A stretch of DNA of 64,000 nucleotides. It comes from Azoarcus sp. CIB (GTDB taxonomy: Bacteria; Pseudomonadota; Gammaproteobacteria; Burkholderiales; Rhodocyclaceae). The stretch covers positions 3,410,001 through 3,474,000 of the forward strand of contig NZ_CP011072.1 of NCBI RefSeq assembly GCF_001190925.1, in the 5' to 3' direction. Made by a program: the position numbers and the translations under genes. The notes beneath the pieces were generated by a model. It saw only the letters and a list, made by a program, of their open reading frames with translations. It was not told the DNA's origin and searched no databases. This document shows positions 1 through 64,000 of the stretch, in pieces. Every line of letters begins with the position of its first letter. Within the stretch, counting starts at the first letter, position 1.

Positions 1-750
1 GGGATCGATCTCGCGAACGCGCACATCGGACGGAACGGTCACGATCGATCCGGTGCGCAGGCGGTTGATGTTATTCCCTTCGAAGGCGTCGGGATTCTCG
101 CGAAACAGGGCGATGAGCATCTGATCGAGGCTGGCGCCTTCGGGCCGGTTCGCCTCGGCGATACGATGAAGCGTATCGCCCTTCCTGATCTCATGGTGCT
201 CGCCGCCAGTCCTGGCCGCCTGGCCTGCAGCCGGCGCCTGGCCTGCAGCCGGCGCCTGGTTTGCGGCCGGCGCCCTGCGCTGAGTCGACGCGGCCGGAGC
301 TGCAAGCGGTGCAGCGACCGGAGCCGCTCCGCGCCCGGCGGCGGAAGCCGGGGCGCCTGCCGGCACGGGATCGAGCAGGAAGGTGTATTCGCGCATTAAC
401 CGTCCGGACGCCCAGTTCAGTTCGATCAGGAGATCGACGAACGGGTCGTTGAACGGCCTGTCGCTGGTGATCTTGACAACGGAACGGCTGCCCCTGCGCT
501 CCACCGCGAAGCGCAGCCCCGATATTGCAGCGGTATATTGAAGACTTGCCTGACGGAATGCTTCGGGCGGAGCGACGCGCGCCGAAAGCGACTGTAGCTC
601 CTCATTACTCGCATTCAGCTCGACCTCTGCCCTGAGCGGCTGTCCGATGCCGCTGAAAACATGGATCGAACCGAGTCCGGCTGCATTGCTGCCTAGTGGG
701 AGCATGGCGATCGCCGTCGCGATCAGGGAAGCCTTGATCGATGTCTTCAT
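1..750 (-). CDS. fimV: FimV N-terminal part (partial, runs off left edge)
   Basis: Only the first 250 codons are present; the gene continues past the window edge. FimV is an inner-membrane, peptidoglycan-binding hub for polar type IV pili and type II secretion in pseudomonads. Visible are a signal peptide (about residues 1-24), the conserved FimV N-terminal domain opening GLGSIHVFSGIGQPL, an Ala/Pro-rich linker with APAAGQ repeats (about 160-178) and a LysM fold (about 186-240, HEIRKGDTLHRIAEANRPEG). Two ATG codons are adjacent; the second sits 5 nt after AAGG and was chosen. It lies downstream of asd on the same strand, the usual order in betaproteobacteria. The name is secure for this part; the missing C-terminal TPR region cannot be checked. 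Confidence 0.88.
   Translation of the reverse strand, partial: MKTSIKASLIATAIAMLPLGSNAAGLGSIHVFSGIGQPLRAEVELNASNEELQSLSARVAPPEAFRQASLQYTAAISGLRFAVERRGSRSVVKITSDRPFNDPFVDLLIELNWASGRLMREYTFLLDPVPAGAPASAAGRGAAPVAAPLAAPAASTQRRAPAANQAPAAGQAPAAGQAARTGGEHHEIRKGDTLHRIAEANRPEGASLDQMLIALFRENPDAFEGNNINRLRTGSIVTVPSDVRVREIDP
223..277. repeat. 18-bp tandem repeat inside fimV linker
   Basis: Two perfect 18-bp copies (gcctgcagccggcgcctg) and a third, degenerate one lie in frame and encode the APAAGQ units of the FimV linker. Because the unit is a multiple of three, copy-number change would alter linker length without a frameshift. Confidence 0.75.
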
Positions 751-863
751 CATTGCCTTATCATCCGCACCCTAGTCTGGGTACCAAACTGCGTGGAATA
801 TGGACGTCGCGGACGCGGCCGGGCATCCGTCATGCCCCGGCAATCTAACATTTTGTTTAAGTT

Positions 864-888
864 TTGGCAGCAATTCTTTAATTGCCAA
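864..888. promoter_or_regulatory. AT-rich fimV upstream region with inverted TTGGCA/TGCCAA
   Basis: The spacer between asd and fimV has an AT-rich core, unlike its surroundings, with perfect inverted hexamers TTGGCA and TGCCAA separated by 13 nt. It is placed where a fimV promoter or operator would be. No convincing -35/-10 pair can be assigned, so the role is a guess. Confidence 0.3.
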
Positions 889-948
889 GACTATTTTCCA
901 AGCCGCGAATACCAGCATCCTGCCTTGAGGACCAACGCATAGGACATG

Positions 949-975
949 GGAAACGGCGATGCGAACGCCGTTTCC
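949..975 (-). terminator. Hairpin after asd
   Basis: A perfect 10-bp stem (ggaaacggcg / cgccgtttcc) with a 7-nt loop lies just after the asd stop codon. There is no clear T-run on the minus strand, so it is either a weak intrinsic terminator or an mRNA-stabilising hairpin separating asd from fimV. Confidence 0.5.
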
Positions 976-989
976 TCATGTCATGACGA

Positions 990-2123
990 TCAGCGATCGA
1001 GAAGGATCCGCAGCATGCGGCGCAGGGGTTCGGCAGCCCCCCACAGCAGCTGGTCGCCGACGGTGAAGGCGCCGAGGTATTCGGGCCCCATCGCCATCTT
1101 GTGCAGACGGCCGACGGGGACCGTCAGGGTGCCGGTGACGGCCGCCGGGGTCAGTTCGCGCTCCGAGATCTCACGCTCGTTGGGCACGACTTTTACCCAG
1201 TCGTTGGCCTGCGCGATGATGTCGCTGACCTCGTCGAGCGGCACGTCCTTGCGCAGCTTGATCGTGAGGCCCTGCGAGTGGCAGCGCATCGCGCCGATGC
1301 GTACGCACAGACCATCAATCGGAATGCTGCCAGGGCTGCGGAAGGCGGGCCGGCCGAGGATCTTGTTGCATTCGGCGCCCCCCTTCCACTCCTCCTTCGA
1401 CTGGCCGTTGTCGACCGGCACGTCGATCCACGGGATCAGGCTGCCGGCGAGCGCCGTGCCGCGGAAATTCTTGACGGGAAAATCCCCCGAACGCATGGTC
1501 GCGGCGACCTTGCGGTCAATGTCGAGGATCGCGGACGCAGGATCGGCCAGTTCCGTCTTGACCGCATCGTGCAGCGCACCCATCTGGGCGAGCAGCTCGC
1601 GCATGTTTTGCGCGCCAGCGCCGGAGGCAGCCTGATAGGTCATGGCCGACACCCATTCCACCAGGTCATTCTGGAACAGGCCACCGAGGCCCATCAGCAT
1701 CAGGGAGACGGTACAGTTGCCCCCGATCCAGTCGCGGCCGCCCTTCACGAGCGAATCCTTGATCACGTTCATATTGACCGGATCCAGGATGATCACCGCG
1801 TTGTCTTCCATGCGCAGGGCGCTTGCGGCGTCGATCCAGTGCCCCTTCCAGCCGGAGGCACGCAGCTTCGGATAGACGGACTTGGTGTAGTCGCCGCCCT
1901 GGCAGGTGATCACAATGTCCATCTGCTTGAGCATGTCGATGTTCGACGCATCCTGCAGCGGCAGTGCAGCTTCCTTGCCGCCGAAAGCGGGCGGCTTGCC
2001 ACCGGCTGCGGACGTCGAGAAATACACCGGCTCGATGTGGGCAAAGTCGCCCTCCTCGACCATGCGCTGCATCAGCACGGAACCAACCATGCCACGCCAA
2101 CCGACCAGACCAACCTTGTTCAT
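990..2123 (-). CDS. asd: Aspartate-semialdehyde dehydrogenase
   Basis: Reduces aspartyl phosphate to aspartate semialdehyde with NADPH, the branch point to lysine/diaminopimelate, threonine and methionine; cytoplasmic. The 377-residue protein has the N-terminal NADP-binding motif [11 protein letters not shown] (5-15), the catalytic cysteine in GGNCTVSL (C137) and the acid/base histidine in AMRCHSQ (H282), all as in the Gram-negative enzyme of usual length. The ATG is preceded by GAGG 8 nt upstream. It is 27 bp downstream of leuB on the same strand and is probably the last gene of the leuC-leuD-leuB-asd unit, a conserved betaproteobacterial arrangement. Confidence 0.97.
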
Positions 2124-2150
2124 TTGCTATACCTCGAATTGCCAAAAATC

Positions 2151-3203
2151 TCAGAGCGCGGCCAGAACGGCATCGCCCATCTGCTTCGTGCCCACCTTCG
2201 TCGTACCCGGCTCGTAGATGTCGCCGGTGCGATACCCCTGAGCGAGAACCGTCTTCACGGCCGTCTCGACGCGCGCAGCGGCGGCCTCGTTATTGAACGT
2301 ATAGCGCAGCATCATCGCCGCCGACAGGATCGTCGCAAGCGGGTTCGCCACGCCCTTGCCGGCGATGTCCGGGGCCGAGCCGTGCGAGGGTTCGTAGAGC
2401 CCCTTGTTGTTCGCGTCCAGCGAGGCCGACGGTAGCATGCCGATCGACCCGGTGAGCATCGACGCCTCGTCCGACAGGATGTCGCCGAACATGTTGCCGG
2501 TGACCATCACATCGAACTGCTTGGGCGCACGGACGAGCTGCATCGCGGCGTTGTCCACGAGCATGTGGGTGAGCTCGACGTCGGGATACTCGGGCGAGAG
2601 CTCGGTCATCACGTCGCGCCACAGCTGCGTGGTTTCCAGCACGTTCATCTTGTCGACCGAGCACAGGCGCTTGTTGCGCTTGCGGGCGGCCTCGAAGGCG
2701 ACGCGGCCGATGCGGCGGATCTCGGACTCGGTGTAGTGCATCGTGTTGAAGCCGTAGCGCTCGCCATTACGGTTCTCGATGCCGCGCGGCTGACCGAAGT
2801 AGATGTCGCCGGTGAGTTCGCGCACGATCAGGATATCCAGGCCCGACACGATCTCGGGCTTGAGCGTGGAGGCATTCGCAAGTTCGGGATACAGGATCGC
2901 CGGACGCAGATTGGCGAACAGGCAAAGATCCTTGCGGATGCCCAGCAGGCCGCGCTCCGGGCGCTGTTCGCGCGGCAGGCTGTCCCACTTCGGGCCGCCG
3001 ACGGCACCGAGCAGCACGGCATCGGCCTCGCGCGCGAGCTTGCGCGTCGCTTCCGGATACGGATCGCCGGTCGCATCGACCGCGGCGCCGCCCAGCAGGG
3101 CCTCTTCCAGTTCGAATTTCAGGTCCAGCGCTTCGATCACGCGGACGGCTTCGGCCATGATTTCCGGACCGATCCCGTCGCCCGGCAGAACACAAATCTT
3201 CAT
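2151..3203 (-). CDS. leuB: 3-Isopropylmalate dehydrogenase
   Basis: Oxidatively decarboxylates 3-isopropylmalate to 2-oxoisocaproate with NAD+, the third step committed to leucine. The 350 residues include the N-terminal [10 protein letters not shown] motif, the substrate-binding arginines in the LRPAI and [11 protein letters not shown] regions, the catalytic Tyr/Lys stretch, and the metal/NAD-binding [14 protein letters not shown] and [14 protein letters not shown] motifs near the C-terminus. An AGGAG box lies about 10 nt before the ATG. It follows leuD by 34 bp and precedes asd, so it is read as part of one leucine operon. Confidence 0.97.
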
Positions 3204-3237
3204 CAGCAGGTTTCTCCTGGTGCCCTTGCAGCGCTGC

Positions 3238-3876
3238 TCAGGCGAAATAATAGGGGTGCTCGGCGCGGCGCTTTTCCTCGAAAGCGCGGATCTTGTCGGC
3301 GTGGCGCAGCGTCAGGCCGATGTCGTCCCAACCATTCAGCAGGCACTCCTTGCGGAACGCATCCACGTCGAACCTGACGGTCGTGCCGTCTGGGCGGGCG
3401 ACGGTCTGCGCCGCCAGATCGACGACTAGGCGGTAGCCTTCGGCCGCCTCGCACTGACGGAAGAGCTCGTCGACCTGCGCGGCCGGCAGCACGATGGGCA
3501 ACACGCCGTTCTTGAAGCTGTTGTTGAAGAAGATGTCGGCGAAGCTCGTGCCGATCAGCACGCGGAAGCCGTAGTCCTCGAGAGCCCAGGGCGCGTGCTC
3601 GCGCGAGCTGCCACAACCGAAGTTGTCACGGGTGAGCAGGATCTGCGCCCCCTGGTAGCGCGCCTTGTTCAGCACGAAATCGGGATTCATCGGTCGGCCG
3701 CTGCAATCCTGCCCCGGCTCGCCGTGATCGAGGTAACGCCATTCGTCGAAGAGGTTCGGACCGAAGCCGCTGCGTTTGATCGACTTCAGGAACTGCTTGG
3801 GGATGATCGCGTCGGTGTCGACGTTCGCACGATCGAGCGGTACGGCCAGCGCGTCGAGTGTGGTAAACGGTTTCAT
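3238..3876 (-). CDS. leuD: 3-Isopropylmalate dehydratase small subunit
   Basis: Small (swivel-domain) subunit that pairs with LeuC to isomerise 2-isopropylmalate to 3-isopropylmalate. The 212-residue length and the motifs [13 protein letters not shown] (20-32), [20 protein letters not shown] and [12 protein letters not shown] are characteristic of LeuD. It starts 75 bp after the leuC stop. In some relatives a tiny entericidin-like gene sits in that gap, but none is visible here. Cotranscription with leuC and leuB is inferred from orientation and spacing. Confidence 0.96.
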
Positions 3877-3951
3877 TCTTTCACTACCCTCTGGATGGCC
3901 CGGCCATCCCAGTCAATATCGGTCGTCGGCGCGCCCTCGCGCCGGATGAAT

Positions 3952-5361
3952 TCAGGAAAGCTCGCGAACATCCACGAAGCGCCCGGCCACCGCCGCGGCG
4001 GCTGCCATCGCGGGGCTGACGAGATGCGTACGGCCGCCCGCGCCCTGGCGCCCTTCGAAATTGCGGTTCGAGGTCGAGGCGCAATGCTCGCCCGGCTCGA
4101 GACGGTCCGCGTTCATCGCAAGGCACATTGAGCACCCCGGCTCGCGCCACTCGAAGCCCGCCTCGATGAAGATCTTATCGAGGCCTTCAGTTTCAGCCTG
4201 GCGCTTCACGAGGCCCGAACCGGGCACGACCAGGACGCGCTTGACGCTCGCCGCCTTCTTGCGCCCCTTGGCGACCGCTGCGGCTTCGCGCAGGTCTTCG
4301 ATGCGCGAGTTCGTGCACGACCCGATGAACACCTGATCCACCGGGATCTCGCTGATCGGCGTATTCGGTGCGAGGCCCATGTACTTGAGCGCGCGCTCGA
4401 CGCCTTCGCGCTTGACCGGATCGGCGATCTTCGCCGGATCCGGCACGCAGCCGGCCACGGTCTCGACCATCTCGGGCGAGGTGCCCCAGGTGACCTGCGG
4501 CAGGATTTCCGAGGCGGAAATTTCGATGACGCGATCGAAACGCGCCCCCTCATCGGACTTCAGCGTCCGCCAATAGGCTGCCGCCTTGTCCAGGAGCTCG
4601 CCCTTGGGCGCGAAGGTCTTGTCGCGGAGGTAGTCGATCGTGATGTCGTCGACACCGATCAAACCGGCACGCGCGCCCGCCTCGATCGCCATGTTGCACA
4701 GGGTCATGCGACCTTCCATCGTCAGCGCGCGGATCGCGCTGCCGCCGAACTCGATCGCGTAACCCGTTCCGCCTGCAGTCCCAATGCGCCCGATCACGGC
4801 GAGCGCGATGTCCTTCGCGTAAACGCCACGCCCGAGCTTGCCGTCGACCTTCACCAGCATGGTCTTCGATTTCTTCTGCAGCAGGCACTGCGTCGCCATC
4901 ACGTGCTCGACCTCCGACGTACCGATGCCATGCGCCAGACAGGCGAACGCGCCGTGCGTGGAGGTGTGCGAATCACCGCAAACGACGGTCATGCCGGGCA
5001 GCGTGACGCCATTCTCGGGCCCGATCACATGAACGATGCCCTGGCGTGAGTCCTTAAACGGAAAATAGGCCAGCGCACCGACCTCGCGGATGTTCGCGTC
5101 CAGCGTCTCGACCTGCTGGCGCGAGACCGGATCCTCGATGCCCCTTTCCCAGTGATCGGTCGGCGTATTGTGATCGGCGGTCGCGACGATCGAACTCACG
5201 CGCCACGGCTTGCGCCCGGCGAGCTTGAGGCCTTCGAAGGCCTGCGGGCTGGTTACCTCGTGTACCAGGTGGCGGTCGATATAAATAAGCGCAGTACCGT
5301 CGGCCTCCTGATGGACGACATGACTGGACCACAACTTTTCGTACAGCGTCTGGGCTTCCAT
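3952..5361 (-). CDS. leuC: 3-Isopropylmalate dehydratase large subunit
   Basis: Aconitase-family [4Fe-4S] subunit of isopropylmalate isomerase, second step of leucine synthesis. The 469-residue protein opens [15 protein letters not shown], contains [13 protein letters not shown] and the cluster-binding cysteines in GSCTNSR and GCSMCLAMN, and ends in the usual [20 protein letters not shown] region. An in-frame TTG lies 24 nt further upstream, but the ATG gives the normal family length and N-terminus and was chosen. First gene of the leu unit; the 80 bp upstream separate it from an M48 protease gene on the same strand. Confidence 0.96.
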
Positions 5362-5441
5362 CCAATAAATCCCGCGGAAAGACAAGGAAAGGGTCTTTGA
5401 TTATTTCACACGCGTCGCCAACTGGATAGGCAGCGCCCCGC

Positions 5442-6257
5442 TCAACGGCGCGCCTGCTCGTAGAGCGGCATGACCCGCTGGGCGTATTCTCCGAGATCCT
5501 TGCGCCTCGTGTCGTGCCCGGGGTGAGTCGAAAGCCACTGCGGCGGGCCGCCGTTCGAGCGCGAGCCCATCTTATCCCAGAGGCTGACGGCGGCCCGCGG
5601 GTCGTAGCCCGCACGTGCCGCAAGCTCGACGCCGATGCGATCAGCCTCGGTTTCATGCAGACGCGAATTCGGCAGCTCGAAGGTCACCTTGCCGACCATG
5701 CCCATCAGATCCGTACCGAGCTGTCCGACGCCGAGGATCGCGCCCGCCACGGACGCCCCCACGCTGGTCACCATTGCCTTCGAAATCTGCTCGCGCGAAT
5801 GCTCCCGCAGGGCGTGCGCGATCTCGTGGCCCATCACCGCAGCGAGTTCGTCATCGGTGAGTTTCAGCTGATCGATGAGGCCGGAGTAAACTGCCATTTT
5901 GCCCCCCGCCATGCACCAGGCATTGAGCTCATCGGAGCGGATCACATTGACCTCCCATTGCCACTGCGCTGCATCCCGGCGGAACACGACGGACTGGGGA
6001 ATCAGGCGACTGGAGATTGCGCGCACGCGCGCGAGCTGCGCCGGATCGCGGTTGAGCACGCCCTTCTGGCGCGCCTCGCCGATCACTTGCTGATACTGTT
6101 TACCCGAGGCCTGCTCGATCTCAGCCGCCGACACCATCATCATCTGGCCACGATCGACGCCCACGGCACCACCCCCGGTCGTCTGCACCGTCTGGCAGCC
6201 AGACGTGAGCCACACAGCCGCCGCAACCAACACCATCGTCCCAAATCGACGCCTCAT
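5442..6257 (-). CDS. M48-family metalloprotease, lipoprotein
   Basis: 271 residues with a lipoprotein signal (lipobox LTSGC, Cys about 21), so probably anchored in the envelope facing the periplasm. The zinc site HEIAH in VMGHEIAHALREHS and the third ligand in HETEADRIG place it in the M48 family of the LoiP/YggG/BepA kind, proposed to act in outer-membrane protein quality control. The open frame extends upstream into the transporter gene, but the ATG preceded by AGGAGGGG and directly followed by the lipoprotein signal is the start. It overlaps the transporter stop codon (ATGA), implying translational coupling. The exact substrate is unknown. Confidence 0.88.
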   Translation of the reverse strand: MRRRFGTMVLVAAAVWLTSGCQTVQTTGGGAVGVDRGQMMMVSAAEIEQASGKQYQQVIGEARQKGVLNRDPAQLARVRAISSRLIPQSVVFRRDAAQWQWEVNVIRSDELNAWCMAGGKMAVYSGLIDQLKLTDDELAAVMGHEIAHALREHSREQISKAMVTSVGASVAGAILGVGQLGTDLMGMVGKVTFELPNSRLHETEADRIGVELAARAGYDPRAAVSLWDKMGSRSNGGPPQWLSTHPGHDTRRKDLGEYAQRVMPLYEQARR

Positions 6258-7435
6258 CCAACCCCTCCTTTCGTCATCGACTCCGCACCGCTGCGCCAGC
6301 CCAGTACCAGCCAGGCGAGGCCTGCCAGTGCGAACAGCGAACCCAGAGTATAGGTCCACGCCGGCCCCACGGTTTCCCACGTAAATCCGCTCACAAGCCC
6401 GCCTAGCATCCCGCCCGCACCGAAGGAAATGCTTCCGTAGAGGGCCTGCCCGTGCGACTGCAGCTTGCCGCGAAACCACTGGTTCACCGCCGCGATCGCC
6501 GCCGCATGGTAGGCGCCGAAGGTTGCTCCGTGCAGCAGCTGGGCGAACACCAGCACCGCAAGCGACCCGACGCCCCAGCCGATCGCAGCGAAACGCACGA
6601 CGGCGCACGCAAACGCGAAGACCAGGATCGCACGCATCGAATACCGGCGCAGCAGCCGCGGCATGACCATGAAGACCACGATCTCCGCGACCACGCCCAG
6701 CGACCACATCCAGCCGACCACCGACTTGTCGTAACCGTGATCGACGAGGAATATCGAATAGAACACGTATAGCGCGCCATGCGCCGCTGACATCAGGAAA
6801 CAGGCCACCAGGAGCGCCCGAACCTCGGGGCGCCGGAGCGTCTCATGCAGACTTGCGCTCTCGCGATGGGCGAGCGGTCGCGCGGCCTCGGGCAATGCCG
6901 CCGCGCACAAGGCGATCGCCGCGAGGATTGCCGCAGTGACCCACAGCACCGAATCGAGCGGGAGGAAATCGAGCATGTGTCCGAGCCCGAGCACCGCGGC
7001 GATGAACCCGACCGATCCCCACACGCGGATATTGGCGTATTGCCCCGAATGCGCGCCCAGATGGGCGAACGTCAGGCTCTCGACCAGCGGCAGAGCGGCA
7101 CTCCAGAAGAAAGCCATCAGGGCCATGGCCAGGAACAACCCTTCGAAACGCGTCGTGAAGAAGAAGACGCAAAAGCCGACGAGGCTCGCCCACGCCGACA
7201 AGCGGATGATGGTGAGCCGCTGGCCAAAGTGCTCCGCAAGCCAGCCCCACATGTTCGGAGCAAGCACGCGCATCACCTGCATCAACGACATCAACAGCGC
7301 GATGTCGGTCGCCGACAGCGCGATCGACTGCAGGTAGAGCGTGAAATAGGGCGAAAAGGCGCCGACGAACGCGAAATAGGAGAAGTAGTAGGCGGAGAGT
7401 CGCCAGTAAGGGACCACTGCGACGCCCGGGTGCAA
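6254..7435 (-). CDS. MFS transporter (PPP/HcaT-like family)
   Basis: About 390 residues with twelve hydrophobic spans. The start PYWRLSAYYFSYFAFVGAF and an early Q-x-M-R-V-L-A-P-N-M-W-G-W loop are typical of the MFS_1-like branch that includes E. coli HcaT and LacY-related permeases; the substrate cannot be read from sequence. The N-terminus is uncertain: the longest frame opens with TTG, and a GTG 18 nt downstream fits the family N-terminus equally well; neither has a strong ribosome site. Its stop overlaps the start of the M48 lipoprotein gene. It lies downstream of aroC on the same strand. Confidence 0.85.
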   Translation of the reverse strand: MHPGVAVVPYWRLSAYYFSYFAFVGAFSPYFTLYLQSIALSATDIALLMSLMQVMRVLAPNMWGWLAEHFGQRLTIIRLSAWASLVGFCVFFFTTRFEGLFLAMALMAFFWSAALPLVESLTFAHLGAHSGQYANIRVWGSVGFIAAVLGLGHMLDFLPLDSVLWVTAAILAAIALCAAALPEAARPLAHRESASLHETLRRPEVRALLVACFLMSAAHGALYVFYSIFLVDHGYDKSVVGWMWSLGVVAEIVVFMVMPRLLRRYSMRAILVFAFACAVVRFAAIGWGVGSLAVLVFAQLLHGATFGAYHAAAIAAVNQWFRGKLQSHGQALYGSISFGAGGMLGGLVSGFTWETVGPAWTYTLGSLFALAGLAWLVLGWRSGAESMTKGGVG

Positions 7436-7501
7436 TTCAGGCCCGTGCGGCCCTATGACCGGCGACGGCCACGTTACTCGACACCGAAAATCCCGCTCCG
7501 C

Positions 7502-8635
7502 TCACGCACGCGGTGGCGAGACGCGCTGCACACCCTGCGGCGCCAACCGTGCGATCCTGGGCGTTTCGGTCGTCACATCCCCGCATTGTGCGCGATGGCG
7601 CAACGCATGATCCATCAGGACGATCGCGAGCATCGCCTCGGCGATCGGGGTTGCACGGATACCGACACAGGGGTCATGCCGCCCGTGCGTATTCACGATC
7701 ACGGGATTGCCCTGCTTGTCGATCGAGCGGCGATCGAGACGGATGCTGGAGGTCGGCTTCACCGCCATGCTCACGATGATGTCTTGACCGCTGGAAATGC
7801 CGCCGAGGACGCCGCCCGCGTTGTTCGTCAGGTAGCCCTCTGGCGTCATCTCGTCGGAATGCTCGGTGCCGTGCTGCGTCACGCATTCGAAGCCGGCGCC
7901 GATCTCGACACCCTTCACGGCATTGATACCCATCATCGCATAGGCAATGTCGGCGTCGAGCCGGTCATAGACGGGTTCGCCCCAGCCCACCGGAACGCCC
8001 GTAGCGACGACGTCGATACGCGCGCCGACGGAATCGCCGGACTTGCGCAACTCGTCCATGTAGGCCTCAAGTTGCGGAACGATTCCGGCGTTGGGCGCGA
8101 AGAACGGGTTACGCGAAACCTCGTCCCAGCTTTCGAAGGGGATCGGGATGGGGCCGAGCTGCGACATGAAGCCGCGGATCACGATACCGTAGCGCTCTTG
8201 CAGCCATTTCCGCGCGATCGCGCCGGCAGCCACCCGCACCGCCGTCTCGCGCGCAGACGAACGACCGCCCCCGCGATAGTCGCGAATCCCGTATTTCTGC
8301 CAGTACTCGTAGTCGGCATGTCCGGGGCGGAACGTCTCGGAGATGTTGCCGTAGTCGCGCGAGCGTTGATCCTGGTTGCGGATCAGGAGCGCGATCGGCG
8401 TACCGGTCGTCACCCCCTCGAACACTCCCGACAGGATCTCCACCTCGTCCGGCTCACGGCGCTGGGTCACATGCCGCGAGGTACCCGGCTTGCGACGATC
8501 GAGCTCGACCTGGATCTCTTCGGCCGAAATCGGCAGCCCCGGCGGACACCCATCCACGACGCAGCCGATCGCGGGGCCGTGGGACTCACCGAAGGAGGTG
8601 ACACAAAAAAGCTTGCCTAGGGTGTTTCCGGACAT
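7502..8635 (-). CDS. aroC: Chorismate synthase
   Basis: Last step of the shikimate pathway: converts 5-enolpyruvylshikimate-3-phosphate to chorismate using reduced FMN. At 377 residues it is slightly longer than many family members. It carries the signature blocks [20 protein letters not shown] (14-33), [19 protein letters not shown] and GGISSGQDI, plus the conserved RPGHADY stretch. The start ATG directly precedes [19 protein letters not shown], matching the family. It follows ilvN on the same strand after a gap of about 100 bp that holds a small GC-rich hairpin. Confidence 0.97.
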
Positions 8636-8712
8636 CGCAATCTCGACCAGAACGTGAATCGGAAGGAGCTCTGCAGTTTAGCACAGCGCCGGCTGGCCCC
8701 TTCCGCAGGAGA

Positions 8713-8729
8713 CCGGGCGACGCGCCCGG
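8713..8729 (-). terminator. GC-rich hairpin after ilvN
   Basis: A 7-bp perfect stem (ccgggcg / cgcccgg) with a 3-nt loop lies just downstream of ilvN. It lacks a T-run, so it could be a weak terminator or a processing or pausing element between ilvBN and aroC. Confidence 0.35.
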
Positions 8730-8736
8730 ACCGGCA

Positions 8737-9051
8737 TCAATGGAAGAACTTCTCGAGACGCTCGAATATCTCGTGTTCGGTACCGTGACGGCGCACCGAA
8801 CGCACATCGACCAGCTTCTCGACCTGCAGCACCATCTGCTCAAGGCGCTGATCCTCGAACACCAGCAGCCAGATGCGACTGCGGCTCGTGTCCGACATCG
8901 GCATGCACAGGATGCCCTCGACGTTGAATGCCCTGCGGGCAAACAGATTGCAGATGTGGCTCATCACGCCAGGATGGTTATTCACTTCGAGCTCCAGCAC
9001 CACCTTGGCGAAACCACGTTGCGGCAAGGGTTCGGCGACTTGTTCGATCAT
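8737..9051 (-). CDS. ilvN: Acetolactate synthase small (regulatory) subunit
   Basis: 104-residue ACT-domain protein that confers valine feedback on the catalytic subunit. The segment VVLELEVNNHPGVMSHICNLFARRAFNVEGILCMP is a typical AHAS small-subunit ACT fold. The short length matches the E. coli IlvN form rather than the roughly 160-residue IlvH form. An upstream TTG overlapping the ilvB stop is in frame, but ATG has GGAGG 6 nt before it and is chosen, leaving 2 nt between the genes. It is cotranscribed and translationally close to ilvB. Confidence 0.94.
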   Translation of the reverse strand: MIEQVAEPLPQRGFAKVVLELEVNNHPGVMSHICNLFARRAFNVEGILCMPMSDTSRSRIWLLVFEDQRLEQMVLQVEKLVDVRSVRRHGTEHEIFERLEKFFH

Positions 9052-9053
9052 GC

Positions 9054-10721
9054 TCAACCTCCGATCATTTCAGTATTGGCAGCGCCGGGCGGCACCATCG
9101 GGTAAACGAATTCCTCGCGGCTGATCGAAGCATGGATCAAACACGGTCCGCGGCCTTGCAGCGCTTGCGCGAGCGTCGCACGCGGATTCGGCGAACTATC
9201 CAGATCCACTGCCGCAATGCCGAAGCCCTCGGCGATCTTCAGAAAATCGGGTTCGCCGCGATACTTCGACGCAAACACGCGCTTGCCGTAGAACAGGTTC
9301 TGCTGCTGGTACACCAGACCAAGCGAGTTGTTGTTCATCAGCACGATCTTGACGTTCAACCCCTCCTCGGCGAGCGTCGCAAGCTCCTGGATGTTCATCT
9401 TGAAGCTGCCGTCTCCGGTAAAGCACACCACGGTACGATCGGGTTCGGAAAGCGCGGCGCCGATCGCCGCCGGCACCCCGAACCCCATCGTCCCGAGGCC
9501 GCCCGAAGTAAGCCACTGGCGAGGCCTCCGGAACGGATACGCCTGGGCGACCCACATCTGGTGCTGCCCCACGTCGGTCGCGATGACGGCTTCGTCATCG
9601 AGCGCGGCGGCGACCGCATGCACGAGACCGTAGTGGGTGCGCGGATCGTCACGTCCCGGCATCACCATCGGAAAGCGTGACTTCAAGCTATCCACGTGTA
9701 ATAGCCAGCGCTTGCGCAGATTGTGCTTCACGCGCGGCAACAAGGCCTCCAGCACGGTCGCGACATCGCCGTTGATCGCAACGTGAGCAGCCTTGATCTT
9801 GTGCAGCTCGGCCGGATCGATATCGATATGGACGACCTGCGCATTGGGACAGAACTGCGCCGCCTTGCCGATCGCCCGATCGTCGAAGCGCGCGCCGACG
9901 CAGATCAACAGATCCGACTCCTCGAGAGTGAAGTTCGTGTAGCGCGCGGCGTGCATACCGAGCATGCCGATGGACAAGGGATGATCGACCGGCATCGTGC
10001 CCAGCGCCATCAGCGTCATCGTCGTCGGCAGTCCGGCCTGCTCCGCCAGCGTGACGGCCAGCCGCGAGGCCCCCGAATGCACGACGCCCCCACCCAGATA
10101 CAGCACCGGACGCTCCGCCTCGTCGATCATCTTCGCCGCCGACTCGATCGCGACCATGTCCAGCGCGGGCACCGGATCCGGCACGGCGAGGTCGGGGTAG
10201 GCCTCGAAACTCACCAGCTGATTCTGCACGTCCTTCGGAACGTCCACGAGAACCGGCCCGGGGCGACCAGACATCGCGATGCGGAACGCCTGCGGGATGA
10301 CCTCGAGCAGTTCCGCCGCGGAGCGGACTAGAAAGTTGTGCTTTGTGATCGGCACGGTCATGCCGTAGATATCGACTTCCTGGAACGCATCCGTGCCGAT
10401 CATCGACAGCGGCACCTGACCGGTGATCGCAACCATCGGGATCGAATCGAGTCGCGCATCGGCGATCGCCGTCACCAGATTCGTCGCGCCCGGACCGCTG
10501 GACGCGAAACACACTTCAGGGCGCCCGGACACCCGCGCCATACCTTGCGCCATAAAGCCCGCCCCCTGTTCGTGGCGAGCGAGGACATGGCGAATGATGT
10601 CGCTGCCCGACAAGGCATCGTACAGAGGCAGGATCGCCCCTCCGGGAATCCCTGCAATGGTACGAATACCCTGCCGTTCAAGCAGGCGCACGATCAACTC
10701 GGCGCCGGTCATCTGCATCAT
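9054..10721 (-). CDS. ilvB: Acetolactate synthase large (catalytic) subunit, IlvB type
   Basis: Thiamine-diphosphate enzyme condensing two pyruvates (or pyruvate and 2-oxobutyrate), the first common step to valine, leucine and isoleucine. It shows the catalytic glutamate in ARHEQGAGFMAQG, the FAD/quinone-like region with QVPLSMIGTDAFQEVD, and the ThDP motif GDGSFKMNIQELATL...NNN near the C-terminus. The wording ILPLYDAL and RHVLARHEQ resembles E. coli IlvB more than IlvI. The chosen ATG (555 residues) has AAGGAG 6 nt upstream; an ATG 30 nt earlier and a TTG 33 nt earlier lie almost on the attenuator terminator and have no ribosome site. Confidence 0.95.
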   Translation of the reverse strand: MMQMTGAELIVRLLERQGIRTIAGIPGGAILPLYDALSGSDIIRHVLARHEQGAGFMAQGMARVSGRPEVCFASSGPGATNLVTAIADARLDSIPMVAITGQVPLSMIGTDAFQEVDIYGMTVPITKHNFLVRSAAELLEVIPQAFRIAMSGRPGPVLVDVPKDVQNQLVSFEAYPDLAVPDPVPALDMVAIESAAKMIDEAERPVLYLGGGVVHSGASRLAVTLAEQAGLPTTMTLMALGTMPVDHPLSIGMLGMHAARYTNFTLEESDLLICVGARFDDRAIGKAAQFCPNAQVVHIDIDPAELHKIKAAHVAINGDVATVLEALLPRVKHNLRKRWLLHVDSLKSRFPMVMPGRDDPRTHYGLVHAVAAALDDEAVIATDVGQHQMWVAQAYPFRRPRQWLTSGGLGTMGFGVPAAIGAALSEPDRTVVCFTGDGSFKMNIQELATLAEEGLNVKIVLMNNNSLGLVYQQQNLFYGKRVFASKYRGEPDFLKIAEGFGIAAVDLDSSPNPRATLAQALQGRGPCLIHASISREEFVYPMVPPGAANTEMIGG

Positions 10722-10774
10722 CTTGCGCTCCTTCGGTTCAGTGTCGGGCATCAAAACCGGCGGCGCAAAAACAA

Positions 10775-10807
10775 AACCCCCGCCGGGCTTGCGCGCCGGC
10801 GGGGGTT
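10775..10807 (-). terminator. Attenuator terminator of ilvBN
   Basis: A perfect 12-bp stem (aacccccgccgg / ccggcgggggtt) with a 9-nt loop is followed on the minus strand by TTGTTTTT. It lies between the leader-peptide stop and ilvB and ends about 50 nt before the ilvB start codon. It is an intrinsic terminator in exactly the position expected for transcription attenuation. Confidence 0.9.
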
Positions 10808-10832
10808 GGAATCTGTTGCTTGCCTTGTGTCC

Positions 10833-10919
10833 TTACCCTCGAGACGCGTGATCGCCTACGCGTACTACTACGCGTACGGGCAGAACTACTACGACGAGGG
10901 CGCGAACCATACGGGTCAT
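10833..10919 (-). CDS. ivbL: ilvBN leader peptide, valine-rich (28 aa)
   Basis: A 28-codon frame opens MTRMVRALVVVV and continues LPVRVVVRVGDHASRG before TAA. Ten of 28 residues are valine and two are leucine, in two clusters, and seven of the ten valine codons are GTA, a codon expected to be rare in this high-GC genome. The valine/arginine codons lie inside a potential hairpin formed by two TACGCGTA copies (10857-10864 and 10869-10876). The layout and composition match E. coli IvbL. No strong ribosome site precedes the first ATG; the second ATG (three codons later) is an alternative. Function in valine-responsive attenuation of ilvBN is inferred from architecture. Confidence 0.85.
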   Translation of the reverse strand: MTRMVRALVVVVLPVRVVVRVGDHASRG

Positions 10920-10947
10920 CGGGACAACAACAAACAGTTAATGGACG

Positions 10948-10977
10948 AATCTAAACACAGGCACAAGCGAAACACAA
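10948..10977 (-). promoter_or_regulatory. Candidate sigma-70 promoter for the ilvBN leader
   Basis: On the minus strand TTGTGT (-35) and TAGATT (-10) are 18 nt apart, placing the start point about 20 nt before the leader-peptide ATG. Match to consensus is moderate. Confidence 0.4.
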
Positions 10978-10987
10978 GCACCCGTCC

Positions 10988-12655
10988 TCACGCCTGCCCG
11001 TCCCGCAGGAGCCGCCGCAGGATCTTGCCGACATTCGTCTTCGGCAACTCCTCGCGGAACTCGACCAGATGCGGCACCTTGTATGCCGTCAGATTCGTCC
11101 GGCAGTGCGCAACGATGTCCTCCTTCGTCAAGGCTGGATCCTTGCGCACCACAAACACTTTCACCGCCTCGCCAGTCCGCTCGTCCGGAACCCCGACGGC
11201 GGCCACCTCCAGCACCCCCGGATGACCGGCGATGACATCCTCGACCTCGTTCGGAAAAACATTGAAACCGGAGACGAGGATCATGTCCTTCTTGCGATCG
11301 ACGATACGGACGAAACCGCGCTCGTCGATGGTCGCCACGTCGCCGGTACGCAGAAAACCGTCCGGCGTGAACGCATTGGCCGTCTCCTCCGGCCGCTGCC
11401 AGTAGCCCCGCGTGACCTGCGGGCCGCGCACACACAGCTCGCCCGGCTGCCCCAGCGGCACCTCCTCCCCGCTGTCGCCGCGAACGCTTACCTCCGTCGA
11501 CGAGACCGGCAACCCGATCGAATGGTTGAACTGCGGCAAGTCGAGCGGATTGATCGTCACCGCCGGCGACGTCTCCGTCAGACCGTAAGCCTCCACAAGC
11601 GGGCGCCCGGTGACGCGACGCCACTTTTCCGCCACGGCCTGCTGCACGGCCATGCCGCCCCCCAGCGTTATGTGCAGGGACGAGAAATCGAGCTTGCTGA
11701 AGTCCTCGTTGTTCAGAAGCGCGTTGAACAGGGTGTTCACACCCGTGATCGCCGTAAACCGGTATTTCGCGAGTTCCTTGACGAACCCCGGAATATCCCG
11801 CGGATTGGTGATCAGCACGTTCATCGCACCGACCTTGAAGAAGGTCAGGCAGTTCGCGGTCAGCGAGAAGATATGGTAGAGAGGCAAGGCGGTGATGATG
11901 ATCTCCCCTTCCTTGCGCAGGTAGGGCTTGATCCAGGCATGCGCCTGCTGCAGGTTCGCGATGATGTTGCCATGCGTCAGAACCGCGCCCTTCGCCACCC
12001 CCGTCGTGCCGCCCGTGTATTGGAGATAGGCGATGTCATCATGGCCGATCTCCACCGCCTGCAACGGATGCCGTCCGCCCGTCGCCAGCGCCTCGGAAAA
12101 CCGCACGCAGCCAGGGATTTTCCACGACGGCACCAACTTCTTCACGTGGCGCACGACGAAGTCGACCAGCATGCCCTTCGGGAAACCGAGCAACTCGCCG
12201 AGGCTGGTCACCACCACGTTCGTTACCTTCAAGCGCTGCAGGACATCCTCCAGCGTACGCGCGAAGTTCTCAACGATGACGATCGTATCCACCCCAGAGT
12301 CCCGGAGCTGGTGCTCGAGTTCTCGCGCCGTGTAGAGGGGGTTTACGTTTACGACCGTATAGCCGGCACGCAGGGCGCCGAACATCGCGATCGGATACTG
12401 CAGGAGATTGGGCATCATCAGCGCCACGCGGGCCCCGCGCGGCAACTTCAGTTCGCCCTGCAGGTAACCCGCGAATTGCGCAGAAAGCCGGTCCAGCGCC
12501 GCATACGTGATGGATTTCCCCATATTCACGTAGGCGATGCGGTCGGCGAACTGGCGCACCCCCTGAGAAAATACATCGGCGAGCGACGCAAACTCGTTTA
12601 CGTCGATTTCCGCCGGAATTCCGGGGGGATAGCTCTTCAGCCAGATCTTTTCCAC
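10988..12655 (-). CDS. fadD: Long-chain acyl-CoA ligase (FadD type)
   Basis: 555-residue AMP-forming ligase that activates fatty acids to acyl-CoA, probably at the inner face of the membrane. It has the P-loop-like [11 protein letters not shown] (213-223), the adenylate-binding YGLTETSP, the hinge region [23 protein letters not shown] and the C-terminal catalytic lysine in [10 protein letters not shown]. Length and N-terminus ([17 protein letters not shown]) match FadD. The start is GTG, preceded by GGAGGAG 4 nt upstream, which decides it over downstream codons. It is a monocistronic minus-strand gene between the CBS gene and the ilv leader; about 200 bp upstream hold no gene. Confidence 0.92.
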
Positions 12656-12857
12656 AGCACTCCTCCAACAGTTGGAATTGACGCCGAATCAGCAACTCCC
12701 GGCGGTGCCCTCCCGAGGCAGTCCCGGCAACGCGTCGTCTGCGCCGCCGGTTTCCAGCTGCATGCCTTCGTCTCATCGGCCGAAGGTCGTATTGTGCCTT
12801 GCCCCTCGCACTTCCCGGCGCGAGGATGGAACTTCGGCAGGACCAGCCTGCCTTGCC

Positions 12858-13310
12858 TCAGGCCTCTTCGCCCGGCTCTTGCGGCCAGTTCCGGATGTAA
12901 TTCTTGAGCATGCGATTCTCGAAACTTTGCTCCTCGAGCACCGCCTTGGCCACGTCATGGAAGGAAACGACGCCGAGTAGCGTCGTCCCGTCCATCACCG
13001 GTAGGTAACGCTGACGATGCTCCACCATGAGACGCCGAAGCTCGTCCATTTCCATGTTCGGCGATGCCGCGATGGGACCGGACAACATCGCCTCCTCGAT
13101 CGCCATCTTCCCCCATTCGGCGCCACCCTTATGCACCGCAACCAACACTTCGCGGAAGGTCAGCATGCCGACCATCTGGCCGTGCGAAAAGACCACGAGC
13201 GAACCGACATCCTGCTCGGTCATGATATCGACCGCCTCGGCAAGGCGCTTGTTCGGCGCTATGGTGTAGAGCACCTTGCCCTTAATCGCAAGAATCTCGC
13301 TCACCAGCAT
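12858..13310 (-). CDS. CBS-domain pair protein
   Basis: 150 residues made almost entirely of two CBS motifs (about 6-60 and 73-130), with the typical core GSLVVFSHGQMVGMLTFREVL and RYLPVMDGTTLLGVVSFHDVAKAV. Stand-alone CBS pairs of this kind bind adenosine nucleotides and act as energy sensors or modulators; the partner is not evident. Similar proteins are widespread in Rhodocyclales. It stands alone between fadD and the ferredoxin gene, on the same strand but with gaps of over 100 bp on both sides. Confidence 0.88.
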   Translation of the reverse strand: MLVSEILAIKGKVLYTIAPNKRLAEAVDIMTEQDVGSLVVFSHGQMVGMLTFREVLVAVHKGGAEWGKMAIEEAMLSGPIAASPNMEMDELRRLMVEHRQRYLPVMDGTTLLGVVSFHDVAKAVLEEQSFENRMLKNYIRNWPQEPGEEA

Positions 13311-13418
13311 GCCAATCCCCTTTCCAAATTCATATCAACTGACCCAAGTGCATGATATTGCATAGTCCCGATCAGGAAAAGACCAAGCGAACGCACAATC
13401 GAACCGCCGCCGAAGGCC

Positions 13419-13742
13419 TCAGCGCTCGAGTTCGCCCAGCTTGTCCTTGCGGGCAGCCCACTCGTCAGCATCCGACAGCGGCTCCTTGCGCTCAACAATC
13501 GGCTTCCACCCCTTCGCGAGCTCGGCATTGAGGGCGATGAAATGGCGCTGCCCCTCGGGCACGTCGTCCTCGGCGTAAATGGCCTCGACCGGACATTCGG
13601 CCACGCACAAGGTGCAGTCGATGCACTCCGTCGGATCGATCACGAGAAAATTCGCCCCCTCGCGGAAGCAGTCCACGGGGCACACATCCACACAGTCCGT
13701 GTACTTGCAGCGGATGCAGGCTTCTGTCACTACGTAGGCCAT
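13419..13742 (-). CDS. fdxA: Seven-iron ferredoxin FdxA
   Basis: 107-residue low-potential electron carrier of the Azotobacter FdI type with one [3Fe-4S] and one [4Fe-4S] cluster. The cysteines appear in [17 protein letters not shown] (9-25) and [15 protein letters not shown]. The C-terminal tail to GELER is that of FdxA proteins. The open frame runs far upstream, but the ATG before [16 protein letters not shown] gives the family N-terminus, with GGAG 9 nt before it. The gene is divergent from thioredoxin; the shared 270-bp gap holds both promoters but no extra gene that I can support. Confidence 0.93.
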
Positions 13743-14016
13743 CGTCGTTAACTCCAGTTGGTCAAGTCGGCACGTACCGCCCGCGCGCGTCGGCTTCTTC
13801 GACAATATAGCCGAGACCCTCGCCGTTTTGACACAAGGACGGGCAAACCCCGATCGCACAGGCAGCGAAAAAGGGCGAAACGCTTGACGTGCGTGGCAGC
13901 TTGGCATAACTTTTCGGGACACTCCGAAGTGGCAGCCCTCTCCTGCCATTGTCCGCCAGGGCCGTACCGGCCCGACTCCCAATCCGAATGACAGCAAGAC
14001 CTTGATGCGAGGAATC

Positions 14017-14343
14017 ATGAGCGAGCATATCCATTACGTCACCGACGGCAACTTCGAGGCCGAGGTGCTTCAGGCACAAACCCCGGTGCTGGTCGATTAC
14101 TGGGCCGAATGGTGCGGTCCGTGCAAGATGATCGCCCCGATCCTCGACGACATTGCCAAAGAATATGCAGGCAAGCTCAAGGTCGCCAAACTCAATATCG
14201 ACGAGAACCAGGAAACGCCGGCAAAATTCGGCATCCGGGGCATCCCGACGCTGATGCTCTTCAAGGGCGGCAATGTCGAAGCGACCAAGGTTGGAGCTCT
14301 TTCGAAGTCACAACTGACGGCTTTCATTGACAGCAATCTCTGA
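14017..14343 (+). CDS. trxA: Thioredoxin 1
   Basis: 108-residue cytoplasmic disulfide reductase with the active site [10 protein letters not shown] and the cis-proline region [11 protein letters not shown], both in family position. An upstream in-frame ATG exists, but the start before [12 protein letters not shown] has GAGGAATC just ahead and gives normal length. It is followed after a 137-bp structured leader by rho, the same trxA-rho order as in enterobacteria. Its reductase partner TrxB is encoded elsewhere in this window. Confidence 0.96.
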
Positions 14344-14480
14344 CCGGGGCTAAAGTCCCGGGCTGCTTGCGCGGCGCCACCGCTCCCGAAGCCGGCCTTC
14401 CGGCGCCGCAGCAAGACCTTTCCGCAGCACCCTCCCCTCCATTGGTTTCATCCACCTGCGCCCCGTCGCGCCCTCTCGCC
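14344..14480 (+). promoter_or_regulatory. Rho leader: strong hairpin plus C-rich, G-poor stretch
   Basis: The trxA-rho gap holds a long hairpin (arms 14366-14378 and 14402-14415, 13 bp with one bulge) with no T-run. About 65 nt of C-rich, G-poor, apparently unstructured sequence (roughly half C by my count) follow, up to the rho start. Such sequence is what Rho uses as a loading (rut) site. E. coli rho is known to be autoregulated in its leader, so the same is inferred here. Confidence 0.5.
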
Positions 14481-15740
14481 ATGCAATTATCGGAGCTCAA
14501 GTCTCTCCACGTCAGCCAGCTGCTGGAAATGGCCATCGAAAACGAAATCGATGGCGCCAACCGCTTGCGCAAGCAGGAACTGGTCTTCGCCCTGCTCAAG
14601 AACCGCGCAAAAAAAGGCGAGCCGATCTATGGTGATGGCGCACTCGAAGTCCTGCCCGATGGATTCGGTTTCCTGCGCTCACCCGACATCTCGTACCTGG
14701 CGGGGACTGACGACATCTACGTGTCACCGTCACAGATCCGCCGCTTCAACCTGCACACGGGTGACACCATCGAGGGCGAGATCCGTACCCCGAAGGATGG
14801 CGAGCGCTATTTCGCCTTGGTGAAACTCGACAAGATCAACGGCCAGGCCCCCGAAGCCTGCAAACACAAGATCCTGTTCGAGAACCTCACCCCTCTGCAC
14901 CCGAACGAGTGCCTCAAGCTCGAGCGTGACATCCGTGGCGAGGAGAACATCACCAGCCGCATCATCGACATGATCGCGCCGATCGGCAAGGGGCAGCGCG
15001 GTCTGCTGGTAGCGCCGCCGAAAAGCGGCAAGACCGTGATGCTGCAGCACATTGCCCACGCCATCGCGGCCAACCACCCGGACGTCGCCCTCATTGTCCT
15101 TCTGATCGACGAGCGTCCTGAAGAAGTCACCGAAATGCAGCGCTCGGTCAAGGGCGAAGTGGTGGCATCCACCTTCGACGAACCCGCTTCGCGCCATGTG
15201 CAGGTCGCCGAGATGGTCATTGAAAAGGCCAAGCGGCTCACCGAACACAAGAAGGATGTCGTAATCCTGCTCGATTCGCTCACGCGCCTCGCGCGGGCCT
15301 ACAACACCGTGGTGCCGGCCTCCGGCAAGGTGCTGACCGGCGGTGTCGACGCCAACGCCCTGCAGAAGCCCAAGCGCTTCTTCGGCGCAGCGCGGAATAT
15401 CGAGGAAGGTGGCTCACTGACCATCATCGCGACAGCACTGATCGACACCGGAAGCCGGATGGACGAGGTGATCTATGAGGAATTCAAGGGCACCGGCAAC
15501 ATGGAATTGCATCTCGATCGCCGCATGGCCGAGAAGCGCGTGTATCCGGCCATCAACGTCAACCGCTCCGGGACCCGCCGCGAGGAGCTGCTCATGAAGG
15601 CGGACGTGCTGCAGAAAGTTTGGGTATTGCGCAAGCTGCTGTACGGCATGGATGACATCGATGCGATGGAATTCCTGATGGACAAGGTCAAGGCGACCAA
15701 AAGCAACGCGGAGTTCTTCGACGCGATGCGCCGCGGCTGA
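14481..15740 (+). CDS. rho: Transcription termination factor Rho
   Basis: Hexameric RNA-dependent ATPase that ends untranslated transcripts. The 419-residue length, N-terminal helix bundle (about 1-47), cold-shock-like RNA-binding domain ([16 protein letters not shown], about 53-120), Walker A APPKSGKT (178-185), Walker B region [16 protein letters not shown] and Q/R-loop residues are all present. The open frame extends upstream, but the ATG before [13 protein letters not shown] matches the universal Rho N-terminus. It ends just before a strong intrinsic terminator. Confidence 0.98.
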
Positions 15741-15760
15741 TCCGGACGGCCAGCATGAAA

Positions 15761-15789
15761 AAAAACGCCACCTTATCGGTGGCGTTTTT
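15761..15789 (+). terminator. Intrinsic terminator after rho
   Basis: A 12-bp stem (aaaaacgccacc / ggtggcgttttt, including flanking A/T pairs) with a 5-nt loop and a T-run. The A-run on the other side lets it also serve the convergent dehydrogenase gene. Confidence 0.92.
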
Positions 15790-15832
15790 GTTTTCCCGAC
15801 CGCGGCGCAAGGCCACGAGGGGCGCAACGCGT

Positions 15833-16684
15833 TTACTTGTAGTCGTAGAAGCCCTTGCCGGACTTGCGGCCGAGATAGCCGGCCTCGACCATCTCGACGA
15901 GCAGCGGCGCAGGGCGGTACTTCGAGTCTTTGAATCCTTCGAACAGGACCTGCATCACCGCCAGCTCCACGTCGAGCCCGATCATGTCGGCCAGGGCCAG
16001 CGGCCCGATCGGGTGATTGCATCCGAGCTTCATCGCCTCGTCGATCTCCGCAGCCGTGGCAAGACCTTCACCCAGCACAAAGATCGCCTCGTTGATCATC
16101 GGGCACAGCAGGCGATTGACGACGAACCCCGGGCTGTTGCGCACTTTGACGGGGGTCTTGCCGATCGCCTTCGCTACCGTCTCGACAGCCGCATAGGTCG
16201 TGTCGGACGTCTGCAGGCCGCGAATCAGTTCGACCAGCGCCATCATGGGCACCGGATTGAAGAAATGCATGCCGATGACCTTGTCGGCGCGCTTGGTCGA
16301 GGCAGCGAGCTTGGTGATGGGGATCGACGAGGTATTCGACGCCAGCACCGCATCGGCTTTCACCGCCGCATCGAGCTGCGCAAAGATCTTCAGCTTCAGC
16401 TCGAGATTTTCGGTCGCAGCCTCGATCACCAGATCGCAATCCGCAAGCGCCCCGACGTCGCTGGCCGTCGCGATACGCGCAAGGGCTTCCGCTTTCTGCA
16501 CCTCGGTCATCTTCTCCTTCTTGATCAGACGATCGAGGCTCGCGGCCAGCGTGGCCAGACCGCGTTGCACGGCTGCCTCGGCGACATCCATCATCACCAC
16601 CTCGAACCCGGCTACCGCAAATGCCTGCGTGATGCCATTACCCATCGTGCCGGCGCCTACGACGCCGATCTTCTTTAGACTCAT
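15833..16684 (-). CDS. 3-Hydroxybutyryl-CoA dehydrogenase
   Basis: 283-residue NAD(P)-dependent enzyme interconverting 3-hydroxybutyryl-CoA and acetoacetyl-CoA. It has the Rossmann motif [12 protein letters not shown] near the N-terminus, the catalytic histidine in [14 protein letters not shown], and [18 protein letters not shown] in the C-terminal domain. Size and wording fit the PaaH/HbdA group. GGAG precedes the ATG before SLKKIGVVG. In this organism it may serve butyrate, aromatic or PHA-linked metabolism; the gene stands alone and the choice cannot be made from context. Family assignment is firm. Confidence 0.92.
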
Positions 16685-16869
16685 CGATCCCGCTCCCTTG
16701 GTAAGTAACACTCCGGTCCATCGCGGCCGGCACCATACTGATGCGTATGGGACTATAGCGTAATGTCGGGGTGCGGGCCAGCAGGGTCTGTCCGCGGCCG
16801 CGCCCCGGCTACGCAAGGATGCACCCCTTGCGACGGTCCGGCTTCGGAAAATGGATGGAGGGACAAAAA

Positions 16870-16895
16870 AAATGGGAGCCCGTAGGCTCCCATTT
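16870..16895 (-). terminator. Intrinsic terminator of the tRNA cluster
   Basis: A perfect 11-bp stem (aaatgggagcc / ggctcccattt) with a 4-nt loop is followed on the minus strand by eight T residues. It lies directly after the last tRNA-Asp. Confidence 0.93.
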
Positions 16896-16902
16896 CATTT
16901 GT

Positions 16903-16979
16903 TGGCGGAGTGGACGGGGCTCGAACCCGCGACCCCCGGCGTGACAGGCCGGTATTCTAACCAACTGAACTACCACTCC
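16903..16979 (-). tRNA. tRNA-Asp (GTC), copy 1
   Basis: 77 nt including encoded CCA. Acceptor GGAGTGG / CCACTCC with discriminator G, anticodon loop CTGTCAC (GTC), T-loop GGTTCGAGC. It is the last gene of the downstream Ala-Glu-Asp triplet. Confidence 0.97.
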
Positions 16980-17043
16980 GCGCTGACCAGTTGCCGACTT
17001 TACTTGCCGACTGCAATTCGTCTGCTCGACGCCTTGCTTGATC

Positions 17044-17119
17044 TGGCGTCCCCACGGGGATTCGAACCCCGGTTATCGCCGTGAAAGGGCGGTGTCCTAG
17101 GCCTCTAGACGATGGGGAC
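17044..17119 (-). tRNA. tRNA-Glu (TTC), copy 1
   Basis: 76 nt with encoded CCA; acceptor GTCCCCA / TGGGGAC, anticodon TTC in the loop CTTTCAC. Middle member of the downstream triplet. Confidence 0.97.
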
Positions 17120-17137
17120 AACGTCTTGTTGCTTCGT

Positions 17138-17213
<76 letters not shown>

Positions 17214-17226
17214 AACAGAGCTGCGC

Positions 17227-17255
17227 ATTCTAGCTTCTGGCGCTACCAACCGCAA
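17227..17255 (-). promoter_or_regulatory. Promoter of tRNA triplet copy 1
   Basis: On the minus strand TTGCGG (-35) and TAGAAT (-10) are exactly 17 nt apart, followed by a GC-rich discriminator (GCGC) about 14 nt before tRNA-Ala. GC-rich discriminators are typical of stringently controlled stable-RNA promoters. Confidence 0.65.
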
Positions 17256-17308
17256 GCACTTTACTACGGTTACTTATACTGCAAGCAGACTATCGTCTGC
17301 AGTGTTGT

Positions 17309-17385
17309 TGGCGGAGTGGACGGGGCTCGAACCCGCGACCCCCGGCGTGACAGGCCGGTATTCTAACCAACTGAACTACCACTCC
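17309..17385 (-). tRNA. tRNA-Asp (GTC), copy 2
   Basis: 77 nt with CCA; looks identical to copy 1. It is the last gene of the upstream triplet. Confidence 0.97.
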
Positions 17386-17456
17386 GCGCTGAGCTTTTGC
17401 CCGGCCTTACCGACCGGCTTGCGAGCCGCCATTATAACTCAACGCCTCGCTTTATC

Positions 17457-17532
17457 TGGCGTCCCCACGGGGATTCGAACCCCGGTTATCGCCGTGAAAG
17501 GGCGGTGTCCTAGGCCTCTAGACGATGGGGAC
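17457..17532 (-). tRNA. tRNA-Glu (TTC), copy 2
   Basis: 76 nt with CCA; looks identical to copy 1, anticodon TTC. Confidence 0.97.
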
Positions 17533-17547
17533 TTCAATACTTTCGAC

Positions 17548-17623
<76 letters not shown>

Positions 17624-17641
17624 GACGGCGAAAGAGCGCGC

Positions 17642-17670
17642 ATTATAGGGTGCCACCCGCAGGCTGTAAA
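17642..17670 (-). promoter_or_regulatory. Promoter of tRNA triplet copy 2
   Basis: TTTACA (-35), a 17-nt spacer, TATAAT (-10) and a GCGCGC discriminator on the minus strand, ending about 18 nt before tRNA-Ala. Near-consensus spacing and hexamers. Confidence 0.82.
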
Positions 17671-17696
17671 CCCCGAACTTATACTTTTTCGGAGTA

Positions 17697-19103
17697 TCAG
17701 ACGACCTTCCCCGGATTCATCAGTGCGTGCGGGTCGAGAGCCCGTTTCACCGCCCGCATCAGGTCGAGTTCGACATCGGACTTGTAATGGGCGTTCTCGT
17801 CGCGCTTCAGCTGACCAATGCCATGCTCGGCCGAAATCGACCCATTCAGTGCGACGACCAGGTCATGAACGATGCGATTGACCTCGCCGGTCCGGGCCAC
17901 GAACGCGGCGTTGTCGACGGCAACCGGCCTGGAAAGGTTGTAGTGCAGATTCCCGTCGCCGATGTGGCCAAACGTGACGATGCGCAGATCGGGCCATATC
18001 GCCGTCAGCGCCGCCCGAGCCCGCTGCAGGAATTCGTGGATGCTGCTGACAGGCACGGAGATATCGTGCTTGATGCTGATCCCCTCGATCTTCTGCGCCT
18101 CGGAAATGTTCTCGCGCAAGGCCCACAACGCACGGGCCTGAGTGAGACTGGAAGCGATTGCACCATCGACGACCAGACCGCTTTCGATCGCCCCGTCGAT
18201 CACGCGCACGAGCATGTCATCCACAGCAAAGCCATCGAGTACGTCCGCAAGTTCGACTAGAACGTGCCAGTCGCGAGCACCGGCAAGCGGTGCGCGCGTC
18301 CCGGGAATGTGGCGCAGCACGAGTTCGAGAGCAGAGCGACCGACGAGCTCAAAGGCATTGACACGATCCCCGCAACGATCGCGCAGCAGGGCCAGCAGGG
18401 CGACCGCGGCCCGTGGATCGGGAACGACGACCCAGGCGGTTGCGGTTGCGCGCGGACGCGGAAACAGCTTGAGGGCCGCTGCAGTGACAATACCCAGAGT
18501 TCCCTCGGCGCCGATGAAAAGTTGCTTGAGATCGTAGCCGGTGTTGTCCTTGCGCAAGGCGCGCAGCCCGTCCCAGACGCGTCCGTCGGGTAGCACAACC
18601 TCGACACCGAGCACCAGCTCGCGCATATTCCCGTAACGCAAGACCTGCACGCCGCCGGCATTCGTCGAGATGTTGCCGCCGACGAGGCAGCTTCCCTCCG
18701 ACGCTAATGACAGCGGGAACAGCCTGCTGGCCGCGTCGGCGGCTTGCTGGACGGCCGCAAGCGTACACCCCGCTTCTGCGACGAGCGCATTGTTCGCTGC
18801 GTCGACCGTCCGGATGCGGTTCATGCGTGCCATGCTGATCACGACCGAGCCACCGTCGGCGAGCGGCGTCGCTCCGCCACACAGCCCCGTATTGCCCCCC
18901 TGCGGCACCATGGGAACATCTGCGGACGCACAGATGCGCACGACGTCAGCAGCTTCTCGCGTGTTACCGGGCTTCACGACGGCAATCGCCCGGCCCGTGT
19001 AGCGCCCGCGCCAGTCCGTCAGATAAGGAGCCATGGCTACGACATCGTTAATCACATGCAGCGCTCCGACCGCGCCGGCCAGCGCAGCGACCACATCGTT
19101 CAT
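17697..19103 (-). CDS. FAD-linked 2-hydroxyacid dehydrogenase (GlcD/D-2HGDH family)
   Basis: 468-residue flavoprotein of the vanillyl-alcohol-oxidase fold. The FAD-binding domain shows VPQGGNTGLCGGATPLADGG (about 63-82) and SLASEGSCLVGGNISTNAGG (133-152). The C-terminal catalytic domain has the metal/substrate region FGHIGDGNLHYNLS and ISAEHGIGQLKR. The family oxidises D-2-hydroxyglutarate, D-lactate or glycolate; the precise substrate is not visible. The open frame reaches further upstream, but the ATG overlapping the patatin-gene stop (ATGA) begins the family N-terminus. It forms an apparent unit with the patatin and rimO genes. Confidence 0.88.
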   Translation of the reverse strand: MNDVVAALAGAVGALHVINDVVAMAPYLTDWRGRYTGRAIAVVKPGNTREAADVVRICASADVPMVPQGGNTGLCGGATPLADGGSVVISMARMNRIRTVDAANNALVAEAGCTLAAVQQAADAASRLFPLSLASEGSCLVGGNISTNAGGVQVLRYGNMRELVLGVEVVLPDGRVWDGLRALRKDNTGYDLKQLFIGAEGTLGIVTAAALKLFPRPRATATAWVVVPDPRAAVALLALLRDRCGDRVNAFELVGRSALELVLRHIPGTRAPLAGARDWHVLVELADVLDGFAVDDMLVRVIDGAIESGLVVDGAIASSLTQARALWALRENISEAQKIEGISIKHDISVPVSSIHEFLQRARAALTAIWPDLRIVTFGHIGDGNLHYNLSRPVAVDNAAFVARTGEVNRIVHDLVVALNGSISAEHGIGQLKRDENAHYKSDVELDLMRAVKRALDPHALMNPGKVV

Positions 19104-20065
19104 GACGCACGTCCCGTGACCGTACGCCCAAGCACGTAGCGCAGAGCCGGCAACATACCGGTGACCGCTGCCTCGCCTTCCGCGATCGCCTCTCGTGCAC
19201 GGTGGAAGTCCATCGTGCCGATGTGCGCGAGCCGTGGAGAAATCTGCACCTCGGCAGGTTCGCCCGCCAGGCGGCTGCGTGCGATGCGCACCTGCATGAT
19301 GTTGATGCTGGACGTAAGCACGGTCATCAGGGACGGGAGGGATACATCGGCACCGGCCGCTTGGGCACCACGTACATTGCCGTTTCCGTTCGTCGGGAGG
19401 CCGAGACGCGCGAAGAGCCGCTCCGTCCAGCCCTCGGAGGTCTCTTCGACCTGCTCCACCGGGGTGGCGCGCCACGCCTTGCCGATCATGTCAGAACCCA
19501 GATCGACCGCAATCACGACGTCGGCCCCCATCGCACGACACAACGACACGGGCACAGGATTCACGAGCCCACCATCGACGAGAAGGCGGCCGTCGCGCAC
19601 GATGGGCGTGAGCAGTCCGGGCAGCGCGATCGACGCCCGCACGGCCTGCGCGACGCTACCCTCGCGCAGCCATATCTCGCGCCCCGTTTCCAGCTCGGTC
19701 GCAACGCACGCGAACCTGCGATCGAGCTGCGAGAAATCGCGATCGACGAAGTTGCGCTCGAAAAACTGGATGAGTTTCTCACCCTTGATGAGGCCACCGC
19801 GCAGGCTCACGTCGAGCAGGGAGACGACGTCCTGCCACTTGAGCGCTTCGGCCCATTGGGTAAGCTTCTCGAGATCGCCGGACGCCATGGCGGCACCGAC
19901 GAAGGCGCCGATGGAACAGCCGCAGATGATCTGCGGCTCGATCCCCTCGCGGGCAAGCACGCGCAGCACCCCAAGGTGCGCCCAGCCGCGTGCCGCGCCA
20001 CTGCCGAGCGCCAATCCGATGACGGGGCCGGACTTGCCTGGATTCTGCGGCGTCGGCTCGAACAT
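19100..20065 (-). CDS. Patatin-like phospholipase (RssA-like)
   Basis: 321 residues with the patatin catalytic dyad: oxyanion motif GLALGSGAARGWAHLG (17-32), nucleophile serine in CGCSIGA (GXSXG) and aspartate in VDGGLVNPVPV. There is no signal peptide, so it probably acts in the cytoplasm or on the inner membrane leaflet. The bacterial members resemble E. coli RssA/YchK, of unsettled physiological role. It sits 15 bp downstream of rimO and overlaps the flavoprotein start, suggesting cotranscription. Lipolytic activity is inferred from the dyad. Confidence 0.88.
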   Translation of the reverse strand: MFEPTPQNPGKSGPVIGLALGSGAARGWAHLGVLRVLAREGIEPQIICGCSIGAFVGAAMASGDLEKLTQWAEALKWQDVVSLLDVSLRGGLIKGEKLIQFFERNFVDRDFSQLDRRFACVATELETGREIWLREGSVAQAVRASIALPGLLTPIVRDGRLLVDGGLVNPVPVSLCRAMGADVVIAVDLGSDMIGKAWRATPVEQVEETSEGWTERLFARLGLPTNGNGNVRGAQAAGADVSLPSLMTVLTSSINIMQVRIARSRLAGEPAEVQISPRLAHIGTMDFHRAREAIAEGEAAVTGMLPALRYVLGRTVTGRAS

Positions 20066-20080
20066 CGGCGGAGCCTCCTG

Positions 20081-21412
20081 TCAGGCTAGCGGCTCGGCGT
20101 ACAGGTCGTGCACGTCGCAGTCGGTGATGCGCACCCGGGCGAACTCGCCGGGCTCAAGCCCCTCGCCATTCGGGATGATGACAAGGCCGTCGATCTCGGG
20201 CGCATCCCCGGGGGACCGGGCGACCGCGCCGTCCTCCTCGATGTCGTCCACAAGAACGGTCATCTCACGGCCGATCCAGCGCTCGAGACGCTGGGTCGAG
20301 ATGTCTTCCTGGAACTCCATCAGGCGCATGCGGCGTTCCTCGCGCACTTCGTCGGGGACCGGGTCCGGCAGTTGGTTCGCCTCGGCGCCCTCGACGGGGG
20401 AATACGCGAACGCACCGACGCGATCGAGCTTCGCCTCCTCGAGGAACTGCAACAGCAGCTCGAAGTCTTCGTCGGTCTCGCCGGGAAACCCGGTGATGAA
20501 GGTGGAGCGGATCGTCAGGTCCGGACAGATGTTGCGCCAGGAGCGGATGCGTTCGAGCACGTTCTCGGCGTTCGCCGGACGCCGCATGGCCTTGAGGATG
20601 CGCGGACTGGCGTGCTGGAACGGGATGTCCAGATAGGGAAGGATCTTGCCTTCGGCCATCAGCGGGATGAGCTCGTCCACGCTGGGGTACGGATAGACGT
20701 AATGCATGCGGACCCATACGCCGAGTTCGCCCAGCGCTTTCGCGAGGTCGAGCAGGCGCGTCTTGATGGGGCGCCCGTTCCAGAAGCCTGTGCGGTACTT
20801 GGTGTCAACGCCATATGCGCTGGTGTCCTGCGAGATAACCAGAAGCTCCTTCACGCCCGCATCCACCAAGGACTCGGCTTCGCGCATCACTTCGTGGATC
20901 GGGCGCGACACGAGGTCACCGCGCAGCGACGGAATGATGCAGAAGGTGCAGCGGTGGTTGCAGCCCTCGGAGATCTTCAGGTACGCGTAATGGTTCGGCG
21001 TGAGGCGGATACCCTGCGGCGGCACGAGGTCGGTGAAGGGGTCGTGCGGCTTGGGCAGGTGCTGGTGAACCGCCTTCATGACCGCATCGGTCGCGTGCGG
21101 ACCGGTGACGGCAAGAACTTGCGGATGCGCCGCCATCACGACATCGTCCTTGGCGCCGAGGCAACCGGTGACGATGACCTTACCGTTCTCGGCAAGCGCC
21201 TCGCCGATCGCGTCGAGCGACTCCTCGACGGCGGCATCGATGAAGCCGCAGGTATTGACGACCACGAGATCGGCGTCGTCATAACTACCGGAAATTTCGT
21301 AGCCCTCGCCCCGCAAGCGCGTGAGGATGTGTTCGGAGTCGACAGTCGCCTTGGGACAGCCGAGGGAGACGAAACCGACTCGCGGTACGCCTGGGGTCTT
21401 GTTCTGGGTCAT
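20081..21412 (-). CDS. rimO: Ribosomal protein S12 methylthiotransferase RimO
   Basis: 443-residue radical-SAM enzyme that adds a methylthio group to the conserved aspartate of ribosomal protein S12. It shows the N-terminal UPF0004 domain with cluster cysteines C19, C55 and C84, the radical-SAM motif CNHRCTFC (C151, C155, C158) and a C-terminal TRAM domain (about 375-440). The opening [16 protein letters not shown] separates RimO from MiaB. First gene of an apparent rimO-patatin-flavoprotein unit; phaR lies upstream with its own region. Confidence 0.96.
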
Positions 21413-21466
21413 GCTCTCAGGGGGGAGGTGCTCTGACCGGAGTCCGGAATGACCCCGGCCGGAATG

Positions 21467-22096
21467 TTATTTCTGGCTCGAACGGCCGCTTTTCGCTGCA
21501 GGCGCTTCCGGCTTCGTTTCCTTGGCAGCGTGCGGTGCGGCCTGCTCTTCCTTGGTGGCCGGGGCGTAGTTCGGGAATGGGAAACCGGTGAAGATGCTGC
21601 GCGTCTGGTTCTCGATCTGCTCCTGCATTTGCGAGAACATCTTCTTGCTCTGATCGACGTAGGTGCCCATCACGCTCTGCAGCGCGGGCCCCTGGAAATT
21701 GAGGAACTGGGCCCACAGGTCCTGGCTGATCGGGCTGTTCTCGCCGTAGATCGCCTGTGTCTGCTCCTGCAGCTTGGCCTGCATTTCGGTGAAGGCCTTG
21801 ATGTTGTTCTCGAGGTACTTACCCATCATCCCCTGCGTCGCATTTCCGTAGAAACGGATCATGTGCGCGAGCAGGTCGCTGGTGAACATGGGGGCTCCGC
21901 CCGCCTCTTCCTCGAGAATGATCTGGAGGAGGATACTGCGCGTGAGATCCTCGCCGGTCTTGGCATCGACGACCTGAAACTCCTCCCGCCCCAGTACGAG
22001 TTCCTTCACATCGGCCAGCGTGATGTAGGAACTGGTCCGGGTATCGTACAGACGGCGGTTGGGATACTTCTTGATAAGACGCGACTGCTCAGCCAT
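21467..22096 (-). CDS. phaR: PHA synthesis repressor PhaR
   Basis: 209-residue regulator that binds PHA granules and DNA and represses phasin and other PHA genes. It has the N-terminal PHB/PHA accumulation regulator DNA-binding domain (RLIKKYPNRRLYDTRTSSYI, about 6-25) and the following accumulation domain with repeated Gln/Met-rich helices, then a Lys/Ala-rich tail. The open frame begins upstream, but the ATG with GAGAGG 6 nt before it and the conserved N-terminus were chosen. It is downstream of phaB1, separated by a terminator, and has its own TATAAT element. Confidence 0.93.
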   Translation of the reverse strand: MAEQSRLIKKYPNRRLYDTRTSSYITLADVKELVLGREEFQVVDAKTGEDLTRSILLQIILEEEAGGAPMFTSDLLAHMIRFYGNATQGMMGKYLENNIKAFTEMQAKLQEQTQAIYGENSPISQDLWAQFLNFQGPALQSVMGTYVDQSKKMFSQMQEQIENQTRSIFTGFPFPNYAPATKEEQAAPHAAKETKPEAPAAKSGRSSQK

Positions 22097-22145
22097 CAAT
22101 ACCTCTCCTCGTCGGCGGTCAATTCCGCTCTCCACGTTCGACAAA

Positions 22146-22151
22146 ATTATA
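22146..22151 (-). promoter_or_regulatory. -10 element of phaR
   Basis: A perfect TATAAT on the minus strand about 50 nt before the phaR start, downstream of the phaB1 terminator. No good -35 is visible. Confidence 0.45.
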
Positions 22152-22170
22152 CCGCGGTGCAGAAATAAAA

Positions 22171-22190
22171 ACCCCGCCGTTCGGCGGGGT
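22171..22190 (-). terminator. Intrinsic terminator of phaB1
   Basis: An 8-bp GC-rich stem (accccgcc / ggcggggt) with a 4-nt loop, followed on the minus strand by TTTTTATTT. Confidence 0.9.
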
Positions 22191-22222
22191 CTCGCAGCGA
22201 TCCGCGGACGCGGAATACTGCA

Positions 22223-22963
22223 TCAGCACATGTGCAGGCCGCCGTTGATATTGATGGTCGCGCCGGTCACATAGCCGGCCAGTTCGGACGCGAGGTAGGT
22301 ACACAGCGCACCGATTTCCTCGGGCTTGCCGAGACGCTTCATCGGCACCGTGTCGATGATGCCCTGACGGATGTCCTCGCGGATCGCCATGACCATTTCG
22401 GTACCGATGTAGCCCGGGGCGATGGCATTGACGGTGACACCCTTGGTTGCCAGTTCGGCGGCGAGCGCCTTGGTGAAACCCAGCACGCCGGCCTTCGCCG
22501 TGGAGTAGTTGGTCTGCCCCGCCTGCCCCTTGACGCCATTCACCGAGGAGATGTTGATGATGCGCCCCCAGCCGCGCTCGGCCATCTTGGGCGAAACGTG
22601 ATGGGTGACGTTGAACAGGCTGTTGAGGTTGGTGTTGATCACCGCATCCCACTGGCCCTTCTCCATCTTGGGGAAGAACTTGTCGCGGGTGATGCCGGCG
22701 TTGTTCACCAGGACGTCGATCGCGCCGACTTCGGCTTCGATCTTGGCGACCATTGCCTTGCAGGATTCGTAATCGGACACGTCACCTTCGGCAGCGATGA
22801 ACTCGAAGCCGACTTCCTTCTGCTTGGCGAGCCACTCATCCTTCTGCGGGAAACCCGGCAGACAGTTGGCGACAACCTTCAGGCCGTCCTTGGCCAGGGC
22901 CTGGCAGATTGCGGTGCCCAAACCGCCCATGGCGCCGGTAACGAGTGCGACTTTCTGAGTCAT
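22223..22963 (-). CDS. phaB1: Acetoacetyl-CoA reductase, copy 1
   Basis: 246-residue short-chain dehydrogenase that reduces acetoacetyl-CoA to (R)-3-hydroxybutyryl-CoA with NADPH, the monomer for PHB. The Rossmann motif TGAMGGLG, the NNAG motif in VLVNNAGITRDKFF, and the catalytic Ser/Tyr/Lys in NISSVNG and YSTAKAG are present, with the PhaB-specific NGGLHMC end. The ATG before TQKVALVTGAMGG is the family start; the longer open frame upstream is not used. It is a close paralogue of the next gene but has its own promoter and terminator. Confidence 0.94.
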   Translation of the reverse strand: MTQKVALVTGAMGGLGTAICQALAKDGLKVVANCLPGFPQKDEWLAKQKEVGFEFIAAEGDVSDYESCKAMVAKIEAEVGAIDVLVNNAGITRDKFFPKMEKGQWDAVINTNLNSLFNVTHHVSPKMAERGWGRIINISSVNGVKGQAGQTNYSTAKAGVLGFTKALAAELATKGVTVNAIAPGYIGTEMVMAIREDIRQGIIDTVPMKRLGKPEEIGALCTYLASELAGYVTGATININGGLHMC

Positions 22964-23075
22964 GGTGCAATCCTCTTGCAGATTGGTGATGGGAGGCGCG
23001 TCCAGTCGCGCGACAGTCGTCCGCAACGCACCTCCTCTGACAACCGTGCGGCAGTGCATACCGCAAAGCGGGTAA

Positions 23076-23112
23076 ATTATAGGGACTTTTCTAAGAGATT
23101 GCTGCACTGCAA
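23076..23112 (-). promoter_or_regulatory. phaB1 promoter region with TGC-rich PhaR-like site
   Basis: On the minus strand a perfect TATAAT (23076-23081) lies about 112 nt before phaB1. Just upstream is TTGCTGCACTGCAA (23099-23112, plus-strand sense), a TGC/GCA-rich motif of the kind reported for PhaR operators in other bacteria. The operator assignment is inference. Confidence 0.42.
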
Positions 23113-23124
23113 AAGGAAAAATAA

Positions 23125-23155
23125 AACGGCGCGCTCCTTGCGGAAACGCGCCGTT
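23125..23155 (-). terminator. Intrinsic terminator of phaB2
   Basis: A 9-bp stem (aacggcgcg / cgcgccgtt) with a 13-nt loop is followed on the minus strand by TTTATTTTT. Confidence 0.85.
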
Positions 23156-23177
23156 GCGGACCCGGATACGGTCCCGG

Positions 23178-23918
23178 TCAGAACATATGCTGGCCGCCGT
23201 TGATGGAAATATTGGCGCCGGTCACGAACGCAGCCTCCTCGGACGAGAGGTAGGCCACCAGTCCGGCGATTTCCTCGGGCTTGCCCAGTCGTGACACCGG
23301 AATCTGCGGCAGGATCTTGGATTCAAGGATTTCCTGCGGGATTGCCATCACCATCTTGGTACCGATGTATCCCGGCGAGATAGTGTTGACGGTCACCCCA
23401 CTACGCGCAACTTCCAGCGCCAGCGCCTTGGTGAAGCCATGCATCCCCGCCTTCGCAGCGGAGTAGTTGGTCTGGCCAAATGCACCTTTCTGGCCATTGA
23501 CCGACGAAACGTTGATGACGCGCCCCCACTTGCGCTCGACCATGCCGTCCATGACCTGCTTGGTCATGTTGAACACGCTGTCGAGGTTCGTGGAGACGAC
23601 GGCATCCCAGTCGGCCTTCGTCATTTTCTTGAAGGTCATGTCGCGGGTGATCCCGGCGTTATTCACCAGCACATCCACGGGCCCCACTTCCCGCGTGACG
23701 GTTTCGACGCAGGTCTTGCATGAATCGAAATCCGACACGTCACAGGGATAGGCCTTGAAGCCATAGCCCATGTTGTTCATGGTCTGCAGCCAGTCAGCGG
23801 CCTTGGTGTTGCCCGGGGAATGCGTCGTCACGACCCTGTAGCCCAGCGCAGCGAGCTTGATGCAGACCGCCTCGCCCAGGCCACCCATGCCACCGGTCAC
23901 TAGTGCAACTCTTGCCAT
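23178..23918 (-). CDS. phaB2: Acetoacetyl-CoA reductase, copy 2
   Basis: A second 246-residue PhaB paralogue with the same landmarks: TGGMGGLGEAV, VLVNNAGITRDMTF, NVSSVNGQKGAFGQTNYSAAKAGMH and the NGGQHMF end. It follows phaC1 on the same strand with a 117-bp gap that contains a run of ten C residues inside a possible hairpin. The ATG before ARVALVTGG was chosen on family grounds. Two adjacent PhaB copies of equal length suggest an old tandem duplication; which one supplies PHB cannot be told. Confidence 0.93.
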   Translation of the reverse strand: MARVALVTGGMGGLGEAVCIKLAALGYRVVTTHSPGNTKAADWLQTMNNMGYGFKAYPCDVSDFDSCKTCVETVTREVGPVDVLVNNAGITRDMTFKKMTKADWDAVVSTNLDSVFNMTKQVMDGMVERKWGRVINVSSVNGQKGAFGQTNYSAAKAGMHGFTKALALEVARSGVTVNTISPGYIGTKMVMAIPQEILESKILPQIPVSRLGKPEEIAGLVAYLSSEEAAFVTGANISINGGQHMF

Positions 23919-23969
23919 AAACTTCCTCCTCTCCCGTTGGTCGTTTAACGAAGGGTTTCCAGTCACTTC

Positions 23970-24000
23970 CGGCAGCGCCCCCCCCCCGTGTCTGCTGCCG
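23970..24000. repeat. C10 homopolymer in a hairpin loop between phaC1 and phaB2
   Basis: Ten consecutive C residues (23978-23987) are flanked by inverted heptamers cggcagc and gctgccg. On the transcribed strand this is a G10 loop. Such runs are prone to slippage and may affect mRNA structure ahead of phaB2. Confidence 0.6.
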
Positions 24001-24035
24001 CTGGATGATTCTTGTTCCGCGCCGGTTCGTGCACG

Positions 24036-25778
24036 TCAGGCCTTTTCCTTGACGTAACGACCGGGCGCGGGCTCGATCGGCGCGTACTTCGCATTGCCAA
24101 GCCGGCCGCGCGCTGCAACCTGTTTGCCCCCATACGGCCTGAGCCATTCGATCCAGTGCAGCCACCAGCTGCCCTTCTGCTCGGCGGCTCCGTCCAGCCA
24201 TTCTTCCGGATCGGCCGCGCCGGAGGCGTTCACCCAGTAGCTGCGGCGGTTCTTCGACGCCGCATTGATCGCACCGGCGATGTGCCCGCTCGCACCGAGC
24301 ACGAAGGTCGCTTCTCCTCCCAGCAGTCCGCGCGAAAGGTAGGCGCCCTTCCACGGAACGATGTGATCCTCCCGCGTCGCGAGCAGATATGCGGGCACGT
24401 CAACCTTGCCCAGATCGACCTTTGCACCAAGCATCTTGAGCTTGCCCGGCATGCGCAGGTTATTTTCCAGATACATGTTACGCAAATACCACGTCAGGAA
24501 CGGCCCGGGCAGGTTCGTGCTGTCGGAATTCCAGTACAGCAGGTCGAACGCCTGCGGCTTGTTGCCTTTCAGGTAGTTGCCGACGACGTATTGCCAGATA
24601 AGGTCGTTGGCACGCAGCGCCGAAAAGACGTTCGCCAACTCCTGCCCGGGAAGCAGCCCCCCTTTGCCGATTGCAGCTTCGCGAGCCGTCACGCTCGCCT
24701 CGTCAACCAAGCAGCCGAGTTCGCCCGCATCCGCGAAATCGAGCAGCGTCGTCATGAGCGTGAGGCTCGCCACGGGATCTTCGCCACGCGCACGCGCAAC
24801 ACCCAGCGCCGACGTCAATATCGTGCCACCAACGCAGAATCCGAGCACGTTCGGTTTCTTCACGCGCGTGACGGCGCGCACGACTTCCAGCGCCTTGAGC
24901 GGCCCCTTCTCCAGGTAATCGTCCCAAGTCGCCGTCGACTCTGCCGCCGTGGGGTTCTTCCACGACACGAGGAAGACCGTGAAGCCTTGCTCCACCGTGA
25001 AACGCACGAGGGAGTTGTCGGGCTGGAGGTCCAGGATGTAGAACTTGTTGATGCAGGGCGGAACGATCAGCAGCGGCACCTGGGCGACCTTGTCGGTCAG
25101 GGGGGCGTACTGGATGAGCTGCATCAGCTCGTTTTCGTAGATGACGGCACCGGGCGAAACGGCGATATTGCGTCCGACCTCGAAAGCTCCGTCGTCGGTC
25201 ATCGACACCCGGCCCTTTTCGAGATCGGCAATCAGGTTCTTGATTCCACGCGTGATGCTCTCGCCTTCGGTTTCAAGAGCGGCCTTGACGAATTCGGGAT
25301 TCGTGGCTGCGAAATTGGACGGCGCTAGCGCATCGACGTATTGCCGCGTCAGGAACTGCAGACGCGACTTGGCGCGGCCGTCGGACATCGGCAGTTCGTC
25401 CGAGACCTGGCTGAGGAAGCTGGCATTCAGCAGGTAGGCCTGGCGGATGTAGTCGAAGACCGGGCTGTCGCTCCATTCCGGAGCCGAGAATCGGCGATCT
25501 CCCGGCGGAGGGGCGATGACGGGAGCGGCCTTCTCGCCCGGCTTCAGTTGCAGCATCGTCGACCACAGCGCAACGTGACGCGCAGCGAAATCCTGCTGCA
25601 GGCGCGCGAATGCTTCGGTTTCCGGCAGGGCGACACCCGGCGCGGCCTCGCCACTGCTGTCCTGCATGACTGCATGCTGGCGCGCAATGGTCTGAAAGAA
25701 GTTCTGCGCCATCGCCTGGCCGAACTGCAGCATTCCCGTGATCGCGGGGTTGCCCTGGTTGTTGTCGGATTCGGACAT
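24036..25778 (-). CDS. phaC: Class I PHA synthase, main copy
   Basis: 580-residue polyester synthase that polymerises (R)-3-hydroxyacyl-CoA at the granule surface. It has the N-terminal PhaC domain, the modified lipase box GFCVGG with nucleophile C315, the aspartate in REDHIVPW and the histidine in GASGHIAG. The stretch WWLHWIEWL near the C-terminus is typical of class I enzymes. AGGAGGGG precedes the ATG. It heads a phaC-phaB2-phaB1-phaR series on the minus strand. A second synthase occurs about 36 kb away in this window. Confidence 0.95.
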   Translation of the reverse strand: MSESDNNQGNPAITGMLQFGQAMAQNFFQTIARQHAVMQDSSGEAAPGVALPETEAFARLQQDFAARHVALWSTMLQLKPGEKAAPVIAPPPGDRRFSAPEWSDSPVFDYIRQAYLLNASFLSQVSDELPMSDGRAKSRLQFLTRQYVDALAPSNFAATNPEFVKAALETEGESITRGIKNLIADLEKGRVSMTDDGAFEVGRNIAVSPGAVIYENELMQLIQYAPLTDKVAQVPLLIVPPCINKFYILDLQPDNSLVRFTVEQGFTVFLVSWKNPTAAESTATWDDYLEKGPLKALEVVRAVTRVKKPNVLGFCVGGTILTSALGVARARGEDPVASLTLMTTLLDFADAGELGCLVDEASVTAREAAIGKGGLLPGQELANVFSALRANDLIWQYVVGNYLKGNKPQAFDLLYWNSDSTNLPGPFLTWYLRNMYLENNLRMPGKLKMLGAKVDLGKVDVPAYLLATREDHIVPWKGAYLSRGLLGGEATFVLGASGHIAGAINAASKNRRSYWVNASGAADPEEWLDGAAEQKGSWWLHWIEWLRPYGGKQVAARGRLGNAKYAPIEPAPGRYVKEKA

Positions 25779-25884
25779 CAGCCCCTCCTGAGGCGCAGGT
25801 TCGGACGCATGCGGAATTCGCTGGTCACCTAGATTCTCCCTGGACCGCGCACGGTCCCCGGCGCCGCACCCGCACTGTCGCAGG

Positions 25885-25890
25885 TAGAAT
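25885..25890 (+). promoter_or_regulatory. -10-like TAGAAT seven bases before a start codon
   Basis: TAGAAT is followed by 7 nt and then the ATG of the small membrane protein. If used, transcription would start at or next to the start codon (leaderless mRNA). No clear -35. Confidence 0.35.
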
Positions 25891-25897
25891 CGGCGCC

Positions 25898-26122
25898 ATG
25901 TACATTATCGCAATTGCCTGGCTGTACGTCGTGCTGATCGCGGCGATCTCGGACACGACGGTCGTCGGCGGCGTGCTCACCTTCGTGTTCTGGGGCGTCG
26001 GCCCGCTGGCCCTTTTCCTCTGGCTTGCGGGAACCCCGGCCCGCCGCCGCGCGGCAGCCCGCCGCGAACACATGAACGACGCACCGTCGAACGATAGAAC
26101 CGATTCGAATATCGATCAATAG
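25898..26122 (+). CDS. Small membrane protein (unknown function)
   Basis: 74 residues: two hydrophobic segments (about 3-17 and 22-44) separated by a short DTTVVGG turn, then a basic and hydrophilic tail (ARRRAAARREH onward). I do not recognise the family. Codon use is like the neighbours and the gene lies divergent from phaC and convergent with pgeF. A TAGAAT element 7 nt ahead of the ATG and the lack of a ribosome site would fit a leaderless transcript. It could be a chance frame, but the clean two-helix hydrophobic plan argues for a real gene. Confidence 0.6.
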   Translation: MYIIAIAWLYVVLIAAISDTTVVGGVLTFVFWGVGPLALFLWLAGTPARRRAAARREHMNDAPSNDRTDSNIDQ

Positions 26123-26138
26123 CGAGACAGGCCGGCCC

Positions 26139-26882
26139 TCAATCGGAGAGCCACACCAGCGAAGCCAACCGTCCCGTCACCCCGTCGCGACGGTATGAGA
26201 ACCAGCGCAAGGGGTCGGAGTAAGTACAAACGTCACCGCCGTACACCCGCTCGACCCCGATCGAGCGCAGACGCCGGCGCGCAAGCTCGAACAGATCCGC
26301 ATACCACTTCCCGTGCAACCCCGCCGGATCGAACGCACACGCAGCGTCTGCGTCGGCCGCAATGAAGCGCTCCCGAACCTCGCTGCCGACCTCGAAGGCA
26401 TCCGGCCCGATGGCGGGGCCCATCCACGCCATGATGCGAGCGGGCTCTGCATCCATGCGTGCGACCGTCGCATCGAGAATGCCCGACGCGAGCCCCCGCC
26501 AGCCGGCGTGGGCAGCGGCCACGACCGAGCCGTCGTCATCGCAGAACAGCACCGGCAGGCAGTCCGCCGTCATCACGACACATACCGCACCGGCCTCGCG
26601 CGCAAACGAAGCGTCGGCACGCGGCGGAGCGCCGTCGGCGATCGCGTTTGCAGCATCGCATACGTCGGTGCCGTGAATCTGGTCCAGCCAGCATGGCTCC
26701 GAGGGCACGACTGCGCGCAGGATGGTCCGGTTGCGGGCGACCGCGATCGTTGAATCTCCGACATGGCAGCCGAGATTCATGCTTGTCCAGGGTCCGTCGC
26801 TGACGCCGCCGTGGCGCGTCGTGACCAGCGCGCGCACACGCTCGGGAGCTGGCCAGTCGGGTTCGAACCAGTCTGGACTCAT
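26139..26882 (-). CDS. pgeF: Purine nucleoside phosphorylase / polyphenol oxidase family (YfiH, PgeF)
   Basis: 247-residue protein of the DUF152/laccase-domain family. Metal-ligand motifs are visible in DQIHGTDV, MTADCLPVLFCD and AAHAGWRGLASG. Members were called multicopper polyphenol oxidases; some are zinc purine-nucleoside phosphorylases or peptidoglycan-editing factors (PgeF), so the activity is open. The ATG overlaps the rluD stop (ATGA), showing translational coupling and deciding the start over the longer frame. The rluD-pgeF pairing is conserved in proteobacteria. Confidence 0.9.
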   Translation of the reverse strand: MSPDWFEPDWPAPERVRALVTTRHGGVSDGPWTSMNLGCHVGDSTIAVARNRTILRAVVPSEPCWLDQIHGTDVCDAANAIADGAPPRADASFAREAGAVCVVMTADCLPVLFCDDDGSVVAAAHAGWRGLASGILDATVARMDAEPARIMAWMGPAIGPDAFEVGSEVRERFIAADADAACAFDPAGLHGKWYADLFELARRRLRSIGVERVYGGDVCTYSDPLRWFSYRRDGVTGRLASLVWLSD

Positions 26883-27841
26883 GCCGGCGTCTCCGCGCGG
26901 ATGACTGCAAGCAGGCCGTCGAAATCTTCGGGCAATGGCGACTCCCAAGCCATCTCCTCGCCGCTGGCCGGGTGCACGAGACCCAGACGGAAGGCGTGCA
27001 GAGCCTGCCGCGGGAAAGCATCGAGTATCGCGCAGCCGCAGCGCCGCCGCCCGTAGGTCACATCGCCGACCAGCGGATGACCGATGTGCGCCATGTGGAC
27101 GCGGATCTGGTGTGTGCGTCCGGTCTCGAGCCGGCACTCGACGAGGGTCGCGCGGGCGAAGTGTTCGCGCACGGAATAGCGCGTCACGGCGACACGCCCG
27201 GCCGAATGTACGGCCATCTTCGTGCGCTGCGACGGATGCCGGCCGATGGACGCGTCGACGACGCCGGGACCGGTGACCATTCCGTGCACGAGCGCGAGAT
27301 AGTGACGCTTGACGGTACGCGCCTGGAGCTGGCGCACAAGGTCGGTCTGCGCCTCGAGGGTCCGTGCGACGACCATCAGGCCGCTGGTATCCTTGTCGAG
27401 GCGATGCACGATACCGGCACGCGGGATGCAGGCAAGCTCTGGAGCGTGGTGCAGCAGGGCATTGAGGAGCGTCCCGCTCCAGTTGCCGCTACCGGGGTGC
27501 ACGACGAGGCCGACCGGCTTGTCGATCACGAGGATGTGGGCGTCCTCGTAGGCAATGTTGAGCGGGATGTCCTCGGGTGCCTCGGCGACCTCCTCGGGCG
27601 CTGGCGCCGCGTCGACTTCGAGGACTTCGCCGCCCCAGACCTTGAACTTCGCATCATGAAGGCCGCCGTTGAGGCTGACGCGCCCAGACTTGAGCCAACC
27701 TTGCAGGCGGCTTCGCGAGTGCGCAGGAAACAGGCGCGCGAGGGCCTGATCGAGCCGCAGGCCGGCACAGTCGCCCGGTATCGTCAGCCGGTGGTGCGAA
27801 GCAGCCTCGTCCAGTGGGCTATAATTATCCGGTTCATTCAC
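26879..27841 (-). CDS. rluD: 23S rRNA pseudouridine synthase RluD
   Basis: About 320 residues: N-terminal S4 RNA-binding domain (about 15-75, LRLDQALARLFPAHSRSRLQGWLKSG) and the RluA-family catalytic domain with the active aspartate in HRLDKDTSGLM. RluD modifies helix 69 of 23S rRNA. Start choice is uncertain: the frame is open to a GTG 27 nt further upstream that would overlap the divergent bamD start; the downstream GTG chosen avoids that overlap. Neither has a good ribosome site. It is followed by translationally coupled pgeF. Confidence 0.92.
   Translation of the reverse strand: MNEPDNYSPLDEAASHHRLTIPGDCAGLRLDQALARLFPAHSRSRLQGWLKSGRVSLNGGLHDAKFKVWGGEVLEVDAAPAPEEVAEAPEDIPLNIAYEDAHILVIDKPVGLVVHPGSGNWSGTLLNALLHHAPELACIPRAGIVHRLDKDTSGLMVVARTLEAQTDLVRQLQARTVKRHYLALVHGMVTGPGVVDASIGRHPSQRTKMAVHSAGRVAVTRYSVREHFARATLVECRLETGRTHQIRVHMAHIGHPLVGDVTYGRRRCGCAILDAFPRQALHAFRLGLVHPASGEEMAWESPLPEDFDGLLAVIRAETPA
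27820..27825 (+). promoter_or_regulatory. -10 element of bamD
   Basis: A perfect TATAAT 30 nt before the bamD start codon. It lies within the first codons of the divergent rluD gene, so the two 5' ends interlock. The -35 region is poor. Confidence 0.6.
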
Positions 27842-27854
27842 GCGAGTTTTTTCG

Positions 27855-28652
27855 ATGGCCAGGTTCACCCTTGGAAGTTTAGCGGTTATCGGTGCATTGC
27901 TGCTCGGCGGATGCGGCCTGTTGCCGGAACAGATCGACGAGACTGCAGGCTGGAATGCCCAGAAGCTGTACTCCGAAGCGAAGAACTACATGGCCGAGGG
28001 CTCCTACGAGCAGGCCATCAAGCTCTTCGAGAAACTCGAGGCACGCTTCCCGTACGGCCGTTACGCCCAGCAGGCACAGATCGAAGTTGCGTACGCCCAT
28101 TACAAGTCGTACGAGCCGGCTTTGGCCATCGCGGCGGCGGATCGCTTCATCAAGCTGCATCCGAACCATCCCAATGCGGATTACATGTACTACCTGAAGG
28201 GCCTCGCGACGTTCAATGAGGACCTCGGCCTGCTTGCCGGACTGTCGAACCAGGATCTTTCGGAGCGCGACCCGAAGGCCGCGCAGGAGTCCTTCGACAC
28301 CTTCGGGCAGCTCGTGAACCGCTTTCCGAACAGCCGCTACGCCGAAGATGCAAGGCAGCGCATGCAGTACCTCGTGAACTCGCTCGCCCAGCATGAGGTG
28401 CATGTCGCACGCTATTACTACAAGCGCGGCGCCTACGTGGCCACCATCAACCGGGCGCAAACCACGATCAAGACCTACCCGAACGCCCCGGCGACGGAAG
28501 AGGCGCTGTTCATGCTGGTCAAGAGCTACGACGCGCTGGGCATGAGCGACCTGCGCGACGACGCCGAACGCGTGATGCGCAAAAACTTCCCCAACAGCGT
28601 GTATTACGCGGGAGGCCCGAAGGACGGCCGTCCGTGGTGGCAGCTCTGGTAA
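27855..28652 (+). CDS. bamD: Outer-membrane assembly lipoprotein BamD
   Basis: 265-residue essential lipoprotein of the BAM complex that inserts beta-barrel proteins into the outer membrane. Signal peptide with lipobox LLGGC (Cys 20), then a chain of tetratricopeptide-like repeats (about 33-240, for example SYEQAIKLFEKLEARFPYGRYAQQA). The QLVNRFPNSRYAEDARQRM repeat and YYYKRGAYVATINR are typical of BamD/ComL. It is divergent from rluD, the conserved gammaproteobacterial and betaproteobacterial arrangement, and ends before a bidirectional hairpin. Confidence 0.96.
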   Translation: MARFTLGSLAVIGALLLGGCGLLPEQIDETAGWNAQKLYSEAKNYMAEGSYEQAIKLFEKLEARFPYGRYAQQAQIEVAYAHYKSYEPALAIAAADRFIKLHPNHPNADYMYYLKGLATFNEDLGLLAGLSNQDLSERDPKAAQESFDTFGQLVNRFPNSRYAEDARQRMQYLVNSLAQHEVHVARYYYKRGAYVATINRAQTTIKTYPNAPATEEALFMLVKSYDALGMSDLRDDAERVMRKNFPNSVYYAGGPKDGRPWWQLW

Positions 28653-28672
28653 GCCAGCGCCGCCGCAGTTTT

Positions 28673-28695
28673 CGGACGGGCGCAAGGCCCGTCCG
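28673..28695. terminator. Hairpin between convergent bamD and mannose gene
   Basis: A perfect 9-bp stem (cggacgggc / gcccgtccg) with a 5-nt loop between two convergent genes; there are a few T residues on the minus-strand exit side only upstream of it. Probably a shared terminator. Confidence 0.6.
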
Positions 28696-28709
28696 GTAAC
28701 AGCCTCCAG

Positions 28710-30155
28710 TTACTTGCGGCCGTAGGTATCCTCGAACCGCACGATGTCGTCTTCGCCAAGATAGCTCCCTGACTGGACCTCGATCATCTCGAGCATCAAC
28801 TTTCCCGGATTCTCGAGACGGTGGGTGACCCCCAGCGGGATGTAGGTTGACTGGTTTTCGGTGAGCAGGAAGGTTTCATCGCCGCGCGTGACCTTCGCAG
28901 TGCCGCGCACGACGATCCAGTGCTCGGCACGGTGATGGTGCATCTGCAGGCTGAGCGACGCGCCCGGCTTGACTTCGATATGCTTGACCTGGAAACGCTG
29001 ACCGTTGTCGATCGAGTCGTAGCAACCCCACGGACGGTGGATCTTGCGATGCGCGTAGACCTGGCTGCGGTTGTCCGCCTTGAGACGCGAGACGATCTTC
29101 TTGACGTCCTGCGTGCGGTCCTTGTGCGCGACCATCACGGCATCAGGGGTTTCGACGACGACTAACCCGTCCACCCCAACGCATGCAACCATGCGACTCG
29201 TCGCATGAACGAGGCAATCCGTAGTGCCCTCGAAAACGACGTCGCCGCGCGCAGCATTGCCGGCGTCGTCCTTCTCCGCAAGCGCCCAAAGCGCATCCCA
29301 AGCGCCGACATCGGACCAACCGACGGACATCGGCACGACACGCGGCGCAATACCCAGTTCCGGCGTGGCGGCAAGTTTTTCCATCACCGCATAGTCAATC
29401 GAGTCGGACGGACACGCCTCGAAAGCGCCCCGCCCGATCCGCACGAAATCGATGTCGCGCACTGCACCGTCCAGACTCGCCTCACAGGCGGCCAGCATCA
29501 CCGGATTGAAGTGGCGGATCGCTTTCAGCCATATGCTGGCGCGCACCATGAACAGGCCGCTGTTCCAGAGATAGGCGCCGCTGGCGACATACTCCGCCGC
29601 CGTGTTTGCATCGGGCTTCTCGACAAAGGCGACAACCTCGCAGACGCCCGGATTGCACTCGCTGCCGGAGCGGATGTAGCCGTAACCGGTTTCCGCACGC
29701 TCCGGGACGATGCCGAAGGTGACCATCGCGCCCCCCTGCGCCGCCTCCAGCCCGATCGAGACGGCACGATGGAAGGCTTCACGGTCGCGGACGACATGGT
29801 CGGCCGGCATGACCAGGAGCACGCCGTCGCCGTTTTCGCCCGCCACCGATAGGGCAGCCAGCGTCAGCGCAGGCGCGGTGTTGCGGCCGATCGGCTCGAG
29901 CAGGATGCGGCAGGCCGAATGCCCGATCGCGCGCATCTGCTCGGCCGTGATGAAGCGGTAGTCCTCGTTGCACACGACGATCGGATCGGCGGCGACAGGA
30001 AGGCTCCCCGAAAAGCCGTCGAGCCGGCTCGCGGTCTGCTGGAGCATGGTGTCGTCACCGATCAGCGCCAGCAGTTGCTTCGGATACTGTTCGCGCGAGA
30101 GCGGCCACAATCGGGTACCGGAACCGCCGGAAAGGATTACGGGGTGAAGATTCAT
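28710..30155 (-). CDS. Mannose-1-phosphate guanylyltransferase / mannose-6-phosphate isomerase
   Basis: 481-residue bifunctional enzyme of the AlgA/ManC/CpsB type supplying GDP-mannose for polysaccharides. The N-terminal nucleotidyltransferase domain carries the signature LSGGSGTRLWPLSREQYPKQ (8-27) and the mid-part FVEKPD motif. The C-terminal type II isomerase cupin domain has HRPWGCYDSID and QMHHHRAEHWIVVRGTA with its metal-ligand histidines. It stands alone, convergent to bamD, with no linked glycosyltransferases in the window, so the polymer it serves is unknown. Confidence 0.93.
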   Translation of the reverse strand: MNLHPVILSGGSGTRLWPLSREQYPKQLLALIGDDTMLQQTASRLDGFSGSLPVAADPIVVCNEDYRFITAEQMRAIGHSACRILLEPIGRNTAPALTLAALSVAGENGDGVLLVMPADHVVRDREAFHRAVSIGLEAAQGGAMVTFGIVPERAETGYGYIRSGSECNPGVCEVVAFVEKPDANTAAEYVASGAYLWNSGLFMVRASIWLKAIRHFNPVMLAACEASLDGAVRDIDFVRIGRGAFEACPSDSIDYAVMEKLAATPELGIAPRVVPMSVGWSDVGAWDALWALAEKDDAGNAARGDVVFEGTTDCLVHATSRMVACVGVDGLVVVETPDAVMVAHKDRTQDVKKIVSRLKADNRSQVYAHRKIHRPWGCYDSIDNGQRFQVKHIEVKPGASLSLQMHHHRAEHWIVVRGTAKVTRGDETFLLTENQSTYIPLGVTHRLENPGKLMLEMIEVQSGSYLGEDDIVRFEDTYGRK

Positions 30156-30376
30156 GCTGGTTCGCCGTCAAAGTTCAGGGGGCACAAACCGGGTGAATAC
30201 GGAGCGTTCACGCCTCCCCGGTCGGCATGCCCGAAGGATACGTCAAAAACGTCGATTTCCGACTGGGACAGCTTGCGAGGAACGTAAGCGAATCCTGCAA
30301 GAAGCGCATGATCATTGCCCCGCCGGGATCGGGAGCCTGTCGCTCATCCGTACGGCCGCTCCGCGGATCCCGACCG

Positions 30377-31312
30377 TCAGCTGCGCAGCACGAGCAGGAG
30401 AGCCGACAAGGTCACAGCCGACAGCATCGTGGACAGGAATACGGCCGAAGCGGAACTCGCCAAACATGCCTGATAGCGTTGCGCGAAAAGATAGGGGGTG
30501 ACGCCGGTCGGCAAGGCTGCAAGGGTCACGGCGACGATCACCCACAGGTCGGGAACCTCGAACACCCGGGTCGCAAGCACCCAGACCAACCCGGGATGAA
30601 CGATGGTCTTCAGCAGCACAAGCATCAGGGGCTCGCGCAGGTTGCCGCCGGGCTTATAGCGCGTGAGCGATGCGCCCAAAGCAAACAGCGCGCACGGCGC
30701 GGCCGCACTGCCGAGGCTCTTCGCGACGGCGTCCACCGGTCCGGGAAGCGCCATGCCCAGCGAGGCGAGCACCAGTCCGGCACTCAGGCCCCAGATGATT
30801 GGCGTCGCGGCAATACTGCGCACGAGGCCGAGCAGAAGCCGGGCGGGTGACTGTCCACCGCCACGCGCCGTCTCGATCAGCGCCGTCGTCGGCGGCAACA
30901 TCACGAGACTGTGCACTGCAATCAACACGAACAGCGGCAGAGCCGCCGACGGGCCATAGGCAGTCACGACCAGCGGGATGCCGAGCATGGCGGTATTCGA
31001 GAAGCTCGCCCCCAGCCCCAGCACGCCCTGTTCGGCAAGCTGTCGGCCGAACAGCAACCGGCCGGCAAGCATCGCCAGACCGTATGCCGCGAACGCACCG
31101 ATGAAATACGATAGCAGATAGCCCCACGGCAAGGCTTCCGGCAGATCCGTCTGCGCGATTGCGCGGAACAGCATCAGCGGCAAGGCGAAGTTGAACACGA
31201 ACACGGACAGGCCGCGATTCGCCGCGTCATCGAACACCCCCAGGCGCGCCGCAACATAGCCAAGCCCAAGCGTGCCGAACACCGGCAGGATGATTTCAAG
31301 CACGACTTCCAT
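30377..31312 (-). CDS. AEC-family transporter (auxin efflux carrier type)
   Basis: 311-residue membrane protein with about ten hydrophobic spans in two five-helix halves; the opening EIILPVFGTLGLGYVAAR, the ASFSNTAMLGIPLV motif and the C-terminal TGVTPYLFAQRY are characteristic of the AEC/PIN-like family, whose bacterial members carry malonate, malate or other carboxylates. The longer frame upstream lacks membrane character; the ATG before EVVLEIILP is taken. It is divergent from mltB. The 220 bp between its stop and the mannose gene hold no gene that I can support. Confidence 0.87.
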   Translation of the reverse strand: MEVVLEIILPVFGTLGLGYVAARLGVFDDAANRGLSVFVFNFALPLMLFRAIAQTDLPEALPWGYLLSYFIGAFAAYGLAMLAGRLLFGRQLAEQGVLGLGASFSNTAMLGIPLVVTAYGPSAALPLFVLIAVHSLVMLPPTTALIETARGGGQSPARLLLGLVRSIAATPIIWGLSAGLVLASLGMALPGPVDAVAKSLGSAAAPCALFALGASLTRYKPGGNLREPLMLVLLKTIVHPGLVWVLATRVFEVPDLWVIVAVTLAALPTGVTPYLFAQRYQACLASSASAVFLSTMLSAVTLSALLLVLRS

Positions 31313-31466
31313 CGAACGGCTCGCAGGAGGCACGACGGACGCGAGTCCGCGCGGCCATTGCCAAAACCAGCAAGAATGCCACAAGTGTCCGTGGCGCTCG
31401 CCCCCGCAGCGCGACGAGCGCAAGCGGAGTACCATTGGCATATTCGTGCTCCGAAGCCTGTCAGAG

Positions 31467-32687
31467 ATGATCCTGAAGTCCGCCGTTGCCTGCAGCACCC
31501 TCGTTGCCACCCTGCTTTCGCTGCCCGCGGCAGCCGACGCATCATTCGAACGCTGCATCGGCGATCTGCGCTCGGAAGCGCAGACACACGGCATCAAGGC
31601 GGAAACCTTCGATGCACTCACGCGGACGCTCGAACCCGATCGTTCCGTCCTCGGCCTGCTCGATTACCAACCGGAATTCCGCACGCCGATCTGGGATTAC
31701 CTGGCAGGACTTGTGGACGACGAACGCATCGCCGACGGCCGGGCGATGATGGAACAATGGGCTGCCACGCTGCAAAAGGTCGAAGCGCAATATGGCATCG
31801 ACCGGGAGATGATCGTGGCCGTGTGGGGCGTCGAGAGCAACTTCGGTCGCAATTTCGGTAAGCGCCCGCTGCTCACTTCGCTCTCCACCTTGTCCTGCTT
31901 CGGTCGGCGGCAGAGTTTCTTCCGTGGCGAATTCTTCGCCACCCTGAAGATCATCGAGAACGGCGACGTGGACGCAGCGCGGCTGACCGGCTCGTGGGCA
32001 GGCGCGTTCGGGCACACGCAGTTCATGCCTTCCACCTTCGCCCGGGTCGCGGTCGACTTCGATGGCGACGGCCGGCGCGATCTCATCGACAGCATTCCCG
32101 ACGCCTTCGCCTCGACGGCGAACTTCCTCGCCAAGGCCGGCTGGGTCAGCGGACAGCCGTGGGGCCATGAGGTGACGCTGCCGGCCGGGTTCGACCTCGC
32201 GCTCGCGGGCAGGCACAACAAGCGCTCGATTGCGGAATGGGCGCGACTGGGTGTGCAGCGTATCGACGGCGTTCCGCTCGAAGCCTCGAGCACTGCGGCG
32301 GCCGTCCTGCTGCCCGCGGGTGAAGGCGGCCCTGCGTTCCTCGTGCAGCGGAACTTCGACGCACTGTACTCGTACAACACCGCCGAAACCTATGCGCTTG
32401 CGATCGCCCACCTGTCCGACCGGCTGCGCGGAGGCGGACCCTTCGTCAAACCATGGCCGACGGACGATCCCGGCCTGTCGCGGGCCGAGCGCCGCGAGGT
32501 GCAGGCCCTGCTGACACGCCTCGGGTATCCGGTCGGAGAGATCGACGGGTTGATCGGGAAGACCAGCCGCGAAGCCATCCAGGATGTCCAGAAGACGAAC
32601 GGACTGGAACCGGACGGCCGGGCCGGCCGCTACATGCTGAACGTGCTGCGCCGCCTCGCCGGAACGGCACAGGGCGAGGGGAGCTGA
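31467..32687 (+). CDS. Lytic murein transglycosylase B family
   Basis: 406-residue periplasmic enzyme that cleaves peptidoglycan between N-acetylmuramic acid and N-acetylglucosamine. Signal peptide (1-25, cleavage near AAADAS), SLT-2/MltB catalytic domain with the acid glutamate in WGVESNFGRNFGK, GSWAGAFGHTQFMPSTF and an FDGDGRRDLIDS segment, and a C-terminal peptidoglycan-binding-1 domain (about 335-395, LLTRLGYPVGEIDGLIG). The C-terminal binding domain is the arrangement of soluble MltB homologues. The start ATG follows a weak ribosome site; longer forms lack a signal peptide. Confidence 0.9.
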   Translation: MILKSAVACSTLVATLLSLPAAADASFERCIGDLRSEAQTHGIKAETFDALTRTLEPDRSVLGLLDYQPEFRTPIWDYLAGLVDDERIADGRAMMEQWAATLQKVEAQYGIDREMIVAVWGVESNFGRNFGKRPLLTSLSTLSCFGRRQSFFRGEFFATLKIIENGDVDAARLTGSWAGAFGHTQFMPSTFARVAVDFDGDGRRDLIDSIPDAFASTANFLAKAGWVSGQPWGHEVTLPAGFDLALAGRHNKRSIAEWARLGVQRIDGVPLEASSTAAAVLLPAGEGGPAFLVQRNFDALYSYNTAETYALAIAHLSDRLRGGGPFVKPWPTDDPGLSRAERREVQALLTRLGYPVGEIDGLIGKTSREAIQDVQKTNGLEPDGRAGRYMLNVLRRLAGTAQGEGS

Positions 32688-32709
32688 GGCCGACCGGGGT
32701 TCGCGCGCC

Positions 32710-33546
32710 ATGGACGCCGATCTCCCTGCAACCCTGGAGCAATGCGCTTGGGCCATCGCGAGTGCCGACGCCCTTCTCGTCACGGCCGGCGCCGGCATGG
32801 GTGTCGATTCCGGCCTGCCCGACTTCCGCGGCAACGCGGGCTTCTGGAAGGCCTACCCGGCACTTGCACACAGCGGCACATCGTTCACCGAAATCGCCAA
32901 CCCCTCCGCTTTCCGTGCGGATCCTGCACGCGCCTGGGGATTCTACGGACACCGGCTGCGGCTCTACCGGGAAACCGTTCCGCATGAAGGCTTCCGCCTT
33001 CTGCGCGATTTTGCAGAGGACATGCCCTGGGGCGCATTCGTCCTGACGAGCAATGTGGACGGGCAGTTCCAGAAGGCCGGATTCAAGCCCTCCCGCGTCG
33101 CGGAAATCCATGGATCGATCCATCATCTGCAGTGCCTGCAGCCGTGCCGCGACGCAATCTGGGAAGCCACCGGGTTCGAACCCCGCGTGAACGAGGCGGA
33201 ATGCCGCCTCCACTCGGAACCGCCCCGCTGCCCCCACTGCGGCGGGATAGCGCGCCCGAACATCCTGATGTTCGGCGACTGGGACTGGATAGACGCCCGC
33301 AGCGCCGCACAGCAGGAAGCACTGGCAGCCTGGCTCGAACGCGTCAGCCGCCTCGTCGTCATCGAGATCGGCGCGGGCGTCGACATCCCCACGATCCGCC
33401 GCTTCAGCGAGCGCGCGGGTGGAACCCTCGTGCGCATCAACCCCCGCGCACCCGAGATTCCCGGCCGCAAGGGCCTGTCGATCCCGTCGGGCGGTCTTGC
33501 CGCGTTGAGCGAGATCCACCGACACTGGAAGGTCCTGCGCCGCTGA
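32710..33546 (+). CDS. SIR2-family NAD-dependent deacetylase
   Basis: 278 residues with the sirtuin NAD-binding motif TAGAGMGVDSGLPDFRG (25-41), a TSNVDG segment in place of the usual TQNID, the catalytic histidine in EIHGSIHHLQC (H134) and a zinc site of C142, C146, C174 and C177. There is no signal peptide, so it is cytoplasmic. It belongs to a divergent sirtuin branch; substrates are unknown and ADP-ribosyl or other acyl activity is possible. It follows mltB after 22 bp on the same strand, though no functional link is obvious. Confidence 0.82.
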   Translation: MDADLPATLEQCAWAIASADALLVTAGAGMGVDSGLPDFRGNAGFWKAYPALAHSGTSFTEIANPSAFRADPARAWGFYGHRLRLYRETVPHEGFRLLRDFAEDMPWGAFVLTSNVDGQFQKAGFKPSRVAEIHGSIHHLQCLQPCRDAIWEATGFEPRVNEAECRLHSEPPRCPHCGGIARPNILMFGDWDWIDARSAAQQEALAAWLERVSRLVVIEIGAGVDIPTIRRFSERAGGTLVRINPRAPEIPGRKGLSIPSGGLAALSEIHRHWKVLRR

Positions 33547-33859
33547 CGGTTACAGCGCGGCGTCGCCGACCTCCGCGCATCGGAGCGGCACGATGCCCGT
33601 CGGCTCCGGAGTGCCCCGAAGGAGGCCGTCGCTTTCCGGCGACACGAATTCGCATTTCAAATCAATATACTGGACGATCGACGCGAATCAAGTCGTCAGG
33701 AACCGACAGTTTCTTGGCGCACTGCAACATCCCCTCCGCGCCGCATTTTCCATTGCACCAAGAAACCATTGATGTGAAAGGGTATTAGCTCCGCTGGCAT
33801 GGAAACTGCCACAGGGACTGGCGGCAAGCGCCGTTCCCCGTCTTCACAGGAGCTTCAAA
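33547..33859. other. Intergenic gap of about 310 bp before carbonic anhydrase
   Basis: No gene, repeat or RNA is recognisable. An AT-richer patch near 33650-33780 contains a TATACT, and probably holds the carbonic-anhydrase promoter, but no acceptable -35/-10 pair can be assigned. Confidence 0.4.
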
Positions 33860-34573
33860 ATGGTTGATTCCCTCGTCAAAGGCGTCGCACGGTTCCATCG
33901 CAGCTACTTCCGGAAGAATCGGTCGAAGTTCGTCGAACTCGTGCGCGAAGGGCAAAACCCCGACACGCTGTTCATAACCTGCGCCGACTCCCGCATCGTG
34001 CCTCATGCCCTCACCCAGTCGGCCCCGGGCGACCTGTTCGTGATGCGCAATGTCGGCAACATGATTCCCCCGCACCGTCCGGGACAGGAATGCAGCTCCA
34101 CAGGCGCTGGCATCGAATACGCGGTATCCGTCCTCGGAGTCTCGGAAATCGTCGTCTGCGGTCACTCGCACTGCGGTGCGTGCGCAGCCCTGTACCAGAC
34201 CGAGCACCCGGACGAGCTGGCGCTCACGCGCAAATGGCTCGCACAGGGAAGCCGAGTGCGCGATCTCGTCCTGGCGCAGCGGGCTCATGGAGCCCCTTCC
34301 GCCCGTTCCCGCTTCGGCGGCCGCGAGGAGCGCGAGCACGTCATGCGCGCCACCGAAAAGGCCATGGTCGTCCAACATCTTGCAAACCTGATGACGTACC
34401 CGGCAGTTGCCCGCCGCGTCGCCGACGGCAGTCTGACTCTCCACGGCTGGTACTACGTTATCGAACGAGGGGTCGTCGAAGCATACGACCCCGAGCAACT
34501 CGCCTTCGCACCTGTTGTCCGCCCCGGTCTTCCGGCCCGACCGCGTACGACAGCCCTGCTTGCGGCGTCATGA
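33860..34573 (+). CDS. Beta-class carbonic anhydrase
   Basis: 237-residue zinc enzyme interconverting CO2 and bicarbonate. Zinc ligands are C41 (CADSR, with the D43/R45 dyad) and H102/C105 in CGHSHCGACAA. An AGGAG box lies 8 nt before the ATG. The reading frame ends in an ATGA overlap with, or just before the start of, a SulP transporter, so the pair is translated together. The pairing suggests the anhydrase feeds or uses bicarbonate moved by the transporter. It has no signal peptide, so it acts in the cytoplasm. Confidence 0.93.
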   Translation: MVDSLVKGVARFHRSYFRKNRSKFVELVREGQNPDTLFITCADSRIVPHALTQSAPGDLFVMRNVGNMIPPHRPGQECSSTGAGIEYAVSVLGVSEIVVCGHSHCGACAALYQTEHPDELALTRKWLAQGSRVRDLVLAQRAHGAPSARSRFGGREEREHVMRATEKAMVVQHLANLMTYPAVARRVADGSLTLHGWYYVIERGVVEAYDPEQLAFAPVVRPGLPARPRTTALLAAS

Positions 34574-34611
34574 GCCATCGCGCCGCGCGCCCACTGATTC
34601 AGGAGGTCAGC

Positions 34612-36180
34612 TTGAAAACACTCATATCCGGATTCACCACCAACAACATCTTCGCCGGCTTCATCGTCGCGGTCGTTGCCCTTCCGCTATGCATCGCCTT
34701 CGCGATTGCGTCGGGAGCAAACCCCATGGCCGGGATCGTCTCGGGTGTCGCTGGCGGCCTCATCGCCGGCCTGTTCGGCAGCTCCCGATTCCAGGTTTCC
34801 GGCCCTGCAGCCGCCTTCATCACCATCATCTACGGCTTGATCGCCGAACACGGTCTGGAAGTTCTCCTTGCAGCGACCTTCCTCGCCGGCCTGGTCGTCA
34901 TCGCCATCGGCCTGCTCCGTCTCGGCAAAGCAATGGAGCTGATGCCGCACTCGGTCATCGTCGGCTTCACCACGGGCATCGGCGTCCTGATTCTGCTCGG
35001 TCAGATTCCGGCCGGGCTCGGGATCGAGGCCACGGGGCATGACATCATCCAAAAACTCACCTACACAGCCACCCATCTGCGCGACGGCAACCCATGGGAA
35101 CTGGTGGTCATGATCGCGACGGTCGTCGCTGCGCTGCTGTGGGGCCGGACGCGCATGGCGAAATGGTTGCCTGCGCCCGTGGTCGCGCTGCTCGCGGGCA
35201 CCTCGCTGTCGCTGTCGCTGGCCAGCGCCGGCCACCCCGTACGCACCATCGGCGCACTGTATGAAATCTCGGTCGGCAGCGTTGGCATCTCTTCAGTTTT
35301 CCTCACCGCACTGACAACCCATCTGGACAAGATCATCCCGGCCGCGTTCACTCTGGGTATCCTGATCGCCGTCGAATCGCTGCTCTCGTCCAAGGCACTG
35401 GACGCGATGACGAACACCCGTCACAACCCGGACCGCGAATTGTTCGGTCTCGGCCTGGCGAACCTGGTCGTCCCCTTCATCGGCGGACTCCCGACCTCGG
35501 GCGTGATCGTGCGCGGCAGCACCAACGTCATGAGCGGCGCCACGGAAAGAACGGCTGCCATCCTGCACGCAGTATTCCTCGCCGCCTTCGTCGCCCTCCT
35601 CTATGGCGCCATCAGCCTGCTGCCCATGGCCTCGCTCGCCGCAGTCCTGCTGCTCACTGCGCGCCGCCTCATCGAGATGCACGAAATCCGCACCATCGCG
35701 AGGATCGACGCCCGCGAGGGCATGCTCACGGTGCTGACGGTGCTATTGACCGTCACCATCGACCTCACAGTCTCGGTTCCGGTGGGGATCGCCCTGATGC
35801 TCATCCTCGCGCTGCGCGGCATGCTGAGCGACCATCGAGTCGACGTGCACGACGTACGCGGACAAGCGGTGCTGACGGTCAGTCACGGCATCAGCTTCCT
35901 GACGAGTTCCAACGTGGCGGGTGAAATCGCCACGCGCCTTGCTGACGGCAAGGTGAGGACGCTGAACCTGTGCGAGATGTCCTACCTCGACGCGACCGGC
36001 GCACTGATGCTCGCCGACCTGCTCAACCGCCATCCGCACGTGAAGGCATGGGTCGCTGAACCGACCAACGCTGACAAGCTGCATCGCGCAGGCGTCGCCC
36101 GCCAGCGCATCGCGCTGGTCGGCAACCGCGTCGTGAATCTTCCTGAGGTATTCCAGCGCATCCAGGCATCCGGCGCCTAA
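34612..36180 (+). CDS. SulP-family anion transporter with STAS domain
   Basis: 522-residue membrane protein with about 10-12 hydrophobic segments of the SulP core (FAGFIVAVVALPLCIAFAIASG, FQVSGPAAAF, GGLPTSGVIVRGSTNVMSGA) and a C-terminal STAS domain (about 410-520, LNLCEMSYLDATGALMLADLL). SulP proteins carry sulfate, bicarbonate or dicarboxylates; coupling to carbonic anhydrase favours bicarbonate. The start is taken as TTG because AGGAGG lies 5 nt upstream and the product opens like the family (KTLISGFTTNN). An ATG 42 nt earlier overlaps the anhydrase stop but lacks a ribosome site. Confidence 0.88.
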   Translation: MKTLISGFTTNNIFAGFIVAVVALPLCIAFAIASGANPMAGIVSGVAGGLIAGLFGSSRFQVSGPAAAFITIIYGLIAEHGLEVLLAATFLAGLVVIAIGLLRLGKAMELMPHSVIVGFTTGIGVLILLGQIPAGLGIEATGHDIIQKLTYTATHLRDGNPWELVVMIATVVAALLWGRTRMAKWLPAPVVALLAGTSLSLSLASAGHPVRTIGALYEISVGSVGISSVFLTALTTHLDKIIPAAFTLGILIAVESLLSSKALDAMTNTRHNPDRELFGLGLANLVVPFIGGLPTSGVIVRGSTNVMSGATERTAAILHAVFLAAFVALLYGAISLLPMASLAAVLLLTARRLIEMHEIRTIARIDAREGMLTVLTVLLTVTIDLTVSVPVGIALMLILALRGMLSDHRVDVHDVRGQAVLTVSHGISFLTSSNVAGEIATRLADGKVRTLNLCEMSYLDATGALMLADLLNRHPHVKAWVAEPTNADKLHRAGVARQRIALVGNRVVNLPEVFQRIQASGA

Positions 36181-36218
36181 GCGCCCAGAACGATCGCCCC
36201 GGACGCTCGTTGCACAAA

Positions 36219-36244
36219 GGACGCCACAGGCGTCCCTTTTTTTG
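36219..36244 (+). terminator. Intrinsic terminator of the anhydrase-SulP unit
   Basis: A 7-bp stem (ggacgcc / ggcgtcc) with a 3-nt loop followed by C and eight T residues. Confidence 0.9.
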
Positions 36245-36371
36245 TTCCGGCGCCCCCGAAGGCTACTCTCGACTCCGGCGAGACCGCATGGCGGGTGTCT
36301 ATACTGGAAACGGGTCGCCACCGAACGCGACCCGAGACCACCGAATAGACGTTCGGGAGGAGGGGGCGATC

Positions 36372-36578
36372 ATGTCAGCCATCAATTACCATTCCGGCCA
36401 CGGCGCGCCGCCGGACCTTTCCACCGAAGACCGTCGCACACACGAGATCGATCCGAACGCAGCACCGAAACGGCGGATCAACGACACCTGGTTCAACAGG
36501 GTACGCTGGCCTGCCTTTCTCGTTGCCTGGGTTGCGATGGGTCTCGCGGTCTTCGCATACCTGTTCGACGTCATGTAA
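36372..36578 (+). CDS. Small membrane-anchored protein (68 aa, unknown)
   Basis: 68 residues: a hydrophilic N-terminal half (HSGHGAPPDLSTEDRRTHEID) and one C-terminal membrane span (about 45-65, WPAFLVAWVAMGLAVFAYLF). A strong purine-rich ribosome site (GGAGGAGGGGGC) precedes the ATG, which makes it a credible gene despite size. It lies after the SulP terminator, ahead of the tRNA terminator. I recognise no family; the tail-anchored plan suggests a partner of a membrane complex. No sequence feature links it to the neighbours beyond position. Confidence 0.7.
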   Translation: MSAINYHSGHGAPPDLSTEDRRTHEIDPNAAPKRRINDTWFNRVRWPAFLVAWVAMGLAVFAYLFDVM

Positions 36579-36640
36579 CGGCACACGGGAAGCGCCTCGA
36601 ACGCCTGTGCGCGAAGAAACCGACACCGAAAGGGTCTAAA

Positions 36641-36678
36641 AAGCAAAAAGGCCAATCTTTCGACTGGCCTTTTTGCTT
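36641..36678 (-). terminator. Intrinsic terminator of tRNA-Arg
   Basis: A perfect 14-bp stem (aagcaaaaaggcca / tggcctttttgctt) with a 10-nt loop. The arm gives U-rich ends in both directions, so it can also stop transcription from the small membrane-protein gene. Confidence 0.92.
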
Positions 36679-36685
36679 GAATCTG

Positions 36686-36762
36686 TGGCGCGCCCGGAGA
36701 GATTCGAACTCCCTACCCCTTGGTTCGTAGCCAAGTACTCTATCCAGATGAGCTACGGGCGC
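36686..36762 (-). tRNA. tRNA-Arg (ACG)
   Basis: 77 nt with encoded CCA; acceptor GCGCCCG / CGGGCGC, discriminator G, anticodon ACG in the loop CTACGAA. It is downstream of tRNA-Ser and ends before the terminator. Confidence 0.97.
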
Positions 36763-36833
36763 TTTTTGAAGAAGCAAGATTATAGCAGACTTTAATCTTG
36801 CGTCAACAACGTTTTCTAACTCTTTATACTGCT

Positions 36834-36923
<90 letters not shown>

Positions 36924-36957
36924 GACTCCCGCTAGGGCTAGCCTTGCGGGAGGCCGA

Positions 36958-37007
36958 ATTATACGCAGAAAATTCCGCGGGGCAACAACAACACAAAAAT
37001 TTTTGTG
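36958..37007 (-). promoter_or_regulatory. Promoter of tRNA-Ser/tRNA-Arg with AT-rich palindrome upstream
   Basis: On the minus strand TTGCCC (-35), 16 nt, TATAAT (-10). Immediately upstream is the perfect 16-bp palindrome CACAAAAATTTTTGTG (36992-37007) at about -40 to -57, the position of an UP element. Confidence 0.7.
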
Positions 37008-37210
37008 CGCGCGCTGGGCGGCGTCAGGCAGGGATCTTCGCACCGGCCTCCTGAAACTCCTCATACGCCCGCACCGCCTCCGCCGCACACATATACAAGG
37101 TTCGGACAAGGCAGGAAAGTATCACGTTCAGGACAATGGAATTGTGGCGGCATTGCCCATTTCGTCGGTCTCCATCAGAATCATGCGGTTATGTTCAACG
37201 GTACGACCGC

Positions 37211-39936
<2,726 letters not shown>

Positions 39937-40099
39937 TCAATTCAATGATTAGGCGATGAATACTGCGACGGGACTTCGTGATCCGTCGCCAACTCGTTCT
40001 GTCTCATGACATTTTAGGGCAAAACTACCCAGATGCCGCAACGCACAATTATATTATTGCAATCAACACCTTACCGAAACATTTAGAGCAAACTCGTCC

Positions 40100-40127
40100 T
40101 TGAATTCGGCACATCGTGGCTTATAGT
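40100..40127 (+). promoter_or_regulatory. Sigma-70 promoter of the 87-aa orphan gene
   Basis: TTGAAT (-35), a 16-nt spacer and TATAGT (-10), about 55 nt ahead of the ATG in an AT-rich stretch that stands out from the surrounding high-GC DNA. Confidence 0.7.
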
Positions 40128-40182
40128 GAATATTCAAAGGAACGCCGCACAGACGGCGCACGCCACATATAAGGAGATACGT

Positions 40183-40446
40183 ATGCTGTCTATCCGGGAC
40201 TGCCTTGACTACTGCGATTTGACCGATGACGAAGTTGCATTGATTGCCGAGCACGAGGGGATTCCCGATGGAGCCGCTGCACAGATCGTCTGCGGCATGG
40301 TCCAGACCCCCGAAGGCGTTTTAGTACTTACAGGCTATATGCAGGATCTGATCGACCGGGCCACCGAGCGCGGCGACCTTAGGCAGGCCGAGCGCGCAAA
40401 GAGCGTTCAGGCACGTTTCATGGCCGACCATCCCTTGTCCCACTGA
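40183..40446 (+). CDS. Conserved-looking hypothetical protein (87 aa)
   Basis: 87 residues, acidic N-terminal half (LSIRDCLDYCDLTDDEVALIAEHEGIP) with two closely spaced cysteines, no signal peptide or membrane span, and a helical C-terminal part (GYMQDLIDRATERGDLRQAERAKSVQARFMADH). I do not recognise a family. A strong AAGGAG box 7 nt before the ATG and a good promoter support expression; an upstream in-frame start gives a longer product without a ribosome site. It sits between divergent serS and convergent rarA, 15 bp from the rarA end. A role in respiration or stress cannot be claimed from sequence. Confidence 0.75.
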   Translation: MLSIRDCLDYCDLTDDEVALIAEHEGIPDGAAAQIVCGMVQTPEGVLVLTGYMQDLIDRATERGDLRQAERAKSVQARFMADHPLSH

Positions 40447-40461
40447 GGCCCAGGGAACGCC

Positions 40462-41802
40462 TTATTCCTTCTTGCTGCGCACACCGGGCCTCGGGTCCGG
40501 CACCGCTGCCGCGTCAAGTTCGCGCAAATGGTCGAGCTTGGCTGCGATACGTGCTTCCATCCCGTAAGGCGTAGGACGATACCAGCCCGGCGGCACCATC
40601 CCGTCGGGCAGGTAGGTCTCGCCCGCCGCATAGGCTTCCGGCTCGTCGTGGGCATAACGGTAGGTCTTGCCGTACCCCAGTTCTTTCATGAGCCGTGTCG
40701 GCGCGTTGCGCAGGTGCAGCGGCACGGGGCGCGACACGTCGTTCCCCACGTATTGCCGCGCAGCGTTGTAGGCCTTGTACACCGCGTTCGATTTCGCGGC
40801 GCAGGCAAGGAATATCACCGCCTGCGCGAGCGCCAGTTCGCCTTCGGGCGACCCCAGCCGCTCGTAGGTCGTGCAGGCGTTCAGTGCAATTTCGAGCGCA
40901 CGCGGATCGGCAAGACCGATGTCCTCGACGGCCATGCGTACGAGCCGGCGACCGAGGTATAGCGCGTCCGCGCCACCGTCGAGCATCCGGCACAGCCAGT
41001 ACAGGGCTGCGTCCGGATTGGAGCCGCGCACCGACTTGTGCAGGGCCGAAATCTGGTCGTAGAAGGCTTCGCCCCCCTTGTCGAAGCGCCTGAGCTTGCT
41101 CGACAAGGCGTCGTCGACGAATTCCGGGGTGACCGGATTCACGCCCGCCGTCTCGGCAGCAACCTGCACCTGCTCGATCAGGTTCATTAGCCGCCGCGCA
41201 TCGCCGTCGGCAAAGCCGATCATGCGTTCGCGCGCAGTCTCCTCGAAGACAAGGTCCGGGCATGCCGTCGCCCTTCCCCGCTCGAACAATCCGCCCATGG
41301 CCTCGTCGTCGAGCGGCTCCAGCACATACACCGCCGCACGCGACAGCAAGGCCGAGTTGACCTCGAAGGAGGGATTTTCCGTCGTCGCGCCGATGAAGGT
41401 GACGAGTCCCTGTTCAACAAATGGCAGGAAGGCATCCTGCTGAGCCTTGTTGAAGCGATGCACCTCATCGACGAAGAGGATCGTGTGACGGCCTCGCGCC
41501 TTGGCGGCCTGCGCCTGACTGACTGCCTCCCGGATATCCTTGACGCCCGAGAACACCGCCGACAGGGCAACGAAATCGGCATCGAAGGCCTGCGCCATCA
41601 GCCGCGCGAGCGTGGTCTTGCCGACACCGGGCGGTCCCCACAGGATCATCGAATGCAGCTTGCCGGATTCAAACGCGAGCCGCAGCGGCTTTCCCTGGCC
41701 CACGAGATGGCGCTGGCCGGCAATCTCGTCGAGCCGTTTCGGTCGCATCCGCTCGGCCAGCGGCACGCGCGGCGGCTCCACCGAATCGAAGAGATCAGCC
41801 AT
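40462..41802 (-). CDS. rarA: Replication-associated recombination ATPase RarA (MgsA)
   Basis: 446-residue AAA+ clamp-loader-like ATPase acting at stalled replication forks. Walker A LWGPPGVGKTTLARL (54-68), Walker B TILFVDEVHRFNKAQQD (about 106-122), sensor 1 GATTENPSFEVN and the C-terminal MgsA tetramerisation domain (SNPDAALYWLCRMLDGGADALYLGRRL) are visible. It is upstream of serS only across the orphan gene, and downstream of lolA by 12 bp on the same strand, so ftsK-lolA-rarA look like one unit. Confidence 0.95.
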   Translation of the reverse strand: MADLFDSVEPPRVPLAERMRPKRLDEIAGQRHLVGQGKPLRLAFESGKLHSMILWGPPGVGKTTLARLMAQAFDADFVALSAVFSGVKDIREAVSQAQAAKARGRHTILFVDEVHRFNKAQQDAFLPFVEQGLVTFIGATTENPSFEVNSALLSRAAVYVLEPLDDEAMGGLFERGRATACPDLVFEETARERMIGFADGDARRLMNLIEQVQVAAETAGVNPVTPEFVDDALSSKLRRFDKGGEAFYDQISALHKSVRGSNPDAALYWLCRMLDGGADALYLGRRLVRMAVEDIGLADPRALEIALNACTTYERLGSPEGELALAQAVIFLACAAKSNAVYKAYNAARQYVGNDVSRPVPLHLRNAPTRLMKELGYGKTYRYAHDEPEAYAAGETYLPDGMVPPGWYRPTPYGMEARIAAKLDHLRELDAAAVPDPRPGVRSKKE

Positions 41803-41814
41803 CGCCGGCGAGTC

Positions 41815-42456
41815 TCAGTCGCCGATCACGTCGGCGCCGGGCGGCGGAACGAACCGGAACTGCGCGGGGTCGGGGCGCGCACCGGCAACCAGCGAGCGGA
41901 ACTCGATCAGCGTCGTCTGTCCGAAGTTGTCCTTCAGCTCCATGCGCTTGAGATTTCCGCCGGCAAAGCCCATGCGCATCGACTCAAAGCTGCTGTCGGC
42001 CTGCCTGGGTTTCGCGTGCACCCATTCCAGCCCGTCCGACGATCCGGCCTCGGCGAGCTCGAAATTGCGCTCGATTGCGTCGTCACCGGCAAGGATCGCC
42101 GCCGGCGTGCTGCCCAGCGCATCGCCGAGGCGTTTCACCGTGACCTGATTCAGGTCGCGGTCCCAGGACCACAGTTTGTCGCCGTCACTGACGAGCAACT
42201 GCGGATATGGCTTGTCGTAGGTCCATCGGAACTTGCCCGGACGCGCGAACATGAAACTGCCGCTCGCACGCTGCGGCTTGCGCCCCGAGGCCGCAAAAAC
42301 CGTCTGCTCGAACTCGCCCTGCGCGCTGCGCGCGGTATCGACAAACTGGCGCAACTGCGCAATTCCGCCGGCCGACGCGACGCCCGTCGCGCAAACAAAC
42401 GCGAACGCCGCGCCAAGGCGCAGCCCCGCCCTGAAGACAACTCCGGTAAGACTCAC
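41815..42456 (-). CDS. lolA: Outer-membrane lipoprotein carrier protein LolA
   Basis: 213-residue periplasmic chaperone that ferries lipoproteins from LolCDE to LolB. Signal peptide (about 1-29, cleavage near ASAGG), then the LolA fold with [26 protein letters not shown] and [18 protein letters not shown]. The start is GTG, overlapping the ftsK stop (GTGA) with AGGAGGGCGA just ahead, which shows translational coupling to ftsK and decides the start. Confidence 0.95.
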
Positions 42457-44765
42457 TCGCCCTCCTTGGCCGGCACGATCACTTCGCGGTTGCCGTTCGT
42501 TCCCATCGCCGACACCAGCCCGGCACGCTCCATCTGTTCGATCAGACGGGCCGCACGGTTGTAGCCGATGCGCAGATGACGCTGCACCAGAGAAATCGAC
42601 GGACGCCGGGTCTTGATGACCACCTCCACTGCCTGGTCGTACAAGGGATCGGCCTCGCCATCCCCCTCGCCGCCTCCGCTCCCCCCGAGAGCCGCATCGA
42701 GATCGTCCTCGGGCGCCGACAGGATGCCCTCGACGTAGTCGGGCGGCCCGCTGCGCTTGAGGTAGTCGACGACCTTGTGCACCTCCTCGTCGGCGACGAA
42801 GGCACCGTGCACACGCACGGGCAGGCCCGTGCCCGGGGCCAGGTACAGCATGTCACCCATGCCCAACAGCGTTTCCGCCCCCATCTGGTCGAGAATGGTG
42901 CGCGAATCGATCTTGCTCGACACCTGGAAGGCGATGCGCGTCGGCACGTTGGCCTTGATCAGGCCGGTGATGACGTCGACCGACGGACGCTGCGTCGCGA
43001 GGATCAGGTGGATGCCGGCCGCGCGCGCCTTCTGTGCGAGCCGCGCGATCAGCTCCTCGACCTTCTTGCCGACCACCATCATCATGTCCGCGAGCTCGTC
43101 GACGATCACGACGATGTGCGGCAACTGTTCGAGCGGCTCGGGGTTGTCCGGATTGATAGCGAACGGGTTGGTCAGAGGTTTTTCGGCTTTTTCCGCTTCG
43201 ATCACGGCCTTGTTGAAGCCGGCCAGGTTGCGCACGCCGACTGCCGCCATCAGCTTGTAGCGCTTGTCCATCTCCACCACGCACCAGTTGAGCGCGTTGG
43301 CGGCGTGCTTCATGTCCGTGACGACCGGCGCGAGCAGATGCGGGATACCCTCGTAGATCGACAGCTCCAGCATCTTCGGGTCGACCATGATCAGTCGGAC
43401 CCTCTCGGGCCCCGCCTTGTACAGCAACGACAGGATCATCGCGTTGATCCCGACCGATTTGCCGGAACCGGTCGTGCCCGCAACCAGCAGGTGCGGCATC
43501 TTGCCGAGGTCCGCGACCGCCGGCTGGCCGCCGATGTCCTTGCCGAGCGCCACCGTCAGCGGCGAATGCATGTCGTGATAGGCCTTGGAGCCGAGGATCT
43601 CCGACAGGCGCACGGTCTGGCGCTTCATGTTCGGCAGCTCGAGCGCCATGCAGGACTTGCCCGGCACCGTCTCGACGACGCGGATCGACACGAGCGACAG
43701 CGCACGCGCGAGATCCTTGCCGAGATTCACGACCTGACTGCCCTTCACGCCCGTCGCCGGTTCGATCTCGTAGCGCGTCACAACCGGCCCCGGATAGGCC
43801 GCCAGCACCTTCACCTCGACGCCGAAGTCGCCGAGCTTGGTCTCGATGAGGCGCGAGGTGAATTCCAGCACCTCGGCCGCAGGCGGCTCAACTTCGCCCG
43901 AAGGCTGGTCGAGCAGACTCAGTGGCGGTATCGCACCGGCCGACGCCGGCAGATCGGCAAACAGCGACTGCTGCCGCTCCTGCCGGAGCTCCTTCTCGAC
44001 GCGCTCGGATTTCGGCACTTCGGCGACCGCGGGCTCGATGCGCAATTGCGGAGCAGGCGTCGCGACCGTCTTGCGGCGCTTCGTCTCGACGACCGCCTCG
44101 CGCTTCTGCGCGACCTGCTGCCCGGCCTTGCGGTCCTGCCATCCTTGCCACGCGGCCTGCGCGCCCAGCCACGCGCGCTCCAGCGAGAGCCCGACACGCT
44201 CGATCACCGAAAGCCACGAAATGCCTGAAAAAAGGCTCAAACCGGACGCGAACAGCGCCAGCAACATCAGCGTTCCGCCGGTGAAGCCTAGATAGCGCTG
44301 CACCAACTGGCCCATCTCGACGCCCGCAAGACCGCCCGGCGCCAGCGGCACGCTCGCGCCGTGCGAGTAGAACCGCAGCGATTCGAGCGCGCTGCTCGAC
44401 AGCAGCACGACGAAGAATCCGGTCAGGACGAAGAAGAAGGAGCGTCGGTCGAGCCGCAGGTCATGGCGCAGCCGCCGGAAGCCCCATACGAGGGCATAGC
44501 CCAGGAACACGACCCACCACCACGCGGACAGACCGAACAGGTAGTAGAGCAGGTCGGCCAGCCAGGCACCGAAACGCCCGCCGGGATTGCTGACGCGTGT
44601 GACTTCTGCGGCGTGAGACCAGCCGGGGTCGGATTTGCTGTAGCCGAGCAGGACCAGCCCGACATACAACGACATCACGCCGAGGATCAGCCAGCGCGCT
44701 TCCTGTAGCAAGAGGGAAATCCGTTCCGGCAACGGCTGGGAACGGGAAGACTGACGGGACGACAT
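42453..44765 (-). CDS. ftsK: DNA translocase FtsK
   Basis: 770-residue septal DNA pump that resolves chromosome dimers and clears DNA at division. Four N-terminal membrane spans (about 22-42, 70-95, 110-128, 163-182), a short Gln/Ala-rich linker (about 200-300, much shorter than in E. coli), the RecA-like motor with Walker [13 protein letters not shown] (429-440) and Walker [14 protein letters not shown], and a C-terminal winged-helix gamma domain (about 695-765, [23 protein letters not shown]). First gene of the ftsK-lolA-rarA unit. Confidence 0.97.
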
Positions 44766-44873
44766 CGGCGCGGGAACGGGCCCAGGGAAATCGACAATTC
44801 GCGATTATATGCGATCAGCCATCCCGACCGAGGAAGCTGTTGCGAAGCGATACAGGCGCGCCCGCGCCCCGCC

Positions 44874-45545
44874 TCAGACGTCGTTCAGGCGGTCGCGCAG
44901 GACGATGCCGTGATCGGTTTCCTCGATGAGCCCCTGCGCCCCGAGGTCCTTCATGACGCGGCTCACCATTTCGCGTGAGGCGCCGATCATCTTCGCGATG
45001 TCCTGCTTGGTGATCTTGCGCACAACAACCGCCGCGCCATCGACTTCTTCCGACATCTCCAGCAGCAGTCGCGCGACCCGCCCATACACATCCATCAGCG
45101 CGAGCGACTCGATCTTGCGGTCGGCATTGCGCAGACGGTCGGCCAGGTTGCACATGATGCGCCAGGCCACCTCGAAGTTGTCCTGCATGATGCGCCGGAA
45201 ATCATGCTTGGCGATCAGCACCAGGTCAGCCGGCGTCACCGCGACGACCGACGCCGATCGCGGTTGCTCGCCGAAAATCCCCATCTCCCCGAAGAGTTCG
45301 CCCTGCCCCAGGATGCTGAGGATCACCTCGCGCCCGTCCTCGTCGCTGACGATCACCTTGAGGCTACCGGTGAGCACGAAATACACGAAGTCGCTGCGAT
45401 CGCCCGCATGCAGCACTCCCTGGCCGCGGGGAATGCGCCGCATCACTGCCGAGTGCGCCACCGCCAGCAAGGTCTCGTCGGACAACCCCTGGAACAGGGG
45501 AAACGTCCTCAATGCGGCCGTGGAAACTGCAGTAGCCTGTGTCAT
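44874..45545 (-). CDS. Crp/Fnr-family transcription regulator
   Basis: 223 residues: N-terminal cyclic-nucleotide-binding-like beta-barrel (about 12-125, RGQGVLHAGDRSDFVYFVLTGSLKVIVSD) and C-terminal helix-turn-helix (about 170-205, ITKQDIAKMIGASREMVSRVMKDL). There are no clustered cysteines, so it is not an FNR-type iron-sulfur sensor; the conserved FGEMGIFGEQPRSASVVA stretch resembles cAMP-binding members. GGAGG precedes the ATG by 4 nt; the longer open frame is rejected. It is divergent from trxB. Its ligand and regulon are unknown. Confidence 0.9.
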   Translation of the reverse strand: MTQATAVSTAALRTFPLFQGLSDETLLAVAHSAVMRRIPRGQGVLHAGDRSDFVYFVLTGSLKVIVSDEDGREVILSILGQGELFGEMGIFGEQPRSASVVAVTPADLVLIAKHDFRRIMQDNFEVAWRIMCNLADRLRNADRKIESLALMDVYGRVARLLLEMSEEVDGAAVVVRKITKQDIAKMIGASREMVSRVMKDLGAQGLIEETDHGIVLRDRLNDV

Positions 45546-45615
45546 GGAACCTCCGGAAACGGCAGTGCAATGAGTATCGGCGCAAGGAAGGCCGACTGTG
45601 TGACATGTTCGGCGC

Positions 45616-45621
45616 ATTATA
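45616..45621 (-). promoter_or_regulatory. -10 element of the Crp/Fnr-family gene
   Basis: A perfect TATAAT on the minus strand about 70 nt before the start codon; -35 not clear. Confidence 0.45.
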
Positions 45622-45649
45622 AGCCGATTGATGCAGGCCGAATCCATAG

Positions 45650-46726
<1,077 letters not shown>

Positions 46727-46730
46727 CCCC

Positions 46731-47798
46731 GTGCCGCGCCCGCCCCGCCCGGCCTCGTCCCGCCCGGCCGATCGGAGCGGGCGATCGAAAAGTCCGTTCG
46801 ACGGACTGGCTCCGCTGCGGGGCAAGCTGCGCGAGGAGCGGGTGCTCGGCCGCCGGATCGAGCGCCCCGCCACCGGTAGCGATGCGGACAGAACCCCGAC
46901 CGCCGACGCGAGCGACGCGGACAACGATCTGTTCCGAGCCGCGCTGCCGGATGTCAAGCCGCTACCGCCGTCGGCACGCAGGGCCGAGCTCGAAACACCG
47001 AAACCCCCACCCGTTCGCCGCCCGCAGGCACCGGAAGCCGAAGACGCATCGCCTGCGGCACCACCGCGGCAGCGGACGCCCCGCGACGACGGTGAGTTCT
47101 TCCGCTTCGCGATGGAAGACGTCCGCCCGATCGATCACGGCAACCGCGCAGAGGTCGGCGTGGATCGCCGCCGCGCGCGGCATCACGAAACGCACGCGCC
47201 GGCAGTGCCCGGCGCTCCGGGGCACGATTTCCTGCTGCTGCCCGCGGACGCGGACAGCGCCGACCCGACCGATCTCTTTCACTATGCGGCACGTGGCGTC
47301 AAACCGGTCGACACGCGCAATCGCGCCGAAGTCGAAGCCCCCCGCCCTCAGCCCCACCCGCTGAAGCACGTCGAGGACGAGCGCGCAGCGCTGCGCGAAT
47401 CGATGGAAGCGCCGATGACGCTGGAAGACAGGCTGGAAACGGGCGAAGAGGCGGCTTTCCTGCGGCCGGGGCTACCGCGCCGCGTGCTCACCGACCTGCG
47501 CCGCGGCCGCTGGGTGCTGCAGGCCCAACTGGACCTCCACGGCTGCAATCGCGACGAGGCGCGCGAGGAGCTCGGGCACTTTCTCGCCGCGAGCCTGCAG
47601 CAGGGCCGGCGCTGCGTGCGGGTGATCCACGGCAAGGGCCACGGCTCGCCGGGCAAGCAGTCCATCCTGAAACACCTGTCGCGCGGCTGGCTCGCGCAAC
47701 GCGAGGAGATTCTGGCGTTCTGCCAGGCGGGCCCGCACGACGGCGGCTCGGGGGCCCTGCTGGTGCTGCTCAGGGCGGGCAACGCCACCCGCCCCTGA
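46731..47798 (+). CDS. Smr-domain protein with triplicated N-terminal motif
   Basis: 355 residues starting with GTG. The C-terminal Smr domain (about 265-345) shows LDLHG (267-271) and VIHGKG (298-303), the catalytic loop of SmrB-type nucleases. The N-terminal two thirds are Pro/Arg/Ala-rich and contain three spaced copies of a DLFRxAxxDVKP..RAE motif (about 65-86, 121-142 and 180-201). SmrB homologues I know have one such ribosome-contacting motif. It follows trxB by 4 nt, so is cotranscribed. mRNA cleavage at collided ribosomes is the family role; the triplication is unusual. Confidence 0.85.
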   Translation: MPRPPRPASSRPADRSGRSKSPFDGLAPLRGKLREERVLGRRIERPATGSDADRTPTADASDADNDLFRAALPDVKPLPPSARRAELETPKPPPVRRPQAPEAEDASPAAPPRQRTPRDDGEFFRFAMEDVRPIDHGNRAEVGVDRRRARHHETHAPAVPGAPGHDFLLLPADADSADPTDLFHYAARGVKPVDTRNRAEVEAPRPQPHPLKHVEDERAALRESMEAPMTLEDRLETGEEAAFLRPGLPRRVLTDLRRGRWVLQAQLDLHGCNRDEAREELGHFLAASLQQGRRCVRVIHGKGHGSPGKQSILKHLSRGWLAQREEILAFCQAGPHDGGSGALLVLLRAGNATRP

Positions 47799-47810
47799 TA
47801 CGGACGCCGC

Positions 47811-48200
<390 letters not shown>

Positions 48201-49826
48201 TCAATATTCGTCTTGATAGCGCGATGTTATCGGATAACGCCAGTCTCTGCCGAATCCTCTCTTGGTGACGCGGATCCCGACCGGCGCCTGGCGCCGCTTG
48301 TATTCATTGCGCTTGAGCATCGCCACCGTGCGACGCACCTCCGCCTCCGGATAACCGGCCGCGATGATGTCCCGCGGCGATTCGTCGCGTTCCATGTAGG
48401 CCTCAATGATCGCATCGAGGACCTCGTAGGGAGGGAGGGAATCCTGGTCCTTCTGGTCCGGCTTGAGCTCCGCCGAGGGCGGACGCGTGATGATGTTTTC
48501 CGGAATCACCGGGCCGACGGTATTGCGCCAGCGCGCGAGCCGGAACACGAAGGTCTTGTAGAGATCCTTGAGCACCGCGAAGCCGCCCGCCATGTCGCCG
48601 TAGAGCGTCGCGTAGCCGGTTGCCATCTCGCTCTTGTTGCCGGTCGTGAGCACGATCGCGCCGGTCTTGTTCGACAGCGCCATGAGGATCATGCCGCGGA
48701 TGCGGCTCTGCAGGTTCTCCTCGGTCGTGTCGGCCGGCAGGCCCCGGAACTGGTCCGCAAGCATTCCGGCGAAGGTACTCATCGCCGGCTCGATCGGAAT
48801 CTCGTCATAGCGGACACCGAGGTTCGCCACGAGCTCGCGCGAATCATCAAGGCTCATCTGCGCGGTGTAGGGCGACTGCATCATCACGGCCCGCACCTTT
48901 TCGGCGCCAAGGGCATCGACCGCGATGCACAGCGTCAGCGCCGAGTCGATGCCGCCGGAGAGCCCGATCAGGGCGCCCGGGAAGCCGTTTTTGCCCAGAT
49001 AGTCACGTACACCGATTTTGAGCGCTTCATACACCTCGGCTTCGATCGGCCGCGCTGCGATCTGCTCGCCATCGGCCCAGCGCCCGTCATGCAGGCGGAC
49101 GATGTCGAGGCGTTCGTCGAATGCCGACGCCTGCCATGCGAGCGAACCGTCCGCATTGAGCGCAAACGAGGCGCCGTCGAACACGAGTTCGTCCTGTCCA
49201 CCCACCATATTGCAGTAAACCACCGGCAAGCCGGTGCCGCCGACCCGCTCGCGCAACACCTCGTAGCGGCGCTGCAGCTTGTTCATGTGGTAGGGCGACG
49301 CATTGAGGCCCAGCAGTACCTGCGCCCCTTCAGCGCGCGCGAGTTCGGCCGGGCCGGATTCCCACAGGTCCGCGCAGATGTTCACGCCGAGCTTGACGCC
49401 CTTCAGTTCGAACACGCAGGCGGCCCGCCCGTGGTCGAAATAGCGCTCCTCGTCGAACACTTCGTAGTTCGGCAGGCGATGCTTGTGATAGGTGGTCAGG
49501 ATCCGCCCGTCGCGGATCACCGAAGCCGCGTTGTAGCGCTTGGCCTGCCGCGCTTCCGGATGGCCGAGCACGAGCGTGATGCCCTGCGTATGCTCGGCGA
49601 TGCGCGCCACCTCGCACGCGCACGCGCGGTAGAAATCCGGGCGCAGCAGCAGGTCTTCGGGCGGATAGCCCGACAGCGCGAGTTCCGGGGTCAGAACGAG
49701 GTCGGCACCGAGCGTGCGGGCTTGATCGAGGGCGCGGATGATCCGGTCGGCGTTCGCCTTCAGGTCGCCCACCGTGCAATTCAGCTGGGCAACGGCGATG
49801 GAGAGCGATTGAGCATGCTGTTTCAT
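48201..49826 (-). CDS. nadE: Glutamine-dependent NAD synthetase
   Basis: 541-residue enzyme making NAD from deamido-NAD using glutamine. N-terminal nitrilase-type glutaminase domain with the triad E48, K115 (TYHKHRLPNYEVFDE) and C151 (NICADLWE); C-terminal synthetase domain with the pyrophosphatase motif SGGIDS (290-295) and TGNKSEMATGYATLYGDMAGG. The ATG before KQHAQSLSIAVAQLN is the family start. A TATAGT lies exactly 7 nt before it with no ribosome site, suggesting a leaderless message. glnB lies immediately downstream. Confidence 0.95.
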   Translation of the reverse strand: MKQHAQSLSIAVAQLNCTVGDLKANADRIIRALDQARTLGADLVLTPELALSGYPPEDLLLRPDFYRACACEVARIAEHTQGITLVLGHPEARQAKRYNAASVIRDGRILTTYHKHRLPNYEVFDEERYFDHGRAACVFELKGVKLGVNICADLWESGPAELARAEGAQVLLGLNASPYHMNKLQRRYEVLRERVGGTGLPVVYCNMVGGQDELVFDGASFALNADGSLAWQASAFDERLDIVRLHDGRWADGEQIAARPIEAEVYEALKIGVRDYLGKNGFPGALIGLSGGIDSALTLCIAVDALGAEKVRAVMMQSPYTAQMSLDDSRELVANLGVRYDEIPIEPAMSTFAGMLADQFRGLPADTTEENLQSRIRGMILMALSNKTGAIVLTTGNKSEMATGYATLYGDMAGGFAVLKDLYKTFVFRLARWRNTVGPVIPENIITRPPSAELKPDQKDQDSLPPYEVLDAIIEAYMERDESPRDIIAAGYPEAEVRRTVAMLKRNEYKRRQAPVGIRVTKRGFGRDWRYPITSRYQDEY

Positions 49827-49833
49827 GGGCGCA

Positions 49834-49839
49834 ACTATA
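49834..49839 (-). promoter_or_regulatory. -10 element of nadE, seven bases before the start codon
   Basis: TATAGT on the minus strand with 7 nt to the ATG and no ribosome site between. Compatible with a leaderless transcript; the -35 is weak. Confidence 0.45.
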
Positions 49840-49959
49840 CCGCGTCGGCCGGCATCCCGGCAGCCGGACGCCCCAGCGAACGGCCGCCCCGACACAGGAA
49901 ACCTTCTGTTACGCTTGACTGCGCGCGCCCCGGGCGATGCCCGACAGGGCGGAACTAGA

Positions 49960-50385
49960 ATGCAATTATCAAGTTCTCCTTCGGGTCATTCGATGCTCGC
50001 CCGCTTCGCGCTCCTCGCCGCGCTTCTCGCGCTCGCCGCCTGTTCGACCACGCCGCCGACGCCCTCCACGGGCGCCGAGCCGGACGTCCTCGAAACGCCG
50101 GCAAGCGTCGACAACCCGCAACTCGAATTCAGCCTCGCAAGCGGCACCTATCGCTGCGACATGGGGCGACGCGTCGACGTTCAGCGCCCCACTGGCGACG
50201 CCAGCCTGATCCAGATCGGATGGAGCGGCAAACGCTACCAGCTTGCGCGCAATCCCTCGCACTCGGGTCTCCCGCGCTTCGAGGACGATCGTAGCGGGCT
50301 GGTGTGGATCGATCTGCCGTGGAAGAGCATCCTCCTCGACCGCGACACCAACAAGCCGCTGGCCAGCGACTGCAAGCTCGGGTAG
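49960..50385 (+). CDS. Lipoprotein, MliC/PliC-like (putative C-type lysozyme inhibitor)
   Basis: 141 residues with a lipoprotein signal (lipobox LAAC, Cys 28), then a short domain with two cysteines (YRCDMG and SDCK) and the segments SHSGLPRFEDD and LVWIDLPWKSILLD. This layout resembles the MliC family, where a SxSGxxY loop inserts into the lysozyme active site, but the match is by eye only. A second in-frame ATG 33 nt downstream gives a shorter signal peptide and is a plausible start. It is divergent from nadE and convergent with ppa. Confidence 0.6.
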   Translation: MQLSSSPSGHSMLARFALLAALLALAACSTTPPTPSTGAEPDVLETPASVDNPQLEFSLASGTYRCDMGRRVDVQRPTGDASLIQIGWSGKRYQLARNPSHSGLPRFEDDRSGLVWIDLPWKSILLDRDTNKPLASDCKLG

Positions 50386-50404
50386 GACGTCCGACACCCC
50401 GAAA

Positions 50405-50440
50405 ATGCAGATGGCCCGCTCTCGGGCGGGCCATCTGCAT
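50405..50440 (-). terminator. Terminator between convergent lipoprotein and ppa
   Basis: A perfect 15-bp stem (atgcagatggcccgc / gcgggccatctgcat) with a 6-nt loop and TTTT on the ppa exit side. Confidence 0.9.
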
Positions 50441-50459
50441 CCTGCGGACGCTATCGGGC

Positions 50460-50987
50460 TTACTTGCCGGCGGCTGCCAGACCGTCGAGGATTTCCTTCT
50501 TGGCGTCTTCGACCGAACCCCAGCCCAGCACCTTGACCCACTTGCCCGGCTCAAGATCCTTGTAGTGCTCGAAGAAGTGCACGGTCTGCTTCATCAGCAG
50601 CTCGGGCAGATCGTCGGTGGTCTGGACCTTGTCGTACAGCGGGGTGAGCTTCGACACGGGCACCGCGACGACCTTCGCGTCCTGGCCGCCGTCGTCTTCC
50701 ATCTTCAGCACGCCCACTGGGCGGCAACGGATGACCACGCCAGGCATCAGCGGGAAAGGCGTCACGACCAGCACGTCGACCGGGTCGCCGTCACCGGCGA
50801 TGGTGTGCGGAACGTAGCCGTAGTTGATCGGATAACGCATCGAGGTGCCCATGAAGCGGTCGACGAACACGGCGCCGCTGTCCTTGTCCACCTCGAACTT
50901 GATCGGATCGGCCTGCGCCGGAATCTCGATAATGACGTTGATGTCGTTCGGCACGTCCTTTCCGGCCTTCACCTGATCGAAACCCAT
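50460..50987 (-). CDS. ppa: Inorganic pyrophosphatase
   Basis: 175-residue soluble family I enzyme hydrolysing pyrophosphate. The active-site block [11 protein letters not shown] (three aspartates binding Mg2+) and the preceding [12 protein letters not shown] are present, as are the [18 protein letters not shown] and C-terminal [17 protein letters not shown] segments. Length and order are typical. It stands alone, convergent with the lipoprotein gene, with tonB starting upstream in the opposite direction. Confidence 0.97.
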
Positions 50988-51111
50988 ACTTCCCTCCCGT
51001 GAAAATTTTATGGGCGAATTATATGTGGAAATGCCCTGCGTCGTCGGCCGCTTGAAACATTCGGCGACCAGATCGGGCAGCCGGTGACCGCGGGCATTCC
51101 CCCCGCCACGC

Positions 51112-51117
51112 TATAAT
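51112..51117 (+). promoter_or_regulatory. -10 element of tonB
   Basis: A perfect TATAAT 35 nt before the tonB start; the -35 region is poor. Confidence 0.5.
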
Positions 51118-51152
51118 CGCGCGCCCTGATTGCATGAACGCCCCCACTCCGG

Positions 51153-51983
51153 ATGCACGCAACACCTCCCACGGCCTCGCCACCATCGCGCCGCCCGAAG
51201 CTTGGGCTGCGAGCGGTCCATTGGGGATGGCTGACTGTGGTCGCCGGCGCACACGCCGCCGGACTGGCCGCGCTCTCGGGCCTGGGCGGAGATGCGCATC
51301 TGGTACCGCAACCGGCGGAAACGACGGCAATCAGCGTTCGCCTGCTTGCGCCTGCTGATGCCCGGCCCCGGCCCGACACGGCCATCGCGTCACCCGATCC
51401 GCACGATACTCGCGCCACGCATGTGGCCGTTCCCGCGCGGCAGCAGCTCGCCCCGCCGCCCGCGCAAACCCGAGGACGCCGGAAGGAACCTCCTGCCGGC
51501 CACCCGCCTCCCGCGGACGCGTCCGCACCAGCCGTCGGGCGCACGACGCCAGAAACGCACGCGCCGCAGACGCATGAAGAACCGCGGCAACCGGGCGGAC
51601 ATCCGAGCCCCCCCGCTACACCCGCACCCCCGGCGCCCGCAAGTGTCGCGGGAGTCACGCCGGCGTCTGCCGCGACCACGTCGGGGACAGGAGTGTCGTT
51701 CCACCCATCGAGATACGACGCCGCCTACCTCGACAACCCCGCTCCGCAGTATCCGAAGTTGTCCCGACGCCGCGGCGAACAGGGGAAGGTCACATTGCGC
51801 GTGCGCGTTCGCGCCGACGGACGTGCAGAAACTGCAGAAATCGCCCAAAGCAGCGGACATCCGCGACTGGACGACGCAGCGCTCGAAACCGTGCGGTCAT
51901 GGCGGTTCGTGCCGGCACGCCAGGGCGAAACGCCCATCGACAGTTCGCTTCTGGTGCCCATCGTCTTCCGCCTCGACGACTGA
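51153..51983 (+). CDS. tonB: Energy transducer TonB
   Basis: 276-residue protein coupling the inner-membrane proton gradient to outer-membrane receptors. One N-terminal membrane span (about 24-43), a long Pro/Ala/Arg-rich periplasmic linker (about 60-175) and a C-terminal TonB domain (about 185-274, LDNPAPQYPKLSRRRGEQGKVTLRVRV). No exbB/exbD is adjacent in this window, so the partner lies elsewhere. The frame has an alternative earlier ATG in another frame, which is not used. It is convergent with the copper chaperone gene. Confidence 0.9.
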   Translation: MHATPPTASPPSRRPKLGLRAVHWGWLTVVAGAHAAGLAALSGLGGDAHLVPQPAETTAISVRLLAPADARPRPDTAIASPDPHDTRATHVAVPARQQLAPPPAQTRGRRKEPPAGHPPPADASAPAVGRTTPETHAPQTHEEPRQPGGHPSPPATPAPPAPASVAGVTPASAATTSGTGVSFHPSRYDAAYLDNPAPQYPKLSRRRGEQGKVTLRVRVRADGRAETAEIAQSSGHPRLDDAALETVRSWRFVPARQGETPIDSSLLVPIVFRLDD

Positions 51984-51999
51984 CTCCAGCCAAGCCTCG

Positions 52000-52209
52000 T
52001 CAGGCAGGGCAACCGAAGCCGGCGTCCTCCACCGCTGCGCGCATCGCCTCCACGGACACTTTCGCCGGATCGTACCGGACCACGGCCTGGGCGGCTTCGA
52101 GCGACACCTGGGCATCGCTCACGCCGGGCAGCGCCTTGAGGACGGTTGTCACGTTGCGCACGCACCCGCCGCAACTCATGTCCTCGACCTTGATCGTCAC
52201 TTCCACCAT
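52000..52209 (-). CDS. copZ: Copper chaperone, heavy-metal-associated (CopZ type)
   Basis: 69-residue single HMA domain protein with the metal-binding loop MSCGGC (C13, C16) and the ferredoxin-like fold ending in VEDAGFGCPA. Family members hand Cu(I) to the P1B ATPase. It lies 24 bp downstream of the ATPase gene on the same strand, matching a copA-copZ unit. No separate promoter is visible, so it is probably read from the divergent operator of the ATPase. Confidence 0.9.
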   Translation of the reverse strand: MVEVTIKVEDMSCGGCVRNVTTVLKALPGVSDAQVSLEAAQAVVRYDPAKVSVEAMRAAVEDAGFGCPA

Positions 52210-52233
52210 TTCAGTTTCTCCCGAGAAATCGCT

Positions 52234-54636
52234 TCAGCGGTCCGGCGCCCAGCGCCGCAACAGCAGCGAATTGGTGATCACCGAAACCGAACTCATTGCC
52301 ATCGCCGCCGCGGCAATCACGGGATTGAGCAACCCCAATGCCGCCAGCGGAATGCCCAGCACGTTGTAGACAAAGGCGAAGAACAGATTCTGCCGGATCT
52401 TCGACAGCGTCGCCCGCGACAGCTCGATCGCGTCGGCAACCCCGTGCAGACTGTTCCTCACCAGCGTAATGTCCGCGGCCTCGACCGCGACATCCGAACC
52501 GACGCCGATCGCGAACGACACGTCGGCCGCCGCCAAGGCCGGCGCGTCATTGATGCCGTCGCCGACCATTCCGACTCGTCCGTGGCCGGCGAGCGCCTTG
52601 ACGGCTGCGGCCTTGTCGCCCGGCATTACACCCGCGCGCCAGTCCTCGATGCCCGTCTGGGCCGCGATCGCCGCAGCCGTGGCCGGGTGATCGCCAGTCA
52701 GCATCACCACCCGCAGGCCGTGCGCCTTGAGTCGAGCCACCGCGGCGGCAGAATCGCCGCGAACACGGTCCGCCACGCCGATAACGCCAGCAAACACGCC
52801 GTCAACGGCAACGGCCACGAGGGTCTTGCCCCCCGCCGCAATCCGCTCGCAGGCGGCAGCGTCCACCGCGACCTGCCGCTCGTCGAGAAAAGCCGGCGTG
52901 CCGACGACCACGTCGCGCCCGTCGACACGACCCGCAAGCCCCTTGCCCGCCACGGCCATGACGTCCGTTGAGGCCGGCAGTGACACGCCCGATTCGCGTA
53001 CGGCGCGGACGATCGCTGCGGCGATCGGGTGAGCGCTCGTCGCCTCGAGGGCGCCCGCGACCGCGAGCAACTCCTCGCGACTCCGGCCGGCGGCGGGAAT
53101 CACCTCACTCACCTCCGGCGAGCCTTCGGTCAGCGTGCCGGTCTTGTCGACCGCGAGCACGCGGATTTTTTCGGCCAGCTCAAGCGCCTCGGCATTCTTG
53201 ACGAGCATGCCCGCGCGCGCGCCCTGCCCCGTTCCGACCATGATCGCAGTCGGCGTGGCCAGCCCGAGCGCACAGGGACACGCGATCACCAGCACCGCGA
53301 CCGAACTGATCAATGCCTGCGCAAAATCCCCTGCCAGCCACCACCATCCGACGAAAGTGAGCGCGGCGATCGCCACGACGACCGGTACGAACACGGCCGC
53401 GATGCGGTCCGCGAGCCGCTGCACCGGCGCTTTCGAGCCCTGGGCCTGCTCGACCATGCGGATGATTCCCGCCAGCAGCGTGTGCGCGCCGACCCCGGTC
53501 GCCCGACAACGCAAGACCCCCTGTCCATTCAGGGTCGCGGCAAAGATCTTGTCGCCAGGGCGCTTGTCGACCGGCATGCTTTCTCCGGTCAGCATCGCCT
53601 CGTTGATCGCAGACTCGCCGACCTCGACCTCGCCATCCACTGGAATGGCGTCGCCGGGGCGCACAAGGAACCGGTCGTCAGGCTGCAGGGTCTCGACGGG
53701 AACGGAAACGATCTCGCCGTCGCGCTCGACAAACGCAAGTTTCGGCTGCAGGCGCAACAGGGCGTCGAGCGCCACCGTCGTGCGCGCCTTCGCACGCGCC
53801 TCGAGCAACTTGCCGAGCAGGATCAGGGTGATGATCGTCGCCGATGCCTCGAAATACACATGCAGGTCGTGACGACCGAGCAGCGTCACCACCGTGCTGT
53901 AGATCCACGCCATCGACGTGCCAAGCACCACCAGTACATCCATATTGGCGCCGCCGCCGCGCAGAGCGGACCACGCACCGCGGTAGAAGCGTGCGCCGAC
54001 CCAGAACTGTACCGGCGTGGCGAGCAGCAACTGGATCCAGCGGGGGACGAGTTCATGCGCACCTGCCGATTGTCCGCCGAACATCAGGGGCATCTGCACC
54101 AACAGCGGCAAGGTGAGCAGGGCCGCGATCCAGAAGCGCTGCATCTCGCGCTTCCACGCCTGCGCCTGCTGCAGGCGCTGTTGCTCGCGCGCGGCAACCC
54201 CCGTCTCGACACCCGCGAAACCCGCGCGGCGCACTGCCTCGCGAATGGCTTCCGGCACGACGAGGCCTGGCTGGTAACGCAACGTCGCGCGCTCGGTCGC
54301 GAAATTCACCGTCGCATCCACGCCCGGAAGCCGTTTGAGAACCTTCTCCAGCCGGGTCGCGCACGCAACGCAGGTCATGCCAGTGATGCCCAGTTCCATC
54401 GTGGCCTGCGGCACATCGAAACCTGCCTTGCGGATCGCCGCGATCACCTGCTCGGGGCCGCTCGCGGGATCCGTGACGCGCACATGCGCCTTTTCCGCAG
54501 CAAGATTGACCGAAGCATCGACACCGGGCAGCCGGTTCAGCACCTTCTCGATCCGCGCCGCACACGCGGCACAGGTCATTCCGGAAACCGGCAGTTCAAG
54601 GGTCGGACTTTTCATTGTCGTTTCGGGAGCACTCAT
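52234..54636 (-). CDS. copA: Cu(I)-exporting P-type ATPase
   Basis: 800-residue P1B-1 ATPase that exports Cu(I). Two N-terminal HMA domains with GMTCAAC (C22, C25) and GMTCVAC (C89, C92), eight membrane spans, the transmembrane metal site CPC (453-455), phosphorylation motif DKTGT (497-501), the HP dipeptide (536-537) and hinge GDGIND (692-697). GGAG lies 8 nt before the chosen ATG; two GTG codons upstream are alternatives. The upstream MerR-type operator governs it. Silver could also be a substrate. Confidence 0.95.
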   Translation of the reverse strand: MSAPETTMKSPTLELPVSGMTCAACAARIEKVLNRLPGVDASVNLAAEKAHVRVTDPASGPEQVIAAIRKAGFDVPQATMELGITGMTCVACATRLEKVLKRLPGVDATVNFATERATLRYQPGLVVPEAIREAVRRAGFAGVETGVAAREQQRLQQAQAWKREMQRFWIAALLTLPLLVQMPLMFGGQSAGAHELVPRWIQLLLATPVQFWVGARFYRGAWSALRGGGANMDVLVVLGTSMAWIYSTVVTLLGRHDLHVYFEASATIITLILLGKLLEARAKARTTVALDALLRLQPKLAFVERDGEIVSVPVETLQPDDRFLVRPGDAIPVDGEVEVGESAINEAMLTGESMPVDKRPGDKIFAATLNGQGVLRCRATGVGAHTLLAGIIRMVEQAQGSKAPVQRLADRIAAVFVPVVVAIAALTFVGWWWLAGDFAQALISSVAVLVIACPCALGLATPTAIMVGTGQGARAGMLVKNAEALELAEKIRVLAVDKTGTLTEGSPEVSEVIPAAGRSREELLAVAGALEATSAHPIAAAIVRAVRESGVSLPASTDVMAVAGKGLAGRVDGRDVVVGTPAFLDERQVAVDAAACERIAAGGKTLVAVAVDGVFAGVIGVADRVRGDSAAAVARLKAHGLRVVMLTGDHPATAAAIAAQTGIEDWRAGVMPGDKAAAVKALAGHGRVGMVGDGINDAPALAAADVSFAIGVGSDVAVEAADITLVRNSLHGVADAIELSRATLSKIRQNLFFAFVYNVLGIPLAALGLLNPVIAAAAMAMSSVSVITNSLLLRRWAPDR

Positions 54637-54710
54637 CTTCACCACTCCATTCGGCCTATCCGGGATCCGCGCATTCGGATCGCCGATTGCGAAACGGAAC
54701 GCTTGATGGC

Positions 54711-54742
54711 AGTCTAGACCCCGTACCCAAGTACGGAGTCAA
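54711..54742 (-). promoter_or_regulatory. MerR-type operator/promoter between copA and its regulator
   Basis: On the minus strand TTGACT (-35) and TAGACT (-10) are 20 nt apart, the overlong spacing of MerR-controlled promoters. A dyad CCGTAC-N4-GTACGG (54721-54726 and 54731-54736) lies within the spacer. It reads toward copA; the regulator starts at the other end, 5 nt downstream in the opposite direction. Confidence 0.82.
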
Positions 54743-54746
54743 CCCC

Positions 54747-55202
54747 ATGAACGACCTCACGATCGGTGCGTTGGCGAAATCGGCCGGAGTCGGCGTCGAG
54801 ACAGTGCGCTATTACCAGCGCCGCGGCCTGCTGTCGCCGAACGGCGCACACAAGGGCGCGTTTCGCGTTTACGGCAACGACGAACTCGCCCGCCTGCGTT
54901 TCATCCGCCGCGCCCAGTCGCTCGGCTTCAGCCTCGACGAGATCGCCGACCTGCTTGCGCTCGACGAAGAAACAGACCGCGAGCGGGCACGTGCGTTCGC
55001 CCAGTCCAAGATCGCGGACGTCGAGTCCCGCATCCGCCAACTGACCGAGATGCGCAGCGCCCTGCAGGGACTCGTAACCTGTTGCGAGCATACCGAGGCA
55101 CCCGCCCCCTGCCCGATTCTCCACGCGCTCGCGAACACCCCCGAGCCGCCGCCCGTGCCGCGGGGTAGAGCTCGCGCCCGGTCCGCCGAGCAGGCGCCCT
55201 GA
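54747..55202 (+). CDS. MerR-family metal-responsive regulator
   Basis: 151 residues: N-terminal winged helix-turn-helix (1-70, IGALAKSAGVGVETVRYYQRRGLL), dimerisation helix (about 80-108) and a C-terminal metal loop with C112, C113 and C122. The spacing C113-x8-C122 is that of MerR rather than the C-x7-C of CueR, yet the MerR cysteine expected near residue 78 is absent (D/R here). It would bind the operator just upstream and activate copA when metal is bound. Copper is the likely inducer from context; the call of CueR is avoided on the loop sequence. Confidence 0.85.
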   Translation: MNDLTIGALAKSAGVGVETVRYYQRRGLLSPNGAHKGAFRVYGNDELARLRFIRRAQSLGFSLDEIADLLALDEETDRERARAFAQSKIADVESRIRQLTEMRSALQGLVTCCEHTEAPAPCPILHALANTPEPPPVPRGRARARSAEQAP

Positions 55203-55208
55203 CGGCGC

Positions 55209-55916
55209 TCAGACCTCGCACACGACACCGCGCCAGAGGGCGCCGCCGAGGCTGGGCGCATGAAACAACCCAAACACGCCGAACCCCAGCACCAGCATCC
55301 CGGCAACGAATCGCACGCGGCGATTGCGCGTGATATCGCGAAAGCGCTTGAACACCATGCCCGCGAGCATCAGGTTCGGCAGCGTGCCGAGCCCGAAAGC
55401 CAGCATCAGCCCCGCCCCGCGCCCGGCCGAACCGGTCACCAGCGCCGTCGTCAGCACGCTGTAGACGAGGCCGCAGGGCAGGAAGCCCCACAACAGCCCC
55501 AGCGGCAGGGCTTGCCCGACCGAACGGGCGGGAATGAAGCGTGCGGTAAAGGGCTGCACGCGCTTCCACAGCACCAGGCCCACCCGCTCCACCGGCGCGA
55601 GCAGCTGGGTGAAGCCGGTCAGGTACAGGCCCAGGGCGACGAGCATCAGGTTCGCCAGCACATACAGGCCCATCTGCACCGGCAGGATGTCCGAGAACAG
55701 CATGCCGACCGTGCCGAGGGCACCGAGCGCCCCGCCCAGCATCGTGTAGGTCGCGATCCGCCCGAGGTTGTAGGCGAGATGCACCGGCCACTGGCGCCCG
55801 GTCCGGCCCGGCATGTTCACGGTGAGCGCGCCGACGATGCCGCCGCACATGCTGACGCAGTGCGTGCCTCCCAGAAGGCCGATCAGGAAGGCTGCGATGT
55901 AACCGGTTTCAGGCAT
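55209..55916 (-). CDS. TauE/SafE / DsbD_2-like membrane protein
   Basis: 235-residue protein with about six hydrophobic segments; the opening has the paired cysteines GGTHCVSMCGGIVG, and a second motif WGFLPCGLVYSVL repeats the pattern. This is the DsbD-transmembrane-like family often found by cbb3 oxidase and copper/thiol genes. The motif suggests thiol or metal transport for cytochrome oxidase assembly. TTG 15 nt upstream is an alternative start. It ends convergent with the MerR regulator; hemN is upstream on the same strand beyond a terminator. Confidence 0.78.
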   Translation of the reverse strand: MPETGYIAAFLIGLLGGTHCVSMCGGIVGALTVNMPGRTGRQWPVHLAYNLGRIATYTMLGGALGALGTVGMLFSDILPVQMGLYVLANLMLVALGLYLTGFTQLLAPVERVGLVLWKRVQPFTARFIPARSVGQALPLGLLWGFLPCGLVYSVLTTALVTGSAGRGAGLMLAFGLGTLPNLMLAGMVFKRFRDITRNRRVRFVAGMLVLGFGVFGLFHAPSLGGALWRGVVCEV

Positions 55917-55969
55917 GGCGATAGTCGGCAAGACGGGAGAAGCCCGGGGGCGCGACGCAAAAAAACAAA

Positions 55970-55991
55970 GCGGGCGCCCGAGGACGCCCGC
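55970..55991 (-). terminator. Intrinsic terminator of hemN
   Basis: A 7-bp GC stem (gcgggcg / cgcccgc) with an 8-nt loop, followed on the minus strand by TTTGTTTTTTT. Confidence 0.85.
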
Positions 55992-56047
55992 ACTGTATCA
56001 CCTTCTCCCGGCCCGTACAGCCCGCGGCCGCTGGCGGCCGGAGCGGC

Positions 56048-57439
56048 TCAGATGACCTTCGAATAGCGCGCGCGCTCGCGGTCGGAGCGCAGGTAGCGGT
56101 CGAACACCATCGCGATGCCGCGCACCAGCAGCCGCCCCGCGGGCAGCACGCTGATCCACTTGTCGCTGACCTTCAGCAGGCCGGCCTCTTCCATCGCCTT
56201 GAGATCCTCGAGTTCGTCGGCGAAGTATTCGTCGAACTTGATCAGGTGCGCGATCTCTATCGAGTCGATCGACAGTTCGAAGTGGCACATCAGGGCCTGG
56301 ATGATCGACCGGCGCAGCAGATCGTCGGCAGTAAGCTCGATGCCGCGCAGCACGGGCAGCTCGTCGCGATCGAGGGCGTCGTAGTACTCGTCGAGCGTCT
56401 TCACGTTCTGTGCGTACACCGGGCCGATCTTGCCGATCGCCGAGACCCCGAACGCCATCAGGTCGCACTCGGCCTGCGTTGAATAGCCTTGGAAATTCCG
56501 GTGCAGACGCCCTTGGCGCTGGGCGATCGTCAGCTCGTCGTCCGGCTTCGCGAAGTGGTCCATGCCGATATAGACGTAGCCCGCCTCGGTCAGGCGGCGG
56601 ATCGCCAACTGCAGGATCTGCAGCTTGGTGTCCGACGTCGGCATGTCGTTGATCGCGATGCGACGCTGCGGCTTGAACAGGCCCGGCAGGTGCGCGTAGC
56701 TGTACAGGGAGATGCGATCGGGCGACAGCTCCAGCACCTGTTCGAGCGTCCGATTGAAGCTGATGATGTTCTGGCGCGGCAGGCCGTAGATCAGGTCCAT
56801 GCTGATCGACTTGAAGCCGGTGGCACGAGCTGCGTCGATCACGAGCTTGGTCTCGTCGTAGCTCTGGATGCGGTTGACCGCCTCCTGCACCTCTTCGTTG
56901 AAGTCCTGTACACCGACGCTCATGCGGTTGAAGCCGAGGTCGGCAAGCAGCTTCACGGTGTCGAAATCAACCTTGCGCGGATCGACCTCGATCGAGTACT
57001 CGCCGTTCGGCACGAGCGTGAAGCGCTTACGCACCGAATCCATGAGCTCGCGCAGCTCGTCGTGCGACAGGAAGGTCGGCGTGCCGCCGCCGAGGTGCAG
57101 CTGCGTCACCTGATGGCTCCCACCCAGTGCGGCAGCCTGCATCTCGATTTCCTTGTCGAGATATTTCAGGTACTTGGCGGAGCGCGCATGATCCTTGGTG
57201 ATGATCTTGTTGCAGGCGCAGTAGTAGCAGATCGTGTTACAGAACGGGATGTGGAAGTATAATGAGAGCGGCTTACTCACGCCCCCGACGCCGCGTTGCG
57301 CCAGCCAGTCCCGCAATGCACGGGCATCGAACGCTTCGACGAAGCGATCGGCCGTGGGGTAGGACGTGTAGCGAGGCCCGTTGATGTCGAACCGACGAAT
57401 CAACTGCTGGTCGAAAACAAGATCTTTCTGACTGGTCAT
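56048..57439 (-). CDS. hemN: Oxygen-independent coproporphyrinogen III dehydrogenase
   Basis: 463-residue radical-SAM enzyme oxidising coproporphyrinogen III without oxygen in haem synthesis. It has the motif CNTICYYCAC (C67, C71, C74), GGGTPTFLS, and the HemN C-terminal domain. The gene is divergent from fnr with an FNR box between them, fitting induction at low oxygen. An ATG 21 nt upstream (adding MHSSDTT) is an equally plausible start; the one chosen begins TSQKDLVFDQQLIRRFD. It ends before a terminator. Confidence 0.95.
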   Translation of the reverse strand: MTSQKDLVFDQQLIRRFDINGPRYTSYPTADRFVEAFDARALRDWLAQRGVGGVSKPLSLYFHIPFCNTICYYCACNKIITKDHARSAKYLKYLDKEIEMQAAALGGSHQVTQLHLGGGTPTFLSHDELRELMDSVRKRFTLVPNGEYSIEVDPRKVDFDTVKLLADLGFNRMSVGVQDFNEEVQEAVNRIQSYDETKLVIDAARATGFKSISMDLIYGLPRQNIISFNRTLEQVLELSPDRISLYSYAHLPGLFKPQRRIAINDMPTSDTKLQILQLAIRRLTEAGYVYIGMDHFAKPDDELTIAQRQGRLHRNFQGYSTQAECDLMAFGVSAIGKIGPVYAQNVKTLDEYYDALDRDELPVLRGIELTADDLLRRSIIQALMCHFELSIDSIEIAHLIKFDEYFADELEDLKAMEEAGLLKVSDKWISVLPAGRLLVRGIAMVFDRYLRSDRERARYSKVI

Positions 57440-57493
57440 GGTTGTATCGCTTGAGTGCATTCCGTACGATCTCAAAAAGCCGCAGTTTCGTGG

Positions 57494-57507
57494 TTGACGT
57501 GGATCAA
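57494..57507. promoter_or_regulatory. FNR box between hemN and fnr
   Basis: TTGAC-N4-ATCAA, one mismatch from the FNR/ANR consensus TTGAT-N4-ATCAA, centred between the divergent hemN and fnr starts. Reading the other strand gives TTGAT-N4-GTCAA. It can serve both genes. Confidence 0.8.
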
Positions 57508-57566
57508 CGGTCCATTCCGCCGGGCGCCTGCCACTTCTCGGTCGACGTAGAAGGAACAATATTATC

Positions 57567-58313
57567 GTGCAAATGAAGGCGACGGTGCCGATTACAGTGG
57601 CGAGTCTGAAGGTCGCATGCTCCCAGTGCAACCTGGTCGAGTTGTGCCTGCCGTTCGGGATGTCGGAATCGGAAATCGACCGCCTCGACGAACTCGTCGG
57701 CGCGCGTCGCAAGATCAAGCGGCAGCAGAATCTGTATCGCGCGGGCGATCCCTTCGAAGCGATCTACGCGATCCGCGCCGGCTCGTTCAAGACCGACGTG
57801 CTGCTCGAGGACGGTCGCGAACAGGTCACCGGCTTCCAGATGACCGGCGAAATGCTGGGCCTCGACGGCATCAGCACCGAAACCCATTCGTGCAACGCGA
57901 TCGCGTTGGAGGACAGCGAAGTCTGCGTGATCGCGTACAGCAAGCTCGAAGAGCTGTCGCGGGTGGTCGAGGGGCTGCAACTGCAGTTCCACAAGGTGAT
58001 GAGCCGCGAAATCGTGCGTGACCATGGCGTGATGACCCTCCTCGGCTCCATGCGCGCAGAAGAGCGCCTGGCGGCCTTCCTGCTCAACATGTCCCAGCGA
58101 TTCACGGCGCGCGGCTTCTCTCCGGCGGAGTTCCACCTCCGCATGACCCGCGAGGAGATCGGTTCCTATCTGGGCCTGAAGCTTGAAACGGTGTCTCGCG
58201 CCTTTTCGAAGTTCCAGGACGACGGCCTGATCGCGGTGCAGCAGAAGCACATCCGCATCCTGGACATCATCGGCCTGAAGCGGCTGATCCAGCACCCGTC
58301 GCCACGCCCCTGA
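57567..58313 (+). CDS. fnr: FNR/ANR-type oxygen-sensing regulator
   Basis: 248-residue Crp-family regulator with a [4Fe-4S] oxygen sensor. The four ligand cysteines are C18, C21, C27 (CSQCNLVELC) and C120 (SEVCVIAY), as in E. coli FNR. The C-terminal helix-turn-helix TREEIGSYLGLKLETVSRAFS has the E-x-x-S-R residues that read TTGAT. Start is GTG with AAGGA 11 nt upstream; an ATG 6 nt later is also possible. It is divergent from hemN with an FNR box between and probably autoregulated. Confidence 0.96.
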   Translation: MQMKATVPITVASLKVACSQCNLVELCLPFGMSESEIDRLDELVGARRKIKRQQNLYRAGDPFEAIYAIRAGSFKTDVLLEDGREQVTGFQMTGEMLGLDGISTETHSCNAIALEDSEVCVIAYSKLEELSRVVEGLQLQFHKVMSREIVRDHGVMTLLGSMRAEERLAAFLLNMSQRFTARGFSPAEFHLRMTREEIGSYLGLKLETVSRAFSKFQDDGLIAVQQKHIRILDIIGLKRLIQHPSPRP

Positions 58314-58329
58314 GGGGGGATTTCCCCCT
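58313..58329. terminator. Short GC hairpin between fnr and hemerythrin gene
   Basis: A 6-bp stem (aggggg / ccccct) with a 5-nt loop between two convergent genes. Too short for a confident terminator call, though the position suits one. Confidence 0.4.
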
Positions 58330-58357
58330 TCGTACGGCCGATCGCCCACGTCGTGGG

Positions 58358-58888
58358 CTATTGACGCCGCCGCGCGGTCATCGTTCCCGACAGGGCGGCA
58401 ATATCCTCCTCGGAAAGCAGACCGCGAGCGATCGGCAGCAGATCGCCCTCCTCGCGCTGGATGTGCCGACGGTAGGCGTCGGCAAACGCCTCGACATCTG
58501 CAGGCGACAGATCGGCGTTTTCGCCGCCGGCGATGCGCTCGAGCCGTGCCCGCATCCGCGCCCAGCCGGCAAAGAGCTTCTGGTGATCGGCCAGGATCCA
58601 GTCGATGAGCGTGCCGAGTTCGGTACGCCGGGCGTCATCGGCACGCGCCCGCAGGACGGGAAAGAGATCGTCCTCTTCGTCCTGATGGTGCTTCACGGCA
58701 GCGATGTCGAAGTAGCGCATCACGTTGACTGCCGCCTGCTGCGCCTGCTTGTCCGGGCCATGCTCGGGCAGCCAGGCGGCGAGCCGCGCGAGGGTTGCAA
58801 GTTGCGCCTGCAGGCGCTCGTGGCAGGCTTCGAGCATCTCTAGAGGCGTCTCGAAACCCGGGGACGAAGGGATCAGCGAATCGGTCAT
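58358..58888 (-). CDS. Hemerythrin HHE-domain protein
   Basis: 176 residues with the hemerythrin four-helix bundle and its di-iron histidines and acids: AVKHHQDEEDDLFPV, LADHQKLFAGWARMR and YRRHIQREEGDLLPIARGL. There is no signal peptide, so it is cytoplasmic. Such proteins bind oxygen or nitric oxide or repair iron-sulfur centres. It overlaps the SirB2 stop (ATGA) as the last gene of the nnrS-sirB2-hemerythrin unit, which supports a nitric-oxide role. The start at the overlap is the family N-terminus. Confidence 0.88.
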   Translation of the reverse strand: MTDSLIPSSPGFETPLEMLEACHERLQAQLATLARLAAWLPEHGPDKQAQQAAVNVMRYFDIAAVKHHQDEEDDLFPVLRARADDARRTELGTLIDWILADHQKLFAGWARMRARLERIAGGENADLSPADVEAFADAYRRHIQREEGDLLPIARGLLSEEDIAALSGTMTARRRQ

Positions 58889-59283
58889 CGGAACACTCCG
58901 GCAAACGCGATGAATCCTGCCGGGTTCTTGCTCAGAGCCACCGACACGATCCATGAAAAGGTTAGCAGGGCCGCGAGCAGCGCCAGCACTCGGACGCGCA
59001 TGGTGCGCCCCCAGCGCAGCGCGGTCGCGCCGAGAAGAATATAGACGACAAGCGCGACGACCTTTGCGGTGACCCACGGCGCAACGAAGGGGTACTGGCC
59101 GCTCATGGTCGCAAGCGTGATCGCGCTGCCGAGAAACACGGTGTCGATGAGGTGCGGCAGGGTGCGCGTGACGCGGTGATCCAGCAGCGGACTGCGCCGC
59201 ATCATCCAGACGCCCTGCAGCACGAATCCGCTGATGCTCAGGGCCGCGCACAGGATGTGCAGGTGCTTGACCGACAGATACAT
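58885..59283 (-). CDS. SirB2-family membrane protein
   Basis: 132 residues with about four hydrophobic spans, opening YLSVKHLHILCAALSISGFVLQG, and the LPHLIDTVFLGSAITLATMSGQYPF stretch typical of the SirB family. The biochemical role of this family is unsettled. The ATG is 5 nt downstream of the NnrS stop and the end overlaps the hemerythrin gene start, so the three are one translational unit. A longer in-frame version upstream overlaps the NnrS gene and is not used. Confidence 0.88.
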   Translation of the reverse strand: MYLSVKHLHILCAALSISGFVLQGVWMMRRSPLLDHRVTRTLPHLIDTVFLGSAITLATMSGQYPFVAPWVTAKVVALVVYILLGATALRWGRTMRVRVLALLAALLTFSWIVSVALSKNPAGFIAFAGVFR

Positions 59284-59288
59284 CGCAC

Positions 59289-60512
59289 TCAGCCCGGGCG
59301 TCCATCGCTGCGCGGACGCCAGTAGATCGGCAGGTAGCGCGACGCCCACGCGCCGAACACGCCCAGCCAGCCGAGTACGGCCAGCAGCATGACGAACGCC
59401 GTCCAGCCCGCAGGGACGAGTTCCGCGACAATGCGCACGACGACGACCGCTTCGAGGCCGAGGAACAGCACCCAGGTCAGGCGATCCGCAGCGAGCTTGC
59501 GCCCCGAGTGCCCGAGAGTCACCCGCGACACCATCGCCATCAGGACGGACCCGAAGAATCCGACGCCCAGCGCATGCAGCGGCGCCATGCCCAGCACGCT
59601 ATAGCCCAGCAGGGACGCAGCCCCCTGGATGGCGAAGAGCGTCAGCGCGATTCCGAGCCAGAGAAATCCGATGTGCAACATCCCCAGCAGCGGCACTTTC
59701 ATGGCGGGCACCGGCCTCCACTGCCGCGACAGCCACAGGGCCGCAAAGGCGGCGGGAGCGTCGACGATCCAGCGCAGCGACAGCAATCCCGCCACGTCGA
59801 GCGCAGCATGCAGGACGCTTCCGCCGACGACCAGCACCAGTACCCACAGGGGGCGCACCATCACGTAGGCCGGGATCACGCTGCTCGAAAAGAACGGCAC
59901 CATACGGTGACACACGCCGAAGAACACCGGCAGCAGCGAGCAGAACACGGCGATCTCGATCGCGATGCGCGCCCAGATCGGGTTGCCGCTCAGCGCAAAG
60001 CCGAGCCAGGCGAGGACGGCGACCATCCCGGCGATCATCGCATAGCACACGAGGCGGGCATGCAGCGCCTCGAGATCGCCGTGATGCGCGACCTGCCACA
60101 GGATGCGCTGCACCCCGCCCCATCCGAGAAATACCAGCACCAAGCCCGGGACGGCGACACCGGGCACGACCATGCCGACTATGGCCAGCGCCCACCCTGC
60201 CGCCAGCAGACGCCAGGACCAGAGCCAGCGACCTGCCGCAATCTCGTCATAGCCCTGCCAGCGCGGCATGGCGGTGAGGAGGAAGCCGAACATGAAAAAC
60301 GGAAACACGCCGCTCGTCACGAGCAGGGCGTGCATCCACCCCGGCGGGAGAACCCAGCCGATCGCCGGCAGCAGTCCCACGCGAGCGCCGAGCTCCGCTG
60401 CCCACATCGCAAAGCTCACAAGAAGCATCACGGCGCCGGACAGGAACATTGTCCGGTGCGGTGCGACAAACAGCACGAATGAGGTCGAAACCGGCTTCGC
60501 GTGCGCTTGCAT
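59289..60512 (-). CDS. nnrS: NnrS-family haem/copper membrane protein
   Basis: 407 residues with about 12 membrane spans. The AMPRWQG...HARLVCYAMIAG, GVCHRMVPFFSSSVIPAY and PLHALGVGFFG...RVTLGHSGR motifs are those of NnrS, a membrane haem-copper protein linked to nitric-oxide tolerance in denitrifiers. AGGAG lies 5 nt before the chosen ATG (opening QAHAKPVSTSF). It is divergent from a Dnr-type regulator across a 100-bp gap and starts the nnrS-sirB2-hemerythrin unit. Confidence 0.92.
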   Translation of the reverse strand: MQAHAKPVSTSFVLFVAPHRTMFLSGAVMLLVSFAMWAAELGARVGLLPAIGWVLPPGWMHALLVTSGVFPFFMFGFLLTAMPRWQGYDEIAAGRWLWSWRLLAAGWALAIVGMVVPGVAVPGLVLVFLGWGGVQRILWQVAHHGDLEALHARLVCYAMIAGMVAVLAWLGFALSGNPIWARIAIEIAVFCSLLPVFFGVCHRMVPFFSSSVIPAYVMVRPLWVLVLVVGGSVLHAALDVAGLLSLRWIVDAPAAFAALWLSRQWRPVPAMKVPLLGMLHIGFLWLGIALTLFAIQGAASLLGYSVLGMAPLHALGVGFFGSVLMAMVSRVTLGHSGRKLAADRLTWVLFLGLEAVVVVRIVAELVPAGWTAFVMLLAVLGWLGVFGAWASRYLPIYWRPRSDGRPG

Positions 60513-60615
60513 CTTGTCTCCTGTTGCCCCCAGCGGAGACAGTCTGCGGGACGCCGGATCGCGGCCCGTGTCGGGTTGCGGGTTAAAATGCACGGGTTTC
60601 TCCACGGAGTCCGAG

Positions 60616-61302
60616 ATGCCCAACCGTCCAGTCGATATTCCCACCGCACTGCGCCAGGTTTCTTTCTTCAGCGAACTGACCGCAGAGGAGATCGACCGTG
60701 TTGCCCGCTTCACCCGCGAACGCCACCTCGAGAAGAGCGAAATCCTGTTCCAGCGCGGCGATCCCGTGCATGGCTTCTACTACGTCGTCTCGGGTCAGAT
60801 GAAGCTCGCGGTCTCGTCGGCGCAGGGCAATGAAAAGGTGGTCGAGATCATCAGCCCGATGCACACCTTCGGCGAGGCCGTGTTGTTCCTCAACCGTCCC
60901 TACCCGGTTTTCGCCGAAGCCCTCACGTCGACGCATCTGCTGCACATCGGCCAGGCGGTGGTGTCCGAGCTCATCGACCAGGATCCTGGATTTGCCCGCA
61001 AACTCCTCGCCGGCATGGCAATCCGCCTGCACGGCATGATCCAGGATGTCGAAACCTATTCCCTGCGCTCGAGCATGCAGCGCGTGATCGGCTATCTGCT
61101 GCAACAGGTCGACAGCGAAAGCGGGGTCGCCTGCGACATCGCCCTGCCGACCAGCAAGCAGGTCATCGCCTCGCGGCTCAATCTGACGCCCGAAACGCTG
61201 TCGCGTATCTTTCACGACCTGTCCGAAGCGGGACTCATCACGGTACACGGCAAACACATCTCCCTGCTGGACCCCGCCCGCCTGGCCCGCCACCAAGGCT
61301 GA
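60616..61302 (+). CDS. Dnr/NnrR-type Crp/Fnr regulator (nitric-oxide responsive class)
   Basis: 228 residues. The sensor barrel (about 15-130) has RGDPVHGFYYVVSGQMKLAVSS and SPMHTFGEAVLFLNRPYPVFAEAL; the C-terminal helix-turn-helix reads SKQVIASRLNLTPETLSRIFHDL. There are no cluster cysteines, and the pattern resembles Pseudomonas DNR, which senses NO through haem. GGAG lies 6-7 nt before the ATG. Divergent from nnrS, so likely its activator. Naming it Dnr is a family-level call; the Crp/Fnr family is certain. Confidence 0.88.
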   Translation: MPNRPVDIPTALRQVSFFSELTAEEIDRVARFTRERHLEKSEILFQRGDPVHGFYYVVSGQMKLAVSSAQGNEKVVEIISPMHTFGEAVLFLNRPYPVFAEALTSTHLLHIGQAVVSELIDQDPGFARKLLAGMAIRLHGMIQDVETYSLRSSMQRVIGYLLQQVDSESGVACDIALPTSKQVIASRLNLTPETLSRIFHDLSEAGLITVHGKHISLLDPARLARHQG

Positions 61303-61429
61303 CCGGCACCCGTTGGCGGGGTGTGTCGAGGGATTCTCGGTGTGCAGGCCCCGGGTGACCTTGACAGGGGTCAATCGGGCGGAGCCACCCGCAGCCGACT
61401 ATGGATTCAACCGCAGCCCCGAGGGCGGA

Positions 61430-63181
61430 TCAGCGCTCGAGGACGTACTGACCGGGCGCCTTTGCAAGTTCTGGAAATGCCGCGGACGCGGCCGGGCGGG
61501 CCTCGACGAGCTCGCCGCAACGCGGCTTGAGCCAGTCCATCCAGTCGTTCCACCAGCTGCCGCCATGCTCTTCAGCGTGCTTGCGCCAGTCGTCCGCCTT
61601 GTCCGTGCGGCGGGCTGCCGCAGCCCAGTACTTGCGCTTCGGCGGATTCACCGGCGGGTTGACGATGCCGAGGATGTGGCCCGAGCTCGACAGCACGAAA
61701 CGACGCGGCCCCGTGACGAGGTTGTTGATGCGATACGCCTGCTCCCATGGCGCGATGTGATCGTCTTCGGCAGCCACCGCATACAGCGGCTGAACGATGC
61801 GCGACAGATCGATGGGCTGACCGGATATCGTCAGCCCATCGACCTCGATCAGGCGATTCTCGAGATAGAGTTCGCGCAGGTACCACGAATGCATCGCATA
61901 GGGCATGCGCGTGGCGTCCATGTTCCAGTACAGCACATCGAAAGGTGCAGGCGCCTCGCCATACAGCCAGCCATGCACGACGTAGTGCCAGATCAGGCTG
62001 TTGGAGCGGAGCAGACGGAAGGCGGAAGCCATTTCCTTACCTTCGAGGAAGCCCTTGCGGGCCATGTTCTCCGACAGGAAGCGGACGCTCGCACCATCAA
62101 TGAACACCTCGATGTCGCCCGGACGATGGAAGTCGACCAGGGTCGTGAACAGGGTCCAGTCCGCCACCGGCACCTCATCGGCCCCGAATCGGCGGTTCGC
62201 CCATGCCATGTACATCGCCAGGGCGGTGCCGCCGATGCAGTACCCGACTGCATGCACCTTCGGCGCACCAGTGAAGTTGCGTGCCGTTTCGACGATGGCG
62301 TGGACACCTTCCTCGAGATAGCTGTCGAAGGCGACATCGCGCATCGACGGATCGGGGTTCTTCCAGCTCGTGATGAATACGTCCAGGCCCTGATCCAGCA
62401 GGTAGCGGACCATGCTCTTCTTCGGCGTGAGATCGAGGATGTAGAACTTGTTGATCCACGGCGTAACGATCACGACCGGCTCCGCGTGCACCTTAGGCTG
62501 CGTCGGCGCGTAGTGGATCACCTCGAGCAGATGGTTGCGGAAGACAACCGAGCCCTCGGTCGTGCCGAGTGTCACCCCCACCTTGAAATCGCCCGGACTG
62601 CTCAGGCGGATCTCGCCTGCCTCGAGGTCGGCGAGCATGTTGCGCACGCCGCTGGCGAGACTCTCACCCTTCGTCTCGATGGCCTTGCGGATGGCGACCG
62701 GATTCGTCCAGAGGAAGTTGGTCGGAGCAACTGCGTTAAGCCACTTCCGCCACCAGAATGCGGCACGGCGGCGCTCCTTGCTCGAGAGTCCGGGCGTATC
62801 GAAGAGCATGTCCTGCATGTGGTGCGTGAATGCGAGGTACCACTCCTTCGTCAGGTCCCACGTCGCCGAGTCGGTCCACACGGGATCGGCAAAGCGCTCG
62901 TCGTCGGCATTGGGAACGACCGGATCCTTGCTGGCCAAGCCCATCGCACGACAGGCGGAATGCCATTGCAGGCGCCACAGGTCGCTCGAGAGCTCCGCCA
63001 TGCGCTCCGCGAGTTCCTGGGGATGGGAAAGCCACGCGAGCTGCGCATGCACGATGGGTGCCGCCATACCCAGCGGATCGAGACTTCCTTCGACGCTGTC
63101 GTGGATCTCTCGCATCGCCCGCCGCACGGACCGCGGAGGGTCGCCCGCCGCGCGCTTCCTGGTTGTCGTTCCGTTTTTCAT
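61430..63181 (-). CDS. PHA synthase, second copy (class I-like)
   Basis: 583-residue polyester synthase, distinct from the first PhaC. It has the lipase-like box GYCIGG with nucleophile C315, the aspartate in AAEDDHIAPW, the histidine in SSSGHILGIVNPP and WWNDWMDWL near the end. The N-terminal domain is shorter and more polar than that of copy 1. GGGAG precedes the chosen ATG; a TTG further upstream is an alternative. It is not linked to other pha genes; it ends convergent with the Dnr-type regulator and its upstream neighbour is a beta-CASP protein. Confidence 0.92.
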   Translation of the reverse strand: MKNGTTTRKRAAGDPPRSVRRAMREIHDSVEGSLDPLGMAAPIVHAQLAWLSHPQELAERMAELSSDLWRLQWHSACRAMGLASKDPVVPNADDERFADPVWTDSATWDLTKEWYLAFTHHMQDMLFDTPGLSSKERRRAAFWWRKWLNAVAPTNFLWTNPVAIRKAIETKGESLASGVRNMLADLEAGEIRLSSPGDFKVGVTLGTTEGSVVFRNHLLEVIHYAPTQPKVHAEPVVIVTPWINKFYILDLTPKKSMVRYLLDQGLDVFITSWKNPDPSMRDVAFDSYLEEGVHAIVETARNFTGAPKVHAVGYCIGGTALAMYMAWANRRFGADEVPVADWTLFTTLVDFHRPGDIEVFIDGASVRFLSENMARKGFLEGKEMASAFRLLRSNSLIWHYVVHGWLYGEAPAPFDVLYWNMDATRMPYAMHSWYLRELYLENRLIEVDGLTISGQPIDLSRIVQPLYAVAAEDDHIAPWEQAYRINNLVTGPRRFVLSSSGHILGIVNPPVNPPKRKYWAAAARRTDKADDWRKHAEEHGGSWWNDWMDWLKPRCGELVEARPAASAAFPELAKAPGQYVLER

Positions 63182-63210
63182 AGCCGACGCTCCCGCACTC
63201 GCGATGACAA

Positions 63211-64000
63211 TCAAGTCAGACTATAACAGTGCCCCGCAAGCGGAACCGTGACATGCGGCCAGCCCAGCCGCTCATCGACCGCATCTGCCAGTGCCGCTGT
63301 GGCTTCCTGTTCGCCGTGCACGACAAACGTATGGCGCGGCGGCCGCACGAAATTCGACAGCCATGCCAACAAGGCCGGCTGGTCGGCATGGGCGGACAGG
63401 CCGCCTATCGTGTGGATCGCCGCCCGCACCGGCACCCGCACGCCGAACAGCGTGACCGCACGGGCACCGTCGACCAGGCGCCGGCCCAACGTACCGGCCG
63501 CCTGGAAACCGCAGATCACGATGCTGCACTCGCTGCGGTCTATGTTGTAGCGCAAGTGATGCTTGATGCGGCCGGCCTCGCACATGCCGCTGGCCGAGAT
63601 GATCACCAGTCCCGAGCGCTCGTTGTTCAGCGCCTTCGACTCCTCCACATCCTGCACGAACCTCAGGCGCATGCGCTCGCTGTGGGCACGAATCCATGCC
63701 AGCAACTCGCGCGTCTCGTCGTCCCAGAGTTCGTCGTAGCGCAGCGTGAGTTCGGTTACCGCTGACGCCATGGGCGAATCGACGACGACATCCAGCGCAT
63801 CCAACTTGCCCTGACGCACGAGGCTTGCGAGCACGAACAGCATTTCCTGGGTGCGGCCGACGGCGAATGCCGGAATGATGACGTTCCCCTTCCTGCGCTC
63901 CAGCGTGTCCCGCAGGACGGCGACCAGTTCCTTTTCGGTTTCGGCCATCGCACGGTGAGCGCGATTGCCGTAGGTCGACTCGACGACGAGGAAGTCGGCC
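63211..64000 (-). CDS. Beta-CASP metallo-beta-lactamase RNase-like protein (partial)
   Basis: Only the C-terminal about 263 codons are inside the window; the N-terminus lies to the right. The visible part starts in the motif ADFLVVESTYGNRAHR and holds the beta-CASP domain (PAFAVGRTQEMLFVLA), the RNA-specificity/metallo-hydrolase region ISASGMCEAGRIKHHLRYNI, and the motif C-type histidine region GLSAHADQPALLAWLSNF, and FVVHGEQEA near the end. It resembles the bacterial YSH1/CPSF-73-like family of exo- and endonucleases. Last gene in the window; it shares its strand with the second PHA synthase, 30 bp upstream of it. Confidence 0.9.
   Translation of the reverse strand, partial: ADFLVVESTYGNRAHRAMAETEKELVAVLRDTLERRKGNVIIPAFAVGRTQEMLFVLASLVRQGKLDALDVVVDSPMASAVTELTLRYDELWDDETRELLAWIRAHSERMRLRFVQDVEESKALNNERSGLVIISASGMCEAGRIKHHLRYNIDRSECSIVICGFQAAGTLGRRLVDGARAVTLFGVRVPVRAAIHTIGGLSAHADQPALLAWLSNFVRPPRHTFVVHGEQEATAALADAVDERLGWPHVTVPLAGHCYSLT

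Follow-up and report, generated by a model that had tools for sequence, protein, structure and literature searches.

An ivbL-like valine attenuator ahead of ilvBN in Azoarcus sp. CIB and its conservation in Rhodocyclaceae

The ilvBN locus and its leader region

The window analysed in this study is a 64,000-nucleotide stretch of Azoarcus sp. CIB DNA, in which the two genes for an acetohydroxyacid synthase (AHAS) lie on the minus strand. The large subunit gene ilvB (10721-9054, minus) was identified as AHAS-I type by profile NF006016 (1039.7 bits, cut-off 870). Its ATG at 10721, which is preceded by GAAGGAG, lies within an ORF opening with TTG at 10754. The small subunit of acetolactate synthase, of 104 aa, is encoded by ilvN (9051-8737, minus), which starts near the end of ilvB and matches profile NF006036 (162.1 bits, cut-off 128); aroC is the next gene past ilvN. 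A second AHAS large subunit in the same genome (L004; 43% identity) has no valine leader linked to a terminator. On the upstream side, a fadD-like gene (12655-10988, minus) ends 68 nt before the leader described below.

An ivbL-like leader peptide ORF of 28 aa, MTRMVRALVVVVLPVRVVVRVGDHASRG, was found at 10919-10833 (minus) by ORF reading and comparison. Ten of its 28 codons specify valine (7 GTA, 2 GTT and 1 GTC) and two leucine. The start codon is probably the first ATG, since at this position the nearest relatives (L088-L093) carry ATGACC, and they show CTG where the window has its second ATG; no obvious Shine-Dalgarno sequence was seen before the ORF. The 220-nt region has 9 valines in 14 codons, and 5,000 dinucleotide shuffles of it never gave more than 8 (three times). 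Against a background of 71 GTA among the 1281 valine codons of 38 chosen ORFs of the window, the probability of at least seven GTA among ten valine codons is 1.7e-7. The RNA fold of the leader region gave a z score of -5.05, with 0 of 200 shuffles equally stable.

Within the minimum free energy (MFE) fold, an apical hairpin is formed by two copies of TACGCGTA, with the 5' arm (10876-10869, minus) lying over Val/Arg codons as part of segment 1 and the 3' arm at 10864-10857 (minus). RNAalifold analysis of the pre-terminator part of 44 leaders returned the apical hairpin and one more short helix, with low support. The leader is followed, 25 nt past its stop codon and ahead of ilvB, by an intrinsic terminator (3:4; 10807-10766, minus), whose stem of 12 pairs, AACCCCCGCCGG / CCGGCGGGGGTT (10807-10796 / 10786-10775), encloses a loop of 9 and leads into a U-rich tail that extends to 10766. 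The distance from the terminator stem to the ilvB start is about 53 nt (50 in E. coli).

These elements had largely been anticipated by the original prediction. The 28-codon leader with its valine run and two leucines was borne out by the ORF reading, the shuffles and the codon probability, the 12-bp terminator followed by ilvB was found as claimed, and the two TACGCGTA copies thought able to pair over the Val/Arg codons do so in the MFE fold.

Pattern search and alignment also located a promoter-like site (10977-10948, minus), comprising TTGTGT (10977-10972), an 18-nt spacer and TAGATT (10953-10948), the last 28 nt from the leader ATG. The site was absent from the output of a consensus scan and matches the consensus at 7 of 12 positions. 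In the genus alignment TTG was present in 17 of 17 rows, and TAGATT or TAGAAT in 14 of 17. Among 111 leaders, 66 had TTG and xAxxxT at a spacing of 16-19 nt within the 80 nt upstream, compared with 22.8 expected from mononucleotide shuffles. These observations are only suggestive of a promoter upstream of the leader.

Conservation, antiterminator pairing and switching

AHAS-I ilvB was found in all 17 genomes of the genus and in 74 of 150 Rhodocyclaceae genomes. Samples of 369 genomes from the class and 398 from the phylum contained 12 and 10 genomes with the gene, respectively; all these counts include the window genome (11 of the 368 other class genomes). The 600 nt upstream of 116 AHAS-I ilvB genes, a set that includes near-identical pairs (e.g. 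L008/L132, L010/L168, L015/L017), were searched for a terminator no more than 40 nt past the stop codon of a frame with at least 4 (lax rule), 6 or 7 Val in 14 codons. Leader and terminator together were present in 110, 104 and 92 regions, respectively. As a control, 13 regions upstream of paralogous AHAS genes of the genus (42-43% identical) were treated in the same way, of which 1, 0 and 0 passed, and the terminator core was found in none of the 13. Under the lax leader rule alone, four of these paralog regions contain a frame (4-6 Val in 14 codons) whose end lies 369-373 nt upstream, and one of the four (L112) has a terminator-like hairpin as well. When the leader region of the window was shuffled, 44% of the resulting sequences had a frame with at least 4 Val in 14 codons, so that the weight of this comparison rests on the terminator and the strict counts.

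A loss in close relatives, named beforehand as one possible refutation, did not occur: leader and terminator were kept in 17 of 17 genus members, the poorest leader (L103) having 5 Val in 14 codons. Six of the 116 loci failed the lax test, four (L023, L024, L192 and L194) having no leader and two (L150 and L151) no terminator by the automatic rule. Inspected by eye, L150 has a hairpin that lacks a U tract.

Some individual loci deserve separate mention. In L151 (genome G369), inspection by eye revealed a hairpin and a degenerate, Val-poor leader with GTACGCGTA, which the automatic rule had missed. The ilvB genes of L192 and L194 are of AHAS-I type but lack a valine leader, and the ORF directly ahead of them looks rhodanese-like by eye; in genome G154 the leaderless L192 coexists with a leader-bearing copy (L189) on a separate contig. 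Outside the beta/gamma groups, a Desulfovibrionaceae MAG (L021) carries a 60%-identical ilvB, upstream of which lie a Val-rich leader ending in GNAS and the same terminator core.

Duplex search placed the antiterminator between the leader end with its stop region and the terminator 5' arm, with 12 pairs in total. Its 5' strand, segment 2 (CGCGTCTCGAGGGT; 10848-10835, minus), overlaps the final codons of the leader and the first base of its stop, and its 3' strand, segment 3 (10806-10792, minus), comprises the terminator 5' arm and the start of the loop. The pairing proposed originally, CGAGGGT with ACCCCCG, is correct as the 3' half; CGCGUC pairs with GGCGCG too, and the longer 12-pair duplex rules out the short pairing as the entire antiterminator. 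A second candidate, GUAGGC with GCCGGC, was dropped when the duplex search put the best pairing at the stop region.

Compensatory arms were observed in several loci: a terminator arm CCCUCCGG occurs with the partner CCGGAGGG in L019, L154, L156 and L158, CGGUGC with GCACCG in L147 and L162, and CCCUCCGGC with GCCGGAGGG in L173 and L174. A swap test was performed on 22 arm classes, one representative each, with the arms permuted 20,000 times. The native total was -501.6 kcal/mol, against a permutation mean of -446.5 kcal/mol (sd 12.3), and no permutation (0 of 20,000) was as low. Fifteen of the 22 classes were better than the mean of their swaps; the native arm came first for its leader in just 3, with ranks up to 18. 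Co-variation of the antiterminator (2:3) is therefore clear in sum, but not case by case. Antiterminator and terminator are mutually exclusive and the former co-varies, as expected of an attenuator of the ivbL type.

The same evidence bears on a simpler account, in which the hairpin is no more than the terminator of the fadD-like gene upstream and the valine-rich frame is there by coincidence. That gene lies on the same strand and ends close to the leader, as such an account would have it. Leader and terminator, however, accompany ilvB from one family to another and also in E. coli, which has a different gene upstream, the antiterminator co-varies with the terminator arm, and a promoter-like site lies between the fadD-like gene and the leader. 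An incidental fadD terminator was rejected on the conservation with ilvB and the antiterminator co-variation, and is very improbable.

Ribosome stalling was modelled in two ways. When RNA behind the ribosome was allowed to pair across it, stalls at the Val codons among codons 10-21 of the window leader left segment 2 paired with upstream RNA. When only the RNA downstream of the ribosome was folded, which in our judgement is the more realistic model, 10 of 10 Val stalls in the window kept at least 8 antiterminator pairs (12 to 10), and a ribosome at the last codons left 4 and 0. Across 111 leaders, this downstream-only model gave at least 8 antiterminator pairs at 884 of 944 Val-codon stalls, and at most 5 in 79 of the 111 leaders with the ribosome at the last codons; the outcome is not Val-specific, any stall at an earlier codon also leaving the antiterminator. 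Folded free of the ribosome, the window leader forms 0 antiterminator pairs and 69 of 111 leaders form at least 8, so that in this simple model 1:2 does not protect in general. Whole folds of three leaders favoured the terminator over the antiterminator at equilibrium, and the switch would thus need co-transcriptional kinetics.

With its sequence anatomy, its conservation, the likeness of its leader, antiterminator and terminator to those of ivbL, and the 2:3 co-variation directly supported, the ilvBN locus is, with high confidence, a ribosome-mediated transcription attenuator homologous to that of E. coli ivbL, for which we propose switching between 1:2, 2:3 and 3:4. We infer the transcription start, translation of the leader, the ribosome stall and the regulatory response, which may be pictured as follows. 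Transcription would probably start about 20 nt ahead of the leader ORF. With ample Val-tRNA, the ribosome would reach the stop codon and cover segment 2, so that the terminator (3:4) would form and transcription would end before ilvB. Without a ribosome, the window leader is predicted to fold on itself (1:2), which would make segment 2 unavailable too. When Val-tRNA is scarce, a ribosome stalled in the Val run would disrupt 1:2, and the freed segment 2 could pair with the terminator 5' arm (2:3), allowing RNA polymerase to read through into ilvBN.

Valine codon choice and tRNA isoacceptors

The bias towards GTA extends beyond the window. The 713 Val codons of 86 Rhodocyclaceae leaders comprise GTA 451, GTC 165, GTT 61 and GTG 36, and nine enterobacterial-type leaders use GTG 44 times, GTC 37 times and GTA twice, a separate count giving no GTA for them. 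A VRV..VG motif is carried by 57 leaders, and in the full-length ilvB genes available for this set GTA accounts for 20 and GTG for 1019 of 1624 Val codons.

It is possible, though we would not put it at even chances, that the GUA bias is purely a matter of RNA structure, the UACGC/GCGUA hairpin of 1:2, and that any Val codon would sense valine equally. In the motif-bearing leaders the Val of the 5' stem is GTA in 57 of 57 and that of the 3' stem in 54 of 57, and the Arg codon is CGC in 56 of 57. Ahead of the last Val the codon is NGC in 49 of 51 cases although the residue itself is variable (G, S or R in most), indicating that conservation acts here on the nucleotides and not on the amino acid, as the UACGC/GCGUA stem would need. 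This explanation does not readily extend to the loop, where 120 of 136 Val codons are GTA with no visible need for pairing, nor to E. coli, where GTG and GTC serve in the same switch; moreover, the stem pairs are nearly invariant, and the hairpin therefore offers no co-variation. The conserved stem accounts for part of the GTA bias, and the loop sites need another reason.

Such a reason might lie in the tRNA repertoire. The window genome has two genes for tRNA-Val(CAC), one for tRNA-Val(GAC) and a single one for tRNA-Val(UAC), as checked with ARAGORN for this genome only. Elsewhere in the window, at 16903-17623 (minus), two successive tRNA-Ala(GGC)-Glu(TTC)-Asp(GTC) clusters lie about 406 bp apart. 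For other genomes tRNA-Val genes were taken as pattern matches (80 of 98 genomes taken, 79 searched), and a one-mismatch search for tRNA-Val(CAC) was applied to just the 14 genomes lacking an exact match, six of which became CAC-positive; L151/G369 was excluded from the codon-tRNA table.

These counts bear on another reading of the real attenuator, one in which GUA has been selected because it reports the charging of tRNA-Val(UAC), with GUG served by a separate tRNA-Val(CAC). Consistent with it, GTG is scarce in the Rhodocyclaceae leaders, in contrast to their ilvB genes, and a tRNA-Val(CAC) match was found in 66 of 68 tested genomes of the family (61 exact, 5 with one mismatch). An exact match was found in none of the nine enterobacterial-type genomes, whose leaders use mainly GTG and GTC. 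Ten genomes belong to neither group; their leaders had a GTG share of 0-0.25 in the four with CAC and 0.27-0.80 in the six without (one-sided P 0.005), a comparison that spans few independent lineages, ignores G+C, includes three incomplete assemblies (58-82%) and counts G403 as CAC-positive after the one-mismatch search. On the other side, GTC is common in the family leaders too, and two of the GTA sites lie inside the RNA stem. By gene number against codon use in the window genome, tRNA-Val(GAC) has the lowest supply for demand, for which the selective-charging theory, as set out in PMC1183508, would favour GUC; the estimate is weak because gene number stands for tRNA amount and wobble is treated crudely. 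Taken together, we regard the tRNA-Val(UAC) reading as rather unlikely.

The rarity of GTA had been taken originally as a sign that the supply of one isoacceptor is sensed. As a proof this argument was dropped, since section 10 of PMC1183508, which treats selective charging, calls the rare-codon idea an oversimplification. Sensing of one isoacceptor thus does not follow from rarity, and both the two GTA sites in the RNA stem and the dosage estimate speak against it; some independent support comes from GTG scarcity tracking tRNA-Val(CAC). An evolutionary extension, that regulatory codons are re-chosen as tRNA repertoires change, such that where tRNA-Val(CAC) takes over GUG the leader GUG would be replaced by GUA, reading tRNA-Val(UAC) charging, is in our view unlikely. 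With about 110 homologous leaders that differ in Val codons and tRNA sets, the choice of regulatory codons is directly testable.

Comparison with known attenuators

The closest known system is the E. coli ivbL-ilvBN attenuator, reportedly described by Friden et al. in 1982. Both systems precede an AHAS-I operon and have a Val-rich leader with the core VVVVR.VVV.VG, a terminator core CCCCGCCGGCGC...GGCGGGG and about 50 nt between terminator and ilvB. The E. coli K-12 antiterminator, AUGCGCCGUAGGG with CCCCGCCGGCGC, involves the last codons and the stop region, as in the window. The leader ends in VVVVRVVVVVGNAP in E. coli and VVVVLPVRVVVRVG in the window, and the terminator arms are AAAACCCCGCCGG..CGGGCGGGGTTTT and AACCCCCGCCGG..CCGGCGGGGGTT, respectively. 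The recurrent leader ends NAP, RAS and RAP fit this arrangement, their codons GCG-CCG or GCG-TCG constituting one strand of the antiterminator. The two leaders differ in length (28 aa in the window, 32 aa in E. coli), in Val codons (5 GTG and 4 GTC in E. coli, compared with 7 GTA, 2 GTT and 1 GTC), in the apical UACGC/GCGUA hairpin of the window, and in their ends (ASRG in the window, NAP in E. coli). Judged from these listed sequences without a scored DNA alignment, the window leader region is homologous to the E. coli ivbL region. An Rfam scan of the window leader returned no family at or above the gathering score, and a scan of the E. coli K-12 ivbL region (L153, 2700-3300) likewise gave no match there at that score, the nearby istR being matched.

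The abstract of Vitreschak et al. 2004 is said to cover gamma- and alphaproteobacteria. A literature search by titles and the beginnings of abstracts, in which subscription papers were thinly covered, found no description of the attenuator for Rhodocyclaceae. The original prediction of ivbL-like valine attenuation in a betaproteobacterium is supported by the conservation, by the match to E. coli ivbL in terminator core and antiterminator, and by the co-variation. The classical ivbL switch is now placed in Rhodocyclaceae and scattered other lineages, most AHAS-I ilvB matches having the leader.

More distant systems can also be compared. The Corynebacterium ilvBNC attenuator, as described in PMC11857589 and PMC10272879, is alike in ilvB attenuation and a small upstream reading frame; it belongs to another phylum and another operon, and is likened here by description only. 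A passage of PMC6123439 citing Vitreschak et al. 2004 mentions putative leader peptides and terminators across various Gram-negative species, and the branched-chain amino acid attenuators noted there share their working principle with that of the window. Among these systems, the window attenuator is ordinary in mechanism, of the ivbL kind, and conserved.
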